43,008 bases of DNA from Candidatus Abzuiibacterium crystallinum (lineage in GTDB: Bacteria; Omnitrophota; Omnitrophia; Omnitrophales; Abzuiibacteriaceae). The translations under genes were made by a program, and so were the position numbers. Location: positions 1,355-44,362 of the forward strand of contig PCVY01000060.1 in NCBI GenBank assembly GCA_002787155.1, written 5' to 3'. This document shows, one piece after another, positions 1 through 43,008 of the stretch (position 1 is the stretch's first letter; the number at the start of each line of letters is the position of its first letter). Under the pieces are notes generated by a model. It ran no database searches. It saw only the letters and a program-made list of their open reading frames with translations, and was not told where the DNA came from.

Positions 1-139
1 TGCGCATCTGACCAATTTGTTTTTGCAAGTTATCTATCGTGCTATTGAGCTGTGCCACGCCGCTTTCATCAGCATAGGCATAACCGCCTAACACGAGAGT
101 CAAGGCACAAAGCAAGGAAATAAATTTTTGAAATCTCAT
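1..139 (-). CDS. Exported coiled-coil protein, N-terminal fragment (possible phosphate porin)
   Basis: Only the first 46 codons lie in the window; the gene runs off the left edge. The visible part is a signal peptide (MRFQKF, a hydrophobic core LLCALTLVLGG, then AYA before DE), followed by a heptad-like stretch containing LNSTIDNLQKQIGQM. The second of two in-frame ATGs is chosen because a GGAGG motif lies 10 nt ahead of it and only 1 nt ahead of the other. A signal peptide followed by a short coiled coil is common in phosphate-selective porins (OprO/OprP type) and in other trimeric outer-membrane proteins. The adjoining phoR-phoB pair and the Pho-box-like repeat upstream favour a phosphate-starvation role, but the barrel itself is not visible, so this is inference. 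Confidence 0.6.
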   Translation of the reverse strand, partial: MRFQKFISLLCALTLVLGGYAYADESGVAQLNSTIDNLQKQIGQMR

Positions 140-241
140 TTGTGACATTCCTCCCTGAGGGTGTATGAATGAAGTGATATTTTTTTCTGTTTGTTTCATG
201 CCTCAATGATAGAAAACACCTGTCAAGAACTCATCATGGCG

Positions 242-259
242 GTGTAAAGTCTGTGTAAA
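242..259 (-). promoter_or_regulatory. Pho-box-like direct repeat
   Basis: On the minus strand the heptamer TTTACAC occurs twice with an 11-bp period (TTTACACAGACTTTACAC), about 100 bp before the exported protein's start. PhoB/PhoP-family regulators bind tandem direct repeats of 11-bp period, and Bacillus PhoP recognises TTNACA repeats, so spacing and core both fit. TTGACA at 221-226 could be a -35, but no convincing -10 follows at 16-18 bp. The rest of 140-408 holds nothing else I can name. Confidence 0.5.
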
Positions 260-408
260 CCTTTCACCGCGAGAAGCCCCTTTTTTGAAGGTAGAGATAG
301 CGGATGAAAAGTTTTTCTGAAGAGTTTTCCTCAAGATGACTATTGCAAAATAATGGCGCGGGATAAACGAAAGTAAAAAACTGATTAACGGGTGAAAACT
401 GGATTAGA

Positions 409-2208
409 TTAGGTTCGCCAGAGAGGGAGGGTAAAGTAAAAAGTGGTGCCGCGGCTTAACGCGCTCTCGCACACCACGCGGCCGCCGTGTTCTTCTATGA
501 TATGCTTCACAATGGATAAACCAAGACCGGTACCTCCTAATTCACGCGAACGGGCTGGATCTACCCGGTAAAAACGTTCAAAAACACGCTGAACAGAATT
601 GGCCGGAATACCGATACCGGTGTCCTTGATTGAAACCCTCATTTCTTCTCCCAAGACGACCGCATCCAATTCAAGCATACCGTTTAACTGGTTAAATTTA
701 ATGGCATTTTCTATTAAATTAATAATGACTTGCCTTAACTGGTCACGATTGGCTTTCACCGGCGGAAGCGCTTTGGACTCTAAATGATTTTGTACTTGAA
801 GTTTCTTTTCATTGATCTGATTAGCGAAAAGCGTGAGACTTCGTTCGATTTCTGAGTTTAAATCAATGCATTCAAATGCGATTTGTTCGCTTTTGGACTC
901 AATTTTTGAAAGTGCTAGAATATCATTGATTAACCGTGAAAGCCGGTTTGTGTCCTCTTCGATCATCTTAAGAAACTTTTCCGTTTGTGCCGGGTCTTTG
1001 GCTGCACCATCTAACAATGTTTCAACGAAACCCTTAATGGAAGTCATGGGTGTTTTTAACTCATGCGAAACATTGGCGACAAATTCACGGCGCATATTCT
1101 CCAACTCTCTGAGTTGAGTCACGTCACGGAATACTAAAATACCGGCAACGTTACTTTCTGATTTTCCCATACCCACCGCATTAATCCGGAGAATTTTCTT
1201 ACGATCTCCATGAATAAGGGTAATTTCCTCATTGATTGTCGTTTGTGCCGACATGGCTTGGCGGGCTAATTGATCTATTTTCTCGTGCTTCACAATTTCC
1301 AACAAAGCACGGCCCAATGCTTCTGACTTTTTAATACCAAAAATATTTTCCGTACGCGAATTGACCATCAGAATACGGCCTGCTTGATCGACAGCCAAAA
1401 CACCTTCTGCCATATTTTCCAATACGGTCAGTAATTTAATTTTTTCAGCTTCGGTCTCTTCAATTCGTTTTTTAAGTGTTTTCGCCATCTGATTCATCAC
1501 ATCCGCTAAAATCTGCAATTCATCGCCTCGGCCCATATAAATCTTTTGCGAAAAATCACCCTTGGAAAAACGCATGGCTATCTTTGTCATGCTGCTAATT
1601 TGATTCGTGATCGACCGGTTAAAGAGAAAACCCAGCACCAATACCACAATCGCTCCGGCAATAAAACCGGCTAAAATAGGGCGGCGAATCGCTGCCACCA
1701 CTTCATTTACCTGCGTTAAAGGCAAAGCGAATCTCACCACGCCTAACACATCACCCTTTTCATTTCGAAGCGGTTGAGCTGCGTAAAGCATTTCCTGCTT
1801 CAGCGTATGGCTAAAACGCATGCTCGTTGTAAAATTGCCCTTTAAAGCACCCTTTACCTCTTCGCGGCTCCGATGATTATCCATCGCAATAAACTCTTCT
1901 GCCGTTCGCTGCGAATCTCCCAACACTTCGCCATCGGCATTGATGACGGTAATTCGCGGATCAATACCTGCAGACAGGTTTTTGAGAAGTGTATGGATTT
2001 CACTCTTCTGAGTATGAGCTTTGACGGCGGGCAAAACAAGATCATCAACCAAATGCGCCTGTGTCTTGAGTGATGTTTCTAAATGTTCGAGTGTTTGCTG
2101 TTTGACGGTGTGAGAAAGATAGAGCTCCACCAAGAGAAAAGTAGAGAAAAAAAGTGTGAGGTAAAGAAAAGTAATTTGTGCGCCAAATCGCTGCCTTAAG
2201 AATTTCAT
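409..2208 (-). CDS. phoR: Phosphate-regulon sensor histidine kinase PhoR
   Basis: Membrane sensor kinase of 599 residues that would autophosphorylate and pass phosphate to the adjacent PhoB. Order seen: TM1 at about 10-30, an extracytoplasmic sensor region to about 175, TM2 at about 178-197, HAMP to about 250, a PAS domain at about 260-365, HisKA with the H-box SHELKTP (His382), then HATPase_c with the N-box NLIENAIKFN (Asn501), DTGIGIP (Asp529), the F-box ERFYR and GGTGLGLSIVK. The long periplasmic domain and TM-HAMP-PAS order match PhoR of Gram-positive and deep-branching bacteria; the E. coli protein lacks the large sensor domain. It starts 27 bp after the phoB stop, so the two are surely cotranscribed. 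Substrate specificity rests on this pairing, not on a sensor motif. Confidence 0.92.
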   Translation of the reverse strand: MKFLRQRFGAQITFLYLTLFFSTFLLVELYLSHTVKQQTLEHLETSLKTQAHLVDDLVLPAVKAHTQKSEIHTLLKNLSAGIDPRITVINADGEVLGDSQRTAEEFIAMDNHRSREEVKGALKGNFTTSMRFSHTLKQEMLYAAQPLRNEKGDVLGVVRFALPLTQVNEVVAAIRRPILAGFIAGAIVVLVLGFLFNRSITNQISSMTKIAMRFSKGDFSQKIYMGRGDELQILADVMNQMAKTLKKRIEETEAEKIKLLTVLENMAEGVLAVDQAGRILMVNSRTENIFGIKKSEALGRALLEIVKHEKIDQLARQAMSAQTTINEEITLIHGDRKKILRINAVGMGKSESNVAGILVFRDVTQLRELENMRREFVANVSHELKTPMTSIKGFVETLLDGAAKDPAQTEKFLKMIEEDTNRLSRLINDILALSKIESKSEQIAFECIDLNSEIERSLTLFANQINEKKLQVQNHLESKALPPVKANRDQLRQVIINLIENAIKFNQLNGMLELDAVVLGEEMRVSIKDTGIGIPANSVQRVFERFYRVDPARSRELGGTGLGLSIVKHIIEEHGGRVVCESALSRGTTFYFTLPLWRT

Positions 2209-2235
2209 GGCGACACCCCGGAATAGTGAAAAACT

Positions 2236-2928
2236 TTAACCATCAAAATCAAAACGATATCCGACATTTTTAACTGTCACAATCCGAAAAGCTTCCGTTT
2301 TAAGTTTCTTTCTGAGCTGACCGATGTGCATGTCTACTGTTCTGGTCTCAATATTGAGAGATTGATCATATCCCCACACACGGTCAAGCAGCACATCCCG
2401 GGACAAAACACGTCCTTTGACTTCCAATAAAATTTTGAGCAAGTCATATTCTTTTGAAGAAAGCTCGACGGGTTTATCTTTTAGCGTGACCACATGTTTG
2501 GCCATGTCCATCCTTAAGACGCCTATTTTAATGGTCTCACCTTCATCTTTTTGATGAATTCTTCGCAAAACTGCCTTCATACGGGCAATTAATTCGCGCG
2601 GGCTAAACGGTTTGGCAATGTAATCATCAGCGCCTAGCTCAAGTCCAATCACGCGATCGGACTCAGCCCCGCGGGCTGTCAGCATAATAATAGGAATATG
2701 ACGCGTTTTTGGGTCACTTCTTAAGATTTTGCAGATTTCAAGTCCTCCGATGCCGGGAAGCATTAAATCCAATAAAATCATATCGATTTTCTTCTGACGG
2801 GCCATCTCAAGCCCTTCATCACCTTTCGTTGCTACGAGAGGTGTGAATCCGGCCTCTTCAAGGTTGAATTTAACCAATTCAACAATATTTTTTTCGTCTT
2901 CAACAATCAGTACTTTTTCTTTAGCCAT
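2236..2928 (-). CDS. phoB: Response regulator PhoB, OmpR family
   Basis: DNA-binding response regulator of 230 residues. The receiver domain (about 1-120) shows VEDE with acidic residues at 10-12, phospho-acceptor Asp54 in LLDLMLPG, and KPFSPRELIAR after the conserved lysine. A winged-helix effector domain follows (about 135-228), with SSKEYDLLKILLEVKGRVLSR, RTVDMHIGQLRKKL and NVGYRF typical of PhoB/OmpR. An upstream in-frame TTG at 2964 would add 12 residues, but a TATAAT hexamer at 2970-2975 places the likely transcript start next to that TTG, so the ATG at MAKEK is preferred. First gene of the phoB-phoR pair. Confidence 0.93.
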   Translation of the reverse strand: MAKEKVLIVEDEKNIVELVKFNLEEAGFTPLVATKGDEGLEMARQKKIDMILLDLMLPGIGGLEICKILRSDPKTRHIPIIMLTARGAESDRVIGLELGADDYIAKPFSPRELIARMKAVLRRIHQKDEGETIKIGVLRMDMAKHVVTLKDKPVELSSKEYDLLKILLEVKGRVLSRDVLLDRVWGYDQSLNIETRTVDMHIGQLRKKLKTEAFRIVTVKNVGYRFDFDG

Positions 2929-2969
2929 ATGAATGCTGCCTGATGAGAAAATGATAACGAGCAATGGTG

Positions 2970-2975
2970 ATTATA
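2970..2975 (-). promoter_or_regulatory. Candidate -10 element of phoB
   Basis: TATAAT on the minus strand, about 40 bp before the PhoB ATG. The -35 at 17 bp (AGCGCT) is poor, as expected for a promoter that needs an activator. The end of the 105-bp repeat element lies immediately upstream, so it sets the upstream boundary of this promoter. Confidence 0.4.
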
Positions 2976-3000
2976 CTATTAGGGGCAGGATGAGCGCTAG

Positions 3001-3105
3001 TACCGTTAGACAATTATTATTGGTATGAGACTGGCAACTTCTCTCGGGTAACCCACCGGCATTTCACCTAATGTCGTTAAACTGGCTATTCATTGTCTAA
3101 CGGCA
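3001..3105. repeat. 105-bp element with 13-bp inverted termini, copy A
   Basis: The left end reads TACCGTTAGACAA and the right end TTGTCTAACGGCA, an inverted pair with one mismatch. A second element of exactly 105 bp with the same ends lies at 33488-33592, and a single end of the same sequence at 15835-15852. The interiors of the two full copies do not align by eye, so only the ends and the length are conserved. No ORF is carried. It resembles a MITE or REP-type element. No target duplication is obvious at either flank. Confidence 0.65.
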
Positions 3106-3158
3106 CAAGTTGGATTTAGCCGGTACACTCATCTGGAAACAGGGAAAATCTTCGGCAG

Positions 3159-3401
3159 TTAGTTACCAAAGAAATAATCGGATGCCGACTTTACCTGGTT
3201 GGCGAGTTGATCTTTTACCCACGCTTCCATGGCAAATTTTCGGAGCCGTCCGAGATTACGCTTCACCTGTTTCATGGTTTCTTCTCCCAATTGATAATCG
3301 TAACTATCCAGCAAACGCTTTTCTTCTAACCGGGTAATCAGATTATCAAGGATTTCACGCTGATTTCGAATACCTGCAATCAACACTTCTTGCTCTGCCA
3401 T
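3159..3401 (-). CDS. Small helical protein of unknown function
   Basis: An 80-residue charged, soluble protein starting MAEQEVLIAGIRNQRE and ending SASDYFFGN. I do not recognise a family. It looks mostly alpha-helical (ILDNLITRLEEKRLL, TMKQVKRNLGRLRKFAME) and has no membrane segment or cysteine. The start is fixed by a strong GGAGG 7 nt before the ATG; the longer reading from 3437 has no such site. It sits between the CBS gene and the phoB promoter, with the 105-bp repeat just past its stop. The strong ribosome site makes it likely real, though no function can be given. Confidence 0.6.
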   Translation of the reverse strand: MAEQEVLIAGIRNQREILDNLITRLEEKRLLDSYDYQLGEETMKQVKRNLGRLRKFAMEAWVKDQLANQVKSASDYFFGN

Positions 3402-3552
3402 TAGACACCTCCTCCCTATAAATATAATTTGTACCAATGCAGTATCGACGAGAGGTGTTTGTTTTGCTGCAAGGAGAAGTAATATCTATGTAAAAAATAA
3501 GGAGACTGCTAACGGAAAATAATGACTGGTATCGTTGAGGGATAGAACGGTG

Positions 3553-3978
3553 TTAAAGCAATTTTGAGGAAACAAAACGCAAGATGTCAATTTGGGTCAC
3601 AATGCCCACTAATTTGTTCTCGCTGTCCACAATAGGAATGCAGCTATATTTGTCTTCGGCCATAATTTGGACCGCTTCTGCCACCTTGTCATCCGGCCTC
3701 AAGGTATGCGGGTCTGGCGTCATGTGATGTTTTAGAATAATGCGGTCCATGGCTTCTTGATCATAGTAGTCCCCTGTTTCTGTTTTGTGGGGTGTGTAAG
3801 CCCGGTAAAAATCCCAAATCGTGATAATCCCGAGTAATTTATTTTCATCATCCACAACCGGTAAATGCCGAATGCAGTTCTGACGCATTTTCTCTTCCAC
3901 ATGACTGAAAGCTTCGTCAATGTGAAGGGTAATGACTTTTTTGTTCATGATCTCGCGGATATGTGTATCTCGCAGCAT
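3553..3978 (-). CDS. CBS-pair domain protein
   Basis: A 141-residue stand-alone pair of CBS domains. The first spans about 8-60 (IREIMNKKVITLHIDEAFSHVEEKM, then RHLPVVDDENKLLGIITIWDFYRA), the second about 83-140 (MTPDPHTLRPDDKVAEAVQIMAEDK, then IPIVDSENKLVGIVTQIDILRF). CBS pairs bind adenosine nucleotides or SAM and usually act as cytosolic regulators or sensors; the partner here is unknown. AGGAG stands 7 nt before the ATG. The small two-TM gene ends 18 bp upstream on the same strand, so the two probably share a transcript. Confidence 0.85.
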   Translation of the reverse strand: MLRDTHIREIMNKKVITLHIDEAFSHVEEKMRQNCIRHLPVVDDENKLLGIITIWDFYRAYTPHKTETGDYYDQEAMDRIILKHHMTPDPHTLRPDDKVAEAVQIMAEDKYSCIPIVDSENKLVGIVTQIDILRFVSSKLL

Positions 3979-3996
3979 AACAGACTCCTACAGGTT

Positions 3997-4200
3997 TTAA
4001 TGCATGGCTGGTTTTTTCTTACGAATAAACCAGATTAGATAAATCAGTATGCCAATGCCTAAAATGACGGATGAAACAGCGGTAACCAAATCGAGCGTTT
4101 GGTGAGAACGTTGAAAAAGTTGGGCTTCCCACAGACCAAAACCGCCTGCAAACACAACGGCGACAGACATAAGAAAGATGTGGAAATAGATCAATGACAT
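3997..4200 (-). CDS. Small two-TM membrane protein
   Basis: A 67-residue hydrophobic protein with segments at about 5-23 (FHIFLMSVAVVFAGGFGLW) and 38-59 (LVTAVSSVILGIGILIYLIW), ending in a basic tail RKKKPAMH. No family recognised. An AAAGGGG stretch 11 nt before the ATG may serve as ribosome site. Its closeness to the CBS gene suggests a shared operon. The tail should be cytosolic by the positive-inside rule, giving a hairpin with both ends inside. Confidence 0.55.
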   Translation of the reverse strand: MSLIYFHIFLMSVAVVFAGGFGLWEAQLFQRSHQTLDLVTAVSSVILGIGILIYLIWFIRKKKPAMH

Positions 4201-4308
4201 GCGCGATGCAGCCCCTTTCTTATAAGTAATGTAGCAAGTTTTGGAATACTGTAAAGGAAAAATTGCTTAGAGTGCTTCATTTATCCTGGATTATTATCTG
4301 TTTTCTTG

Positions 4309-4317
4309 TGCTACAAT
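4309..4317 (+). promoter_or_regulatory. Extended -10 promoter candidate for marC
   Basis: TGCTACAAT matches the TGnTANNNT extended -10 pattern; no good -35 lies 16-18 bp upstream. Transcription would begin near 4324, right at the GGGAGG ribosome site of marC. Confidence 0.4.
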
Positions 4318-4333
4318 GATGAAGGGAGGAAAA

Positions 4334-4966
4334 ATGAATCCCTTGGTTGATTTTGGTATTTTGACGTTTGCTTCTATCTTCGTGATTGTCGACCCCGTGG
4401 GGTTGACGCCTGCCTTTTTGGTCATGACCGCTCGGGACAAAGTGAAAGACCGCATTCGCATGGCGGGACTGGCTTGCTTGATTACTTTGATTGTGCTAGT
4501 ACTTTGTGCTTTGGGCGGTGAAAAAATATTTGGTATTTTTGGCATTACCCTTCCTGCTTTTGAAATTGCAGGCGGCCTTGTCCTTCTCTTGGTTTCTTTA
4601 GACATGCTGCAAGCAAGAAGAACAGCCGTAAAAGAAACGGCTGAAGAGCAAAGTGAAGGTGTTCATAAACATGATATTGCGATCACGCCGCTCGCGATTC
4701 CGATGCTGGCCGGACCGGGTGCCATTACAACGGTCATCTTATTGGGCAGCAAGGCTGTCACCATCCAGCATCAGTTCATTCTCTACGGGAACATTTTAGC
4801 GGTTTGTTTTATTTCTTTCTTAATTTTACGATTCGCTGCTGTGAAATCCGCGTGGTTAAGCGTCATTGCACTTAGAGTCTTAATGCGATTAATGGGTTTG
4901 CTGCTGACCGCTATTTCGGTGCAATTTATCATCAATGGATTAAAAGCAGCGCATTTGTTCAGTTAA
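4334..4966 (+). CDS. MarC/UPF0056 family membrane protein
   Basis: A 210-residue integral membrane protein of the MarC family, whose physiological substrate is unknown despite the historic 'multiple antibiotic resistance' name. Family hallmarks seen are an N-terminal segment with IVDPVGLTPAFLVMT, a second AFEIAGGLVLLLVSLDML helix, and PLAIPMLAGPGAITTVILL in the middle. About six TM helices can be drawn. The start follows GGGAGG by 4 nt; an ATG six codons earlier overlaps that motif and is less likely. The MFS gene follows after 4 bp. Confidence 0.85.
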   Translation: MNPLVDFGILTFASIFVIVDPVGLTPAFLVMTARDKVKDRIRMAGLACLITLIVLVLCALGGEKIFGIFGITLPAFEIAGGLVLLLVSLDMLQARRTAVKETAEEQSEGVHKHDIAITPLAIPMLAGPGAITTVILLGSKAVTIQHQFILYGNILAVCFISFLILRFAAVKSAWLSVIALRVLMRLMGLLLTAISVQFIINGLKAAHLFS

Positions 4967-4970
4967 TTCT

Positions 4971-6335
4971 GTGGTGACCATACCTCCGCTTTCATCTTCA
5001 TCCGCCAAGCAATATGCCAAGAGCCTTTCTGTGTCATGGAAAGAAGGCATTGCCGCTGCTTTTATGATTGCCGTGACAGATTTTTATTTAATTCCTTTCG
5101 GATTGTTTTTGGGTGGTTCTGCATTAGAAATTGGACTTTTGGTAGCAATCCCTCAGCTCTTAGGATCCGTTTCCCAATTAACGGCTGTTAAAATTGTTAA
5201 ATTACTAGGAAGTCGGCAACGATTTCTTCCGCGTGCGTGCGCCTTGCAAGCTTGCCTTTTGATACCAATGGCCGCACTTTCTTTTTGGCCATGTATATTT
5301 CAAATTGAAATTTTAATTGCGTGCACCGCCATTTTCCGGATCTTGGGCGGTTTAATCGGTACCGTTTGGGGAAGTTTGGCGAGTGATTATTTACCTGCGA
5401 ATGAACGAGGTGCTTATTTTGGGTGGCGTTCCCAAATAACGGGTTTAGCAGGAGTGGGCGGTATGTTAGTCGGCGGACTTGTCCTTTTTTTCTCAAAAAT
5501 ATTCTTACCTCAATTGGGTTTTCTTTGCCTGTTTTTACTTGCTTCCCTTGCGCGATTTATTTCTGCGGCTCTCATGAATCAAATGGAGGACATTCCTCTC
5601 ACGCATCATAAAGATTCCGATTTTACGTTTGTCAAATTTCTATCACGTTTCAAAGAGAGTAATTTCGTTAAATTTGTGCTTTACGTTACCTCTGTCACCT
5701 TTGCCGCACACCTGGCTGCTCCTTATTTCAGTGTGTATATGCTCCGCGATCTCAAAATGACATATATCGGTTATATGACGATCCATTTATCTGCAGTGCT
5801 GGCCGGACTCTTCGGTTTTACCATTTGGGGACATCATGCCGACCAAGTGGGTAACGCTCGTGTTTTAAAAATGAGCAGTTTCCTAATTCCCTTGATACCG
5901 TTTTTGTGGCTCTTCTCCGCAAACTTTTGGTGGTTAATTGTTGTGGAACTTTTTGCGGGGTTTGTTTGGAGTGGGTTTAATCTTTGTTCCGTGAATTTCA
6001 TTTTTGATGCCGTTGCCCCCGAAAAACGAGTGCGTTGTTTGGGATATTTCAATTTAATCAACGGGATCGGTGTTTTTGCCGGAGCTTTGGTGGGCGGCTA
6101 TTTGGCTGAACACCTTCCGCGCGTGATGGGTTCTCGTTTATTTCTGCTATTTCTCTTTTCCGGCATTTTGCGTTATTTATCGCACTTCCTTTTGTCAGAA
6201 CAATTCAAAGAAGTCCGGGGCACAACGCGTCAAGTCTCAAGCGCGGAACTCTTCTTTAGCGTTGTCGGCATGAAACCGATTCAAGGCAGAAACCGAGAGG
6301 TAAACGGAATTGATTTATTTAAATCGTCTCATTGA
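4971..6335 (+). CDS. MFS transporter
   Basis: A 454-residue major facilitator with about 12 hydrophobic segments from residue 27 on (GIAAAFMIAVTDFYLIPFG). The loop between TM2 and TM3 has LLGSRQRFLPRA, a weak version of the family's GxxxDRxGRR motif, and the TM4-5 region has SDYLPANERGAYFGWRS, common in uncharacterised MFS clades. The substrate cannot be read from sequence. The start is GTG, with a second GTG next to it and no clear ribosome site, fitting translational coupling to marC 4 bp upstream. It ends 5 bp from the convergent desaturase stop. Confidence 0.85.
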   Translation: MVTIPPLSSSSAKQYAKSLSVSWKEGIAAAFMIAVTDFYLIPFGLFLGGSALEIGLLVAIPQLLGSVSQLTAVKIVKLLGSRQRFLPRACALQACLLIPMAALSFWPCIFQIEILIACTAIFRILGGLIGTVWGSLASDYLPANERGAYFGWRSQITGLAGVGGMLVGGLVLFFSKIFLPQLGFLCLFLLASLARFISAALMNQMEDIPLTHHKDSDFTFVKFLSRFKESNFVKFVLYVTSVTFAAHLAAPYFSVYMLRDLKMTYIGYMTIHLSAVLAGLFGFTIWGHHADQVGNARVLKMSSFLIPLIPFLWLFSANFWWLIVVELFAGFVWSGFNLCSVNFIFDAVAPEKRVRCLGYFNLINGIGVFAGALVGGYLAEHLPRVMGSRLFLLFLFSGILRYLSHFLLSEQFKEVRGTTRQVSSAELFFSVVGMKPIQGRNREVNGIDLFKSSH

Positions 6336-6340
6336 GAAGA

Positions 6341-7507
6341 TTAGTAGGCAAAAAGCTGTTCGAGCGCTAAGGGGGAAAGTTTGATCAAGCTTGTCCAGCG
6401 GCTGTGAATTTCCTTAAAATGCAGTCTGGCTTGTTCCTTCCTGGCATAAGCAGCCGCTCTTACTTCTTGGGATTGCCGAGCCACCCGATCTTGAAGCAAT
6501 TGGCTATATTCCTTCACGGCCAACTCCCACCCGACTAAACTCTTGCGCAGTTGCTCATATTGTAAATGGAAAGCTTCGAGAGTTTTTTGACACCGCAATT
6601 GGTTAGCTAATTGTCTGGTTAACCGGTCGCTGATTCTTTTATTTTCTGCCGCCACGCGGGCATGTAAAACTTGAAATTGTGAGACTCGCTTCAAATCTCG
6701 TACTAATCCCAAATGCGACAAGAGAGCAATGAACCACTTACTAGGATCCCATTGATACCACCTGACACCGTTTCGATAATCGCTCGGAAAACGGTGGTGA
6801 AAATTATGATAACCTTCACCGTAAGTCAAGAACGCCACAAACCAATGGTCCCGCGCGCTGGCATAAATGTCATAGGTAGCTTTTCCAAACATATGACAAA
6901 CAGAGTTAATAAAGAAAGTAGTATGATAAACAAGCGTAATGCGTAAACAAACACAAATTATAAAAGCGCCCAACGCATGTCCCGTGAGAGCGCCTAAAAG
7001 TACCGGCAAACCGATACCGGCTGTCACAGACCAAAGCCCGTAATGCTTGTGTTGATGACTCGCCATTCGACTGGCTTGAAGATCTTTGACGATTGAATAG
7101 TCCACGTGGTGCTTCCAAAAAATAAGCCAGCCGATGTGCGCATACCAAAACCCTTTTTTAATGCTGTAGGGATCTTCGTCGGTATCCACATATTGGTGGT
7201 GTATCCGGTGTTGAGCAGCCCATTTCAGTGCCGATTGCTCAAAAGCAGCAGCACCGAAAAAGAGATAGAGAAACTGAATGATTGGATTGGCACGGTAACT
7301 TGCATGGGCATACAGGCGGTGATAGCCCATCGTAATGCTGAGACCGGTTGCCAACATAAAGAAAATAAAGATAAGAATTTCAGCCGTCGAAAGACCGAAG
7401 CGGGCAATATAAAAAGGCGTGCCTAACACACCAATCAATGTCGTGACGACAAAGAAAACAGCATTAACCCAACGGACTTTTTTGACAGGCGGTATAACAT
7501 GTGGCAC
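6341..7507 (-). CDS. Acyl-CoA/fatty acid delta-9-type desaturase with C-terminal coiled coil
   Basis: Membrane di-iron desaturase introducing a double bond into acyl chains. The three histidine boxes are HRLYAH (63-68), HRIHH (100-104) and HNFHH (234-238), with DTDEDPYS after box two as in stearoyl-CoA desaturases, and four hydrophobic segments between. The catalytic domain ends near residue 275. About 110 further residues form a charged, Arg/Gln-rich helical tail (LTRQLANQLRCQKTLEAFHL and on), likely a coiled coil, which is unusual for the family. The GTG at 7507 is preferred over the one at 7516, because GAGGTG lies 6 nt before the former and overlaps the latter. Confidence 0.9.
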   Translation of the reverse strand: MPHVIPPVKKVRWVNAVFFVVTTLIGVLGTPFYIARFGLSTAEILIFIFFMLATGLSITMGYHRLYAHASYRANPIIQFLYLFFGAAAFEQSALKWAAQHRIHHQYVDTDEDPYSIKKGFWYAHIGWLIFWKHHVDYSIVKDLQASRMASHQHKHYGLWSVTAGIGLPVLLGALTGHALGAFIICVCLRITLVYHTTFFINSVCHMFGKATYDIYASARDHWFVAFLTYGEGYHNFHHRFPSDYRNGVRWYQWDPSKWFIALLSHLGLVRDLKRVSQFQVLHARVAAENKRISDRLTRQLANQLRCQKTLEAFHLQYEQLRKSLVGWELAVKEYSQLLQDRVARQSQEVRAAAYARKEQARLHFKEIHSRWTSLIKLSPLALEQLFAY

Positions 7508-7517
7508 AGCAATCACC

Positions 7518-7628
7518 TCATAATAAAGTATACCCTATTGTTACTTTAACGGCTACTGAAAAGACCTTGTTGACATCATTAACAATTTTATAAACAGTGG
7601 AAATAATGTGTACTTTTCGGTAAGCCAT
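7518..7628 (-). CDS. Possible 36-residue leader ORF before the desaturase
   Basis: An uninterrupted ATG-to-TGA frame encoding MAYRKVHIISTVYKIV, then a hydrophobic end VFSVAVKVTIGYTLL. AGGGG stands 7 nt before the ATG. Its stop lies within 11 bp of the desaturase GTG, so translation could be coupled. The peptide has no known family. At this length a chance frame cannot be excluded; the ribosome site and placement are the only support. Confidence 0.3.
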   Translation of the reverse strand: MAYRKVHIISTVYKIVNDVNKVFSVAVKVTIGYTLL

Positions 7629-7697
7629 GTTTCTACCCCTTATGAGTTGTTATCATAGCCAGGAATAGATTGAAGCGAAAGACTTGTGAAGAAGGAG

Positions 7698-7734
7698 AAA
7701 AAAATAAACCCCGGCTTAAAAACCGGGGTTTATT
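7698..7734 (-). terminator. Intrinsic terminator of the cold-shock gene
   Basis: A 12-bp perfect stem (7703-7714 with 7723-7734, core AAACCCCGG) with an 8-nt loop, followed on the minus strand by seven T. It sits 18 bp past the csp stop. Confidence 0.9.
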
Positions 7735-7752
7735 GGTGTTTCAAGTTAAAAC

Positions 7753-7953
7753 TTATAACTTGACAACGTTGGTGGCTTGTTCGCCTTTGGGGCCTTTGGT
7801 GATATCAAATTCAACCTGCTGGCCTTCGTCTAAAGACTTATATCCAGTGCCTTGAATTGCTGTGTGATGCACAAAAACGTCTGAACCTGTTTCAGACGCG
7901 ATAAAACCGTAACCTTTTGAGTTATCAAACCATTTAACAGTTCCTTTTGCCAT
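7753..7953 (-). CDS. csp: Cold-shock protein, CspA family
   Basis: A 66-residue single OB-fold RNA chaperone that binds single-stranded RNA and DNA and melts structure in the cytosol. RNP1 (KGYGFI, 13-18) and RNP2 (VFVHHTAI, 26-33) are intact, as is the opening [11 protein letters not shown] and the closing [10 protein letters not shown]. The length is typical. AGGAG precedes the ATG. It is monocistronic: its own promoter, a leader of about 115 nt with a hairpin, and a strong terminator. Long structured leaders are the rule for cold-induced csp genes. Confidence 0.97.
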
Positions 7954-8005
7954 AATCTGGTGCTCCTTTCTTCATAAACTTTTATTCAGTGCCAAAAACT
8001 AAAAA

Positions 8006-8038
8006 AACCGCATGGCGGATATTCTCGCCCTTGCGGTT
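8006..8038 (-). promoter_or_regulatory. Terminator-like hairpin in the csp leader
   Basis: On the minus strand AACCGCA pairs with TGCGGTT, with an inner GGCG/CGCC, and the 3' arm runs into seven T. It lies downstream of the csp promoter and about 50 nt before the csp start, so a csp transcript must pass it. It could equally end read-through from the metal-binding gene upstream. See findings. Confidence 0.65.
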
Positions 8039-8075
8039 CGATTAATCTCTCGCACATCATGAATAATGCAGACAA

Positions 8076-8104
8076 ACTATACGAGAAAGTCTGCTTAATA
8101 ACAA
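8076..8104 (-). promoter_or_regulatory. Promoter of the cold-shock gene
   Basis: TTGTTA (8099-8104), a 17-bp spacer, TATAGT (8076-8081). Transcription would start near 8069, giving a leader of about 115 nt. Confidence 0.7.
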
Positions 8105-8165
8105 CCATTAAATTAAATATAAGGTGGAAAATAGTTGCTGAAAAGCTGTTTTCCTTCCCGCAATC

Positions 8166-8507
8166 TTACATTTCGCCATGGTCAAGATGATGCTCGCCAG
8201 ATTCATCGTGCGCCATGGCCATGTCCGTATCTGGCTCGTTTATTTCACCGGTTTCTAACTGCGAAATATATTTCTCCGGATTTGCTTCAAATTTATTGCG
8301 GCACATTGAGCAGCAAAGACCGTAACGTTTGCCCTGATATTCGACAAAATGTTTGCCCGAAACTTTATCGCCGCTCACGGGGCAATAACGATTGCCGACA
8401 TCCACTATTCCCGTTGTGTTTACTTCGTTTGCGAAACTGAATCCGCCCGGCCAAGCAAGCGTGGTTAAACAAGCCAATAAAACAACCATATGTATTCTTT
8501 TTGCCAT
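8166..8507 (-). CDS. Exported YHS/TRASH-like metal-binding protein
   Basis: A 113-residue secreted or periplasmic protein. The signal peptide is MAKRIHMVVLLACLTTLAWPG with cleavage near SFA-NE. The core YCPVSGDKVSGKHFVEYQGK followed by YGLCCSMCRNKFEANPEKYI matches the YHS/TRASH treble-clef pattern, with cysteines in C-x(n)-CC-x2-C arrangement, that binds copper or other heavy metals. The tail is rich in His and acidic residues (AMAHDESGEHHLDHGEM), a likely second metal site. AGGAG precedes the ATG at 8507; the longer frame would begin inside the -35 hexamer. Role inferred: metal sensing, sequestration or delivery in the envelope. Confidence 0.75.
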   Translation of the reverse strand: MAKRIHMVVLLACLTTLAWPGGFSFANEVNTTGIVDVGNRYCPVSGDKVSGKHFVEYQGKRYGLCCSMCRNKFEANPEKYISQLETGEINEPDTDMAMAHDESGEHHLDHGEM

Positions 8508-8535
8508 TACATTACTCCTTCCGACTAATGTTAAT

Positions 8536-8564
8536 ATTTTAAACTGCCCTACCGCAAAGGTCAA
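8536..8564 (-). promoter_or_regulatory. Promoter of the metal-binding gene
   Basis: TTGACC (8559-8564), 17 bp, TAAAAT (8536-8541), about 29 bp before the chosen start. Confidence 0.7.
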
Positions 8565-8591
8565 GTTGCCCGTCGCATATGTTTTCTCAGT

Positions 8592-8620
8592 TTGATTTTT
8601 TCATACGCGGGATTTACTAT
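8592..8620 (+). promoter_or_regulatory. Promoter of the glycosidase-like gene
   Basis: TTGATT, 17 bp, TACTAT. The first usable ATG is at 8627, where transcription should begin, so the mRNA would be nearly leaderless, or translation starts at the in-frame GTG at 8636. It stands back-to-back with the metal-binding gene's promoter. Confidence 0.5.
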
Positions 8621-8626
8621 ACACTT

Positions 8627-9904
8627 ATGATTCATGTGAACTTATGCAGATCAAATAGCAGACAAAAGCTGCGTCATTGGATTGCCATCATCACTTCGCT
8701 GCTTTGGATAGTTCCTTTTGCTTTAGCCGATACATGCCCCACTCTCGTCAATGCGGGCGATCTTTCCAATTGCAAGAGAGAACGTGATAGCCGCCTTCCT
8801 TCTTCAGGCTTGCATGCGGCCGGAAAAGACTTTGCCCGCACTGCCCCAACAGGCACTTCTTATCATCGTCTCATCATTCAATGGTACCAAGCCTACAAAG
8901 ACGGTGTACTCAACACCGATTGGCTGGATCACTATTTTGACGAAGCAAACCGTTATGGGATGAAGGTGATTTTGTCGTTACGTGCAAACCATCCCCAAAA
9001 ATCCAGTACAACCTTTGATCCGTCAGCTGCCGAGAAAACATATCAAACACCCGATTCTCTGCCGCATGATCTCAACGAATGGACATCGTATGTGAAACAA
9101 ATTGTCCAGCGTTATTCAGACGAAGGTTTGATTGCCGTTGCCGTTTTAAATGAACTGCCTCAATTTGAAAAAAATAAGATACTTCCCGAAAGAAAAAAAG
9201 ATCTCTTAACCATGATGAAAGCAACTTACGAAACGATCAAAGCCGTTAATCCCCGCATGATCGTGATCTCACCCGCTACCACAGGCGGGCACACGCTGGC
9301 TTTAAAAGAAGGTTTTAATGAACGTGGTTGGATTTATGTAGGAAACGATACAAAAGGCTATCAGCAATTAACACAGGCAGACGCTAAGAAGCTTTACGCC
9401 AAGCGAAAACCTCGAGAATCCGAATCAGAAATCGGACTTTTTGAAACAGTCGTGATAGACGGTGCGCCCTACTATGATTTTTTAGATACGCATCTCCGGT
9501 CTGATTTTGCGGAAGATCCGCGTTTTGTGGCGAATTTTATCCGTCACCTTTGGCAAGTAAACGGCATCCAAGGAAAAGGGCTTATGGCACTTGAATTTGG
9601 CGGTCCTTTTCATCCCTATTCCGAAGAAGCACAAGTCTATATGATCCGGGCCGCTCAAATGGTTGCATACAGTGCGGGGTTTGATGCTATTACATGGGCG
9701 CCTTGGTATATTGAAAAAAAACAAGCCCTGAAGTATCAGCGTAACGCTTTGGTAGATCAGAATAATCGGTTAAAACCCGACTTGGTAGAAGCTTTTAAAA
9801 CACTGGTAACCGAAACAAAAAACTTTACGATGGTTAAAAGGCTGGATCTTCAAAATTTTGTATTTACTTTACCGGATGGTTCGAAACATAAGGTGATGAT
9901 TTAA
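8627..9904 (+). CDS. Secreted glycoside hydrolase-like TIM-barrel protein
   Basis: About 425 residues. A signal peptide (HWIAIITSLLWIVPFALA, cut before DTCP) is followed by a clan GH-A-like barrel: WLDHYFDEANRYGMKVILSL for strand 2-3, VAVLNELPQF with the Asn-Glu pair typical of the acid/base at strand 4, VNPRMIVISPATTGG, and LMALEFGGPFHPYSE with a Glu where the nucleophile sits at strand 7, then AITWAPWYI. This pattern is shared by GH5, GH39 and related cellulase-fold enzymes. The exact family and substrate cannot be told. Likely acts on a polysaccharide outside the inner membrane. No obvious ribosome site. It is alone, closed by the terminator shared with the tRNA. Confidence 0.65.
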   Translation: MIHVNLCRSNSRQKLRHWIAIITSLLWIVPFALADTCPTLVNAGDLSNCKRERDSRLPSSGLHAAGKDFARTAPTGTSYHRLIIQWYQAYKDGVLNTDWLDHYFDEANRYGMKVILSLRANHPQKSSTTFDPSAAEKTYQTPDSLPHDLNEWTSYVKQIVQRYSDEGLIAVAVLNELPQFEKNKILPERKKDLLTMMKATYETIKAVNPRMIVISPATTGGHTLALKEGFNERGWIYVGNDTKGYQQLTQADAKKLYAKRKPRESESEIGLFETVVIDGAPYYDFLDTHLRSDFAEDPRFVANFIRHLWQVNGIQGKGLMALEFGGPFHPYSEEAQVYMIRAAQMVAYSAGFDAITWAPWYIEKKQALKYQRNALVDQNNRLKPDLVEAFKTLVTETKNFTMVKRLDLQNFVFTLPDGSKHKVMI

Positions 9905-9967
9905 CATTTTAGGTAGCCCTACGTCGCTTGAAAAATAAGCTTGTGGGGCCAACTTCGCTCTTAATGA

Positions 9968-10015
9968 ATAACAAAAAAAGCCTCTCAAAATAATGAGAGG
10001 CTTTTTTTGTTTGGT
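9968..10015. terminator. Bidirectional terminator
   Basis: An A-run, then GCCTCTC paired with GAGAGGC across an 8-nt loop, then a T-run; works on both strands. It ends the glycosidase gene (plus) and the initiator tRNA (minus). Confidence 0.85.
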
Positions 10016-10023
10016 GCTTAAGT

Positions 10024-10100
<77 letters not shown>

Positions 10101-10144
10101 ATAAAGATCAGGCATTATAACATTCTGCTTGGACTTAGCAAGGG

Positions 10145-10190
10145 CTTCCTTTTATCCGATGCATGACAAATTCGTTTGTTTAAAAGGAAG
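10145..10190. promoter_or_regulatory. Inverted repeat upstream of amtB (possible enhancer site)
   Basis: CTTCCTTTTA (10145-10154) and its perfect complement TAAAAGGAAG (10181-10190) flank a smaller dyad ACAAA-ttcg-TTTGT. It lies 110-155 bp before the sigma-54-type -24 element, where bacterial enhancer-binding proteins usually sit. It does not match the NtrC consensus TGCACC-N4-GGTGCA. Confidence 0.4.
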
Positions 10191-10296
10191 TAAAGCATAC
10201 AATTTTGTAGGAATTTGTACTGTCCGTGCCAACGCAAATTATTTCTTGACCTCTCCTTTACCTTATCCAAACCTTTTCCACGCCAAAAATATGCCT

Positions 10297-10313
10297 TTGG
10301 CATGGATAATGCA
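10297..10313 (+). promoter_or_regulatory. Sigma-54-type (-24/-12) promoter of amtB-glnK
   Basis: TTGGCATGGATAATGCA: GG (10299-10300) and GC (10311-10312) have the required spacing, 12 bp from the second G to the C. The match to TGGCAC-N5-TTGCA has two changes. The start would be near 10324, with the ribosome site at 10369. Confidence 0.65.
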
Positions 10314-10378
10314 AAAGCACACCATTATGAACGACGATTTTTATAACGTTCAATCTCAATTAATAACGGAGGGTTAAA

Positions 10379-11752
10379 ATGCGTCTCATGTGGAATCAAT
10401 TAAAAAAAGCGGCAAAACCCTTATTGTGGGCGATGCCGTTATTATTATTGCCTATCCTAGCGTATGCAGATGATGCCACCGCCGAAAGCAACGCCACGGC
10501 AATTAACACTGTCTGGACACTGGTAGCGGCATTCTTAGTATTTTTTATGCAAGCCGGTTTTGCAATGGTAGAAACTGGTCTGACGCGGGCTAAAAATTCC
10601 TGTAATATTTTGATGAAAAATTTAATGGATTTTTGTGTCGGTTCCATCGCCTACTGGGCAGTCGGTTTTGGTATTATGTTTGGCGCCGATGCCATGGGGC
10701 TTTTTGGTACCAATGGTTTTTTCCTGTCTGCAGCTGACCCGACCACGGGTGACGGTTTGTGGCAGTTTGCTTATTGGATGTTTCAAGTTGTCTTTGCGGC
10801 AACAGCAGCAACCATTGTATCAGGCGCGATGGCGGAAAGAACAAAGTTCAGCGCTTATCTTTTCTACACTTTCTTCATCAGTTTGATCATTTATCCCATT
10901 GTAGGTCACTGGATTTGGGGCGGCGGCTGGCTGTCTAAGATGGGCATGGTGGATTTTGCCGGTTCAACGGTAGTGCATTCCGTAGGCGGCTGGGCTGCCA
11001 TGGTCGGTGCGATCATGGTCGGACCTCGTATCGGTAAGTACAATCCGGACGGCAGTTCTAATTCAATTCCCGGACACAATCTGCCTTTGGCAGCATTGGG
11101 TGTTTTTATCCTTTGGTTCGGTTGGTTTGGATTCAACCCCGGCAGCACAACGGCAGGAACTAACCTCAGCATTGCCACCATTGCGGTCACAACCAATTTA
11201 GCTGCGGCAGCCGGTGCCATCACAGCCATGTTGACCGTGTGGATGATGTTTGGCAAACCAGATACCAGTATGACTTTAAACGGTGCGCTTGCCGGTTTGG
11301 TAGCGATTACGGCTCCTTGCGCTTCCGTTTCTCCCTTGAGCGCTGTTTTGATCGGTGCTATTGCGGGTGTAATCGTTGTCATGAGCGTCAATTTCTTTGA
11401 ACATACTTTAAAGATTGATGATCCCGTCGGTGCCATTTCGGTTCACGCCGTTTGTGGTGCCTGGGGAACTTTAGCGGTTGGTTTATTTGCTCAAGAAGTC
11501 TATGGAACCGCTTCCGGTCTTTCGCATGGAAACGGGTTATTTTTCGGAGGCGGTCTTCACCTCTTGATGGTTGAATTAATTGGTGTGATCGCTGTATTTG
11601 CGTGGACAGTGGCAGGTTCTGCTGTCGTCTTTGGCGCTGCTAAAATGTTGACAGGCCTTCGCGCAGATGATGAAGAACAAATCAAAGGTTTGGACATCGG
11701 CGAACATGGCATGGAAGCTTATGCCGGCTTTGAAATCTTTGTCACAGACTAA
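10379..11752 (+). CDS. amtB: Ammonium transporter AmtB
   Basis: A 457-residue inner-membrane ammonium channel. A cleavable signal peptide (to about AYA30) is followed by 11 hydrophobic segments. The pore twin histidines are His200 (TVVHSVGG) and His356 (VHAVCGAWG); the AGFAMVETGLTRAKN, SGAMAERTKF and ILWFGWFGFNPGS signatures are intact. GGAGGG stands just before the ATG. It lies 21 bp before the P-II gene, the near-universal amtB-glnK pairing in which P-II plugs the channel when nitrogen is plentiful. A sigma-54-type promoter upstream suggests nitrogen-limitation control. The C-terminal tail (LRADDEEQIKGLDIGEHGMEA) is the segment that usually contacts P-II. Confidence 0.97.
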   Translation: MRLMWNQLKKAAKPLLWAMPLLLLPILAYADDATAESNATAINTVWTLVAAFLVFFMQAGFAMVETGLTRAKNSCNILMKNLMDFCVGSIAYWAVGFGIMFGADAMGLFGTNGFFLSAADPTTGDGLWQFAYWMFQVVFAATAATIVSGAMAERTKFSAYLFYTFFISLIIYPIVGHWIWGGGWLSKMGMVDFAGSTVVHSVGGWAAMVGAIMVGPRIGKYNPDGSSNSIPGHNLPLAALGVFILWFGWFGFNPGSTTAGTNLSIATIAVTTNLAAAAGAITAMLTVWMMFGKPDTSMTLNGALAGLVAITAPCASVSPLSAVLIGAIAGVIVVMSVNFFEHTLKIDDPVGAISVHAVCGAWGTLAVGLFAQEVYGTASGLSHGNGLFFGGGLHLLMVELIGVIAVFAWTVAGSAVVFGAAKMLTGLRADDEEQIKGLDIGEHGMEAYAGFEIFVTD

Positions 11753-11773
11753 ATTCTGAAAGGAGTTATGGCA

Positions 11774-12115
11774 ATGAAATTAATAACAGCATTTATACAA
11801 CCGCACAAGTTAACGGCCGTCAAGGATGCCTTGCAGGCGGCTGATGTGACCAAGATGAGCGTGACCAACGCGCTGGGGTGCGGGCAGCAGCAAGGTTATC
11901 TTGAAACGTACCGTGGTGTGAAACATCGCATTAACCTGCTCAAGAAAGTTCGGCTCGACATTGCTGTCAACGATAATTATGTTGATAAAGCATTGGAAGC
12001 CATCATCGAGTCGGCTAAATCGGGTAAGATTGGTGACGGAAAGATCTTTGTGACGGACCTTGCTCAATGTATCCGCATTCGAACAGGCGAACGCGGTCAC
12101 AAGGCCATTGGTTAA
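11774..12115 (+). CDS. glnK: P-II nitrogen regulator lacking Tyr51 (GlnK-like)
   Basis: A 113-residue trimeric P-II signal protein that would bind ATP/ADP and 2-oxoglutarate and gate AmtB. The start is the second ATG: AGGAG is 8 nt from it but only 2 nt from the first. The B-loop ([11 protein letters not shown]) and C-loop (IRIRTGERG) are intact. The T-loop reads [15 protein letters not shown]: Tyr46 is kept, but the residue at Tyr51, uridylylated by GlnD in proteobacteria, is His. This protein therefore cannot be modified there and probably signals by ligand binding alone. Gln39 (GQQQG) is present. Confidence 0.93.
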
Positions 12116-12139
12116 TGAGTGAAAAGTCTTAAAATAAGA

Positions 12140-12172
12140 ACGGCCGCTCGAAAATATCGAGCGGCCGTTTCT
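12140..12172 (+). terminator. Terminator of amtB-glnK
   Basis: A 12-bp perfect stem (12140-12151 with 12157-12168, ACGGCCGCTCGA), 5-nt loop, then TTTCTTTT. It separates glnK from the convergent ftsB-like gene. Confidence 0.9.
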
Positions 12173-12187
12173 TTTCCGGCGAACCTC

Positions 12188-12547
12188 TCACTTTTTTAAT
12201 TGAATTACTTTGGCCGCTTCTTGGTCAGCCTGATTCTGAATCGATTCAGTTTGATTCCCAGGTGCCGGAGCAGTCAATTGATCTTCGGGAACTAATTTAT
12301 AGACCACTTCCCCAGGCTGAACCAGCCCCAGCTCTTGACGCACCACTTTTTCTAAGTGAGCCAAATCATGACGAATCAAGTGCTCTTCTTCTTTAAGAGA
12401 TGTGATGCGTTCGGTCATTTCTTTAATTTCACGGTTTAGTTTTTCTTCCTGATGGCGCAGTTTAAAATAATGCGAAAGACTAGGCAGATAAAGGAAGAGG
12501 AGCGCTAAAACAACGAGTAGAACCCAGACAGGTTTTGAGATACGCAT
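12188..12547 (-). CDS. ftsB: FtsB/DivIC-family septum formation initiator
   Basis: A 119-residue bitopic protein: a short cytosolic N-terminus, one TM (WVLLVVLALLFLYLPSL, about 8-24), then a periplasmic coiled coil (RHQEEKLNREIKEMTERITS) ending in HLEKVVRQELGLVQPGEVVYKL, the family's signature before its terminal segment. FtsB bridges FtsL and FtsQ in the divisome. The tail is longer than in E. coli FtsB, with a Gln/Ala-rich end. It follows eno on the same strand, the eno-ftsB order also seen in proteobacteria. Confidence 0.88.
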   Translation of the reverse strand: MRISKPVWVLLVVLALLFLYLPSLSHYFKLRHQEEKLNREIKEMTERITSLKEEEHLIRHDLAHLEKVVRQELGLVQPGEVVYKLVPEDQLTAPAPGNQTESIQNQADQEAAKVIQLKK

Positions 12548-12554
12548 GAGATCA

Positions 12555-12637
12555 GTTCTCAGGGACCAAGGGTCAGGAATCAGGCTTAAAATCTTTCCAA
12601 CCCTAACCCCTGTTCCCTGATTCCTGCTTCCTATTAC
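12555..12637. repeat. Inverted repeat in the eno-ftsB spacer
   Basis: AGGAATCAGG (12575-12584) pairs perfectly with CCTGATTCCT (12616-12625); AGGGA and TTCCCT stretches add to the arms. No U-run follows on either side, so it is not a clear terminator. Confidence 0.55.
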
Positions 12638-13957
<1,320 letters not shown>

Positions 13958-14003
13958 TCAAAATGAATGACGCCTTTACGCCTGGACTCAGACCCCAACT
14001 ATA

Positions 14004-14112
14004 TGAGAGGTCGGGGAGTTTCCCCGGCCTCTCACCCTGAGCAAGCGAACGAAGTGAGCGCGTCGAAGGGTTTCTTAAGGTAATCCTTCGACTCGCTTCG
14101 CTCGCTCAACTA
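14004..14112. repeat. Palindromic spacer between purN and eno
   Basis: Two nested structures: a 14-bp stem (14004-14017 with 14021-14034, one G-U, loop GTT) and a longer imperfect palindrome whose arms read TCGAAGG (14063-14069) and CCTTCGA (14085-14091) and continue through GCGAACGAAGTGAGCG-like and CGCTTCGCTCGCTCA-like sequence. No U-run. CCTTCGA-type palindromes occur as dispersed repeats in many bacterial genomes. Confidence 0.65.
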
Positions 14113-14126
14113 TATTACCCTCTTTG

Positions 14127-14747
14127 TCAATCTAATGAACGGATTCGGACACGTTTGCCTTTGAGTTCAAGCCTGCCGTCCACCAAACATTGAATGGCTT
14201 CGGGATAAAGTTCATATTCAACGGCATGAATGCGCGCTTCCAATGAACTCAGCGTTTCATCCGGCAAGATATTGACTTCTCTTTGTAAAATAATGGGCCC
14301 TGTATCAACCCCTTCGTCCACAAAATGAACCGTCACACCGGTTTTGCTTTCACGGGATTCGTAAGCATCTTGAATGGCCTTGGCTCCTTTAAAACGCGGC
14401 AACAACGACGGATGGATGTTCAAAATCCGGCCCCGGAAAGTTTTGACAAACTCGGGGCTTAAAACGCGCATAAAACCGGCGAGGACGATAAAGTGAATTT
14501 TTTCTCTCTGCAGCACTTGTGTGATAGCAGCTTCAAATTCAAGTTTGTTTTGAAATTCACCGCGTTCAATCACCATGGTTTTTAACTTGAGCTGCTCTGC
14601 CCGCTTCAGGGCATAAGCATCACGCTGATCCGATAAGACCAGCTGGATACGGCAGCCTTTCAATTTACCCGATTCAATGACACGCGCAATGTTCTCCATG
14701 TTAGTACCGGAGCCGGAAACAAAAACCGCCAATCGGGCATCACTCAT
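14127..14747 (-). CDS. purN: Phosphoribosylglycinamide formyltransferase
   Basis: A 206-residue cytosolic enzyme that transfers formyl from 10-formyl-tetrahydrofolate to GAR in purine synthesis. The N-terminal phosphate loop is SGSGTN (11-16). Catalytic Asn110, His112 (ILNIHPSLLP) and Asp148 (VDEGVDTGPI) are all present at the usual spacing. Length and ending are typical. It overlaps rsmI by 8 bp and has AAGGTG before its ATG. Confidence 0.96.
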   Translation of the reverse strand: MSDARLAVFVSGSGTNMENIARVIESGKLKGCRIQLVLSDQRDAYALKRAEQLKLKTMVIERGEFQNKLEFEAAITQVLQREKIHFIVLAGFMRVLSPEFVKTFRGRILNIHPSLLPRFKGAKAIQDAYESRESKTGVTVHFVDEGVDTGPIILQREVNILPDETLSSLEARIHAVEYELYPEAIQCLVDGRLELKGKRVRIRSLD

Positions 14748-15444
14748 GCCGCACCTTTCTTAAAACACCCTCGATCACAATCACAATTTCTCCCAAGATT
14801 TTTTTTCCTTCAAAATGGTTCAGGGCTGATTTGGCACTTCCCCTGATAACTTCCTCAAATTTTTTTGTCATTTCGCGCGCCACAATCATGCGCCTATCGC
14901 CAAAGATATCTGCGATATCCTGAAGCGTTTTTAGCAATCGGTAAGGTGACTCATAAAAAACAAGCGTCCTTTTCTCATCAACCAATTCATTCAACCAATC
15001 ACGGCGTTTTTTATCTTTCGGCGGTAAAAAACCAAAAAAAGAAAACGGTTCGCAAGCAAATCCGCTAAGCACCAAGGCATTAATGGCCGCACAGGGCCCC
15101 GGGATACCCTCAACGCGTATCCCCCGTTGAATGGCATCACGCACCAACGGAAAACCCGGGTCTGAAATGAGCGGTGTTCCGGCATCGCTGACCAAAGCCA
15201 CGTGCTTGCCCGCCAATAATTCGCTTAAAATACGGTCTGTTTTGCCGGCATGGCTATGATCATGAAAACTGATCATTTTGGTACGGATATCAAAGTGCTT
15301 CAAAAGCATGCCGGTATGACGGGAATCCTCGCACGCGATTAAATCGGCACCTTTCAGAATGTCCTGCGCCCGATCGGTCATATCTTTCAAGTTGCCAATG
15401 GGTGTGGCCACAATGAACAAAGTGCCTGTTTGGGCAGTCATCAT
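14740..15444 (-). CDS. rsmI: 16S rRNA 2'-O-ribose C1402 methyltransferase RsmI
   Basis: A 234-residue SAM-dependent methylase of the tetrapyrrole-methylase fold that modifies C1402 in the ribosomal P-site. Seen: GTLFIVATPIGNLKDMTDRA at the start, ACEDSRHTGMLLKHF, LVSDAGTPLISDPGF, IPGPCAAINALVLSGF and FYESPYRL, all family signatures. It is shorter than E. coli RsmI (286) because it lacks most of the C-terminal accessory domain. The start overlaps the preceding stop as ATGA. Confidence 0.95.
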   Translation of the reverse strand: MMTAQTGTLFIVATPIGNLKDMTDRAQDILKGADLIACEDSRHTGMLLKHFDIRTKMISFHDHSHAGKTDRILSELLAGKHVALVSDAGTPLISDPGFPLVRDAIQRGIRVEGIPGPCAAINALVLSGFACEPFSFFGFLPPKDKKRRDWLNELVDEKRTLVFYESPYRLLKTLQDIADIFGDRRMIVAREMTKKFEEVIRGSAKSALNHFEGKKILGEIVIVIEGVLRKVRHE

Positions 15445-15833
15445 GATATTTTAAGCGCCTGGCGGGCTTTTTTAACGCGCCTCAGGTAATCTAAAAAAAG
15501 AACACCGTAAACCGTGCCAAAACCAATCATGAAACCAAATAAATGCCAGGTACCCAATTGGATTAAGCCCACAAAAACAATGGCTAAAATGACGTAGCGC
15601 AAGATAAAGCGCGCCGTCATCTTACGCATGGAATCTTTTTGAGGCGTTGATGAGGTTTTGTCTTCACGATTGAGATGAGAAAGCAGCGAATAAAAATTGT
15701 AAGCAGCCATGACGAGACCCAAAGAAGCGCCTAAAATAAGATCAAATTTTCTGAAAGCAGCCAAGATGCCGGCCAAAGCTGCTTCAATGAAGGAAACCTG
15801 AATCAGAAATTGTTTTCGGTTTTGTTGTTGCAT
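15441..15833 (-). CDS. AtpI-like small membrane protein
   Basis: A 130-residue protein with four hydrophobic segments in two hairpins (IEAALAGILAAF, LILGASLGLVMAAYNFYSLL, FILRYVILAIVFVGLIQLG, LFGFMIGFGTVYGVLFLDYL) separated by a charged loop. This layout and the G-rich second and fourth helices resemble ATP synthase subunit I (AtpI), but no ATP synthase genes are in the window. The start codon follows the solo repeat end at 15835 by one base. It overlaps rsmI by 4 bp. Confidence 0.55.
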   Translation of the reverse strand: MQQQNRKQFLIQVSFIEAALAGILAAFRKFDLILGASLGLVMAAYNFYSLLSHLNREDKTSSTPQKDSMRKMTARFILRYVILAIVFVGLIQLGTWHLFGFMIGFGTVYGVLFLDYLRRVKKARQALKIS

Positions 15834-15834
15834 G

Positions 15835-15852
15835 GCTAGTACCGTTAGACAA
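15835..15852. repeat. Solo end of the 105-bp element family
   Basis: GCTAGTACCGTTAGACAA, identical over 18 bp to the left flank and end of copy A (2996-3013). No matching opposite end is found nearby. It fills most of the 27-bp gap between the polyprenyl synthase stop and the AtpI-like start. Confidence 0.7.
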
Positions 15853-15860
15853 GCGCCATT

Positions 15861-16847
15861 TTATCGATTACGTTCTAGAATATAATTTAAGAGCAGGTTC
15901 AAGCTCTTTTTTGCGGGATGATCTTTTAAAACAGAAAGTTCTAAACGAGCGCGATCCGTATACTCTCTCGCCTTTCGCATGGCCGCTTCCAATGAACCAA
16001 ATTCTTTCAGATATTCAACCAACTTGGCTAAATTCTCACCGCCCCGGACGCCCGATTGAACAATTTGTTTGACTTCGTTTTGAGTCGTTTCATCCGCATG
16101 CGCCAAGAGATGAATCAGCGGCAGCGTCAAAACACCTTCCGCCAGGTCGGATCCGAGCGTCTTTCCAAATTCATTTTGAAGGCCGGCATAATCCAAACAG
16201 TCATCAATCATTTGAAATGCAATGCCAAAATAAATACCGTAATTTTTAAGAGCTGCCACTTCGGCATCCGCCAAACCCGCCAGGATCGCGCTCGTTTCCA
16301 AACAGCACCCCAAAAGCACCGCTGTTTTGCGTTCGATAATGGTAATGTATTCATCTTCCCGTAATGCAAAATTACTCTTTTGGCTTAATTCCAGTATTTC
16401 CCCGTCACAAACAACGCCCGCTGTTTTTAAAAATGAAGCGATGGCACGATCATTTTTGAGTTTAAAAATAGCTTCAATGGCTTTGTCGTGGAGAAAATCG
16501 CCTACGAGGACAGCCACTTGCGGTCCCCAAACCGAATGAATGGTGGGAATATTTCGCCGTAAGTAGGCCGAATCAATGATGTCGTCATGAATCAAAGTGG
16601 CTGAGTGAAAAATTTCAAGCGCAGCGGCATTGGTGATGACGGACGGCGGAAGATGATTAGAAAAACCAGCACCGAAAAGGCAAAGGGCGGGCCTTAAGAA
16701 CTTCCCTTTCGCTTGGAAAAAATAGCGGATGACTTCGCTCGAAAGCTCGTTGGCATTATCAAGAATCTCTCTGATTTTGTTCTCAACCAGGGGAAAATGC
16801 TTCTCAACGGGCGAATAAATATCAGATAAAAGCAGTTTTGTTTCCAT
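15861..16847 (-). CDS. Trans-polyprenyl diphosphate synthase
   Basis: A 328-residue prenyl elongase that condenses IPP onto allylic diphosphates, probably making the C35-C45 side chain of a respiratory quinone. The first Asp-rich motif is HDDIIDSAYLRR (Asp88, 89, 92); the second is FQMIDDCLDY (Asp215, 216, 219). GKFLRPALCL and the Lys in RKTAVLL are conserved. Small residues (Ala/Ser/Thr) before the first motif fit a long product. Octaprenyl versus heptaprenyl cannot be told. No strong ribosome site. Confidence 0.9.
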   Translation of the reverse strand: METKLLLSDIYSPVEKHFPLVENKIREILDNANELSSEVIRYFFQAKGKFLRPALCLFGAGFSNHLPPSVITNAAALEIFHSATLIHDDIIDSAYLRRNIPTIHSVWGPQVAVLVGDFLHDKAIEAIFKLKNDRAIASFLKTAGVVCDGEILELSQKSNFALREDEYITIIERKTAVLLGCCLETSAILAGLADAEVAALKNYGIYFGIAFQMIDDCLDYAGLQNEFGKTLGSDLAEGVLTLPLIHLLAHADETTQNEVKQIVQSGVRGGENLAKLVEYLKEFGSLEAAMRKAREYTDRARLELSVLKDHPAKKSLNLLLNYILERNR

Positions 16848-16961
16848 AAAGATAAGTGTAAAATTAACGTGTTTATTATGACACGGAGCTTATGACGCTT
16901 CAACTGATTTATGCTTTACTTTTATCTATGAAAAGCCGATTATTTGATTAGCCAGGAATCT

Positions 16962-17330
16962 ATGAAGAAGATTTTAATCGTTGATGATGAGCCGGATATT
17001 TGTGAAGGCATTGCTTCCTATCTTGCGGAAGTAGGCTATCAAACCATGACTGCCACCCGCGGACAGGAAGGGTATGATTTAATTCTGAAAGAACGGCCTG
17101 ATCTCGTCATCTTAGACATTGCGCTTCCGGATTTAGACGGTACCGTTTTATACGAAAACCTACGCAAGGACCCCGCCATTGCGCAAACGCGCATCCTCTT
17201 TTTAACTGCGCTTGCGGCCGGCGCACCGGATCAATTTAAGGGAATTGACCGTGAAGATTACACCATCATTTCAAAACCGGTCAAGTTTGAAACGCTTCAG
17301 GCAGAAGTTGAGCGGATGCTCAAGTTATAA
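16962..17330 (+). CDS. Single-domain response regulator
   Basis: A 122-residue receiver domain with no output domain. Acidic pocket Asp8-Asp9 (IVDDEPD), phospho-acceptor Asp52 (ILDIALPD), a Thr in FLTAL, and the conserved Lys in SKPVKFETL. AGGAA lies 3 nt before the ATG; an in-frame start six codons upstream has no site. No kinase is adjacent, so it is an orphan; it may relay phosphate or act by protein contact. Confidence 0.9.
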   Translation: MKKILIVDDEPDICEGIASYLAEVGYQTMTATRGQEGYDLILKERPDLVILDIALPDLDGTVLYENLRKDPAIAQTRILFLTALAAGAPDQFKGIDREDYTIISKPVKFETLQAEVERMLKL

Positions 17331-17345
17331 CAAATCGCCCCGGGG

Positions 17346-17888
17346 TCAGACCCCCCTGGTTTTGACACCACACTTAGAATGATGCAAAAAATGGTACGCC
17401 GCAATCCCCATTGCCACACCGACATTCAGTGAGTTCTTCTCACCCAGCATGGGAATATCAATCAGAACGTCTGCTAAATCAATGATGGCGGTATCCACAC
17501 CGGAGACTTCATTGCCTGCGACCAAGCAAACAGGAAAAATAGGTTTAAAATCAGCATAAGACACACTTTGAGTCGTATGCTCCATCACCACAATTTGATA
17601 TCCCTTGGCCTTCAGCTCTTTTAATAAGGGCACTGCTTGCCGACGATATTCCCATGGGACGGACGTCTCGGCTCCTAAAGCTGTTTTGGTAATGGCGCGC
17701 TCGGGCGGCTTCCCTGAAATACCGCAAAGATAAAGCTTCTCGGCACGCATGCCGTCTGCTGTGCGAAAAACAGACCCAACATTGTAAAGACTGCGGACAT
17801 CGTTGAGACAAATGGAAACCGGTGTGCGCGGTAAAAACGCGTTTTGTGATCTTAAAGTCAGGATTTCCGGGTGAGTCAGTTTACGCAT
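17346..17888 (-). CDS. SpoU/TrmH-family RNA 2'-O-methyltransferase
   Basis: A 180-residue SPOUT methylase acting on tRNA or rRNA ribose. Motif 1 is LNDVRSLYNVGSVFRTADG, motif 2 CLVAGNEVSGV, motif 3 IPMLGEKNSLNVGVAMGIAAYHFL, which form the knotted SAM pocket. It lacks the extra N-terminal substrate domain of RlmB and the C-terminal extension of TrmH, so the target site is open. The ATG is chosen over a TTG two codons earlier. Confidence 0.88.
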   Translation of the reverse strand: MRKLTHPEILTLRSQNAFLPRTPVSICLNDVRSLYNVGSVFRTADGMRAEKLYLCGISGKPPERAITKTALGAETSVPWEYRRQAVPLLKELKAKGYQIVVMEHTTQSVSYADFKPIFPVCLVAGNEVSGVDTAIIDLADVLIDIPMLGEKNSLNVGVAMGIAAYHFLHHSKCGVKTRGV

Positions 17889-17894
17889 GATCAA

Positions 17895-18018
17895 TAGCGT
17901 TTAGCGCATAGCGGAAAAGTAATAATGCGAACCGGAATAATGATCAATGACAACAACAGAATGCTCTCGCTTCGAGACCCGAGCCATCTATCCGCTAAAC
18001 CCTGTACGCTAAACGCTA
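17895..18018. repeat. Palindrome between the deaminase and SpoU genes
   Basis: TAGCGTTTAGCG (17895-17906) and CGCTAAACGCTA (18007-18018) are perfect 12-bp inverted arms; an inner pair TAGCGG/CCGCTA extends them. The right arm contains the deaminase stop codon. The loop of about 100 bp has no gene. Confidence 0.65.
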
Positions 18019-19014
18019 AACTTTTAATTTTCGAATTTTAATACCGGCCTCTTTTAACAAATGGAGGGCCGTACCGCCCAGCGGATATTGCACATTATAA
18101 ACGACTTCGCCGATACCGCTGTTGATGATCATTTTGGTACACATCAGGCACGGCGAAAAAGTGGTGTAGAGGGTCGAGCCGCTGATATTGACGCCATGAT
18201 AGGCGGCCTGCACAATCGCGTTCTCTTCTCCGTGCGAGCAGAGACACTCTTCTAACTTAGTACCTGAGGTTGAAAAAGAATTACAGCGGGGACATCCGCC
18301 TTCATTGCAATTTTTAACGCCGCGGGGCGTGCCATTATAGCCTGTTGAAATAATGCGCCTGTCTTTCACAATGACAGCCGCTACTTTTCTTTTAACGCAG
18401 TTTGACCGAAGCGCGACGACCCGGGCAATACCCATAAAATAATCGTCCCAGCCGGGCCTCTCTTTTTTTTTTGCGGCTTTCATGACCAGTTTTGCAATCG
18501 CATCGTGAAGCTCATCCAGCGTCCCGGCATTCGAAACCGTAAAATCTGCCATGTGAAGCGTTTGATTGAGCTGCTGATCACTGCCAATTTTGCTTTTACC
18601 TTCTACCCGTTCCAACTGCTGAAACGCTTGTAAAGTTTTGGGGTCATTTTCGCGCGCACGCGACTTAATCCGTTCGAAACGAATTTTAGCCGGCGCCGTG
18701 ACTTCAAAAAGCACAAACCCTTTGCGCGATTTTAATGCTCTCACCTCTTCAGGATGACGGATGGAATCAATGACATAATGACGGTCGATATCGAGATCGT
18801 CCAATAGGCGGCTTGCTAAAACACCGGCGCCATGGTTCTGGCGCAATTGGTTGCCGGCCTGAATCAGGTTTTTGCGGGTAATCGGTTTTTTTCGGCGTTT
18901 AAGTTCTTGGCGCACCACATCGGAGAGAGATTTGTATTCAAAACCTCTGGCCGAGAGAAATTTAGCCACTTCTCCCTTCCCCGATCCGTTTTTACCCGTC
19001 AGTCCGATGAGCAT
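18016..19014 (-). CDS. P-loop kinase-like / dCMP deaminase fusion
   Basis: 332 residues in two parts. Residues 1-180 are a P-loop fold like dephospho-CoA or nucleoside monophosphate kinases: GLTGKNGSGKG (Lys13, adenylate-kinase style GKG), a DSIRHPEEV strand, and an R-rich lid (RFERIKSRARENDP). Residues 187-332 are a deoxycytidylate deaminase: Zn ligands His261, Cys289 and Cys292 with catalytic Glu263 (CSHGEENAI, SPCLMCTKMI), and a Cys-rich insert (Cys236, 241, 244, 257, 259) as in T4-type dCMP deaminase. It would make dUMP for thymidylate synthesis; the kinase part may phosphorylate a nucleotide or sense it. Confidence 0.88.
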   Translation of the reverse strand: MLIGLTGKNGSGKGEVAKFLSARGFEYKSLSDVVRQELKRRKKPITRKNLIQAGNQLRQNHGAGVLASRLLDDLDIDRHYVIDSIRHPEEVRALKSRKGFVLFEVTAPAKIRFERIKSRARENDPKTLQAFQQLERVEGKSKIGSDQQLNQTLHMADFTVSNAGTLDELHDAIAKLVMKAAKKKERPGWDDYFMGIARVVALRSNCVKRKVAAVIVKDRRIISTGYNGTPRGVKNCNEGGCPRCNSFSTSGTKLEECLCSHGEENAIVQAAYHGVNISGSTLYTTFSPCLMCTKMIINSGIGEVVYNVQYPLGGTALHLLKEAGIKIRKLKV

Positions 19015-19028
19015 AATGACCTATTCTA

Positions 19029-20522
19029 TCAGACCAAAAAATCTTCGGCAACGATGTTCCCTCGGTTTAAAATACATGAGGGATCAAGCGCTTTCTTTAA
19101 AGCAGCCATCTCCTGAAGCGCCTCACGGCCTACCATTTCGGCAAAATATTCCCGTTTCAACTTGCCGATGCCGTGTTCAGCTGAAATGGTACCGCCCAGC
19201 CGGTTCACCAAGCGCATTAAATCCCAATAAAGCGCTTTGGCGCGTTTACGTTCCTCATCGTTTTTGGGCATGATATTGAGATGAAGATGGCTGTCGCCGA
19301 TATGGCCGAATGTCACATAAGACAATCCTTCTTTTGCCAGCGCATGCTGCTGAAAATCAAGCAGCGTAAACAAGGTATGCGATGGCACTGCCATATCGGT
19401 GCTAATTTTGATTTGGTTATGGGTGCGGAGCCAGGCATTCACTTTAGCGGGAAGCGCATGGCGGAATTCACGAAACTCTTCTCTTAGTTCTTCGGAATTT
19501 GCTACCCAGGTTTCCGAAGCGAGCGAATTAAAACGGCGGCCTATCTCGTACCAAAGATTCATCAGCGTTCTTTCATCGGATTCATCCATATATTCTTGTT
19601 CGATCAGGATGGCAGCTTGTGCATGCTTGGGAATATGCGGGTAATCGGGCCGGATGAGCTGGAGAGATCTGCAATCAAAATATTCAATGGCGCGCGCTTC
19701 CAATTGACCGGCCTGTTTTGCAAAACGGTTCGCCAACGAAATGGTTTTGATTTCCCGAACAAACATCCAGGCGTCTTTTTCATCCCTAAAAAATATCACC
19801 AACGCCAGCACATGCGGTGGGGCTGGAATTAAGCCAACTTCAATTTCGGTTACCACCCCTAAGGTGCCTTCGGCTCCGATAAACAAATCGATCAAATCCA
19901 TTTCGGGGTAAATAAAATAACCCGCTGAATTTTTAGTCAGTTTTTGATTGAGAGTGTATTTTCGAGGCAGTGATATCTTTTTTTCTTTTCCGGATTTTGT
20001 CAGAAATTGAATTTGACCGAGTCGATCAGCTTTCCATTGGCCGCGCCGGACGGAAATTGCTTCCCCTGTCGGCAAAACGACTTCCAGCCTTCTAATCCAT
20101 TGGCGCGTGGCGCCATATTTAAAAGCGCGCGGCCCTGAAGCATTGGTAGCCGCGTTGCCGCCTAAGAATGCCTTCCGCTCACCCGGATCAGGCGGATACA
20201 TCAAGTGCCGCTTCGCCGTTTCGCGTTGAAGCTCTTCCAAGGTAACCCCCGGCTCGATGACCGCAAAACCGGCTTCAATGGTTTGAATCCGATTTAATTG
20301 ATCCGTCGCGAGTATCTGACCGCCCTCAGGAACCGCCGCACCCGTTAAACCTGTCCGGTTTCCGGAAACCGTCATAGGCTCTCGTTTTCGACTTGCTTGT
20401 TCTAAAATCCCGCTGATGTCCCGTGTGCTTTCAGGTAAAATCAAACCGCTGGCCTTGCCTTTCAGTAACGAAGCATCCTGCAGGTAATTTTCGATGATTT
20501 TGGGTTCGGTTTTAGTAATCAT
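19029..20522 (-). CDS. FAD-linked oxidase, GlcD / D-lactate dehydrogenase type
   Basis: A 497-residue flavoprotein of the VAO/PCMH fold that oxidises 2-hydroxy acids such as D-lactate, glycolate or D-2-hydroxyglutarate. The FAD domain has LPESTRDISGILEQA, VSGNRTGLTGAAVPEGG, MYPPDPGERKAFLGGNAATNASG and the GAEGTLGVVTEIEV loop. The C-terminal domain has TFGHIGDSHLHLNIMP (metal and substrate His) and SAEHGIGKLKREYF. No GlcE/GlcF partner or iron-sulfur domain is adjacent, so the electron acceptor is unknown. The specific substrate is not assignable. Confidence 0.9.
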   Translation of the reverse strand: MITKTEPKIIENYLQDASLLKGKASGLILPESTRDISGILEQASRKREPMTVSGNRTGLTGAAVPEGGQILATDQLNRIQTIEAGFAVIEPGVTLEELQRETAKRHLMYPPDPGERKAFLGGNAATNASGPRAFKYGATRQWIRRLEVVLPTGEAISVRRGQWKADRLGQIQFLTKSGKEKKISLPRKYTLNQKLTKNSAGYFIYPEMDLIDLFIGAEGTLGVVTEIEVGLIPAPPHVLALVIFFRDEKDAWMFVREIKTISLANRFAKQAGQLEARAIEYFDCRSLQLIRPDYPHIPKHAQAAILIEQEYMDESDERTLMNLWYEIGRRFNSLASETWVANSEELREEFREFRHALPAKVNAWLRTHNQIKISTDMAVPSHTLFTLLDFQQHALAKEGLSYVTFGHIGDSHLHLNIMPKNDEERKRAKALYWDLMRLVNRLGGTISAEHGIGKLKREYFAEMVGREALQEMAALKKALDPSCILNRGNIVAEDFLV

Positions 20523-20611
20523 GCCGCTTGAGGCCGGTTTAGGATATAATAAAAGTTTATGTGTTTATTCTATATGACGCATGGGTTGCATGCAACTGAT
20601 TGGAAATCAAA

Positions 20612-21481
20612 ATGACTAAATATCATTCCATTAAACGCGGTATTCTTTTCATGATTGCGGCTGCTTTTTGCTTTGGCACGATGACCGCTTTTGTCAAAAT
20701 GGCGACGCAAACCATGCCGCCTTTTGAAATCGTTTTCTTTCGCAGTTTCTTGGGCGGTCTTTTAATCGCAGCGCTTATGTGGAAACGCCGCGTTTCTTTC
20801 ATCGGAAAACACCCCCGGCTTTTGGCTTTCAGGGGTTTGTGCGGCTTTCTGGCTTTGTCCATGCATTTTTACGCCATCTCACAAATTAATTTGGGTTCGG
20901 CCGTGATTTTAAATTTCACTTCGCCCATTTTCGTCGCCATGATTGCATATATATATTTGAAAGAAAATATTTCCCGTATCTTATGGCTTCTAACCGTGAT
21001 CTGTTTTGCGGGTCTTTATTTCTTGGTCGGAACTCAATTTGCGATCAAACCATTTCCCATCTTAATTGGTTTGTTTTCCGGATTCTGGGCCGCGGTGGCT
21101 TATTCGACCATTCGTTTGTCGCACCCTCAGGAATCCTCACTCACCATCATTTTTTATTTTACCGTCATTGCTTCTGTTGGCTCACTGCCGTTTTTGCGGT
21201 TAGGATTTCATATGCCGATCGGCGCTGAATGGGTACCCGTGGCCGGTGTTGTTGTTTGCTCTTTTTTTGGTCAGTTGTTTGTGACGCAAGCTGTCCGTGA
21301 AGCGCCGGCTTCTGTCGTGAGCCCTTTCTCCTACCTCACGCCGGTTCTCTCCTTTGCTTACGGGTATTTGATTTGGGGCGATCCCATCACGGGGCGTATG
21401 TTATTCGGCGTTTTGTTGATTGTTGTCAGCGGAACGTTCATTTACACCACCCAGCGCCGTCCTGAACCGGCCATGGATTAG
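20612..21481 (+). CDS. EamA/DMT-family permease
   Basis: A 289-residue carrier with ten hydrophobic helices in two EamA repeats (about 10-135 and 150-285). It carries FRSFLGGLLIAALMW, SAVILNFTSPIFVAMIAYIYLKE and SPFSYLTPVLSFAYGYLIWGDP, the typical DMT repeat ends. The substrate is not predictable. ATG is preferred to a TTG four codons before. It converges with the TetR gene, sharing 4 bp at the stops, so no terminator separates them. Confidence 0.88.
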   Translation: MTKYHSIKRGILFMIAAAFCFGTMTAFVKMATQTMPPFEIVFFRSFLGGLLIAALMWKRRVSFIGKHPRLLAFRGLCGFLALSMHFYAISQINLGSAVILNFTSPIFVAMIAYIYLKENISRILWLLTVICFAGLYFLVGTQFAIKPFPILIGLFSGFWAAVAYSTIRLSHPQESSLTIIFYFTVIASVGSLPFLRLGFHMPIGAEWVPVAGVVVCSFFGQLFVTQAVREAPASVVSPFSYLTPVLSFAYGYLIWGDPITGRMLFGVLLIVVSGTFIYTTQRRPEPAMD

Positions 21482-22062
21482 TCAGCGCAGATAATATTGA
21501 TGAGGAATTCAATGTTGCGGCGAAGGGTGCCGGGGTCTTGGTAAGCGCGGGCTAAAAGGTAGGCACCTTGGATTTGACACAAAATGGCTTCTGCCGCTTC
21601 GCGCGGGATCAACGAACGGCGGAATTCATCTTCTTCGATTCCCTCTTCAATCACGCTTTCCAAATAAGAAGAGTACCGAATAAAATAATCATTGAGCTTC
21701 TCTTGAAACCGTTGGTTATGGTCACCCATCTCGGCAACCAAATTGCCAAACGGATCGCCCATTTTACCCTGATTTCTTTCGAAGGTTTCGATTAAATGCG
21801 CCACCAGTTTTTCTAACCGATCCTTGGGCGAAAGCGCCTTGTCTTGTAAAATGCCCTGCCAAATTTCATCGTCAACCTTGGCCAACATTTCGCTCAAAGC
21901 AGCAATGGCAATGTCTTCTTTGCTCTTAAAATGGTAATAGAAATTGCTCTTTTGAACTTGGCTTTCTTTGAGAATATCATCCACACTCACACGGCTAAAA
22001 CCTTGCTCGCCCATGAGTTTGACGGTGGCATCCAGAATTTTAAATTTATTTCGTCGTCCCAT
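21478..22062 (-). CDS. TetR-family transcriptional regulator
   Basis: A 194-residue repressor-type protein. The N-terminal helix-turn-helix reads ILDATVKLMGEQGFSRVSVDDILKES, then VQKSNFYYHFKSKEDIAIAAL, the TetR signature. The C-terminal ligand domain (GMLA-free, helical, ending LRRNIEFLINII) resembles the AcuR/YxaF-like TetR_C groups that sense aldehydes or acids. The start at MGRRNK is chosen; upstream sequence is repetitive. Its target may be itself or the convergent EamA gene; no operator is evident. Confidence 0.88.
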   Translation of the reverse strand: MGRRNKFKILDATVKLMGEQGFSRVSVDDILKESQVQKSNFYYHFKSKEDIAIAALSEMLAKVDDEIWQGILQDKALSPKDRLEKLVAHLIETFERNQGKMGDPFGNLVAEMGDHNQRFQEKLNDYFIRYSSYLESVIEEGIEEDEFRRSLIPREAAEAILCQIQGAYLLARAYQDPGTLRRNIEFLINIICAD

Positions 22063-22067
22063 AGCGG

Positions 22068-22150
22068 TCAGGTCACAAAGACACAACGACACAAGGTCAC
22101 AAGATGATGGGTTTCGTTGTGACTTTGTATCTTTGTGTTTTTGTATCCTA
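22068..22150. repeat. CACAA-rich imperfect palindrome upstream of the TetR gene
   Basis: CACAAAGACACAACGACACAA-like sequence on the left is met by a loosely complementary TCGTTGTG and CTTTGTG on the right. Short CACAA units repeat within each arm. It occupies all of the TetR 5' spacer. Confidence 0.5.
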
Positions 22151-22153
22151 TGC

Positions 22154-22516
22154 TCACTTTTTTAGCTCTCTTGGAAGCTGATTAATTTTTGCCGCTAAGA
22201 TAAAATCATTTTCCGACAATCCGCCGATGGCGTGGGTGTTAAGATCGATGGATAATCTTCGGTATCCCGTTAAGTGGAGATCGGGGTGATGACCTTCGTC
22301 TTCGGCTATCTTTCCAATGGCATTAATAAAATTGAGTGCCGCTTGAAAATCTTTCATGACATATTGAGCATTCATGCTGGTCCCGTCCCGATTCAGCTGC
22401 CAACCGGGAACGCTTGATAAGTATTGTTCGGCTTGTGCTTTGGTTAGTTTAGGAACACCGCCTTCGCAAGGCAAGCATTTTTTCTGGGTAAGTTCTTTTG
22501 TGTTTGGCTGAGTCAT
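22154..22516 (-). CDS. phhB: Pterin-4a-carbinolamine dehydratase
   Basis: A 120-residue enzyme that dehydrates 4a-hydroxytetrahydrobiopterin, or serves as a pterin-related moonlighting protein in bacteria without aromatic hydroxylases. The active-site motif EDEGHHPDL, the preceding AALNFINAIGKIAE helix and the closing THAIGGLSENDFILAAKI are all family marks. A short N-terminal extension CLPCEGGVPKL is common in bacterial members. It overlaps the lipoprotein gene by 4 bp (ATGA). No phenylalanine hydroxylase is in the window. Confidence 0.93.
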   Translation of the reverse strand: MTQPNTKELTQKKCLPCEGGVPKLTKAQAEQYLSSVPGWQLNRDGTSMNAQYVMKDFQAALNFINAIGKIAEDEGHHPDLHLTGYRRLSIDLNTHAIGGLSENDFILAAKINQLPRELKK

Positions 22517-22752
22517 GACGATGCGTTTGTCACGCTAGGGGTTTGATCCTTTTGCATTAACGCTTGCGTGTCAAACCCGTAAGTTCGTTCGGCGTATTCA
22601 CCCGGTTTCCGGCTAACATAAGCCGCGCCGCCCCATAAGCGAATACATCCTGTTAAGAGATAGCATAACACAAGACACATTGCAACTGTCAACAGACATC
22701 TTACGGCATGTCCTTTTTCTCTCGGGTTGTTTTGCATAGCCGTTTTAACCAT
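22513..22752 (-). CDS. Small lipoprotein
   Basis: A 79-residue protein with a basic N-terminus, hydrophobic stretch LLTVAMCLVLCYLLTGC and lipobox LTGC (Cys36). The mature part is about 44 residues (IRLWGGAAYVSRKPGEYAERTYGFDTQ) with no known family. Its ATG shares one base with the stop of the preceding gene (TAATG), so it is translationally coupled. The pairing with a TIGR04073-like protein suggests a common envelope role. Confidence 0.7.
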   Translation of the reverse strand: MVKTAMQNNPREKGHAVRCLLTVAMCLVLCYLLTGCIRLWGGAAYVSRKPGEYAERTYGFDTQALMQKDQTPSVTNASS

Positions 22753-23051
22753 TAGATAAAAAAGAGGCCGTATTTCGCGTAAGGTGCTCCACCGACCGCC
22801 ATATCCACCACGCCGCCGATCAAACTCGCCGTTGTTTTATAAACACCCGTCAAAGCGCCGCCGATCGGCCCGAATGGTAACTGAAAAAGCCCTTTGCCAA
22901 TATCAATCGGGATGTAAAAAGGGGCTGTTAGCACTTTCAGCAGGCCGTTAACTAACCGTGCATCATCAGCCATGGCGTGAGGTGGGAACGTAAGAAATGA
23001 TAAAATAAAAAATAGAAGAAGCAGCAGACTGATGTTTTTATTTTTTATCAT
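22752..23051 (-). CDS. Exported protein resembling the TIGR04073 family
   Basis: 99 residues: a signal peptide (NISLLLLLFFILSFLTF, cut near AMA-DD), then a Gly-rich region ARLVNGLLKVLTAPFYIPID, GPIGGALTGVYKTTASLIGGVVDMAVGG and a C-terminal YAKYGLFF. The order 'start of a short repeat - small-residue helices - aromatic end' resembles exosortase-associated TIGR04073 proteins, an assignment made by eye only. No exosortase or PEP-CTERM protein is seen. First gene of the three-gene envelope/pterin operon. Confidence 0.6.
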   Translation of the reverse strand: MIKNKNISLLLLLFFILSFLTFPPHAMADDARLVNGLLKVLTAPFYIPIDIGKGLFQLPFGPIGGALTGVYKTTASLIGGVVDMAVGGAPYAKYGLFFI

Positions 23052-23143
23052 GCGGCCAGTCTTTCAGTATGCAATATTCTAATGTAAGTGAGAACTGAAT
23101 ACCAATGTTTTCGGGGCCAAATTTCATAGCGGCAGCTTGCCCG

Positions 23144-23761
23144 TTACCAGCGGCAGCCGAGCGCTTGAAGGTCCGAGACAAGCTGATCGCGACTCACATA
23201 CCGGATCCCATGCATCCCTTCCCGTCTGGCGCCTTCTACAAAATCAGGGATGTCATCTATAAAAACGGACTGTGCCGGAATAGCTTTAGTTTCTCGTAAG
23301 GCGATTCGGTAGATTTCCGGCTCTGGTTTGCGGTGTCCGACTTCATGAGAAGGAAAACAACGCTGAAAGTGTTTGAGAACCGGATACCCTGACTTTAAGT
23401 AATCAAAATGAAGTGCATTGGTATTGGAAATTAAGAAAAGCGAGTATTCTTTTTTAAGAGACTCAACGAGTTCTTTCATGCCCTCATTTTCCCAGAAAAT
23501 ATCATTCCAAATATCCGCGAATTCATGGAACGAAATTTGTCCCTTCAAACGCTGCTGCATTTGATGAAAGAAATCCTCCGAACTGATGCGCCCGGTTGTG
23601 TAATGGCGTTCCAATCCTGAGACAAAGGCTTCCTGCCAGATAAGGTTTTCATTGCAATTCAGCCGCTCGGCTAATCTGCGGCAGGCTCGGTGTGCATCAA
23701 ATTTGATCAACACTTCTCCGAGGTCAAAAAAAATGGCTTTAATGTCAGTCGGGGCTCTCAT
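23144..23761 (-). CDS. HAD-superfamily hydrolase, YihX-like
   Basis: A 205-residue HAD with motif I FFDLGEVLIKFD (nucleophile Asp13), motif II SNTNALHF, motif III Lys in HRKPEPEIY, and motif IV FIDDIPDFVEGAR. The second Asp of the usual DxD is replaced by Gly15, as in the YihX (glucose-1-phosphatase) and epoxide-hydrolase-like subfamily. The cap is the alpha-helical C1 type. Substrate is unknown. It overlaps era by 4 bp (ATGA). Confidence 0.88.
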   Translation of the reverse strand: MRAPTDIKAIFFDLGEVLIKFDAHRACRRLAERLNCNENLIWQEAFVSGLERHYTTGRISSEDFFHQMQQRLKGQISFHEFADIWNDIFWENEGMKELVESLKKEYSLFLISNTNALHFDYLKSGYPVLKHFQRCFPSHEVGHRKPEPEIYRIALRETKAIPAQSVFIDDIPDFVEGARREGMHGIRYVSRDQLVSDLQALGCRW

Positions 23762-24657
23762 TCAATGCCGCCCTCATGTTCAAGCTGATCCAGGAATTTT
23801 TCATCGTCTTTCCATTTTTCATACACTTTGACCTTCAACTCTAAGAAAACCCGCCGGTCTAGAAAAGGCTCAATTTCTTTCCTCGCTTCCGACCCGATGC
23901 GCTTGATCATCTCACCCCCGGCTCCGATAATAATTTTCTTTTGGGAGTCTTTTTCGACAATGACCGTTGCGTGAATGTAAACCAGCTGATCCGACCGATC
24001 TTTGAATTCATCGATGGTAACGGCAGAAGCGTAAGGTATTTCTTGCTTGGTGGATCGGAACACTTTCTCGCGGATCATTTCGGCGATCACGAAGCGCTCG
24101 GTTTGATCCGAAATTTGCTCTTCCGGAAAATAAGGCGGGCTTTGCGGCAGTAATTCAAACAGCAATTCAATGACTTCCTTTTGATTGATCCCCTGCAAAG
24201 CCGAGACCGGAAAGATGTCGCGAAATTGAAAGAGAGATTGATATGTTTCCAAGATGGGAAGCAGCTCGACTTTGTTAATGAGATCCACTTTATTCACCAG
24301 CAAAATCGTAGGTTTATTTGCATTCTTGATTTGTTCCAGAGCTTGTTTGTTTTTTTGGTTCGGCAAAGCAGGTTCAACCAGCCACAAAACCACATCCGCA
24401 TCTTCTAGTGAACTTTGTGCATGGAGCGCCATGCGGTGGCTCAATTTATCCTTAGGCTGATGAATGCCCGGTGTATCTAAAAAGACAATTTGCCCGCGTT
24501 CGTCCGTCAAAATGCCCCGTATGACCTGACGGGTGGTTTGCGGCTTGGGCGAGACCCCGGCTATTTTTTGGCCGACCGCCGCATTGAGCCAAGTAGATTT
24601 ACCGACATTAGGGACACCAACAATTGCCACAAAGCCTGCTTTGCCTGAGGTCGTCAT
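23758..24657 (-). CDS. era: GTPase Era
   Basis: A 299-residue GTPase needed for 16S rRNA maturation and 30S assembly. G1 is GVPNVGKST, G2 TTRQVIRGI, G3 DTPGIHQP, G4 NKVD, G5 SALQG, then a C-terminal KH domain with GAGGEMIKRIGSEARKEIE. The length is exactly family-typical when started at MTTSGKAG, 1 nt after the preceding stop; the longer frame adds 59 residues that merely read through the end of that gene. Confidence 0.96.
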   Translation of the reverse strand: MTTSGKAGFVAIVGVPNVGKSTWLNAAVGQKIAGVSPKPQTTRQVIRGILTDERGQIVFLDTPGIHQPKDKLSHRMALHAQSSLEDADVVLWLVEPALPNQKNKQALEQIKNANKPTILLVNKVDLINKVELLPILETYQSLFQFRDIFPVSALQGINQKEVIELLFELLPQSPPYFPEEQISDQTERFVIAEMIREKVFRSTKQEIPYASAVTIDEFKDRSDQLVYIHATVIVEKDSQKKIIIGAGGEMIKRIGSEARKEIEPFLDRRVFLELKVKVYEKWKDDEKFLDQLEHEGGIE

Positions 24658-24658
24658 T

Positions 24659-25834
24659 TTATTGCTCGTTGAATTGAAAGCCGGTGAGACGCTGGATGGT
24701 CTCTTTGAGGGATAAAGGCCCGGTTGGATTTGATTTTTGTTTGAGTCTTTCAAATGTCGCTTGCAATTCATTTTCCATCGCATGGGAAAGATCGCTGCGG
24801 AAAGTCGGCATGAAAGTAAAGTTAGGATTGTCAAAACTATCCTTCATGCTAAAACGAAACCGAAAAGGTCTTCCGTCTAATCGCTCAAAAAGTTTAATCA
24901 CATCTTGTTTAGGCATGTTAGCAAACGTCTTGATTTTGGATTGACTCGGTTTTTCGATGAGAACCACGTTGCGTAAAGTCACGTCATTCTCTAACACAAA
25001 TTGACCGGGGTCTTCAGGATTCGGCGTCATCACCGATGTAATATCGGCAAACCCATCCGTTGCCAGAAAAGGAAAATGGGATGTGAAGGAATTCAGCTCT
25101 CTCAGCATAATGTTTTTAAAATCACTTCGAATGTTAAAATCAGGCACCTCACTCAAGAAATTCCCCCGCCCCAGAACACGGACATTGCTTTCCTGAATAC
25201 CTTCGATTTTGGCGCCAAAGTAAAAAGAGGTGGGAACCGGATCAACACGGTGAGGCGGATATGCAAAATTAGAAAATGAAAAATCGAGTTTATGAAGCGT
25301 AAATTTGCGTCTTGTCTTGAGCGGTGTCCATCGCACAAAGCGGAGAACACCGTGCTTAATTTGAAATTTGTGGATTTCATATCCCGTAAAGAAATACTGG
25401 GCACCTAACCTGATTTTCGGACGAAAATGTTTTTGAATATTTTTTCTTAGATAAGTTGTATTGAATGTATCGTCTTGCCCGTATTCCAAATAAAGAACGG
25501 GTTTCTCAAAAGTAATATTTTGGAAAATTAACTGCCTCGCAAGCAGGCTGGTAAAACTCAGATTAACATCTATCTTTTCCAAAGAAAGGAAGAGACGTTC
25601 GCCGGCGCCCGGTAAGTTTTCGACTTCAAGTCCTCTCATCCAAAACGAGGCTTTCAGCGGATTAATACCCGCTTGATCAATGCGGACAGGCACTTCCAGC
25701 ATTTGGCTCAGCTGATTCGAAAGCGCCTTCGGCAAAACAATTCTAGAAGCCGCCATCGTTAAAATAATCAGAATGGCCAGGCAAATAGCAAAAATAATAA
25801 CAACGCGGTGTGAACGGCGGAGCTCAGTGTTCAT
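24659..25834 (-). CDS. AsmA/DUF748-like envelope protein
   Basis: 391 residues with an N-terminal TM (VVIIFAICLAILIILTMA, about 11-30) and a long beta-rich periplasmic part. It opens with LSQMLEVPVRIDQAGINPLKASFWMRGLEV and later has LARQLIFQNITFEKPVLYLE, both patterns of AsmA/DUF748/TamB-like lipid-transport proteins that sit across the periplasm. Shorter than most AsmA family members. The stop is adjacent to era's start, the ATG overlaps elbB's stop. Confidence 0.7.
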   Translation of the reverse strand: MNTELRRSHRVVIIFAICLAILIILTMAASRIVLPKALSNQLSQMLEVPVRIDQAGINPLKASFWMRGLEVENLPGAGERLFLSLEKIDVNLSFTSLLARQLIFQNITFEKPVLYLEYGQDDTFNTTYLRKNIQKHFRPKIRLGAQYFFTGYEIHKFQIKHGVLRFVRWTPLKTRRKFTLHKLDFSFSNFAYPPHRVDPVPTSFYFGAKIEGIQESNVRVLGRGNFLSEVPDFNIRSDFKNIMLRELNSFTSHFPFLATDGFADITSVMTPNPEDPGQFVLENDVTLRNVVLIEKPSQSKIKTFANMPKQDVIKLFERLDGRPFRFRFSMKDSFDNPNFTFMPTFRSDLSHAMENELQATFERLKQKSNPTGPLSLKETIQRLTGFQFNEQ

Positions 25835-26517
25835 GGTTTAACCGGCATGGTTTGCTTAGATTTTTCAATGAACTCCGCAACCGATTTAACAAGTTTGGCA
25901 ACACCGGCAGCCACTTGATGGATGGGTTTGTCATACATGTAAGCTGGAGTCGAAACAATCTTATGTTTTGAATCAAGGCAAACGTCCGTCACATCGCAAA
26001 CCACATGCTGCTGACCCAAAAGTTCAATTTGTTTAGCGACGCTGGCTTCATTGCCAATGGTAAGTTGAAGATGGCTGCCTTCAAAAATTTTAGCCAGAAC
26101 CGCCGGAGAAATACAAATAACGCCGATCGGCTTTCCTTGAGCATGAATTGCTTTTGCTAAAGCACTGACATCGGGATTCACTTCACACCCTGCTCCTTTT
26201 GCCGCAAAAGTGGATAAATTTTTAGCGGCACCAAAACCACCCGGGAAAATTAAAGCGTCAAGATCATCCGCCCGGACAGTTTTGATATCCTTGATCTTGC
26301 CGCGCGTAATCCTGGCTGCTTCTGTTAAGACATTCCGCTTTTCTTTCATTTCCTCTTTGGTAAGATAATTAATCACTTGCGTCTGATCAATGTTGGGCGC
26401 CATGCAAACGGCTTCATGGCCTAACTCGGCAATATGAAGTAAGGTAAAGACAGATTCGTGAATTTCAGATCCGTCTAAAAAACCGCATCCGCTTAAAACA
26501 ACGCCGATTTTTGCCAT
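25831..26517 (-). CDS. elbB: ElbB-like DJ-1/PfpI glyoxalase-type protein
   Basis: A 228-residue DJ-1 superfamily protein. GVVLSGCGFLDGSEIHESV at the start, FPGGFGAAKNLSTFA, and nucleophile elbow Cys135 in GVICISPAVLAKI match ElbB, historically named 'isoprenoid biosynthesis protein with amidotransferase-like domain' and showing glyoxalase III activity in E. coli. Full length. AGGAG precedes the ATG. It is followed by AsmA-like and era with overlaps, so likely cotranscribed. Confidence 0.92.
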   Translation of the reverse strand: MAKIGVVLSGCGFLDGSEIHESVFTLLHIAELGHEAVCMAPNIDQTQVINYLTKEEMKEKRNVLTEAARITRGKIKDIKTVRADDLDALIFPGGFGAAKNLSTFAAKGAGCEVNPDVSALAKAIHAQGKPIGVICISPAVLAKIFEGSHLQLTIGNEASVAKQIELLGQQHVVCDVTDVCLDSKHKIVSTPAYMYDKPIHQVAAGVAKLVKSVAEFIEKSKQTMPVKP

Positions 26518-26547
26518 GACAAATCTCCTGTTACTGTTTTTCCGAAT

Positions 26548-27258
26548 TCAGCAGTTTACCAGCCATCGTGTCAGCTGCGATATGAATTTAACGTAATCAT
26601 TGCCAACTTCAATTTTGATTCCCGGCCCTATTTTAATTTTGACTCGCCGGCAGCCCCAGTCAACCAAACCGCCGCACCAATGCGGCGCCACATCCGATGT
26701 CCAGGCGGCTGTTTTACCTTTTCCAAAATGCCCCAAAACTAAAAGCGGGTTTCGCTTCCCGGATGCATTTTCCCTTAATTTTAGGATCACCTGGCTTTTT
26801 GGTTTGGGGATGACTCGGTTATAACCGGCCACAAAGGGAGCCGGTGAAAGCGCAAGACCTTTCAAAAGCGGATGCCGTTTGGCCTGGAGCAATCGGGCAC
26901 CGCTTCCTAGATTCATACGGTCATCATGCGTCAAGCAGCGGACCGGCAGCATTTTTTCAATCATTGTCCCATGATACTTTCCCCACAAACCCGTAAAACT
27001 TGCCCATCCCCCTATCATCCAAAGGGCTGTCCCGGAAGTCACTTGCGCTTCAATCGCACTTTCAACCGCACGGCTCAAGTTTGCATGGGCATAATCGCTT
27101 AAGATAATTAAATCAAAAGGTTTCTCCGCCATTTTTCTTGAAAGCCGCCGATCGGGGGGCACATGCGTCATTTTGTGCCCGGCATGCTTCAGTACACCAT
27201 ACAGATAACAGGCTGCTCCATTTAAAGGACCGTCTCCCAAGTACAAAATTCGGCTCAT
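26548..27258 (-). CDS. Putative glutamine amidotransferase-like protein (PF07090 type)
   Basis: 236 residues when started at MSRILYLGDG, where ATGA overlaps the SDR stop. The flavodoxin-like fold of the GATase1-like family is visible: RILYLGDGPLNGAACYL, LIILSDYAHANLSRAVE, ALWMIGGWASFTGLWG, PLLVLGHFGKGKTAAWTSDVAPHW. It has GG-W-A in place of the class I nucleophile elbow GxCxG, so amidotransferase activity is doubtful. Similar domains occur with von Willebrand and membrane proteins in planctomycetes and others. Confidence 0.75.
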   Translation of the reverse strand: MSRILYLGDGPLNGAACYLYGVLKHAGHKMTHVPPDRRLSRKMAEKPFDLIILSDYAHANLSRAVESAIEAQVTSGTALWMIGGWASFTGLWGKYHGTMIEKMLPVRCLTHDDRMNLGSGARLLQAKRHPLLKGLALSPAPFVAGYNRVIPKPKSQVILKLRENASGKRNPLLVLGHFGKGKTAAWTSDVAPHWCGGLVDWGCRRVKIKIGPGIKIEVGNDYVKFISQLTRWLVNC

Positions 27259-28061
27259 TGACGATATCCCATTCTTTGTGCCATCCCACCGATGAGAACC
27301 ACTGATATTTTTCGCGGAAGGAAGCGCGCAAACCAGCACATAAAACCATCCACCGGATTAGTGATAACAGTCGCCCAGTCAGCTGACATGAAAGCGCGCC
27401 ATCCGTATTCAGCCACTTCCTCGGCTGTTTGGGTTGGACGCGAATCTTTGATATTTTTTGGCTGTCCTGCCGCCGCCCCAAAATTGGTTTTCGTTCTACC
27501 CGGGCATAAATTAACAATGCGCACTCCTGTTCCCCGGCATTCATACCAAAGCCCTTCTGTGAACGAAGTGACAAATGCTTTGGTGGCGGCATATGTTGTG
27601 AAATAAGGCATGGACTGAAAACTGGCCGTAGACGACACATTCATGATACAACCACGCTGGTTTTTCTTCATTTCTTTTAAGAAGAGATAGCTTAATGCTA
27701 CCAATGATTTAACATTGAGATCGATCATCTCCAATTGTCTTTTCAAATCTATTTCCATGACTTCCGTAACAGCACCAAAACCGGCATTATTAATCAGGCA
27801 GTCAACCTCAATGGCATTCGATTTAACAAAATCATAGACGTCTTGCGGTGCGCCCGTTTGACTTAAGTCGCTTGCGATCACCAACGTCTGAACGTGATAA
27901 CGTTCTTGGATCACCTTAGCAAGCGTGTGCAATTTTTCTTTGCTTCTGGCAACGAGAATCACAGACCGCCCTTCCCGTGCAAAACGATAAGCAAACGCTT
28001 CTCCGATTCCAGAAGAGGCACCTGTCACAAGTGCCCATTGATTCGATTTTGCTGTAGGCAT
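27255..28061 (-). CDS. Short-chain dehydrogenase/reductase
   Basis: A 268-residue classical SDR. Cofactor motif TGASSGIG (13-20), NNAG (91-94), catalytic Ser144, Tyr157 and Lys161 (YAATK). ARSKEKL with an Arg after the second strand suggests NADPH. The family (DltE-like 'ketoacyl reductase' type) is too broad for a substrate. A C-terminal WWW-like hydrophobic stretch is weak. It opens a small operon with the GATase-like gene. The start has no strong ribosome site. Confidence 0.9.
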   Translation of the reverse strand: MPTAKSNQWALVTGASSGIGEAFAYRFAREGRSVILVARSKEKLHTLAKVIQERYHVQTLVIASDLSQTGAPQDVYDFVKSNAIEVDCLINNAGFGAVTEVMEIDLKRQLEMIDLNVKSLVALSYLFLKEMKKNQRGCIMNVSSTASFQSMPYFTTYAATKAFVTSFTEGLWYECRGTGVRIVNLCPGRTKTNFGAAAGQPKNIKDSRPTQTAEEVAEYGWRAFMSADWATVITNPVDGFMCWFARFLPRKISVVLIGGMAQRMGYRQ

Positions 28062-28071
28062 AGAAGTGGTT

Positions 28072-28101
28072 ATTATATCATTTGGTTCCTTCCCTGCCCA
28101 A
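28072..28101 (-). promoter_or_regulatory. Promoter candidate for the SDR operon
   Basis: TTGGGC (28096-28101), an 18-bp spacer, TATAAT (28072-28077), placed 10 bp before the SDR ATG. A short leader results. Confidence 0.5.
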
Positions 28102-28278
28102 TTTCTGAAAAAAAAGAGGCTGCCAGACAGCTAAAATGCGTTGAGGTGTATACAACCAAAATTTCAGAGTCTTGATTATGAGAAGAAATAGCTTAATCTC
28201 TTTTAGTTTAACTTATATGTATTATTTTCAATGACTTATGTAAATTAAGCACTTTAATTAAAATGTTTATAAATGTAT

Positions 28279-28307
28279 TTGACAAGTTATGTTTCACCGG
28301 TTATAAT
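28279..28307 (+). promoter_or_regulatory. Consensus sigma-70 promoter of the FG-GAP gene
   Basis: TTGACA (28279-28284), 17 bp, TATAAT (28302-28307): a full consensus. The 90 bp upstream are very A/T-rich, as in UP elements. Transcription would start near 28314. The rest of 28102-28278 holds no gene that I can support. Confidence 0.85.
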
Positions 28308-28343
28308 AACAATATTACCTAATATATGATTAAATTAGGTTGG

Positions 28344-28407
28344 GAGCGAACCGAAGGATTGATAAGCAGATAATCTTCCCCGGGATGAACTGCTCGATGG
28401 TTCGCTC
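28344..28407 (+). ncRNA. Pseudoknot-like structured leader
   Basis: A perfect 9-bp closing stem, GAGCGAACC (28344-28352) with GGTTCGCTC (28399-28407). Inside, GAAGGATT (28353-28360) pairs with AATCTTC (28372-28378, one bulged G). The loop of that hairpin carries AGCAG (28365-28369), which pairs with CTGCT (28390-28394), so the two inner helices interleave as an H-type pseudoknot. It lies in the leader between a consensus promoter and the FG-GAP start. I do not recognise a named riboswitch class. Folding is from pairing by eye only. Confidence 0.5.
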
Positions 28408-28453
28408 ACACCATTTGTGCCAAGTTGTTTTATAATTAAAATGGCGGTATACA

Positions 28454-30100
28454 ATGAATATGGTTAAGAAAATATACGGACCAAAATTCCAATTGAGGAA
28501 CGGTTTTACAAGCTTCTTCACCGCTTGTTTAACTATTCTACTGGCTTGGCAACCTTCTCTTTATGCTCAAAATGAATCAATGCAATTCGTTATTCCCGAA
28601 ACCGAAACTTACCGAACACCAATTTCATCGGCTGTCATTGGTGATGTGAATCACGATGGCATAAAAGAAATCTTTGCTAATTCACATGACGGTAAACTTT
28701 ATGGCATTGACACCATGGGCAATCCGCTTCCCGGCTTTCCCGTCGATTTGACCGCACTGGTTCATGCGGTGGGCGGCGATATTTACGACAAACATGCCAA
28801 CATACCGGCTTTGGCCGATTTAAACGGCGACGGCATCCAAGAAATCTTGGCAACCATTCGCTACGATTATGACAACCAATTTCGTAATTATAAAGTGCGC
28901 TTATTCGCCATTCAAGCAAACGGTGCGGTGCATGACGCTTGGCCGATTGACGGTGTGGAACTTCATCATATTATCGGCGGCGGTGTTTTTCCCAGTTCTT
29001 ACAATCAAATCACGGCTGCCGATTTAGACCAAGACGGACAAGATGAAGTGATGGTGACGGGCGGCAGCTCAACGGGTTTACAAGTTTTAAAAGGCGATGG
29101 CACCGCATTCAATCAATTTTTTCCGATGCCGAATATTGCTGGAGGCTCTCCCGCCGCGGTTGGTGATATTGATCAGGACGGCAAGTTAGAAATTGTAGCC
29201 GGTGACATTGCGGATGGTTTTATCGGATTTCAAGAAGAGGCCGAAGTACATGTCATTAACCCCGAGGACGGAACTGAAGTGCCGGGCTGGCCTGTTGCGA
29301 TTCCAACTTCTAATTTCTTAGCGCCAACGGTTTCCGTCGGCGATGTCAATGGGGATGGTTCATTAGACGTGGTGGCAGCAGTCGGAACAGTTTACCCTTC
29401 CACGCCCCCTAATTATGAAACATTGGCTGTCTACGCTGCCGATGGATCGCCTCTGGCGGGATGGCCTCTCGTCAGACAAAATAACAATGATAGCTATTAT
29501 TTTTCGGGAATTGCTCTGGCGGACTTAGATCTTGACCGTAAGCTTGAAGTCATCAGCATCTTTAGAGAGGTTGTCTATGTCAATCAATTTGACGGCAGCG
29601 ATTTTCCCGGCTGGCCGCGCGTTTTTGACGATCGAAATGGTGAAGTTAACAATCAAGATCGTAATGTCACGGTTAGTGATATCGACAATGACGGATATCC
29701 CGATATCGTTTATTTAAGTAACTTAGGTCTTCTGACAGCTGTGGATCGTTTTGGCAATCCATTACCTGGTATGCCGTATGATTTTGGATTTGTGGATCCG
29801 GAAATCAGCAGAGATTATACGATCGCAACGCCTGTGATCAGCGACGTTGGGAAGGATGGCGATGTCAATTTGATCGTTACCTCTTTTTACAGAAGTGACC
29901 CCAACAACAAACATGCACAAATCAACGTGTTTGATTTTTTCGAAGGCACTGATGGCAACATCAAAGCCTCAAAAGATTGGCTTCAATTCCACAGAGATAA
30001 CCGCCACACTGGTTTATACCCTCAGAAGCGCCCCCTGCTCATTAGTACAAGCGCTGGCGCCAAAACACCTATCGCGATTTGCCGACCGGGCGAGTGCTAA
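28454..30100 (+). CDS. Secreted FG-GAP/VCBS-repeat beta-propeller protein
   Basis: A 548-residue exported protein. Signal peptide to about LYA38 (FFTACLTILLAWQPSLYA). The mature part has seven or eight repeats of about 55-65 residues, each with a calcium-type Dx[DN]xDGxx[DE] loop: DVNHDGIKE, DLNGDGIQE, DLDQDGQDE, DIDQDGKLE, DVNGDGSLD, DLDLDRKLE, DIDNDGYPD, DVGKDGDVN. They alternate with PGWPV/PGFPV strands, as in integrin-like propellers. It ends DWLQFHRDNRHTGLYPQKRP and a short Cys-containing tail. No known sorting tag is visible. Likely a cell-surface binding protein; ligand unknown. A minus-strand terminator lies right behind. Confidence 0.85.
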   Translation: MNMVKKIYGPKFQLRNGFTSFFTACLTILLAWQPSLYAQNESMQFVIPETETYRTPISSAVIGDVNHDGIKEIFANSHDGKLYGIDTMGNPLPGFPVDLTALVHAVGGDIYDKHANIPALADLNGDGIQEILATIRYDYDNQFRNYKVRLFAIQANGAVHDAWPIDGVELHHIIGGGVFPSSYNQITAADLDQDGQDEVMVTGGSSTGLQVLKGDGTAFNQFFPMPNIAGGSPAAVGDIDQDGKLEIVAGDIADGFIGFQEEAEVHVINPEDGTEVPGWPVAIPTSNFLAPTVSVGDVNGDGSLDVVAAVGTVYPSTPPNYETLAVYAADGSPLAGWPLVRQNNNDSYYFSGIALADLDLDRKLEVISIFREVVYVNQFDGSDFPGWPRVFDDRNGEVNNQDRNVTVSDIDNDGYPDIVYLSNLGLLTAVDRFGNPLPGMPYDFGFVDPEISRDYTIATPVISDVGKDGDVNLIVTSFYRSDPNNKHAQINVFDFFEGTDGNIKASKDWLQFHRDNRHTGLYPQKRPLLISTSAGAKTPIAICRPGEC

Positions 30101-30106
30101 GGCAGG

Positions 30107-30138
30107 AAAAAAATTCCCGAGGCAAAATGCCTCAGGAA
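30107..30138 (-). terminator. Terminator of nrdJ
   Basis: Minus-strand hairpin TTCCTGAGGCA/TGCCTCGGGAA (30114-30124 with 30128-30138, one mismatch), 3-nt loop, then seven T. It is 36 bp past the nrdJ stop and right beside the FG-GAP stop. Confidence 0.85.
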
Positions 30139-30174
30139 TTGTAAGGCTGCCAACTTGGTTTTCAACTAAACCGA

Positions 30175-33100
30175 TTAGGAACAACCGATGCTGTTACCGC
30201 AATTCAAGCACTTATAGCAAGCCCCGTTACGAACCGTCACATGACCGCATGAATTACAAATAGGCGCATCACCCATCAGGGAAGCCAAGTGATCGCTTAA
30301 CGCGGCGCTTGTCTTGGTTTCGGCTTTCGCAGCCGTTGCCGCCACCGGCGCTTCAGAGATTGCCTTTGCTGTGACTGCCGCAGGCTTGGCGGCCGCTGTA
30401 GCAGCTGATTTTGGCTTCGCAGGTTTCATGTCATCATCAATCGGCTTGTGAATAAAATCTGTTCTGCCCAGGTATTCCATTCCCAAAACACGAAAAACAT
30501 AATCAATGACAGAGGTGGCATATTTAATATTAGGATGGTCAACCGGTCCTTGGGGCTCAAAGCGGGTAAAAGTAAACACATCCACAAATTCTTTTAAAGG
30601 CACCCCGTGTTGCAGTCCTAGTGATACCGCGATGGCAAAGCAATTCATCAAACTGCGGAAAGCAGCGCCTTCTTTGTGCATATCAATGAAAATCTCGCCC
30701 AATGAGTTATCTTCATATTCACCGGTTCTCAAATAAATTTTATGGCCCGAAACACGGGCTTCTTGCGTGAAACCGGAACGTTTACGCGGGAGACGCCTTC
30801 TCAGCGGCTGTTGGACAGAAGCGGTTTCTTCTTTGGCTGCTTTTTCCTCACCCGTACTGCTGGAATCTTTCGAACTGGTATTAAGCGGCTGAGACGCCTT
30901 GCAGCCATCCCGATAAAGAGCGACTGCTTTTAACCCCAGCTTCCATCCCTCAACATATAAATTCTTAACGTCTTCAACCGTTGATTCGTTGGGAATATTG
31001 ACTGTTTTGGAAATAGCGCCCGAAATAAAAGGCTGGGCTGCCGCCATCATATGAATGTGCGCCATGGGTAGAATAAAACGTTTTCCGGTTTTACCGCACT
31101 TGTTGGCGCAGTCAAATACCGGCAGATGTTCCGGTTTTAAATGCGGCGCGCCTTCCACCGTCATAGAACCGCAAATAAGAGTACTGGCTTCTTCAATTTC
31201 AGCTTTTGAGAAACCCAGTTCTTTCAATACGTTAAATCCGGGTGCTTTGTATTGTTCTTCTTTGAAGCCGAGGCGTTTCAAGGCTTCTTCGCCTAGGATC
31301 CAGCTGCCAAAAGCTTGTTCTAGTTCAAATGCGCTCGGTAAAGCCCCTTCGATTTTAAGCAAGTCATCGCTCGTAAAACCTTTTTCATGGAGTGAATTCT
31401 CATTGATCCAGGGGGCCCCTTTAAATGAATTGGTCCCGGCGACAAATTCGATGATCTCTTGAATCTCACCGTCGGAGTAGCCAAGATTTTTGAGCGCACG
31501 CGGAACCGATTGATTGACAATTTTAAAATAACCGCCGCCGGCTAACTTCTTGAATTTAATCAAAGCAAAATCAGGCTCAATCCCTGTCGTGTCGCAATCC
31601 ATTAAAAGACCGATTGTGCCGGTGGGCGCAATCACGGTGCTTTGTGCGTTACGATACCCGTAACTTTTTCCGAAAGCGACTGCCTCGTTCCAATCTTCCT
31701 GTGCGGCGTTTAAAAGATCGCTTGGGCAGGCTTCTTTATTAATTTGATAAGAAGCGTCGCGATGCATTTCCATCACTTGGATCATGGGCTCACGATTCTT
31801 CGGATAACCCGGAAAAGCGCCTTTTGATTGCGCAATCTCCGCTGAAACGCGATAGGCATGGCCTGTGAGAATAGCTGTGAGAGCTCCGCAAATCGCAAAC
31901 CCGGCTGCACTGTCATACGGAATGCCTTGCACCATGAGCAGCGTGCCCAAATTCGCATAACCCAAACCCAGCGGTCTGTAATCATGACTATTCAAAGCGA
32001 TTTCTTGGGTGGGATAAGATGCAAAGTCCACCAATATTTCTTGCGCAACAATAAAAACACGAATCGCATGCCGGTAAGCCTCAATATCAAAACTGCCGTC
32101 CGGTCCCAACAGTTTCATTAAATTAATGGAAGCCAGATTGCAGGCGCTGTTATCTAAAAACATATATTCAGAACACGGATTGGAAGCATAAATCTTATCC
32201 GTCCCTTTACAGGTATGCCAACGATTAATCGTCGTATCAAACTGAATACCGGGATCAGCGCATTCCCAAGCCGCTTGGCTAATTTGATCAAAAAGAGTGT
32301 TCGCATCGTAAGTATCACACACCTCACCGGTTGTGCGCATACGAGTCTGCCATTGACTGCCGCTTAAAGCGGCCTCCATAAACTGATCACTCACGCGTAT
32401 GGAATTATTGGAATTCTGACCTGAAACCGTCCGGTAAGCTTCTCCGTTAAAATCAGACGGGTAACCGGCTGCAATTAAAGCGCGTACTTTGCGCTCTTCT
32501 TTGACTTTCCAGTTAATGAAATCAACGATTTCAGGATGATCCATATCCAAACAAACCATTTTGGCAGCGCGCCGCGTGGTTCCGCCGGATTTGGTAGCGC
32601 CAGCGCCGCGATCTAAGACTTCCAGAAAAGACATCAACCCCGAAGAGGTGCCGCCTCCGGAAAGTTTTTCTTGGCGTCCGCGCAAACGTGAGAAATTAGT
32701 TCCGGTTCCCGAACCATATTTAAAAAGACGCGCTTCGGATTTAACTAAATCAAAAATAGACATAAGGTCGTCATTGACGGCTTGAATAAAACAAGCGGAA
32801 CATTGCGGATGCGAATAAGCATTTTCTTTTAGTTCAATTTGATCTGTTTCGGGATTCCAATACCAATTGCCGCCGCTGCCTTCAATACCATATTCGTGAA
32901 AGAGACCGCAATTGAACCAAACGGGGGAATTGAAAGCAACGCGTTGTGTCACTAATAAATAAGTGAGTTCCATTTCAAAAGCTTCGGCATCTTCTGCGCT
33001 TGCAAAATAACCGCCCAATGCTTCACCGGCACGTCTAATGCTGCGCGCAATTCGGGTAACGACTTGTTTGACGCTTGTTTCATTGCCTGCGCCTGGCACA

Positions 33101-33420
33101 CCGGCTTTACGAAAATATTTTGAGACGACAATGTCTGTGGCAAGTTGTGACCACGATTTAGGCACTTCTACATCGTCCATTTTGAAAACAACGGAACCAT
33201 CCGGATTGGTAATGGCGGTAGAACGGCGGGTCCATTCGATTTGATCAAAAGGATGGGCGCCGGGTTGTGTATGAAAACGTGGGAGACGAATGCCCTTGTC
33301 TGTTCCCGAGGGGTGGGAATGACGAGCGCTTAAACGATCATGAACAGGGCCGGCTGCTTCATTGCCTGATAAACTTCTTTTCTTGATCGCTTGCTTTGGT
33401 TTGTGCAGCTTTGTATTCAT
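30175..33420 (-). CDS. nrdJ: Adenosylcobalamin-dependent (class II) ribonucleotide reductase
   Basis: A 1081-residue enzyme making deoxyribonucleotides with coenzyme B12, so it works with or without oxygen. Seen: [70 protein letters not shown], the NPCSE catalytic loop (with Cys and Glu), and [25 protein letters not shown], with the long C-terminal half of vitamin-B12 NrdJ (two copies of a DUF-like [23 protein letters not shown] region). A C-terminal zinc ribbon [21 protein letters not shown] supplies redox cysteines. GAGGGGG is 8 nt before the ATG at 33420; the longer reading starts 8 codons upstream. The Ala/Pro-rich stretch before the zinc end is a linker. Confidence 0.96.
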
Positions 33421-33487
33421 GTGGTGTGCCCCCTCTTTTGGCATATCGTTGATATTGCTATCTTGTATCTTTGAATATGGTTATTAA

Positions 33488-33592
33488 TGCCGTCAGACAA
33501 TTGAAATTAGCCGTTCGGCAGGCTCATTAGGGCTGTCCCAAGACCGCTCCAGCGGCACTTTCACAGCCGCTAATATCATTTGTCTAACGGTA
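33488..33592. repeat. 105-bp element with 13-bp inverted termini, copy B
   Basis: Ends TGCCGTCAGACAA and TTGTCTAACGGTA; same length as copy A and oriented opposite to it. Its interior is itself a long imperfect hairpin (ATTAGC...GCTAAT). It lies in the nrdJ leader, between the promoter with NrdR-type boxes and the start codon, so it will be transcribed. Confidence 0.65.
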
Positions 33593-33641
33593 CTAACACA
33601 TTTATTTCAAAAAGCTGCCGATCTTCTCTTTAGTTGCTATA

Positions 33642-33690
33642 TAGCACATATAGTACCTGATGATTCCATGCTACCCAACATCTAGTGCTA
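33642..33690 (-). promoter_or_regulatory. nrdJ promoter with paired NrdR-type boxes
   Basis: Two box-like sites on the minus strand, GCACTAGATGTTGGG (33674-33688) and GTACTATATGTGCTA (33642-33656), share ACTA[GT]ATGT and start 32 bp apart, three helical turns. They resemble the NrdR 16-mer (ACACTATATNTAGTGT-like), which is always paired at 31-32 bp. A promoter TTGGGT (33673-33678), 17 bp, TACTAT (33650-33655) overlaps both boxes, so repressor binding would block polymerase. Confidence 0.6.
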
Positions 33691-33815
33691 TTAGTCAGAA
33701 TCGGCACTTTAAGGATGAACTTTAACTTAAACTTAATTTGTGGTGAAATACCTGACTTGTCCCTTGGAATTGACTCCGTGCTAAATGTGTGTTGATCGGC
33801 GGTCATCTAATCCGG

Positions 33816-34021
33816 AAAAAAAAATAGAGACAAAAAAGGACGGGACCGGTTCCTTTTTTCAAGGAACCAATCCTGCCCTGGTCATTTCGTCTCTGTGCAA
33901 TCTGACAACATTGAAAATGAAAACTTTTTTTCCCGCTTGATTTATCTCAACCGCTGAATTCAAAAACTTTTTTGCTTTTGATCTTCTTTTCACGGTTCGT
34001 CAAAGAACAACTTTTCACAAC
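33816..34021 (-). ncRNA. Candidate small RNA between mnmE and nrdJ
   Basis: About 205 nt bounded by a consensus promoter (34028-34056) and a strong intrinsic terminator. The terminator is a 69-nt hairpin with three stacked stems: AGAGAC/GTCTCT (33826-33831 with 33889-33894), AGGACGGGA/TCCTGCCCT (33837-33845 with 33871-33879, one mismatch, one G-U) and GGTTCCTT/AAGGAACC (33848-33855 with 33861-33868). Nine U follow (33816-33824). The 5' part is A/T-rich with a direct repeat of GTGAAAAG. No ORF with a ribosome site was found; the only frame, nine codons, ends in the terminator. It matches no RNA family I can name. Confidence 0.55.
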
Positions 34022-34027
34022 GACCAA

Positions 34028-34056
34028 ATTTTATGTGAGAAAAATTTTTGTGTCAA
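34028..34056 (-). promoter_or_regulatory. Promoter of the candidate small RNA
   Basis: TTGACA (34051-34056), 17 bp, TAAAAT (34028-34033). It lies about 120 bp downstream of the mnmE stop and more than 600 bp before nrdJ. Confidence 0.7.
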
Positions 34057-34178
34057 ACAAAAAATAAAAAATCTTTTCCCGCATGAACTCAAATTTGAAA
34101 AAATGGTAATGTTTCGTCCTAAAAATGCTTTCCGAGAGCCCAAAGGTCCTTCTCCGGCGCTCGCATAGGGCCCATGGC

Positions 34179-35621
34179 TCACTTCCCGATACAAAACTCG
34201 CTAAAAATCACATCCAGCAGATCTTCACTATAGATTTCACCCACAATCTCTTTCAGCGCATCAAGTGCGCATTTGAGATCAAACGTCACCAGCTCGAGAG
34301 ATGCTTGATTTTGAAATGCCGCACGGCTCTTCACGAGAGAATCAAGCGCCTGCTCTAAAGCGCGCTTGTGGCGTAACCGTGTCACCAAAGTGCTTTCTCT
34401 CTCCATTTTCCCTTGCCAGACGGACTTTATTAGAACTTTTTCTAACTCTTCAATACCTAACCTCGATTTTGCCGAAACAAAACAGCAAGGCCCGGGCTGA
34501 TTTATTTGATCGAACCCGGAAACCAGCCGGGAACAAACTGACCGGGCCTCTGAAAACTTCCCTGCTTTGACTTCTGCTGCCAAAGGCTCTATTTGATCAA
34601 TTTTGTTCACCAAAATCACAAATGGCTTCCCCTTGAGGTCATTTAAAATCGCGAGGTCATCCGCTTGAATGCCTTTTTGACCATCTACCATATATATAAA
34701 TAGGTCACCCTCTTCTAAATATTGCCGGGTGCGGGCCATGCTGGCCTTGGCCAAGGGGTCGTGACTACGATAAAGACCGGCCGTATCCACCAACCTGAAG
34801 GCAATCCCTTCTAAAGTGATCATTTCTTCCAAGGTATCCCGAGTTGTCCCGGGAATGTCAGAAACCAAGGCACGCTCTCTTTCTAAGAAAGCATTCAGAA
34901 GAGAAGATTTTCCCACATTCGGACATCCGATGATGACGGTTAAAATACCTTCCCGCAAAGCCCCGCCTTTTGAAAAGCTGTCCAATAATTTCTTGACGTG
35001 CTGACAGGCGCTGTCAAATCGATTATGAAATTCTCCGTTTGAATAAATCTCTAAATGTTCATCAGGAAAATCCAGATAAGCTTCCATGTGCGCATAAATT
35101 TTCATGAGTTCATCTTTAATTTGGTGAACTTCTTTGGAAACCGAGCCGTGCAATTGACTAACAGCTGCTTTTAATGCTAAGTCCGATTTAGCGCGGATGG
35201 TATCGAGAACTGCTTCGGCCTGAACCAAATCAATACGCCCATTTAAGAAAGCACGTTTTGTAAACTCGCCGGGTTCTGCCATGCGCGCGCCCAAATGCAG
35301 CGCATGATCCATCACTTGACGAACGGCTACCAAACCGCCGTGCGCGTGTAATTCCACCACGTCTTCTTTCGTGTAAGAATGCGGTGAAGCAAAGACAACC
35401 GCGAGCACTTCATCAATCGCGTCCTGACGGCAGTCAATAACGGTTCCGAAATAAAAACGGTGGCTCTCGGCATTCTTTAGTTGAAAATTTTTCTTTTTTG
35501 CACGGAATAGTTGATCAGCAATGGCAATGGCTTTCTCGCCGCTCAAGCGCACAATACCGATGCCGCCTTCGCCAACTGGCGTGGCCACCGCTACAATGGT
35601 TTCTTCATTTTCTGGTTTCAT
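34179..35621 (-). CDS. mnmE: tRNA U34 modification GTPase MnmE
   Basis: A 480-residue GTPase that with MnmG installs cmnm5 on tRNA wobble uridines, using methylene-tetrahydrofolate as one-carbon source. N-terminal folate domain (IVAVATPVGEGGIGIVRLSG, EPGEFTKRAFLNGRIDLVQAEAV), G-domain inserted in the helical domain: GCPNVGKSS (232-240), PGTTRD, DTAG (from 279), NKID (339-342), and the invariant C-terminal CIGK. Normal length. It overlaps folC by 4 bp. Confidence 0.98.
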   Translation of the reverse strand: MKPENEETIVAVATPVGEGGIGIVRLSGEKAIAIADQLFRAKKKNFQLKNAESHRFYFGTVIDCRQDAIDEVLAVVFASPHSYTKEDVVELHAHGGLVAVRQVMDHALHLGARMAEPGEFTKRAFLNGRIDLVQAEAVLDTIRAKSDLALKAAVSQLHGSVSKEVHQIKDELMKIYAHMEAYLDFPDEHLEIYSNGEFHNRFDSACQHVKKLLDSFSKGGALREGILTVIIGCPNVGKSSLLNAFLERERALVSDIPGTTRDTLEEMITLEGIAFRLVDTAGLYRSHDPLAKASMARTRQYLEEGDLFIYMVDGQKGIQADDLAILNDLKGKPFVILVNKIDQIEPLAAEVKAGKFSEARSVCSRLVSGFDQINQPGPCCFVSAKSRLGIEELEKVLIKSVWQGKMERESTLVTRLRHKRALEQALDSLVKSRAAFQNQASLELVTFDLKCALDALKEIVGEIYSEDLLDVIFSEFCIGK

Positions 35622-36946
35622 GGAGTTCCTAACAAAATCTTCCGCACTTCACCGACAACAAAAACGGAGCCTGTGACTAAAATCATACTCTGCCGATTAT
35701 GCAAATGATAGGCCGTTTCGAGGGCTTGACGGGTATTGTCAGTGGGTATTATGACAGAAAAAAACGGGCTTGCCAAATTGAGTAATTCCCTCACGTGAGC
35801 TGCCCGGGGATGGCGGGATCTGGTTAAAATAAGGTGATTTGACACGCGGGATATTTCCCGAAATAAAGCACCTCCGGATTTATCACGAGAAATGCCCATG
35901 ATTATCTGTAAATATTGACTCCCATAGAGTTTCCTAATAGTTCGAACCAGTTCGGTCATGGACAACAAATTATGGGCAATATCGAGTATGAAAGTTTTTT
36001 GGCCCCGGCAAATCTTTTCAAAACGCCCGGGCCATTTAGCCTGCAAAAGACCTCTGCGGACGGTTGCGGAATGGATGGGCAATCCAAATCGATCTTTTAA
36101 TAACATGGCAGCTTTGGCGGCCACGGCAGCATTTTCTACTTGATACTCGCCCGCTAAATGAATACGGCAATCGGTTAAACGCTCATCCCTCATCCAAAAG
36201 CCAAAAATAGTTCCCCAGGATCCAAACCGCTTTGTGCGATAGTGAAAATCATGACGGATCATTTGTATCGGTGCTTCAAATTGTTTTGCTCGAGCACGGA
36301 TCACGCGTTCAGCAGCGCTTGCTTGGCGAGCCAGCAAAACGGGTATGTTTGACTTGATAATGCCTGCTTTTTCTCCGGCAATCTTCCGGATGGTATCACC
36401 CAATTGGTCCGTATGATCCAATCCGATCGGCGTGATAATCGATAAGACTTGTTGGACTGCATTGGTCGCATCCAAGCGTCCGCCCATTCCCGCTTCTAAA
36501 ACCGCCCACCGAGCACCCTTCGCTTTGAAAAACAGAAAGGCCAGCAGTGTGGTAATTTCAAAGTAGGTGTACGGTCCGCGTGATTGAGCCTTCGTTTTGT
36601 GCCGTAAAACTTTTCGGATGTGACTCACCTGTTTTGCAAACTCGGTTCGCGAAATCATGCGTCCGTTCACTTGGAATCTTTCCCGAACATCCGTCAAATG
36701 AGGTGATGTATAGAGACCCGCTGAAAGACCGCTTGCCGAAAGAATAGAGGCTAAAAATTGAGCGGTTGATCCTTTGCCTTTGGTGCCCGCAATGAGAACA
36801 GGCCGAAATGAACGCTCCGGGTGGTCAAAACAGCTCAAGAGACGTTTCATGCGCTGAATGTTTAATTCTTTTCGATATGAAAAATGAGGAATGTGTTCGA
36901 AATTGGAAAGAGAGTCAAGATAAAGCAAAGCGTCGCGGTACTGCAT
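35618..36946 (-). CDS. folC: Folylpolyglutamate / dihydrofolate synthase
   Basis: A 442-residue Mur-ligase-fold enzyme that adds glutamate to folates. P-loop GTKGKGSTAQFLASIL, EAGMGGRLDATNAV, IGLDHTDQLGDTIRKIAGEKAGII and a C-terminal domain with FILDIAHNLLSM. Residues for both dihydrofolate synthase and folylpolyglutamate synthase functions occur in this family; which activity dominates is not visible. It starts 20 bp after purH ends and overlaps mnmE by ATGA. No strong ribosome site. Confidence 0.93.
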   Translation of the reverse strand: MQYRDALLYLDSLSNFEHIPHFSYRKELNIQRMKRLLSCFDHPERSFRPVLIAGTKGKGSTAQFLASILSASGLSAGLYTSPHLTDVRERFQVNGRMISRTEFAKQVSHIRKVLRHKTKAQSRGPYTYFEITTLLAFLFFKAKGARWAVLEAGMGGRLDATNAVQQVLSIITPIGLDHTDQLGDTIRKIAGEKAGIIKSNIPVLLARQASAAERVIRARAKQFEAPIQMIRHDFHYRTKRFGSWGTIFGFWMRDERLTDCRIHLAGEYQVENAAVAAKAAMLLKDRFGLPIHSATVRRGLLQAKWPGRFEKICRGQKTFILDIAHNLLSMTELVRTIRKLYGSQYLQIIMGISRDKSGGALFREISRVSNHLILTRSRHPRAAHVRELLNLASPFFSVIIPTDNTRQALETAYHLHNRQSMILVTGSVFVVGEVRKILLGTP

Positions 36947-36966
36947 CGCGGAATGAGGTCCGGGTT

Positions 36967-38532
36967 TTAATGGCGAAAATGACGTTCGCCAGTCATAACC
37001 ATTGAAATATTATATCGGTTACAAGCATCAATCACTTCCTGGTCACGAATGGATCCGCCGGGTTGGATAATGGATTTGATTCCGTGTAAATGGGCGAGCG
37101 TAATATTATCGGCCATGGGGAAAAATCCGTCGCTTGCCAGGGCGCTGCCGCGTGTGAGAGTACCCGCTTTTTCGCAAGCAATTCGAACAGAGTCTACCCG
37201 CGACATTTGGCCGCAGCCAAACCCAATGGTTCGCTTACCCTGAACCAATACAATCGCATTGGAAGAAACAACCTTCACACATGACCACGCAAACAAAAGT
37301 GACTTTAATTCTTGAGGCGTCGGCTTGAGCTTGGTCACAAACCGTAGTCTTGCCACTAGTTCTTTCTCGTGCCGATAAATGGGTTCATCGCGATCCTGCA
37401 GAAGAATACCGCTTTTTGAAAACCGGAGGTCATAGGGGCCAATGTGATCTAAGTGCGGCACTTGGATGATTCTTAAATTTTTTCTGCCTTTAAGCAGCCT
37501 CAGGGCATCCAGGGTATAAGCAGGCGCCGCAATCATCTCAAAAAAAGGCAGCATTTGAAGCACCATGGCAGCTGCGTCTGAAGTCAGCTTGCGATTAATG
37601 CCTACGATGCCTCCAAAAGCCGATTGCGTATCGCATTCGATGGCTTCGCGAGCTGCTGCTTTCAAATTTGGATTGGCCGCAATCCCGCAAGGGTTGTTGT
37701 GTTTCACCACACAAACGGCCGTTTCTTTGAACTCCCGAATAATATCAACGGCTGCTTCCAAATCGAGAATATTATTATAGGAAAGCTCTTTGCCGTGGAG
37801 CTGCTGAAACAAAAACCGAGGTTCATCATCTTGCCTTTGGTAAAGAGCCGCCCGTTGATGCGGGTTTTCGCCGTAGCGCAATTCGCGATGACGGACATAC
37901 GTAACGTCTAAAATCGGCGGCAAAGTATCTTTTGATTTTAAGAGTTTTTTTCGAAGGTATCGGGCAATGGCTTGATCGTAAGCGGCGGTTGTCTGAAATG
38001 CCTTCATGGCCAATGCTTCAAGAGTTGTTTCGTTCAATTTGCCTTTTTTACTTTTCAATTCCTGAATAACCATATCGTAATCAGCCGGATCCGTCACCAC
38101 ACCGACCGATTGATAATTTTTAGCACCTGCCCGAATCATGCCCGGGCCTCCGATATCGATATGCTCGATCGCGGCGGCTAAAGTGGTTTTGGCATTGCGC
38201 GCGGCTGCTTGAAAAGGATAAAGATTGGCTACCACGAGATCGATTGGTTTGATGCGGTGTTTCTTGGCAGCATCTCGGTGGCTTTTTTTCGAACGAAGAT
38301 AAAGCAAACCGCCATGGATCTTAGGGTGCAAGGTTTTGACACGGCCGTCCATCATTTCAGGAAAACCGGTCATTTCCGATACCGAAACAGCCTCGATTCC
38401 GTTTTGTTTGAGAAGTTTCAGCGTACCGCCGGTTGAAATAATTTCAACTTTGAGTGATTTTAATACCTTGGCTAGTTTCAGCAGGCCGGTTTTATCTGAA
38501 ACGCTGATGAGCGCCCGTTTAACTTTTAACAT
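36967..38532 (-). CDS. purH: Bifunctional AICAR transformylase / IMP cyclohydrolase
   Basis: A 521-residue enzyme carrying out the last two purine steps. The N-terminal IMP cyclohydrolase half (about 1-195) has ALISVSDKTGLLKLAK, STGGT, MMDGRVKTLHPKIHGGLL and IDIGGPGMIRAGAKN. The C-terminal transformylase has YGENPHQRAALYQ, CVVKHNNPCGIA (catalytic Lys-His-Asn) and GSIRDQEVIDACN, ending GERHFRH. It consumes 10-formyl-THF. It overlaps the aminotransferase by 14 bp. Confidence 0.97.
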   Translation of the reverse strand: MLKVKRALISVSDKTGLLKLAKVLKSLKVEIISTGGTLKLLKQNGIEAVSVSEMTGFPEMMDGRVKTLHPKIHGGLLYLRSKKSHRDAAKKHRIKPIDLVVANLYPFQAAARNAKTTLAAAIEHIDIGGPGMIRAGAKNYQSVGVVTDPADYDMVIQELKSKKGKLNETTLEALAMKAFQTTAAYDQAIARYLRKKLLKSKDTLPPILDVTYVRHRELRYGENPHQRAALYQRQDDEPRFLFQQLHGKELSYNNILDLEAAVDIIREFKETAVCVVKHNNPCGIAANPNLKAAAREAIECDTQSAFGGIVGINRKLTSDAAAMVLQMLPFFEMIAAPAYTLDALRLLKGRKNLRIIQVPHLDHIGPYDLRFSKSGILLQDRDEPIYRHEKELVARLRFVTKLKPTPQELKSLLFAWSCVKVVSSNAIVLVQGKRTIGFGCGQMSRVDSVRIACEKAGTLTRGSALASDGFFPMADNITLAHLHGIKSIIQPGGSIRDQEVIDACNRYNISMVMTGERHFRH

Positions 38533-39367
38533 GATGGATGTGACTCAATTCCAAATCGAGTTCCTTTTTGAAACGTTTGGTTAATTTTTGTGTCAAAATG
38601 CCCGGAACTTTTTCTCCGATACGGCGTCCGTCAACGGAACGAATCGGCACGATGCCGCCGGATGTGTTGGTTAGAAACGCCTCGTCTGCATTCCAGATAT
38701 CATGGCGTGTGAAGGCGGTCTCCAGAACCCTGATTTTCTCTTTGAGGGCGCATTCTACCACAAAACGGCGCGTCACTCCATCCAAGATTCCGGCGGTTTC
38801 CGGCGTCATTAAAACATGTTTTTTAATCATAAACACATTCCAAACACGTGCTTCGCGGATGCTGCCTGCGGATCCCAAATGAATCGTTTCAAAAGCCCGT
38901 TCGGCAGCAGGATCTAATAAGGCTAAAATACCGTTTAAAAATTGGTTCGTTTTAGCTTCGGGCGGAATCGCTTGTGAAAGATTGCGCGGTACGGGCGAAG
39001 TGACGATATCAACACCTTTCGTATAGACTTCACGCGGATAGGTGCGCCGGGCGACCCAGACAACCGAGCGGTTACGCTCAACCATCAATCGCAAGAAAAC
39101 CGGTTTTGCGTGACGGGTACCGCAAAATGCCTTTAAAACATCCTGCCTGATTTTTTCTTCGCGCCCGGCCAGTGAAATACCCGCCGTGCGCGCGGAAGCA
39201 AACAAACGTCTCAGGTGTTCGGAGAAGCGAAAAATGCCTGCTTCAAATCCTGCCATACTTTCAAATGCATGCGGCTGCATGTCCGCAAGCGCTTCAAGCG
39301 GCAGATAGGCGGATGAACGCTTGCCGTTGATAAAAAGATCAATATCGGAGGACAGGGTCTTCTGCAT
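38519..39367 (-). CDS. pabC: Class IV PLP aminotransferase / aminodeoxychorismate lyase (PabC-like)
   Basis: A 282-residue fold-type IV PLP protein with Schiff-base Lys139 in PPEAKTNQFLNGILAL and the usual GSIREARVWNVF and TPETAGILDGVTRRFVVECA region. The family holds 4-amino-4-deoxychorismate lyase, branched-chain and D-amino acid aminotransferases, which cannot be separated by eye. The 29-bp overlap with pabB and the folate context favour the lyase that releases pABA and pyruvate. The weaker LxxHLRRL region fits either. Confidence 0.75.
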   Translation of the reverse strand: MQKTLSSDIDLFINGKRSSAYLPLEALADMQPHAFESMAGFEAGIFRFSEHLRRLFASARTAGISLAGREEKIRQDVLKAFCGTRHAKPVFLRLMVERNRSVVWVARRTYPREVYTKGVDIVTSPVPRNLSQAIPPEAKTNQFLNGILALLDPAAERAFETIHLGSAGSIREARVWNVFMIKKHVLMTPETAGILDGVTRRFVVECALKEKIRVLETAFTRHDIWNADEAFLTNTSGGIVPIRSVDGRRIGEKVPGILTQKLTKRFKKELDLELSHIHHVKS

Positions 39368-40835
39368 GAGCCATTTGCCTCAAAGCTTCAACCAATGCTT
39401 GGCCTTTGTGCATGGTTTCTTGAAATTCCGATTCAGGATCCGAATCGTACACAATGCCGGCTCCCACTTGAAAATAACCTCTTTCGCCTTCCAGCACGAT
39501 GGTTCGAATGACAATATTAAGATCCATGTTGCCGTTAAAATCGAGATAACCGATGGAACCCGTGTAAAAGTTTCTCGCAAAAGGCTCCAATTCGTTAATG
39601 ACTTCCATGCACCTAATCTTAGGACAACCCGTGATCGTGCCGCCGGGAAACATCGCCTTTAACAAATCAAACTGATCCCATCCCGGCGCCAGTTCCCCTG
39701 TCACATTGGAAACCAAATGAATGACATGCGAATACTCTTCTAAAACCATCATTTCATTGACACGCACGGAGTGAGGCAGGCATACGCGGCCCAAGTCATT
39801 GCGGGCCAAATCAACCAGCATGATGTGCTCGGCACGTTCTTTGTGATTGGACTGCAATTCACGCCGCATCCGCTCATGCTCCCTCATGCCTTCTCCCCGC
39901 GGGCGGGTACCGGCAATGGGGCGGGTTTCACAATGATTCCCCGTTTTTTTGATTAACCGCTCGGGAGAAGCGCTGATCACGTCAGTCTCTTTTAACTTGA
40001 GGAAACTGGCAAAAGGCGACGGGTTAATCGTCCGGAGCAATTGGTACAACATTTCGCTTTGACCGCTGAACTTAAATGAAAAACGCTGAGATAAATTTGC
40101 TTGATAAATATCGCCCGCTTGAATGTAACGCTGCGCGCGGCGTACCATATTTTTAAATACGTGTTTCTCAATATCGGCTTGAAAATGCGTCAAACCGGAT
40201 AAGGGTGCGCTTGCCGTCTTGGTTGTAAATAAATGCGTTTCCAATTTCATGAGATCACACGCTGCTTCGCGGAAAGCATCTTCAAATGTTAAGCGCTTGG
40301 AAGGAATTAAATTTGAAATCAAGTAAAGAACTTCTGCATGATGATCAAAAACAAAAACATTTTTCACGAAAAGCAGCAGCGCATCATCACTGTCGGTATC
40401 TTTGGGGACCTCGCGCGGCAAGCGCTCAAAATCCCATGCCAATCCGTAACCAAAACACCCCAAAGCGCCTCCCGTAAAAAACGGCATCTCCGGCCACATG
40501 CGGCCGCGGTATCGGCCAAAAAGGAGGCGCGCTGTTGAAATAAAACTGGTTTTTAAAATGCGCTCTTTTTTGTTTGTTTCCAAAATAACTTTGTTTTTAT
40601 TCTTTCTTAAAACCAGAAATGGATCTGTTCCAAAAAAAGAAAAAGTGGGCTGCCGGCCTTTGGCTTTCACACTGTCCAGAAAGAAAGCATAATCGTTCTT
40701 TGGAAGGCAGTAAAAAATTTGCCAGGGGTCGTTGGCAAAGGGAACTCTTTTGGCAAGCGGGACCGTGTAACCTTGTTCATACCGCCGTTTCATAACGGCG
40801 ACCGGTAAAACGAATAGACTGCTTTTTTTATTCAT
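39339..40835 (-). CDS. pabB: Aminodeoxychorismate synthase component I (PabB-like)
   Basis: A 498-residue chorismate-utilising enzyme. Signatures: AGDIYQANLSQRFSF, SASPERLIKK, ETRPIAGTRPRGEG, FPGGTITGCPKIRCMEVINELEP and FYTGSIGYLDFNGNMDLNIVIRT, all strongly PabB-like in the C-terminal half. The residue corresponding to E. coli PabB Lys274 (PIKGT) is Ala308 (PIAGT), as in anthranilate synthase TrpE. Context (pabC fused by overlap, folate genes next) argues for pABA synthesis, but TrpE activity is not excluded. No glutaminase PabA is in the window. Confidence 0.85.
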   Translation of the reverse strand: MNKKSSLFVLPVAVMKRRYEQGYTVPLAKRVPFANDPWQIFYCLPKNDYAFFLDSVKAKGRQPTFSFFGTDPFLVLRKNKNKVILETNKKERILKTSFISTARLLFGRYRGRMWPEMPFFTGGALGCFGYGLAWDFERLPREVPKDTDSDDALLLFVKNVFVFDHHAEVLYLISNLIPSKRLTFEDAFREAACDLMKLETHLFTTKTASAPLSGLTHFQADIEKHVFKNMVRRAQRYIQAGDIYQANLSQRFSFKFSGQSEMLYQLLRTINPSPFASFLKLKETDVISASPERLIKKTGNHCETRPIAGTRPRGEGMREHERMRRELQSNHKERAEHIMLVDLARNDLGRVCLPHSVRVNEMMVLEEYSHVIHLVSNVTGELAPGWDQFDLLKAMFPGGTITGCPKIRCMEVINELEPFARNFYTGSIGYLDFNGNMDLNIVIRTIVLEGERGYFQVGAGIVYDSDPESEFQETMHKGQALVEALRQMAHAEDPVLRY

Positions 40836-42084
40836 GCTGATGCATTAAAAACCCGCTGCCCAATTTAGGATAGAAATAGGTGGATTTCTGCGGCATGAGT
40901 TCCCCGGCCATGCAAATAGCTTTCATGTCCGTGATGGAAATGGGCGGCATCACAAAGGACGCGTTGACAGCGCCTTCTTTGACCGCCGCTAACGTATCCT
41001 GAAGTGAGCGTTTATATTCAACGTGTTTTTCTATGTTCTTTTCATGAATACCCGCATGCGGCCAAATGAGAAAAGAAAGCTGCGAAACGCTCAGGTCATA
41101 CCAAACAGCGGGCTTACCGGCGGGCATGTGCGCCTTGGCAGCTGCGAGGTTTTTCATTTTCAATAAGTAGGCACCTGTTTTGTCAAACCACCCAAAACTT
41201 CCCTGCAAACAGCCTTTTGAAATATTCTGTAAAGTTTTTTCATCTGCTTTTTCAACGGTAAAAAAGGTTTCAATGTATTTTTGAAGCGACGCATGATCAT
41301 AATGACTTAAATGCTTGATCAAACGGTGAATGGGATAAATCAACAATCCCGGGTCATGATACTCGGCAAAACCAACCAGGGCATAAGCAGCGGTAGAACC
41401 GGTTTTGCCTTCATGCCGGCTGTAGTAAAGCGCCGTTTCATAGCGGTGATGCCCGTCGGCAATTAAAATTGTTTTGGAATCAAACATGTCCGCAACGGAT
41501 TGCAAATCTGCCTCGTTAGTCACATGCCATATCTGATGGATTTCACCATCCGGCAATGCCATGCGGTAAAGCGGTGTTTTTGACTGAAGCGTTTGATAAA
41601 TTTTTTGCACGGTTTGCGTCTCATCATCATACAAACCAAAAATGGGGGAAAAGTTGGTGTGGGTTGCCCGCAAAAGTTCCAAACGATCTGCCTTGGGGCC
41701 GGCATGCGTTTTTTCGTGCGGCAAAACGACTTTTGTTTCAAACGGCTCCAATTTAATGAGTCCGAACAAAACCAAACGGCGGTGTTCCTTTTCACCATCT
41801 AAATCCCGAAAAACAGTTTCATACAGATAATAGCCGGCCGTTTGATCCTGCTGGATCATGCGCTCTTGAATCCAACGGGACCATTGATGAGCTGCCGCTT
41901 CATATTTATTAACGGTGCCGTTTTCTTTGCTCAGTTCGACACGGATAATATTGCAGTCATGCCGCTGGTAAAGCGCTTCCTGCTCTTCGACAGAAATCAC
42001 ATCGTAAGGAGGCGCCACGACTTTTTCAATCTCGACTTGTTTGGTATTATACCGCCATGCTTTAAAAGGAATGACTTCTGCCAT
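40828..42084 (-). CDS. DUF1015 family protein
   Basis: 418 residues starting MAEVIPFKAWRYNTKQV and IEKVVAPPYDVISVEEQEALY, with TKVVLPHEKTHAGPKADRLELL, a HGHH-like ADGHHRYETALYYSR and DTLAAVKEGAVNASFVMPP near the end: the DUF1015 pattern. The biochemical function is not established to my knowledge. It is the first gene of a transcript that continues through pabB (8-bp overlap), pabC, purH, folC and mnmE. AGGTAGG lies before its ATG. The 300 bp upstream hold a hairpin and the 96-bp repeats. Confidence 0.85.
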   Translation of the reverse strand: MAEVIPFKAWRYNTKQVEIEKVVAPPYDVISVEEQEALYQRHDCNIIRVELSKENGTVNKYEAAAHQWSRWIQERMIQQDQTAGYYLYETVFRDLDGEKEHRRLVLFGLIKLEPFETKVVLPHEKTHAGPKADRLELLRATHTNFSPIFGLYDDETQTVQKIYQTLQSKTPLYRMALPDGEIHQIWHVTNEADLQSVADMFDSKTILIADGHHRYETALYYSRHEGKTGSTAAYALVGFAEYHDPGLLIYPIHRLIKHLSHYDHASLQKYIETFFTVEKADEKTLQNISKGCLQGSFGWFDKTGAYLLKMKNLAAAKAHMPAGKPAVWYDLSVSQLSFLIWPHAGIHEKNIEKHVEYKRSLQDTLAAVKEGAVNASFVMPPISITDMKAICMAGELMPQKSTYFYPKLGSGFLMHQHE

Positions 42085-42155
42085 TGTTGCCTACCTGATT
42101 TTAAGTTATCATCTACCAATTTTAACTGCTCAGCCCCTTGACTCCGTCGACGCTC

Positions 42156-42176
42156 AGAACTTCCCAGCGAAGTTCT
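42156..42176. other. Hairpin upstream of the DUF1015 operon
   Basis: AGAACTTC (42156-42163) and GAAGTTCT (42169-42176) form a perfect 8-bp stem with a 5-nt loop. No U-run. Confidence 0.4.
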
Positions 42177-42192
42177 TCGCTTTAAATATGAT

Positions 42193-42400
42193 CGGAAGCC
42201 TAGTGCAGCCCCAGAGCTTCATTAATGCAACTTATCAATTCTAATGAAGAGCTCCGGGACAGTACTAACCTACCGATGAATTATCTGTCGGAAGGTTAGT
42301 GCAGCCCCAGAGCTTCATTAATGCAACTTATCAATTCTAATGAAGAACTCCGGGACAGTACTAACCTACCGATGAATTATCTGTCGGAAGGTTAGTACAG
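42193..42400. repeat. 96-bp tandem repeat, two copies plus a partial third
   Basis: Units begin at 42193, 42289 and 42385, each with CGGAAG[GC][TC]TAGT then GCAGCCCC. The period is exactly 96 bp and the copies differ at only a few positions. Each unit holds two inverted repeats: CTTCATTA with TAATGAAG around a short loop, and ACTAACCT-x-CCGA with TCGG-x-AGGTTAGT. No ORF runs through. It lies between the DUF1015 gene and the small membrane protein. Confidence 0.85.
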
Positions 42401-42452
42401 ACGCGTCTTTGCCGATGCCTTCGCGCTAAAATAGGCAAATGCTAAAGTTCGT

Positions 42453-42481
42453 TTGACTCATTTAAAGTTATCAGCTACACT
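42453..42481 (+). promoter_or_regulatory. Promoter of the small membrane protein
   Basis: TTGACT (42453-42458), 17 bp, TACACT (42476-42481), with transcription near 42488 and the ATG at 42504. The TTG of the -35 also opens a longer reading frame, which would then be untranscribed. Confidence 0.6.
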
Positions 42482-42503
42482 TCGTGTTGCTAATCTCAAT
42501 CTT

Positions 42504-42905
42504 ATGTTTCTCTTTCGAAAACCGTTTGTGATTTCTTTTTTTATCGTTTTGGGGCTTGCTTCCGAATATATGCTTTGGCAAGTTCGGGATGGGCTTACGG
42601 CCATCGTCATTTTAGCGCCTGTGCTTTCGGTTGTTCATTTCTTAGAAACACTCATACCTGCCCTCACGTCTCTCTCCCCTCTCCAGCACGAACTAGCGGT
42701 CACGCTGCCTCTTATTTTAATCTATTTTGGTTTTACCGGTTATTGGTTATGTCAAATCGGCCGTGAAGAAGGTTTCTTGAAATACGTGATTTTATTTGCT
42801 TTCATTGGGTTTTTGATTGTCATCCACTGGCAGGCTTTTGATTACCTTGAATCCCTCATGCTGCAATCAACTGCCATCGGAGAGTTAACGAATACCGGCC
42901 CCTGA
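42504..42905 (+). CDS. Small multi-pass membrane protein
   Basis: 133 residues with three to four hydrophobic segments: FVISFFIVLGLASEYMLW, GLTAIVILAPVLSVVHFL, LPLILIYFGFTGYWL and YVILFAFIGFLIVIHW. It carries no motif I recognise. The ATG at MFLFRK is preferred because a promoter covers the upstream alternative. No ribosome site is seen. Its end overlaps the 3' end of metG by 21 bp on the opposite strand, so the two genes converge. Confidence 0.5.
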   Translation: MFLFRKPFVISFFIVLGLASEYMLWQVRDGLTAIVILAPVLSVVHFLETLIPALTSLSPLQHELAVTLPLILIYFGFTGYWLCQIGREEGFLKYVILFAFIGFLIVIHWQAFDYLESLMLQSTAIGELTNTGP

Positions 42906-43008
42906 GGGCACGTCTTTCTCGGGCGTTAAGATCACCACGCAGTCCCCGCCGTCTGCTGCAAGCAACATACCTTTTGACTCAACCCCGCGGATAACAGCCG
43001 GCTCTAAA
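42885..43008 (-). CDS. metG: Methionyl-tRNA synthetase, C-terminal end
   Basis: The last 40 codons, running off the right edge, encode EPAVIRGVESKGMLLAADGG, then VVILTPEKDVPSGAGIR and a stop. This is the end of the OB-fold tRNA-binding domain (LxGVxSxGMLLAA, then V-P-x-G), the C-terminal appendage of most bacterial MetRS. A free-standing tRNA-binding-domain protein (CsaA or Arc1p-like) would look the same, so the full enzyme is an inference. Confidence 0.8.
   Translation of the reverse strand, partial: LEPAVIRGVESKGMLLAADGGDCVVILTPEKDVPSGAGIR

Follow-up and report, generated by a model that had tools for sequence, protein, structure and literature searches.

We found that a predicted noncoding transcription unit on the minus strand between mnmE and nrdJ of Candidatus Abzuiibacterium crystallinum (phylum Omnitrophota) recurs across its order directly upstream of nrdJ, the gene for a class II ribonucleotide reductase, and that its promoter survives in relatives where its terminator is absent. 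Because of this recurrence and retention, the unit, which a first-pass annotation had presented as an orphan small RNA gene, is more likely part of the nrdJ control region, and it goes with nrdJ, not with mnmE. Our fuller reading, in which we have about even confidence, is that it represents a distal, rRNA-operon-style, NrdR-independent promoter followed by an untranslated leader that carries a boxA element.

Layout of the transcription unit

The window analyzed is a stretch of 43,008 nucleotides of contig PCVY01000060.1, and all positions refer to it (Table 1). A TTGACA-17-TAAAAT promoter (P1), about 205 nt of A/T-rich sequence without a credible open reading frame (ORF), and a 69-nt three-stem hairpin followed by nine U had been described from the sequence, and each was present. 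Conservation strongly supports the description of these parts as a self-contained noncoding unit of promoter, untranslated body and terminator. The boxA element and the order-wide conservation of the unit beside nrdJ are additions of the present analysis.

Table 1. Features of the mnmE-nrdJ region, with positions in the window.
Feature	Position	Strand	Remarks
mnmE, upstream neighbor	34179..35621	(-)	
Upstream A/T-rich tract, UP-element-like	34058..34078	(-)	From sequence, before the -35; P1 of relatives has similar tracts
Promoter P1, TTGACA-17-TAAAAT	34028..34056	(-)	-35 at 34056-34051, -10 at 34033-34028, spacer 17 nt
Predicted untranslated RNA, ~205 nt, A/T-rich	33816..34021	(-)	Start site inferred from the -10
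boxA, GTTCTTTGAC	33999..34008	(-)	~20 nt past the -10
Terminator hairpin, 69 nt	33826..33894	(-)	Outer stem AGAGAC..GTCTCT, middle stem and 13-bp inner stem
T9 tract	33816..33824	(-)	Preceded by the full hairpin and a single A; the outer stem encloses a T6 tract as well
NrdR box 1, GCACTAGATGTTGG	33675..33688	(-)	From sequence; kept at this place in relatives
Probable proximal nrdJ promoter P2, TTGGGT-17-TACTAT, weak	33650..33678	(-)	Inferred by sequence inspection; NrdR boxes overlap it
NrdR box 2, GTACTATATGTGCT	33643..33656	(-)	32 bp from box 1
nrdJ, class II ribonucleotide reductase	30175..33420	(-)	Start re-called from 33444 (ORF list) by ribosome-binding site and comparison with G001

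P1 ranked as the second-best promoter-like site within 19.5 kb. Elsewhere in the window, a perfect TTGACA-17-TATAAT promoter-like site (28279-28307, plus strand) lies upstream of an ORF for an FG-GAP-like protein at 28454. The whole RNA was predicted to fold with -68.7 kcal/mol (z = -5.6 relative to shuffled sequences), a value owed mostly to the hairpin, as the body alone gave z = -1.5. The unit sequence occurs once in its own genome. ORFs in the unit and in the P1 leaders of relatives were no longer than those in shuffled sequences and were not conserved between genomes; frames of 57-83 amino acids in G029, G027, and G041 looked suggestive but were mutually unlike.

Searches against Rfam at gathering and relaxed thresholds matched the unit to no family, the relaxed-threshold matches being attributable to chance, in agreement with the earlier view that the RNA belongs to no nameable family and contains no 6S, tmRNA, or B12 box. 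The cobalamin riboswitch (RF00174) gave no match. Like 6S RNA (RF00013), the unit would specify a noncoding RNA of about 200 nt with its own promoter and terminator, but it has neither the 6S consensus fold nor a 6S score in Rfam, and true 6S RNA is encoded at another locus in three unit-bearing genomes (G018 and G044, as well as G037 with a score under the cut-off). Neither the conserved fold nor the conserved ORF of a terminator/antiterminator riboswitch or attenuator was found, and fold inspection revealed no apparent competing antiterminator structure in the window RNA.

Conservation and linkage to nrdJ

The mnmE and nrdJ loci were taken from 47 genomes of the order, many of them incomplete metagenome-assembled genomes (MAGs); the closest named relatives of the nrdJ product likewise come mostly from Omnitrophota MAGs. 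A near-perfect P1, defined as no more than one mismatch to TTGACA-16/17-TA(A/G/T)AAT upstream of nrdJ, was present in 26 of 28 genomes with a close nrdJ compared to 1.4% of shuffled upstream sequences, and a P1 without mismatches in 14/28 compared to 0.0%. The boxA core GTTCTTT followed P1 within 55 nt in 16 of these 28 upstream regions (shuffled mean 0.43, maximum 4); some lineages (genus g11, G045, G046, and G033) have lost boxA. The sole other member of the family has an 80%-identical stretch over promoter and boxA at the same place, followed by a terminator. Upstream of nrdJ in two relatives (L159 in G042 and L155 in G017), an insertion of ~95 nt with inverted-repeat ends TATCCTTGTC / GACAAGGAT splits P1 at its -10 element, for which it appears to bring a substitute.

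Across the 47 genomes (about 95 Mb), the strict pattern of P1 plus boxA was found at 15 nrdJ loci, at a single 16S operon (G032), and at a single SAM riboswitch leader, with 0 matches to the reversed control, and its occurrence relative to nrdJ presence gave a Fisher p of 6e-5. Among 337 genomes of the phylum outside the order, 20 strict matches were detected, none of them at nrdJ, and the nrdJ unit is thus specific to the order as far as sampled. Several of these 20 sit just before tRNA genes, and the pattern therefore tends to be a marker of RNA units that are not translated. In Ca. A. crystallinum itself, a SAM riboswitch leader that precedes a threonine-synthase-like gene (L185, G000:C12:5378-5427) likewise opens with TTGACA-17-TAAAAT plus a boxA-like GTTCTTT. 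A 26-nt DNA match in G037, away from nrdJ and chance-like, was discarded, as were boxA-like pattern matches in G022 and elsewhere in G037, which are not nrdJ loci.

The two neighbors of the unit could be told apart where their synteny is broken. Other genes lie between mnmE and the unit in G043, G021, and G004, and in the first two of these the whole unit, terminator included, is still with nrdJ despite the gene inserted after mnmE. When mnmE is encoded elsewhere, as in G040 (with boxA) and G033 (without boxA), the promoter is still found at nrdJ. No gene was seen between unit and nrdJ in the genomes of the order compared, and the 11 genomes without a close nrdJ have nothing unit-like after mnmE. 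In G032 the unit is present and the contig ends before nrdJ could appear.

The boxA element

The 10-mer GTTCTTTGAC recurs, identical over 10 nt, in the 23S rRNA leader of the same genome, and its 16S leader contains GTTCTTT. Among those 12 16S leaders from the order that had a recognizable start, 10 contain this heptamer. Given that the element is shared with these leaders, these bacteria very probably use the GTTCTTT-type element as their boxA. A nusB gene is also present (TIGR01951 match above cut-off); this and the match to the rRNA leaders are two features of boxA-bearing (Nus-factor) transcripts.

The comparison to rRNA operon leaders, in which boxA serves NusB-S10 antitermination and the rRNA folding complex, reveals both likeness and difference. 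Common to both are the boxA core of the same genomes, a strong TTGACA/TA[AG]AAT promoter, and untranslated RNA. In contrast, the nrdJ unit has no rRNA behind it, has its boxA ~20 nt past the -10, stops at an intrinsic terminator after ~200 nt, and precedes nrdJ, while real rRNA leaders carry boxA about 55-170 nt ahead of 16S and mostly distant from the promoter. Regulation by boxA outside rRNA has been described for suhB, rpsJ, prsA, and others (Baniulyte et al., 2017; PMC5725501), and these resemble the nrdJ unit in having a non-rRNA boxA, conserved in related species, upstream of a protein gene. In suhB, a boxA near the start codon represses translation and leads to Rho termination (PMC5725501), whereas the boxA described here lies several hundred nt from nrdJ, behind a promoter of its own, and an intrinsic terminator intervenes. 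The text of that study does not name nrdJ among the recurring gene functions, and its search omitted noncoding RNAs and other phyla. Our search of open-licence papers returned none linking boxA to ribonucleotide reductase.

The proximal side of nrdJ

Between the unit and nrdJ lie paired NrdR boxes, and their 32-bp spacing fits the about three helix turns known for such pairs (PMC9110341). The boxes are conserved, and nrdR is present in the same genome and in 43 of 46 genomes, which together indicate that the proximal nrdJ promoter is probably NrdR-controlled. The arrangement thus corresponds to that of NrdR-controlled nrd promoters, with two boxes just upstream of nrdJ (PMC9110341), whereas the P1/boxA unit is further upstream and overlaps no NrdR box. 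The segment between boxes and gene holds a palindromic MITE-like repeat (33485-33600; ends CCGTTAGACAA / TTGTCTGACGG; fold -47.6 kcal/mol), of which the genome has five more nearly full-length copies (72-86% identity) as well as partial matches. The nrdJ upstream regions of relatives (L155 and L158-L161 among them) contain a conserved, short inverted repeat similar to TTTAAAAAGTTT, which comes after NrdR box 2 and shortly before the nrdJ ribosome-binding site.

The loci L053, L057, L058, and L066, from another Omnitrophota lineage, have an NrdR-type promoter and, directly behind it, a leader in which an intrinsic terminator stands about 20-100 nt ahead of the start of nrdJ. L058 and L066 have no space for a second promoter. 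The terminator is conserved in position and in an outer CGGA..TCCG stem, with a varied inner stem; it had no match in Rfam and represents a candidate nrdJ attenuator. Given this second case, leader termination before nrdJ seems to recur in the phylum.

RNA body and terminator in relatives

A terminator follows P1 in 14 genomes, 159-194 nt past the -10 in 13 of them and 263 nt in G016, with strengths of -13 to -28 kcal/mol. Those of G018, G009, and G002 were missed by the automatic scan and placed by eye, and for G032 the position was taken from that genome's sequence itself. A simple scan of the remaining genomes detected no terminator between P1 and nrdJ. On the NrdJ tree, in which only some forks are well supported, the terminator state switches about 6-7 times while P1 is kept, and such turnover around a constant P1 is what would be expected if P1 serves nrdJ.

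Conservation in relatives extended to promoter, boxA, and placement next to nrdJ, and did not extend to the sequence or structure of the RNA body. Beyond one genus that shares a stretch, bodies did not align (mean pairwise z = 0.5), and across genomes they folded no better than shuffled sequences (mean z = 0.06). Given these results, the lack of a conserved ORF, and the presence of 6S RNA elsewhere, a structured RNA family, 6S RNA, a riboswitch, and a small-protein gene are all disfavored. Complementarity between the 3' tail and the body was weak (combined p 0.02 and 0.004) and inconstant in position, and we therefore do not claim it as conserved. Of the hallmarks of stand-alone bacterial small RNAs, the unit has its own promoter and terminator and no ORF, and has no conserved body or seed.

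Alternative explanations

The main rival to the nrdJ leader reading is a true small RNA gene, from which a boxA-tagged RNA of ~200 nt would be freed at the terminator and act in trans by base pairing or NusB-S10 binding, perhaps tuning nrdJ or ribosome synthesis. We regard this as possible, if rather unlikely. It would account for the 14 genomes with a full unit, strong promoter and terminator included, and for an RNA length that is kept despite sequence drift, and several matches to the same pattern elsewhere do mark stable RNA genes. Furthermore, the terminator lies about 140 nt ahead of the NrdR promoter, and P1 there should therefore mostly give a discrete RNA. Such a gene is harder to reconcile with a body unconserved beyond one genus and structured no better than shuffles, with the retention of P1 in lineages that have no terminator, and with the strict association with nrdJ. 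Conversely, some of our observations weigh against a control unit for nrdJ: the linkage could be one of neighborhood only, the terminators are strong with no competing antiterminator fold seen in the window, boxA is lost in some lineages, and the near-constant RNA length better fits a discrete product than a mere leader.

We also considered whether the hairpin is mainly the terminator of the mnmE operon, which was the refutation proposed in the first-pass annotation, and the promoter an ordinary upstream one, with no dedicated RNA function. On that strand, the segment from mnmE to the hairpin showed no further terminator, mnmE-nrdJ synteny is common in the order, and the hairpin may also stop mnmE transcripts. 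This explanation is nonetheless improbable, given that the promoter sits between mnmE and the hairpin, that the unit accompanies nrdJ where mnmE is separated from it or encoded elsewhere and does not follow the mnmE of nrdJ-less genomes, and that the conservation of boxA would be left unexplained. The rRNA-type promoter and boxA could instead be remnants of a degraded operon, left with a terminator after loss of the rRNA genes, and this we judge very improbable: a decaying remnant would not stay conserved, and here a near-perfect promoter and boxA are kept over several families beside the same gene, in a layout unlike that of real rRNA leaders. We give still less credence to the idea that the RNA is a diverged representative of some structured family already known (6S RNA, cobalamin riboswitch, tmRNA, or SRP RNA), which the size of about 200 nt and the position ahead of a B12-dependent enzyme gene might recall, since Rfam gave no match at either threshold, 6S RNA has its own locus in three unit-bearing genomes, and the body is unstructured.

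Proposed role in nrdJ control

The comparison of genomes shows the layout itself: a strong, A/T-boosted P1, a boxA, an untranslated and unconserved RNA segment of about 140 nt, and an intrinsic terminator in most lineages, all upstream of the NrdR boxes and nrdJ. In the nrdJ leader reading, the boxA would put NusB-S10 on the polymerase, which could then traverse the untranslated segment without being terminated by Rho, by analogy with what has been proposed for rRNA. In Ca. A. crystallinum, most polymerases would end at the hairpin and release the ~205-nt RNA, and a leaking fraction would continue into nrdJ, as would all polymerases in lineages lacking the terminator. The outcome would be nrdJ mRNA supplied in step with growth and independently of NrdR, in addition to that from the proximal promoter under dATP/NrdR control. 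In E. coli, Nus factors without phage N counter mainly Rho, and read-through at the intrinsic terminator is therefore an assumption of this scheme. We also entertain, as a doubtful extension, that the boxA-tagged RNA couples ribosome synthesis capacity, through NusB-S10 availability, to dNTP synthesis, either via read-through into nrdJ or as free RNA.

Elements of the boxA type have been described in rRNA and in a small number of genes, many with ties to translation. An rRNA-style start, with promoter and boxA, before nrdJ hints that ribosome production and the supply of DNA precursors may be connected. If the nrdJ leader reading is true, DNA-precursor supply would share elongation control with ribosomes across an order, and the unit would be a concrete and conserved example of nrd regulation that goes beyond NrdR, in a phylum for which hardly any regulatory biology is available.
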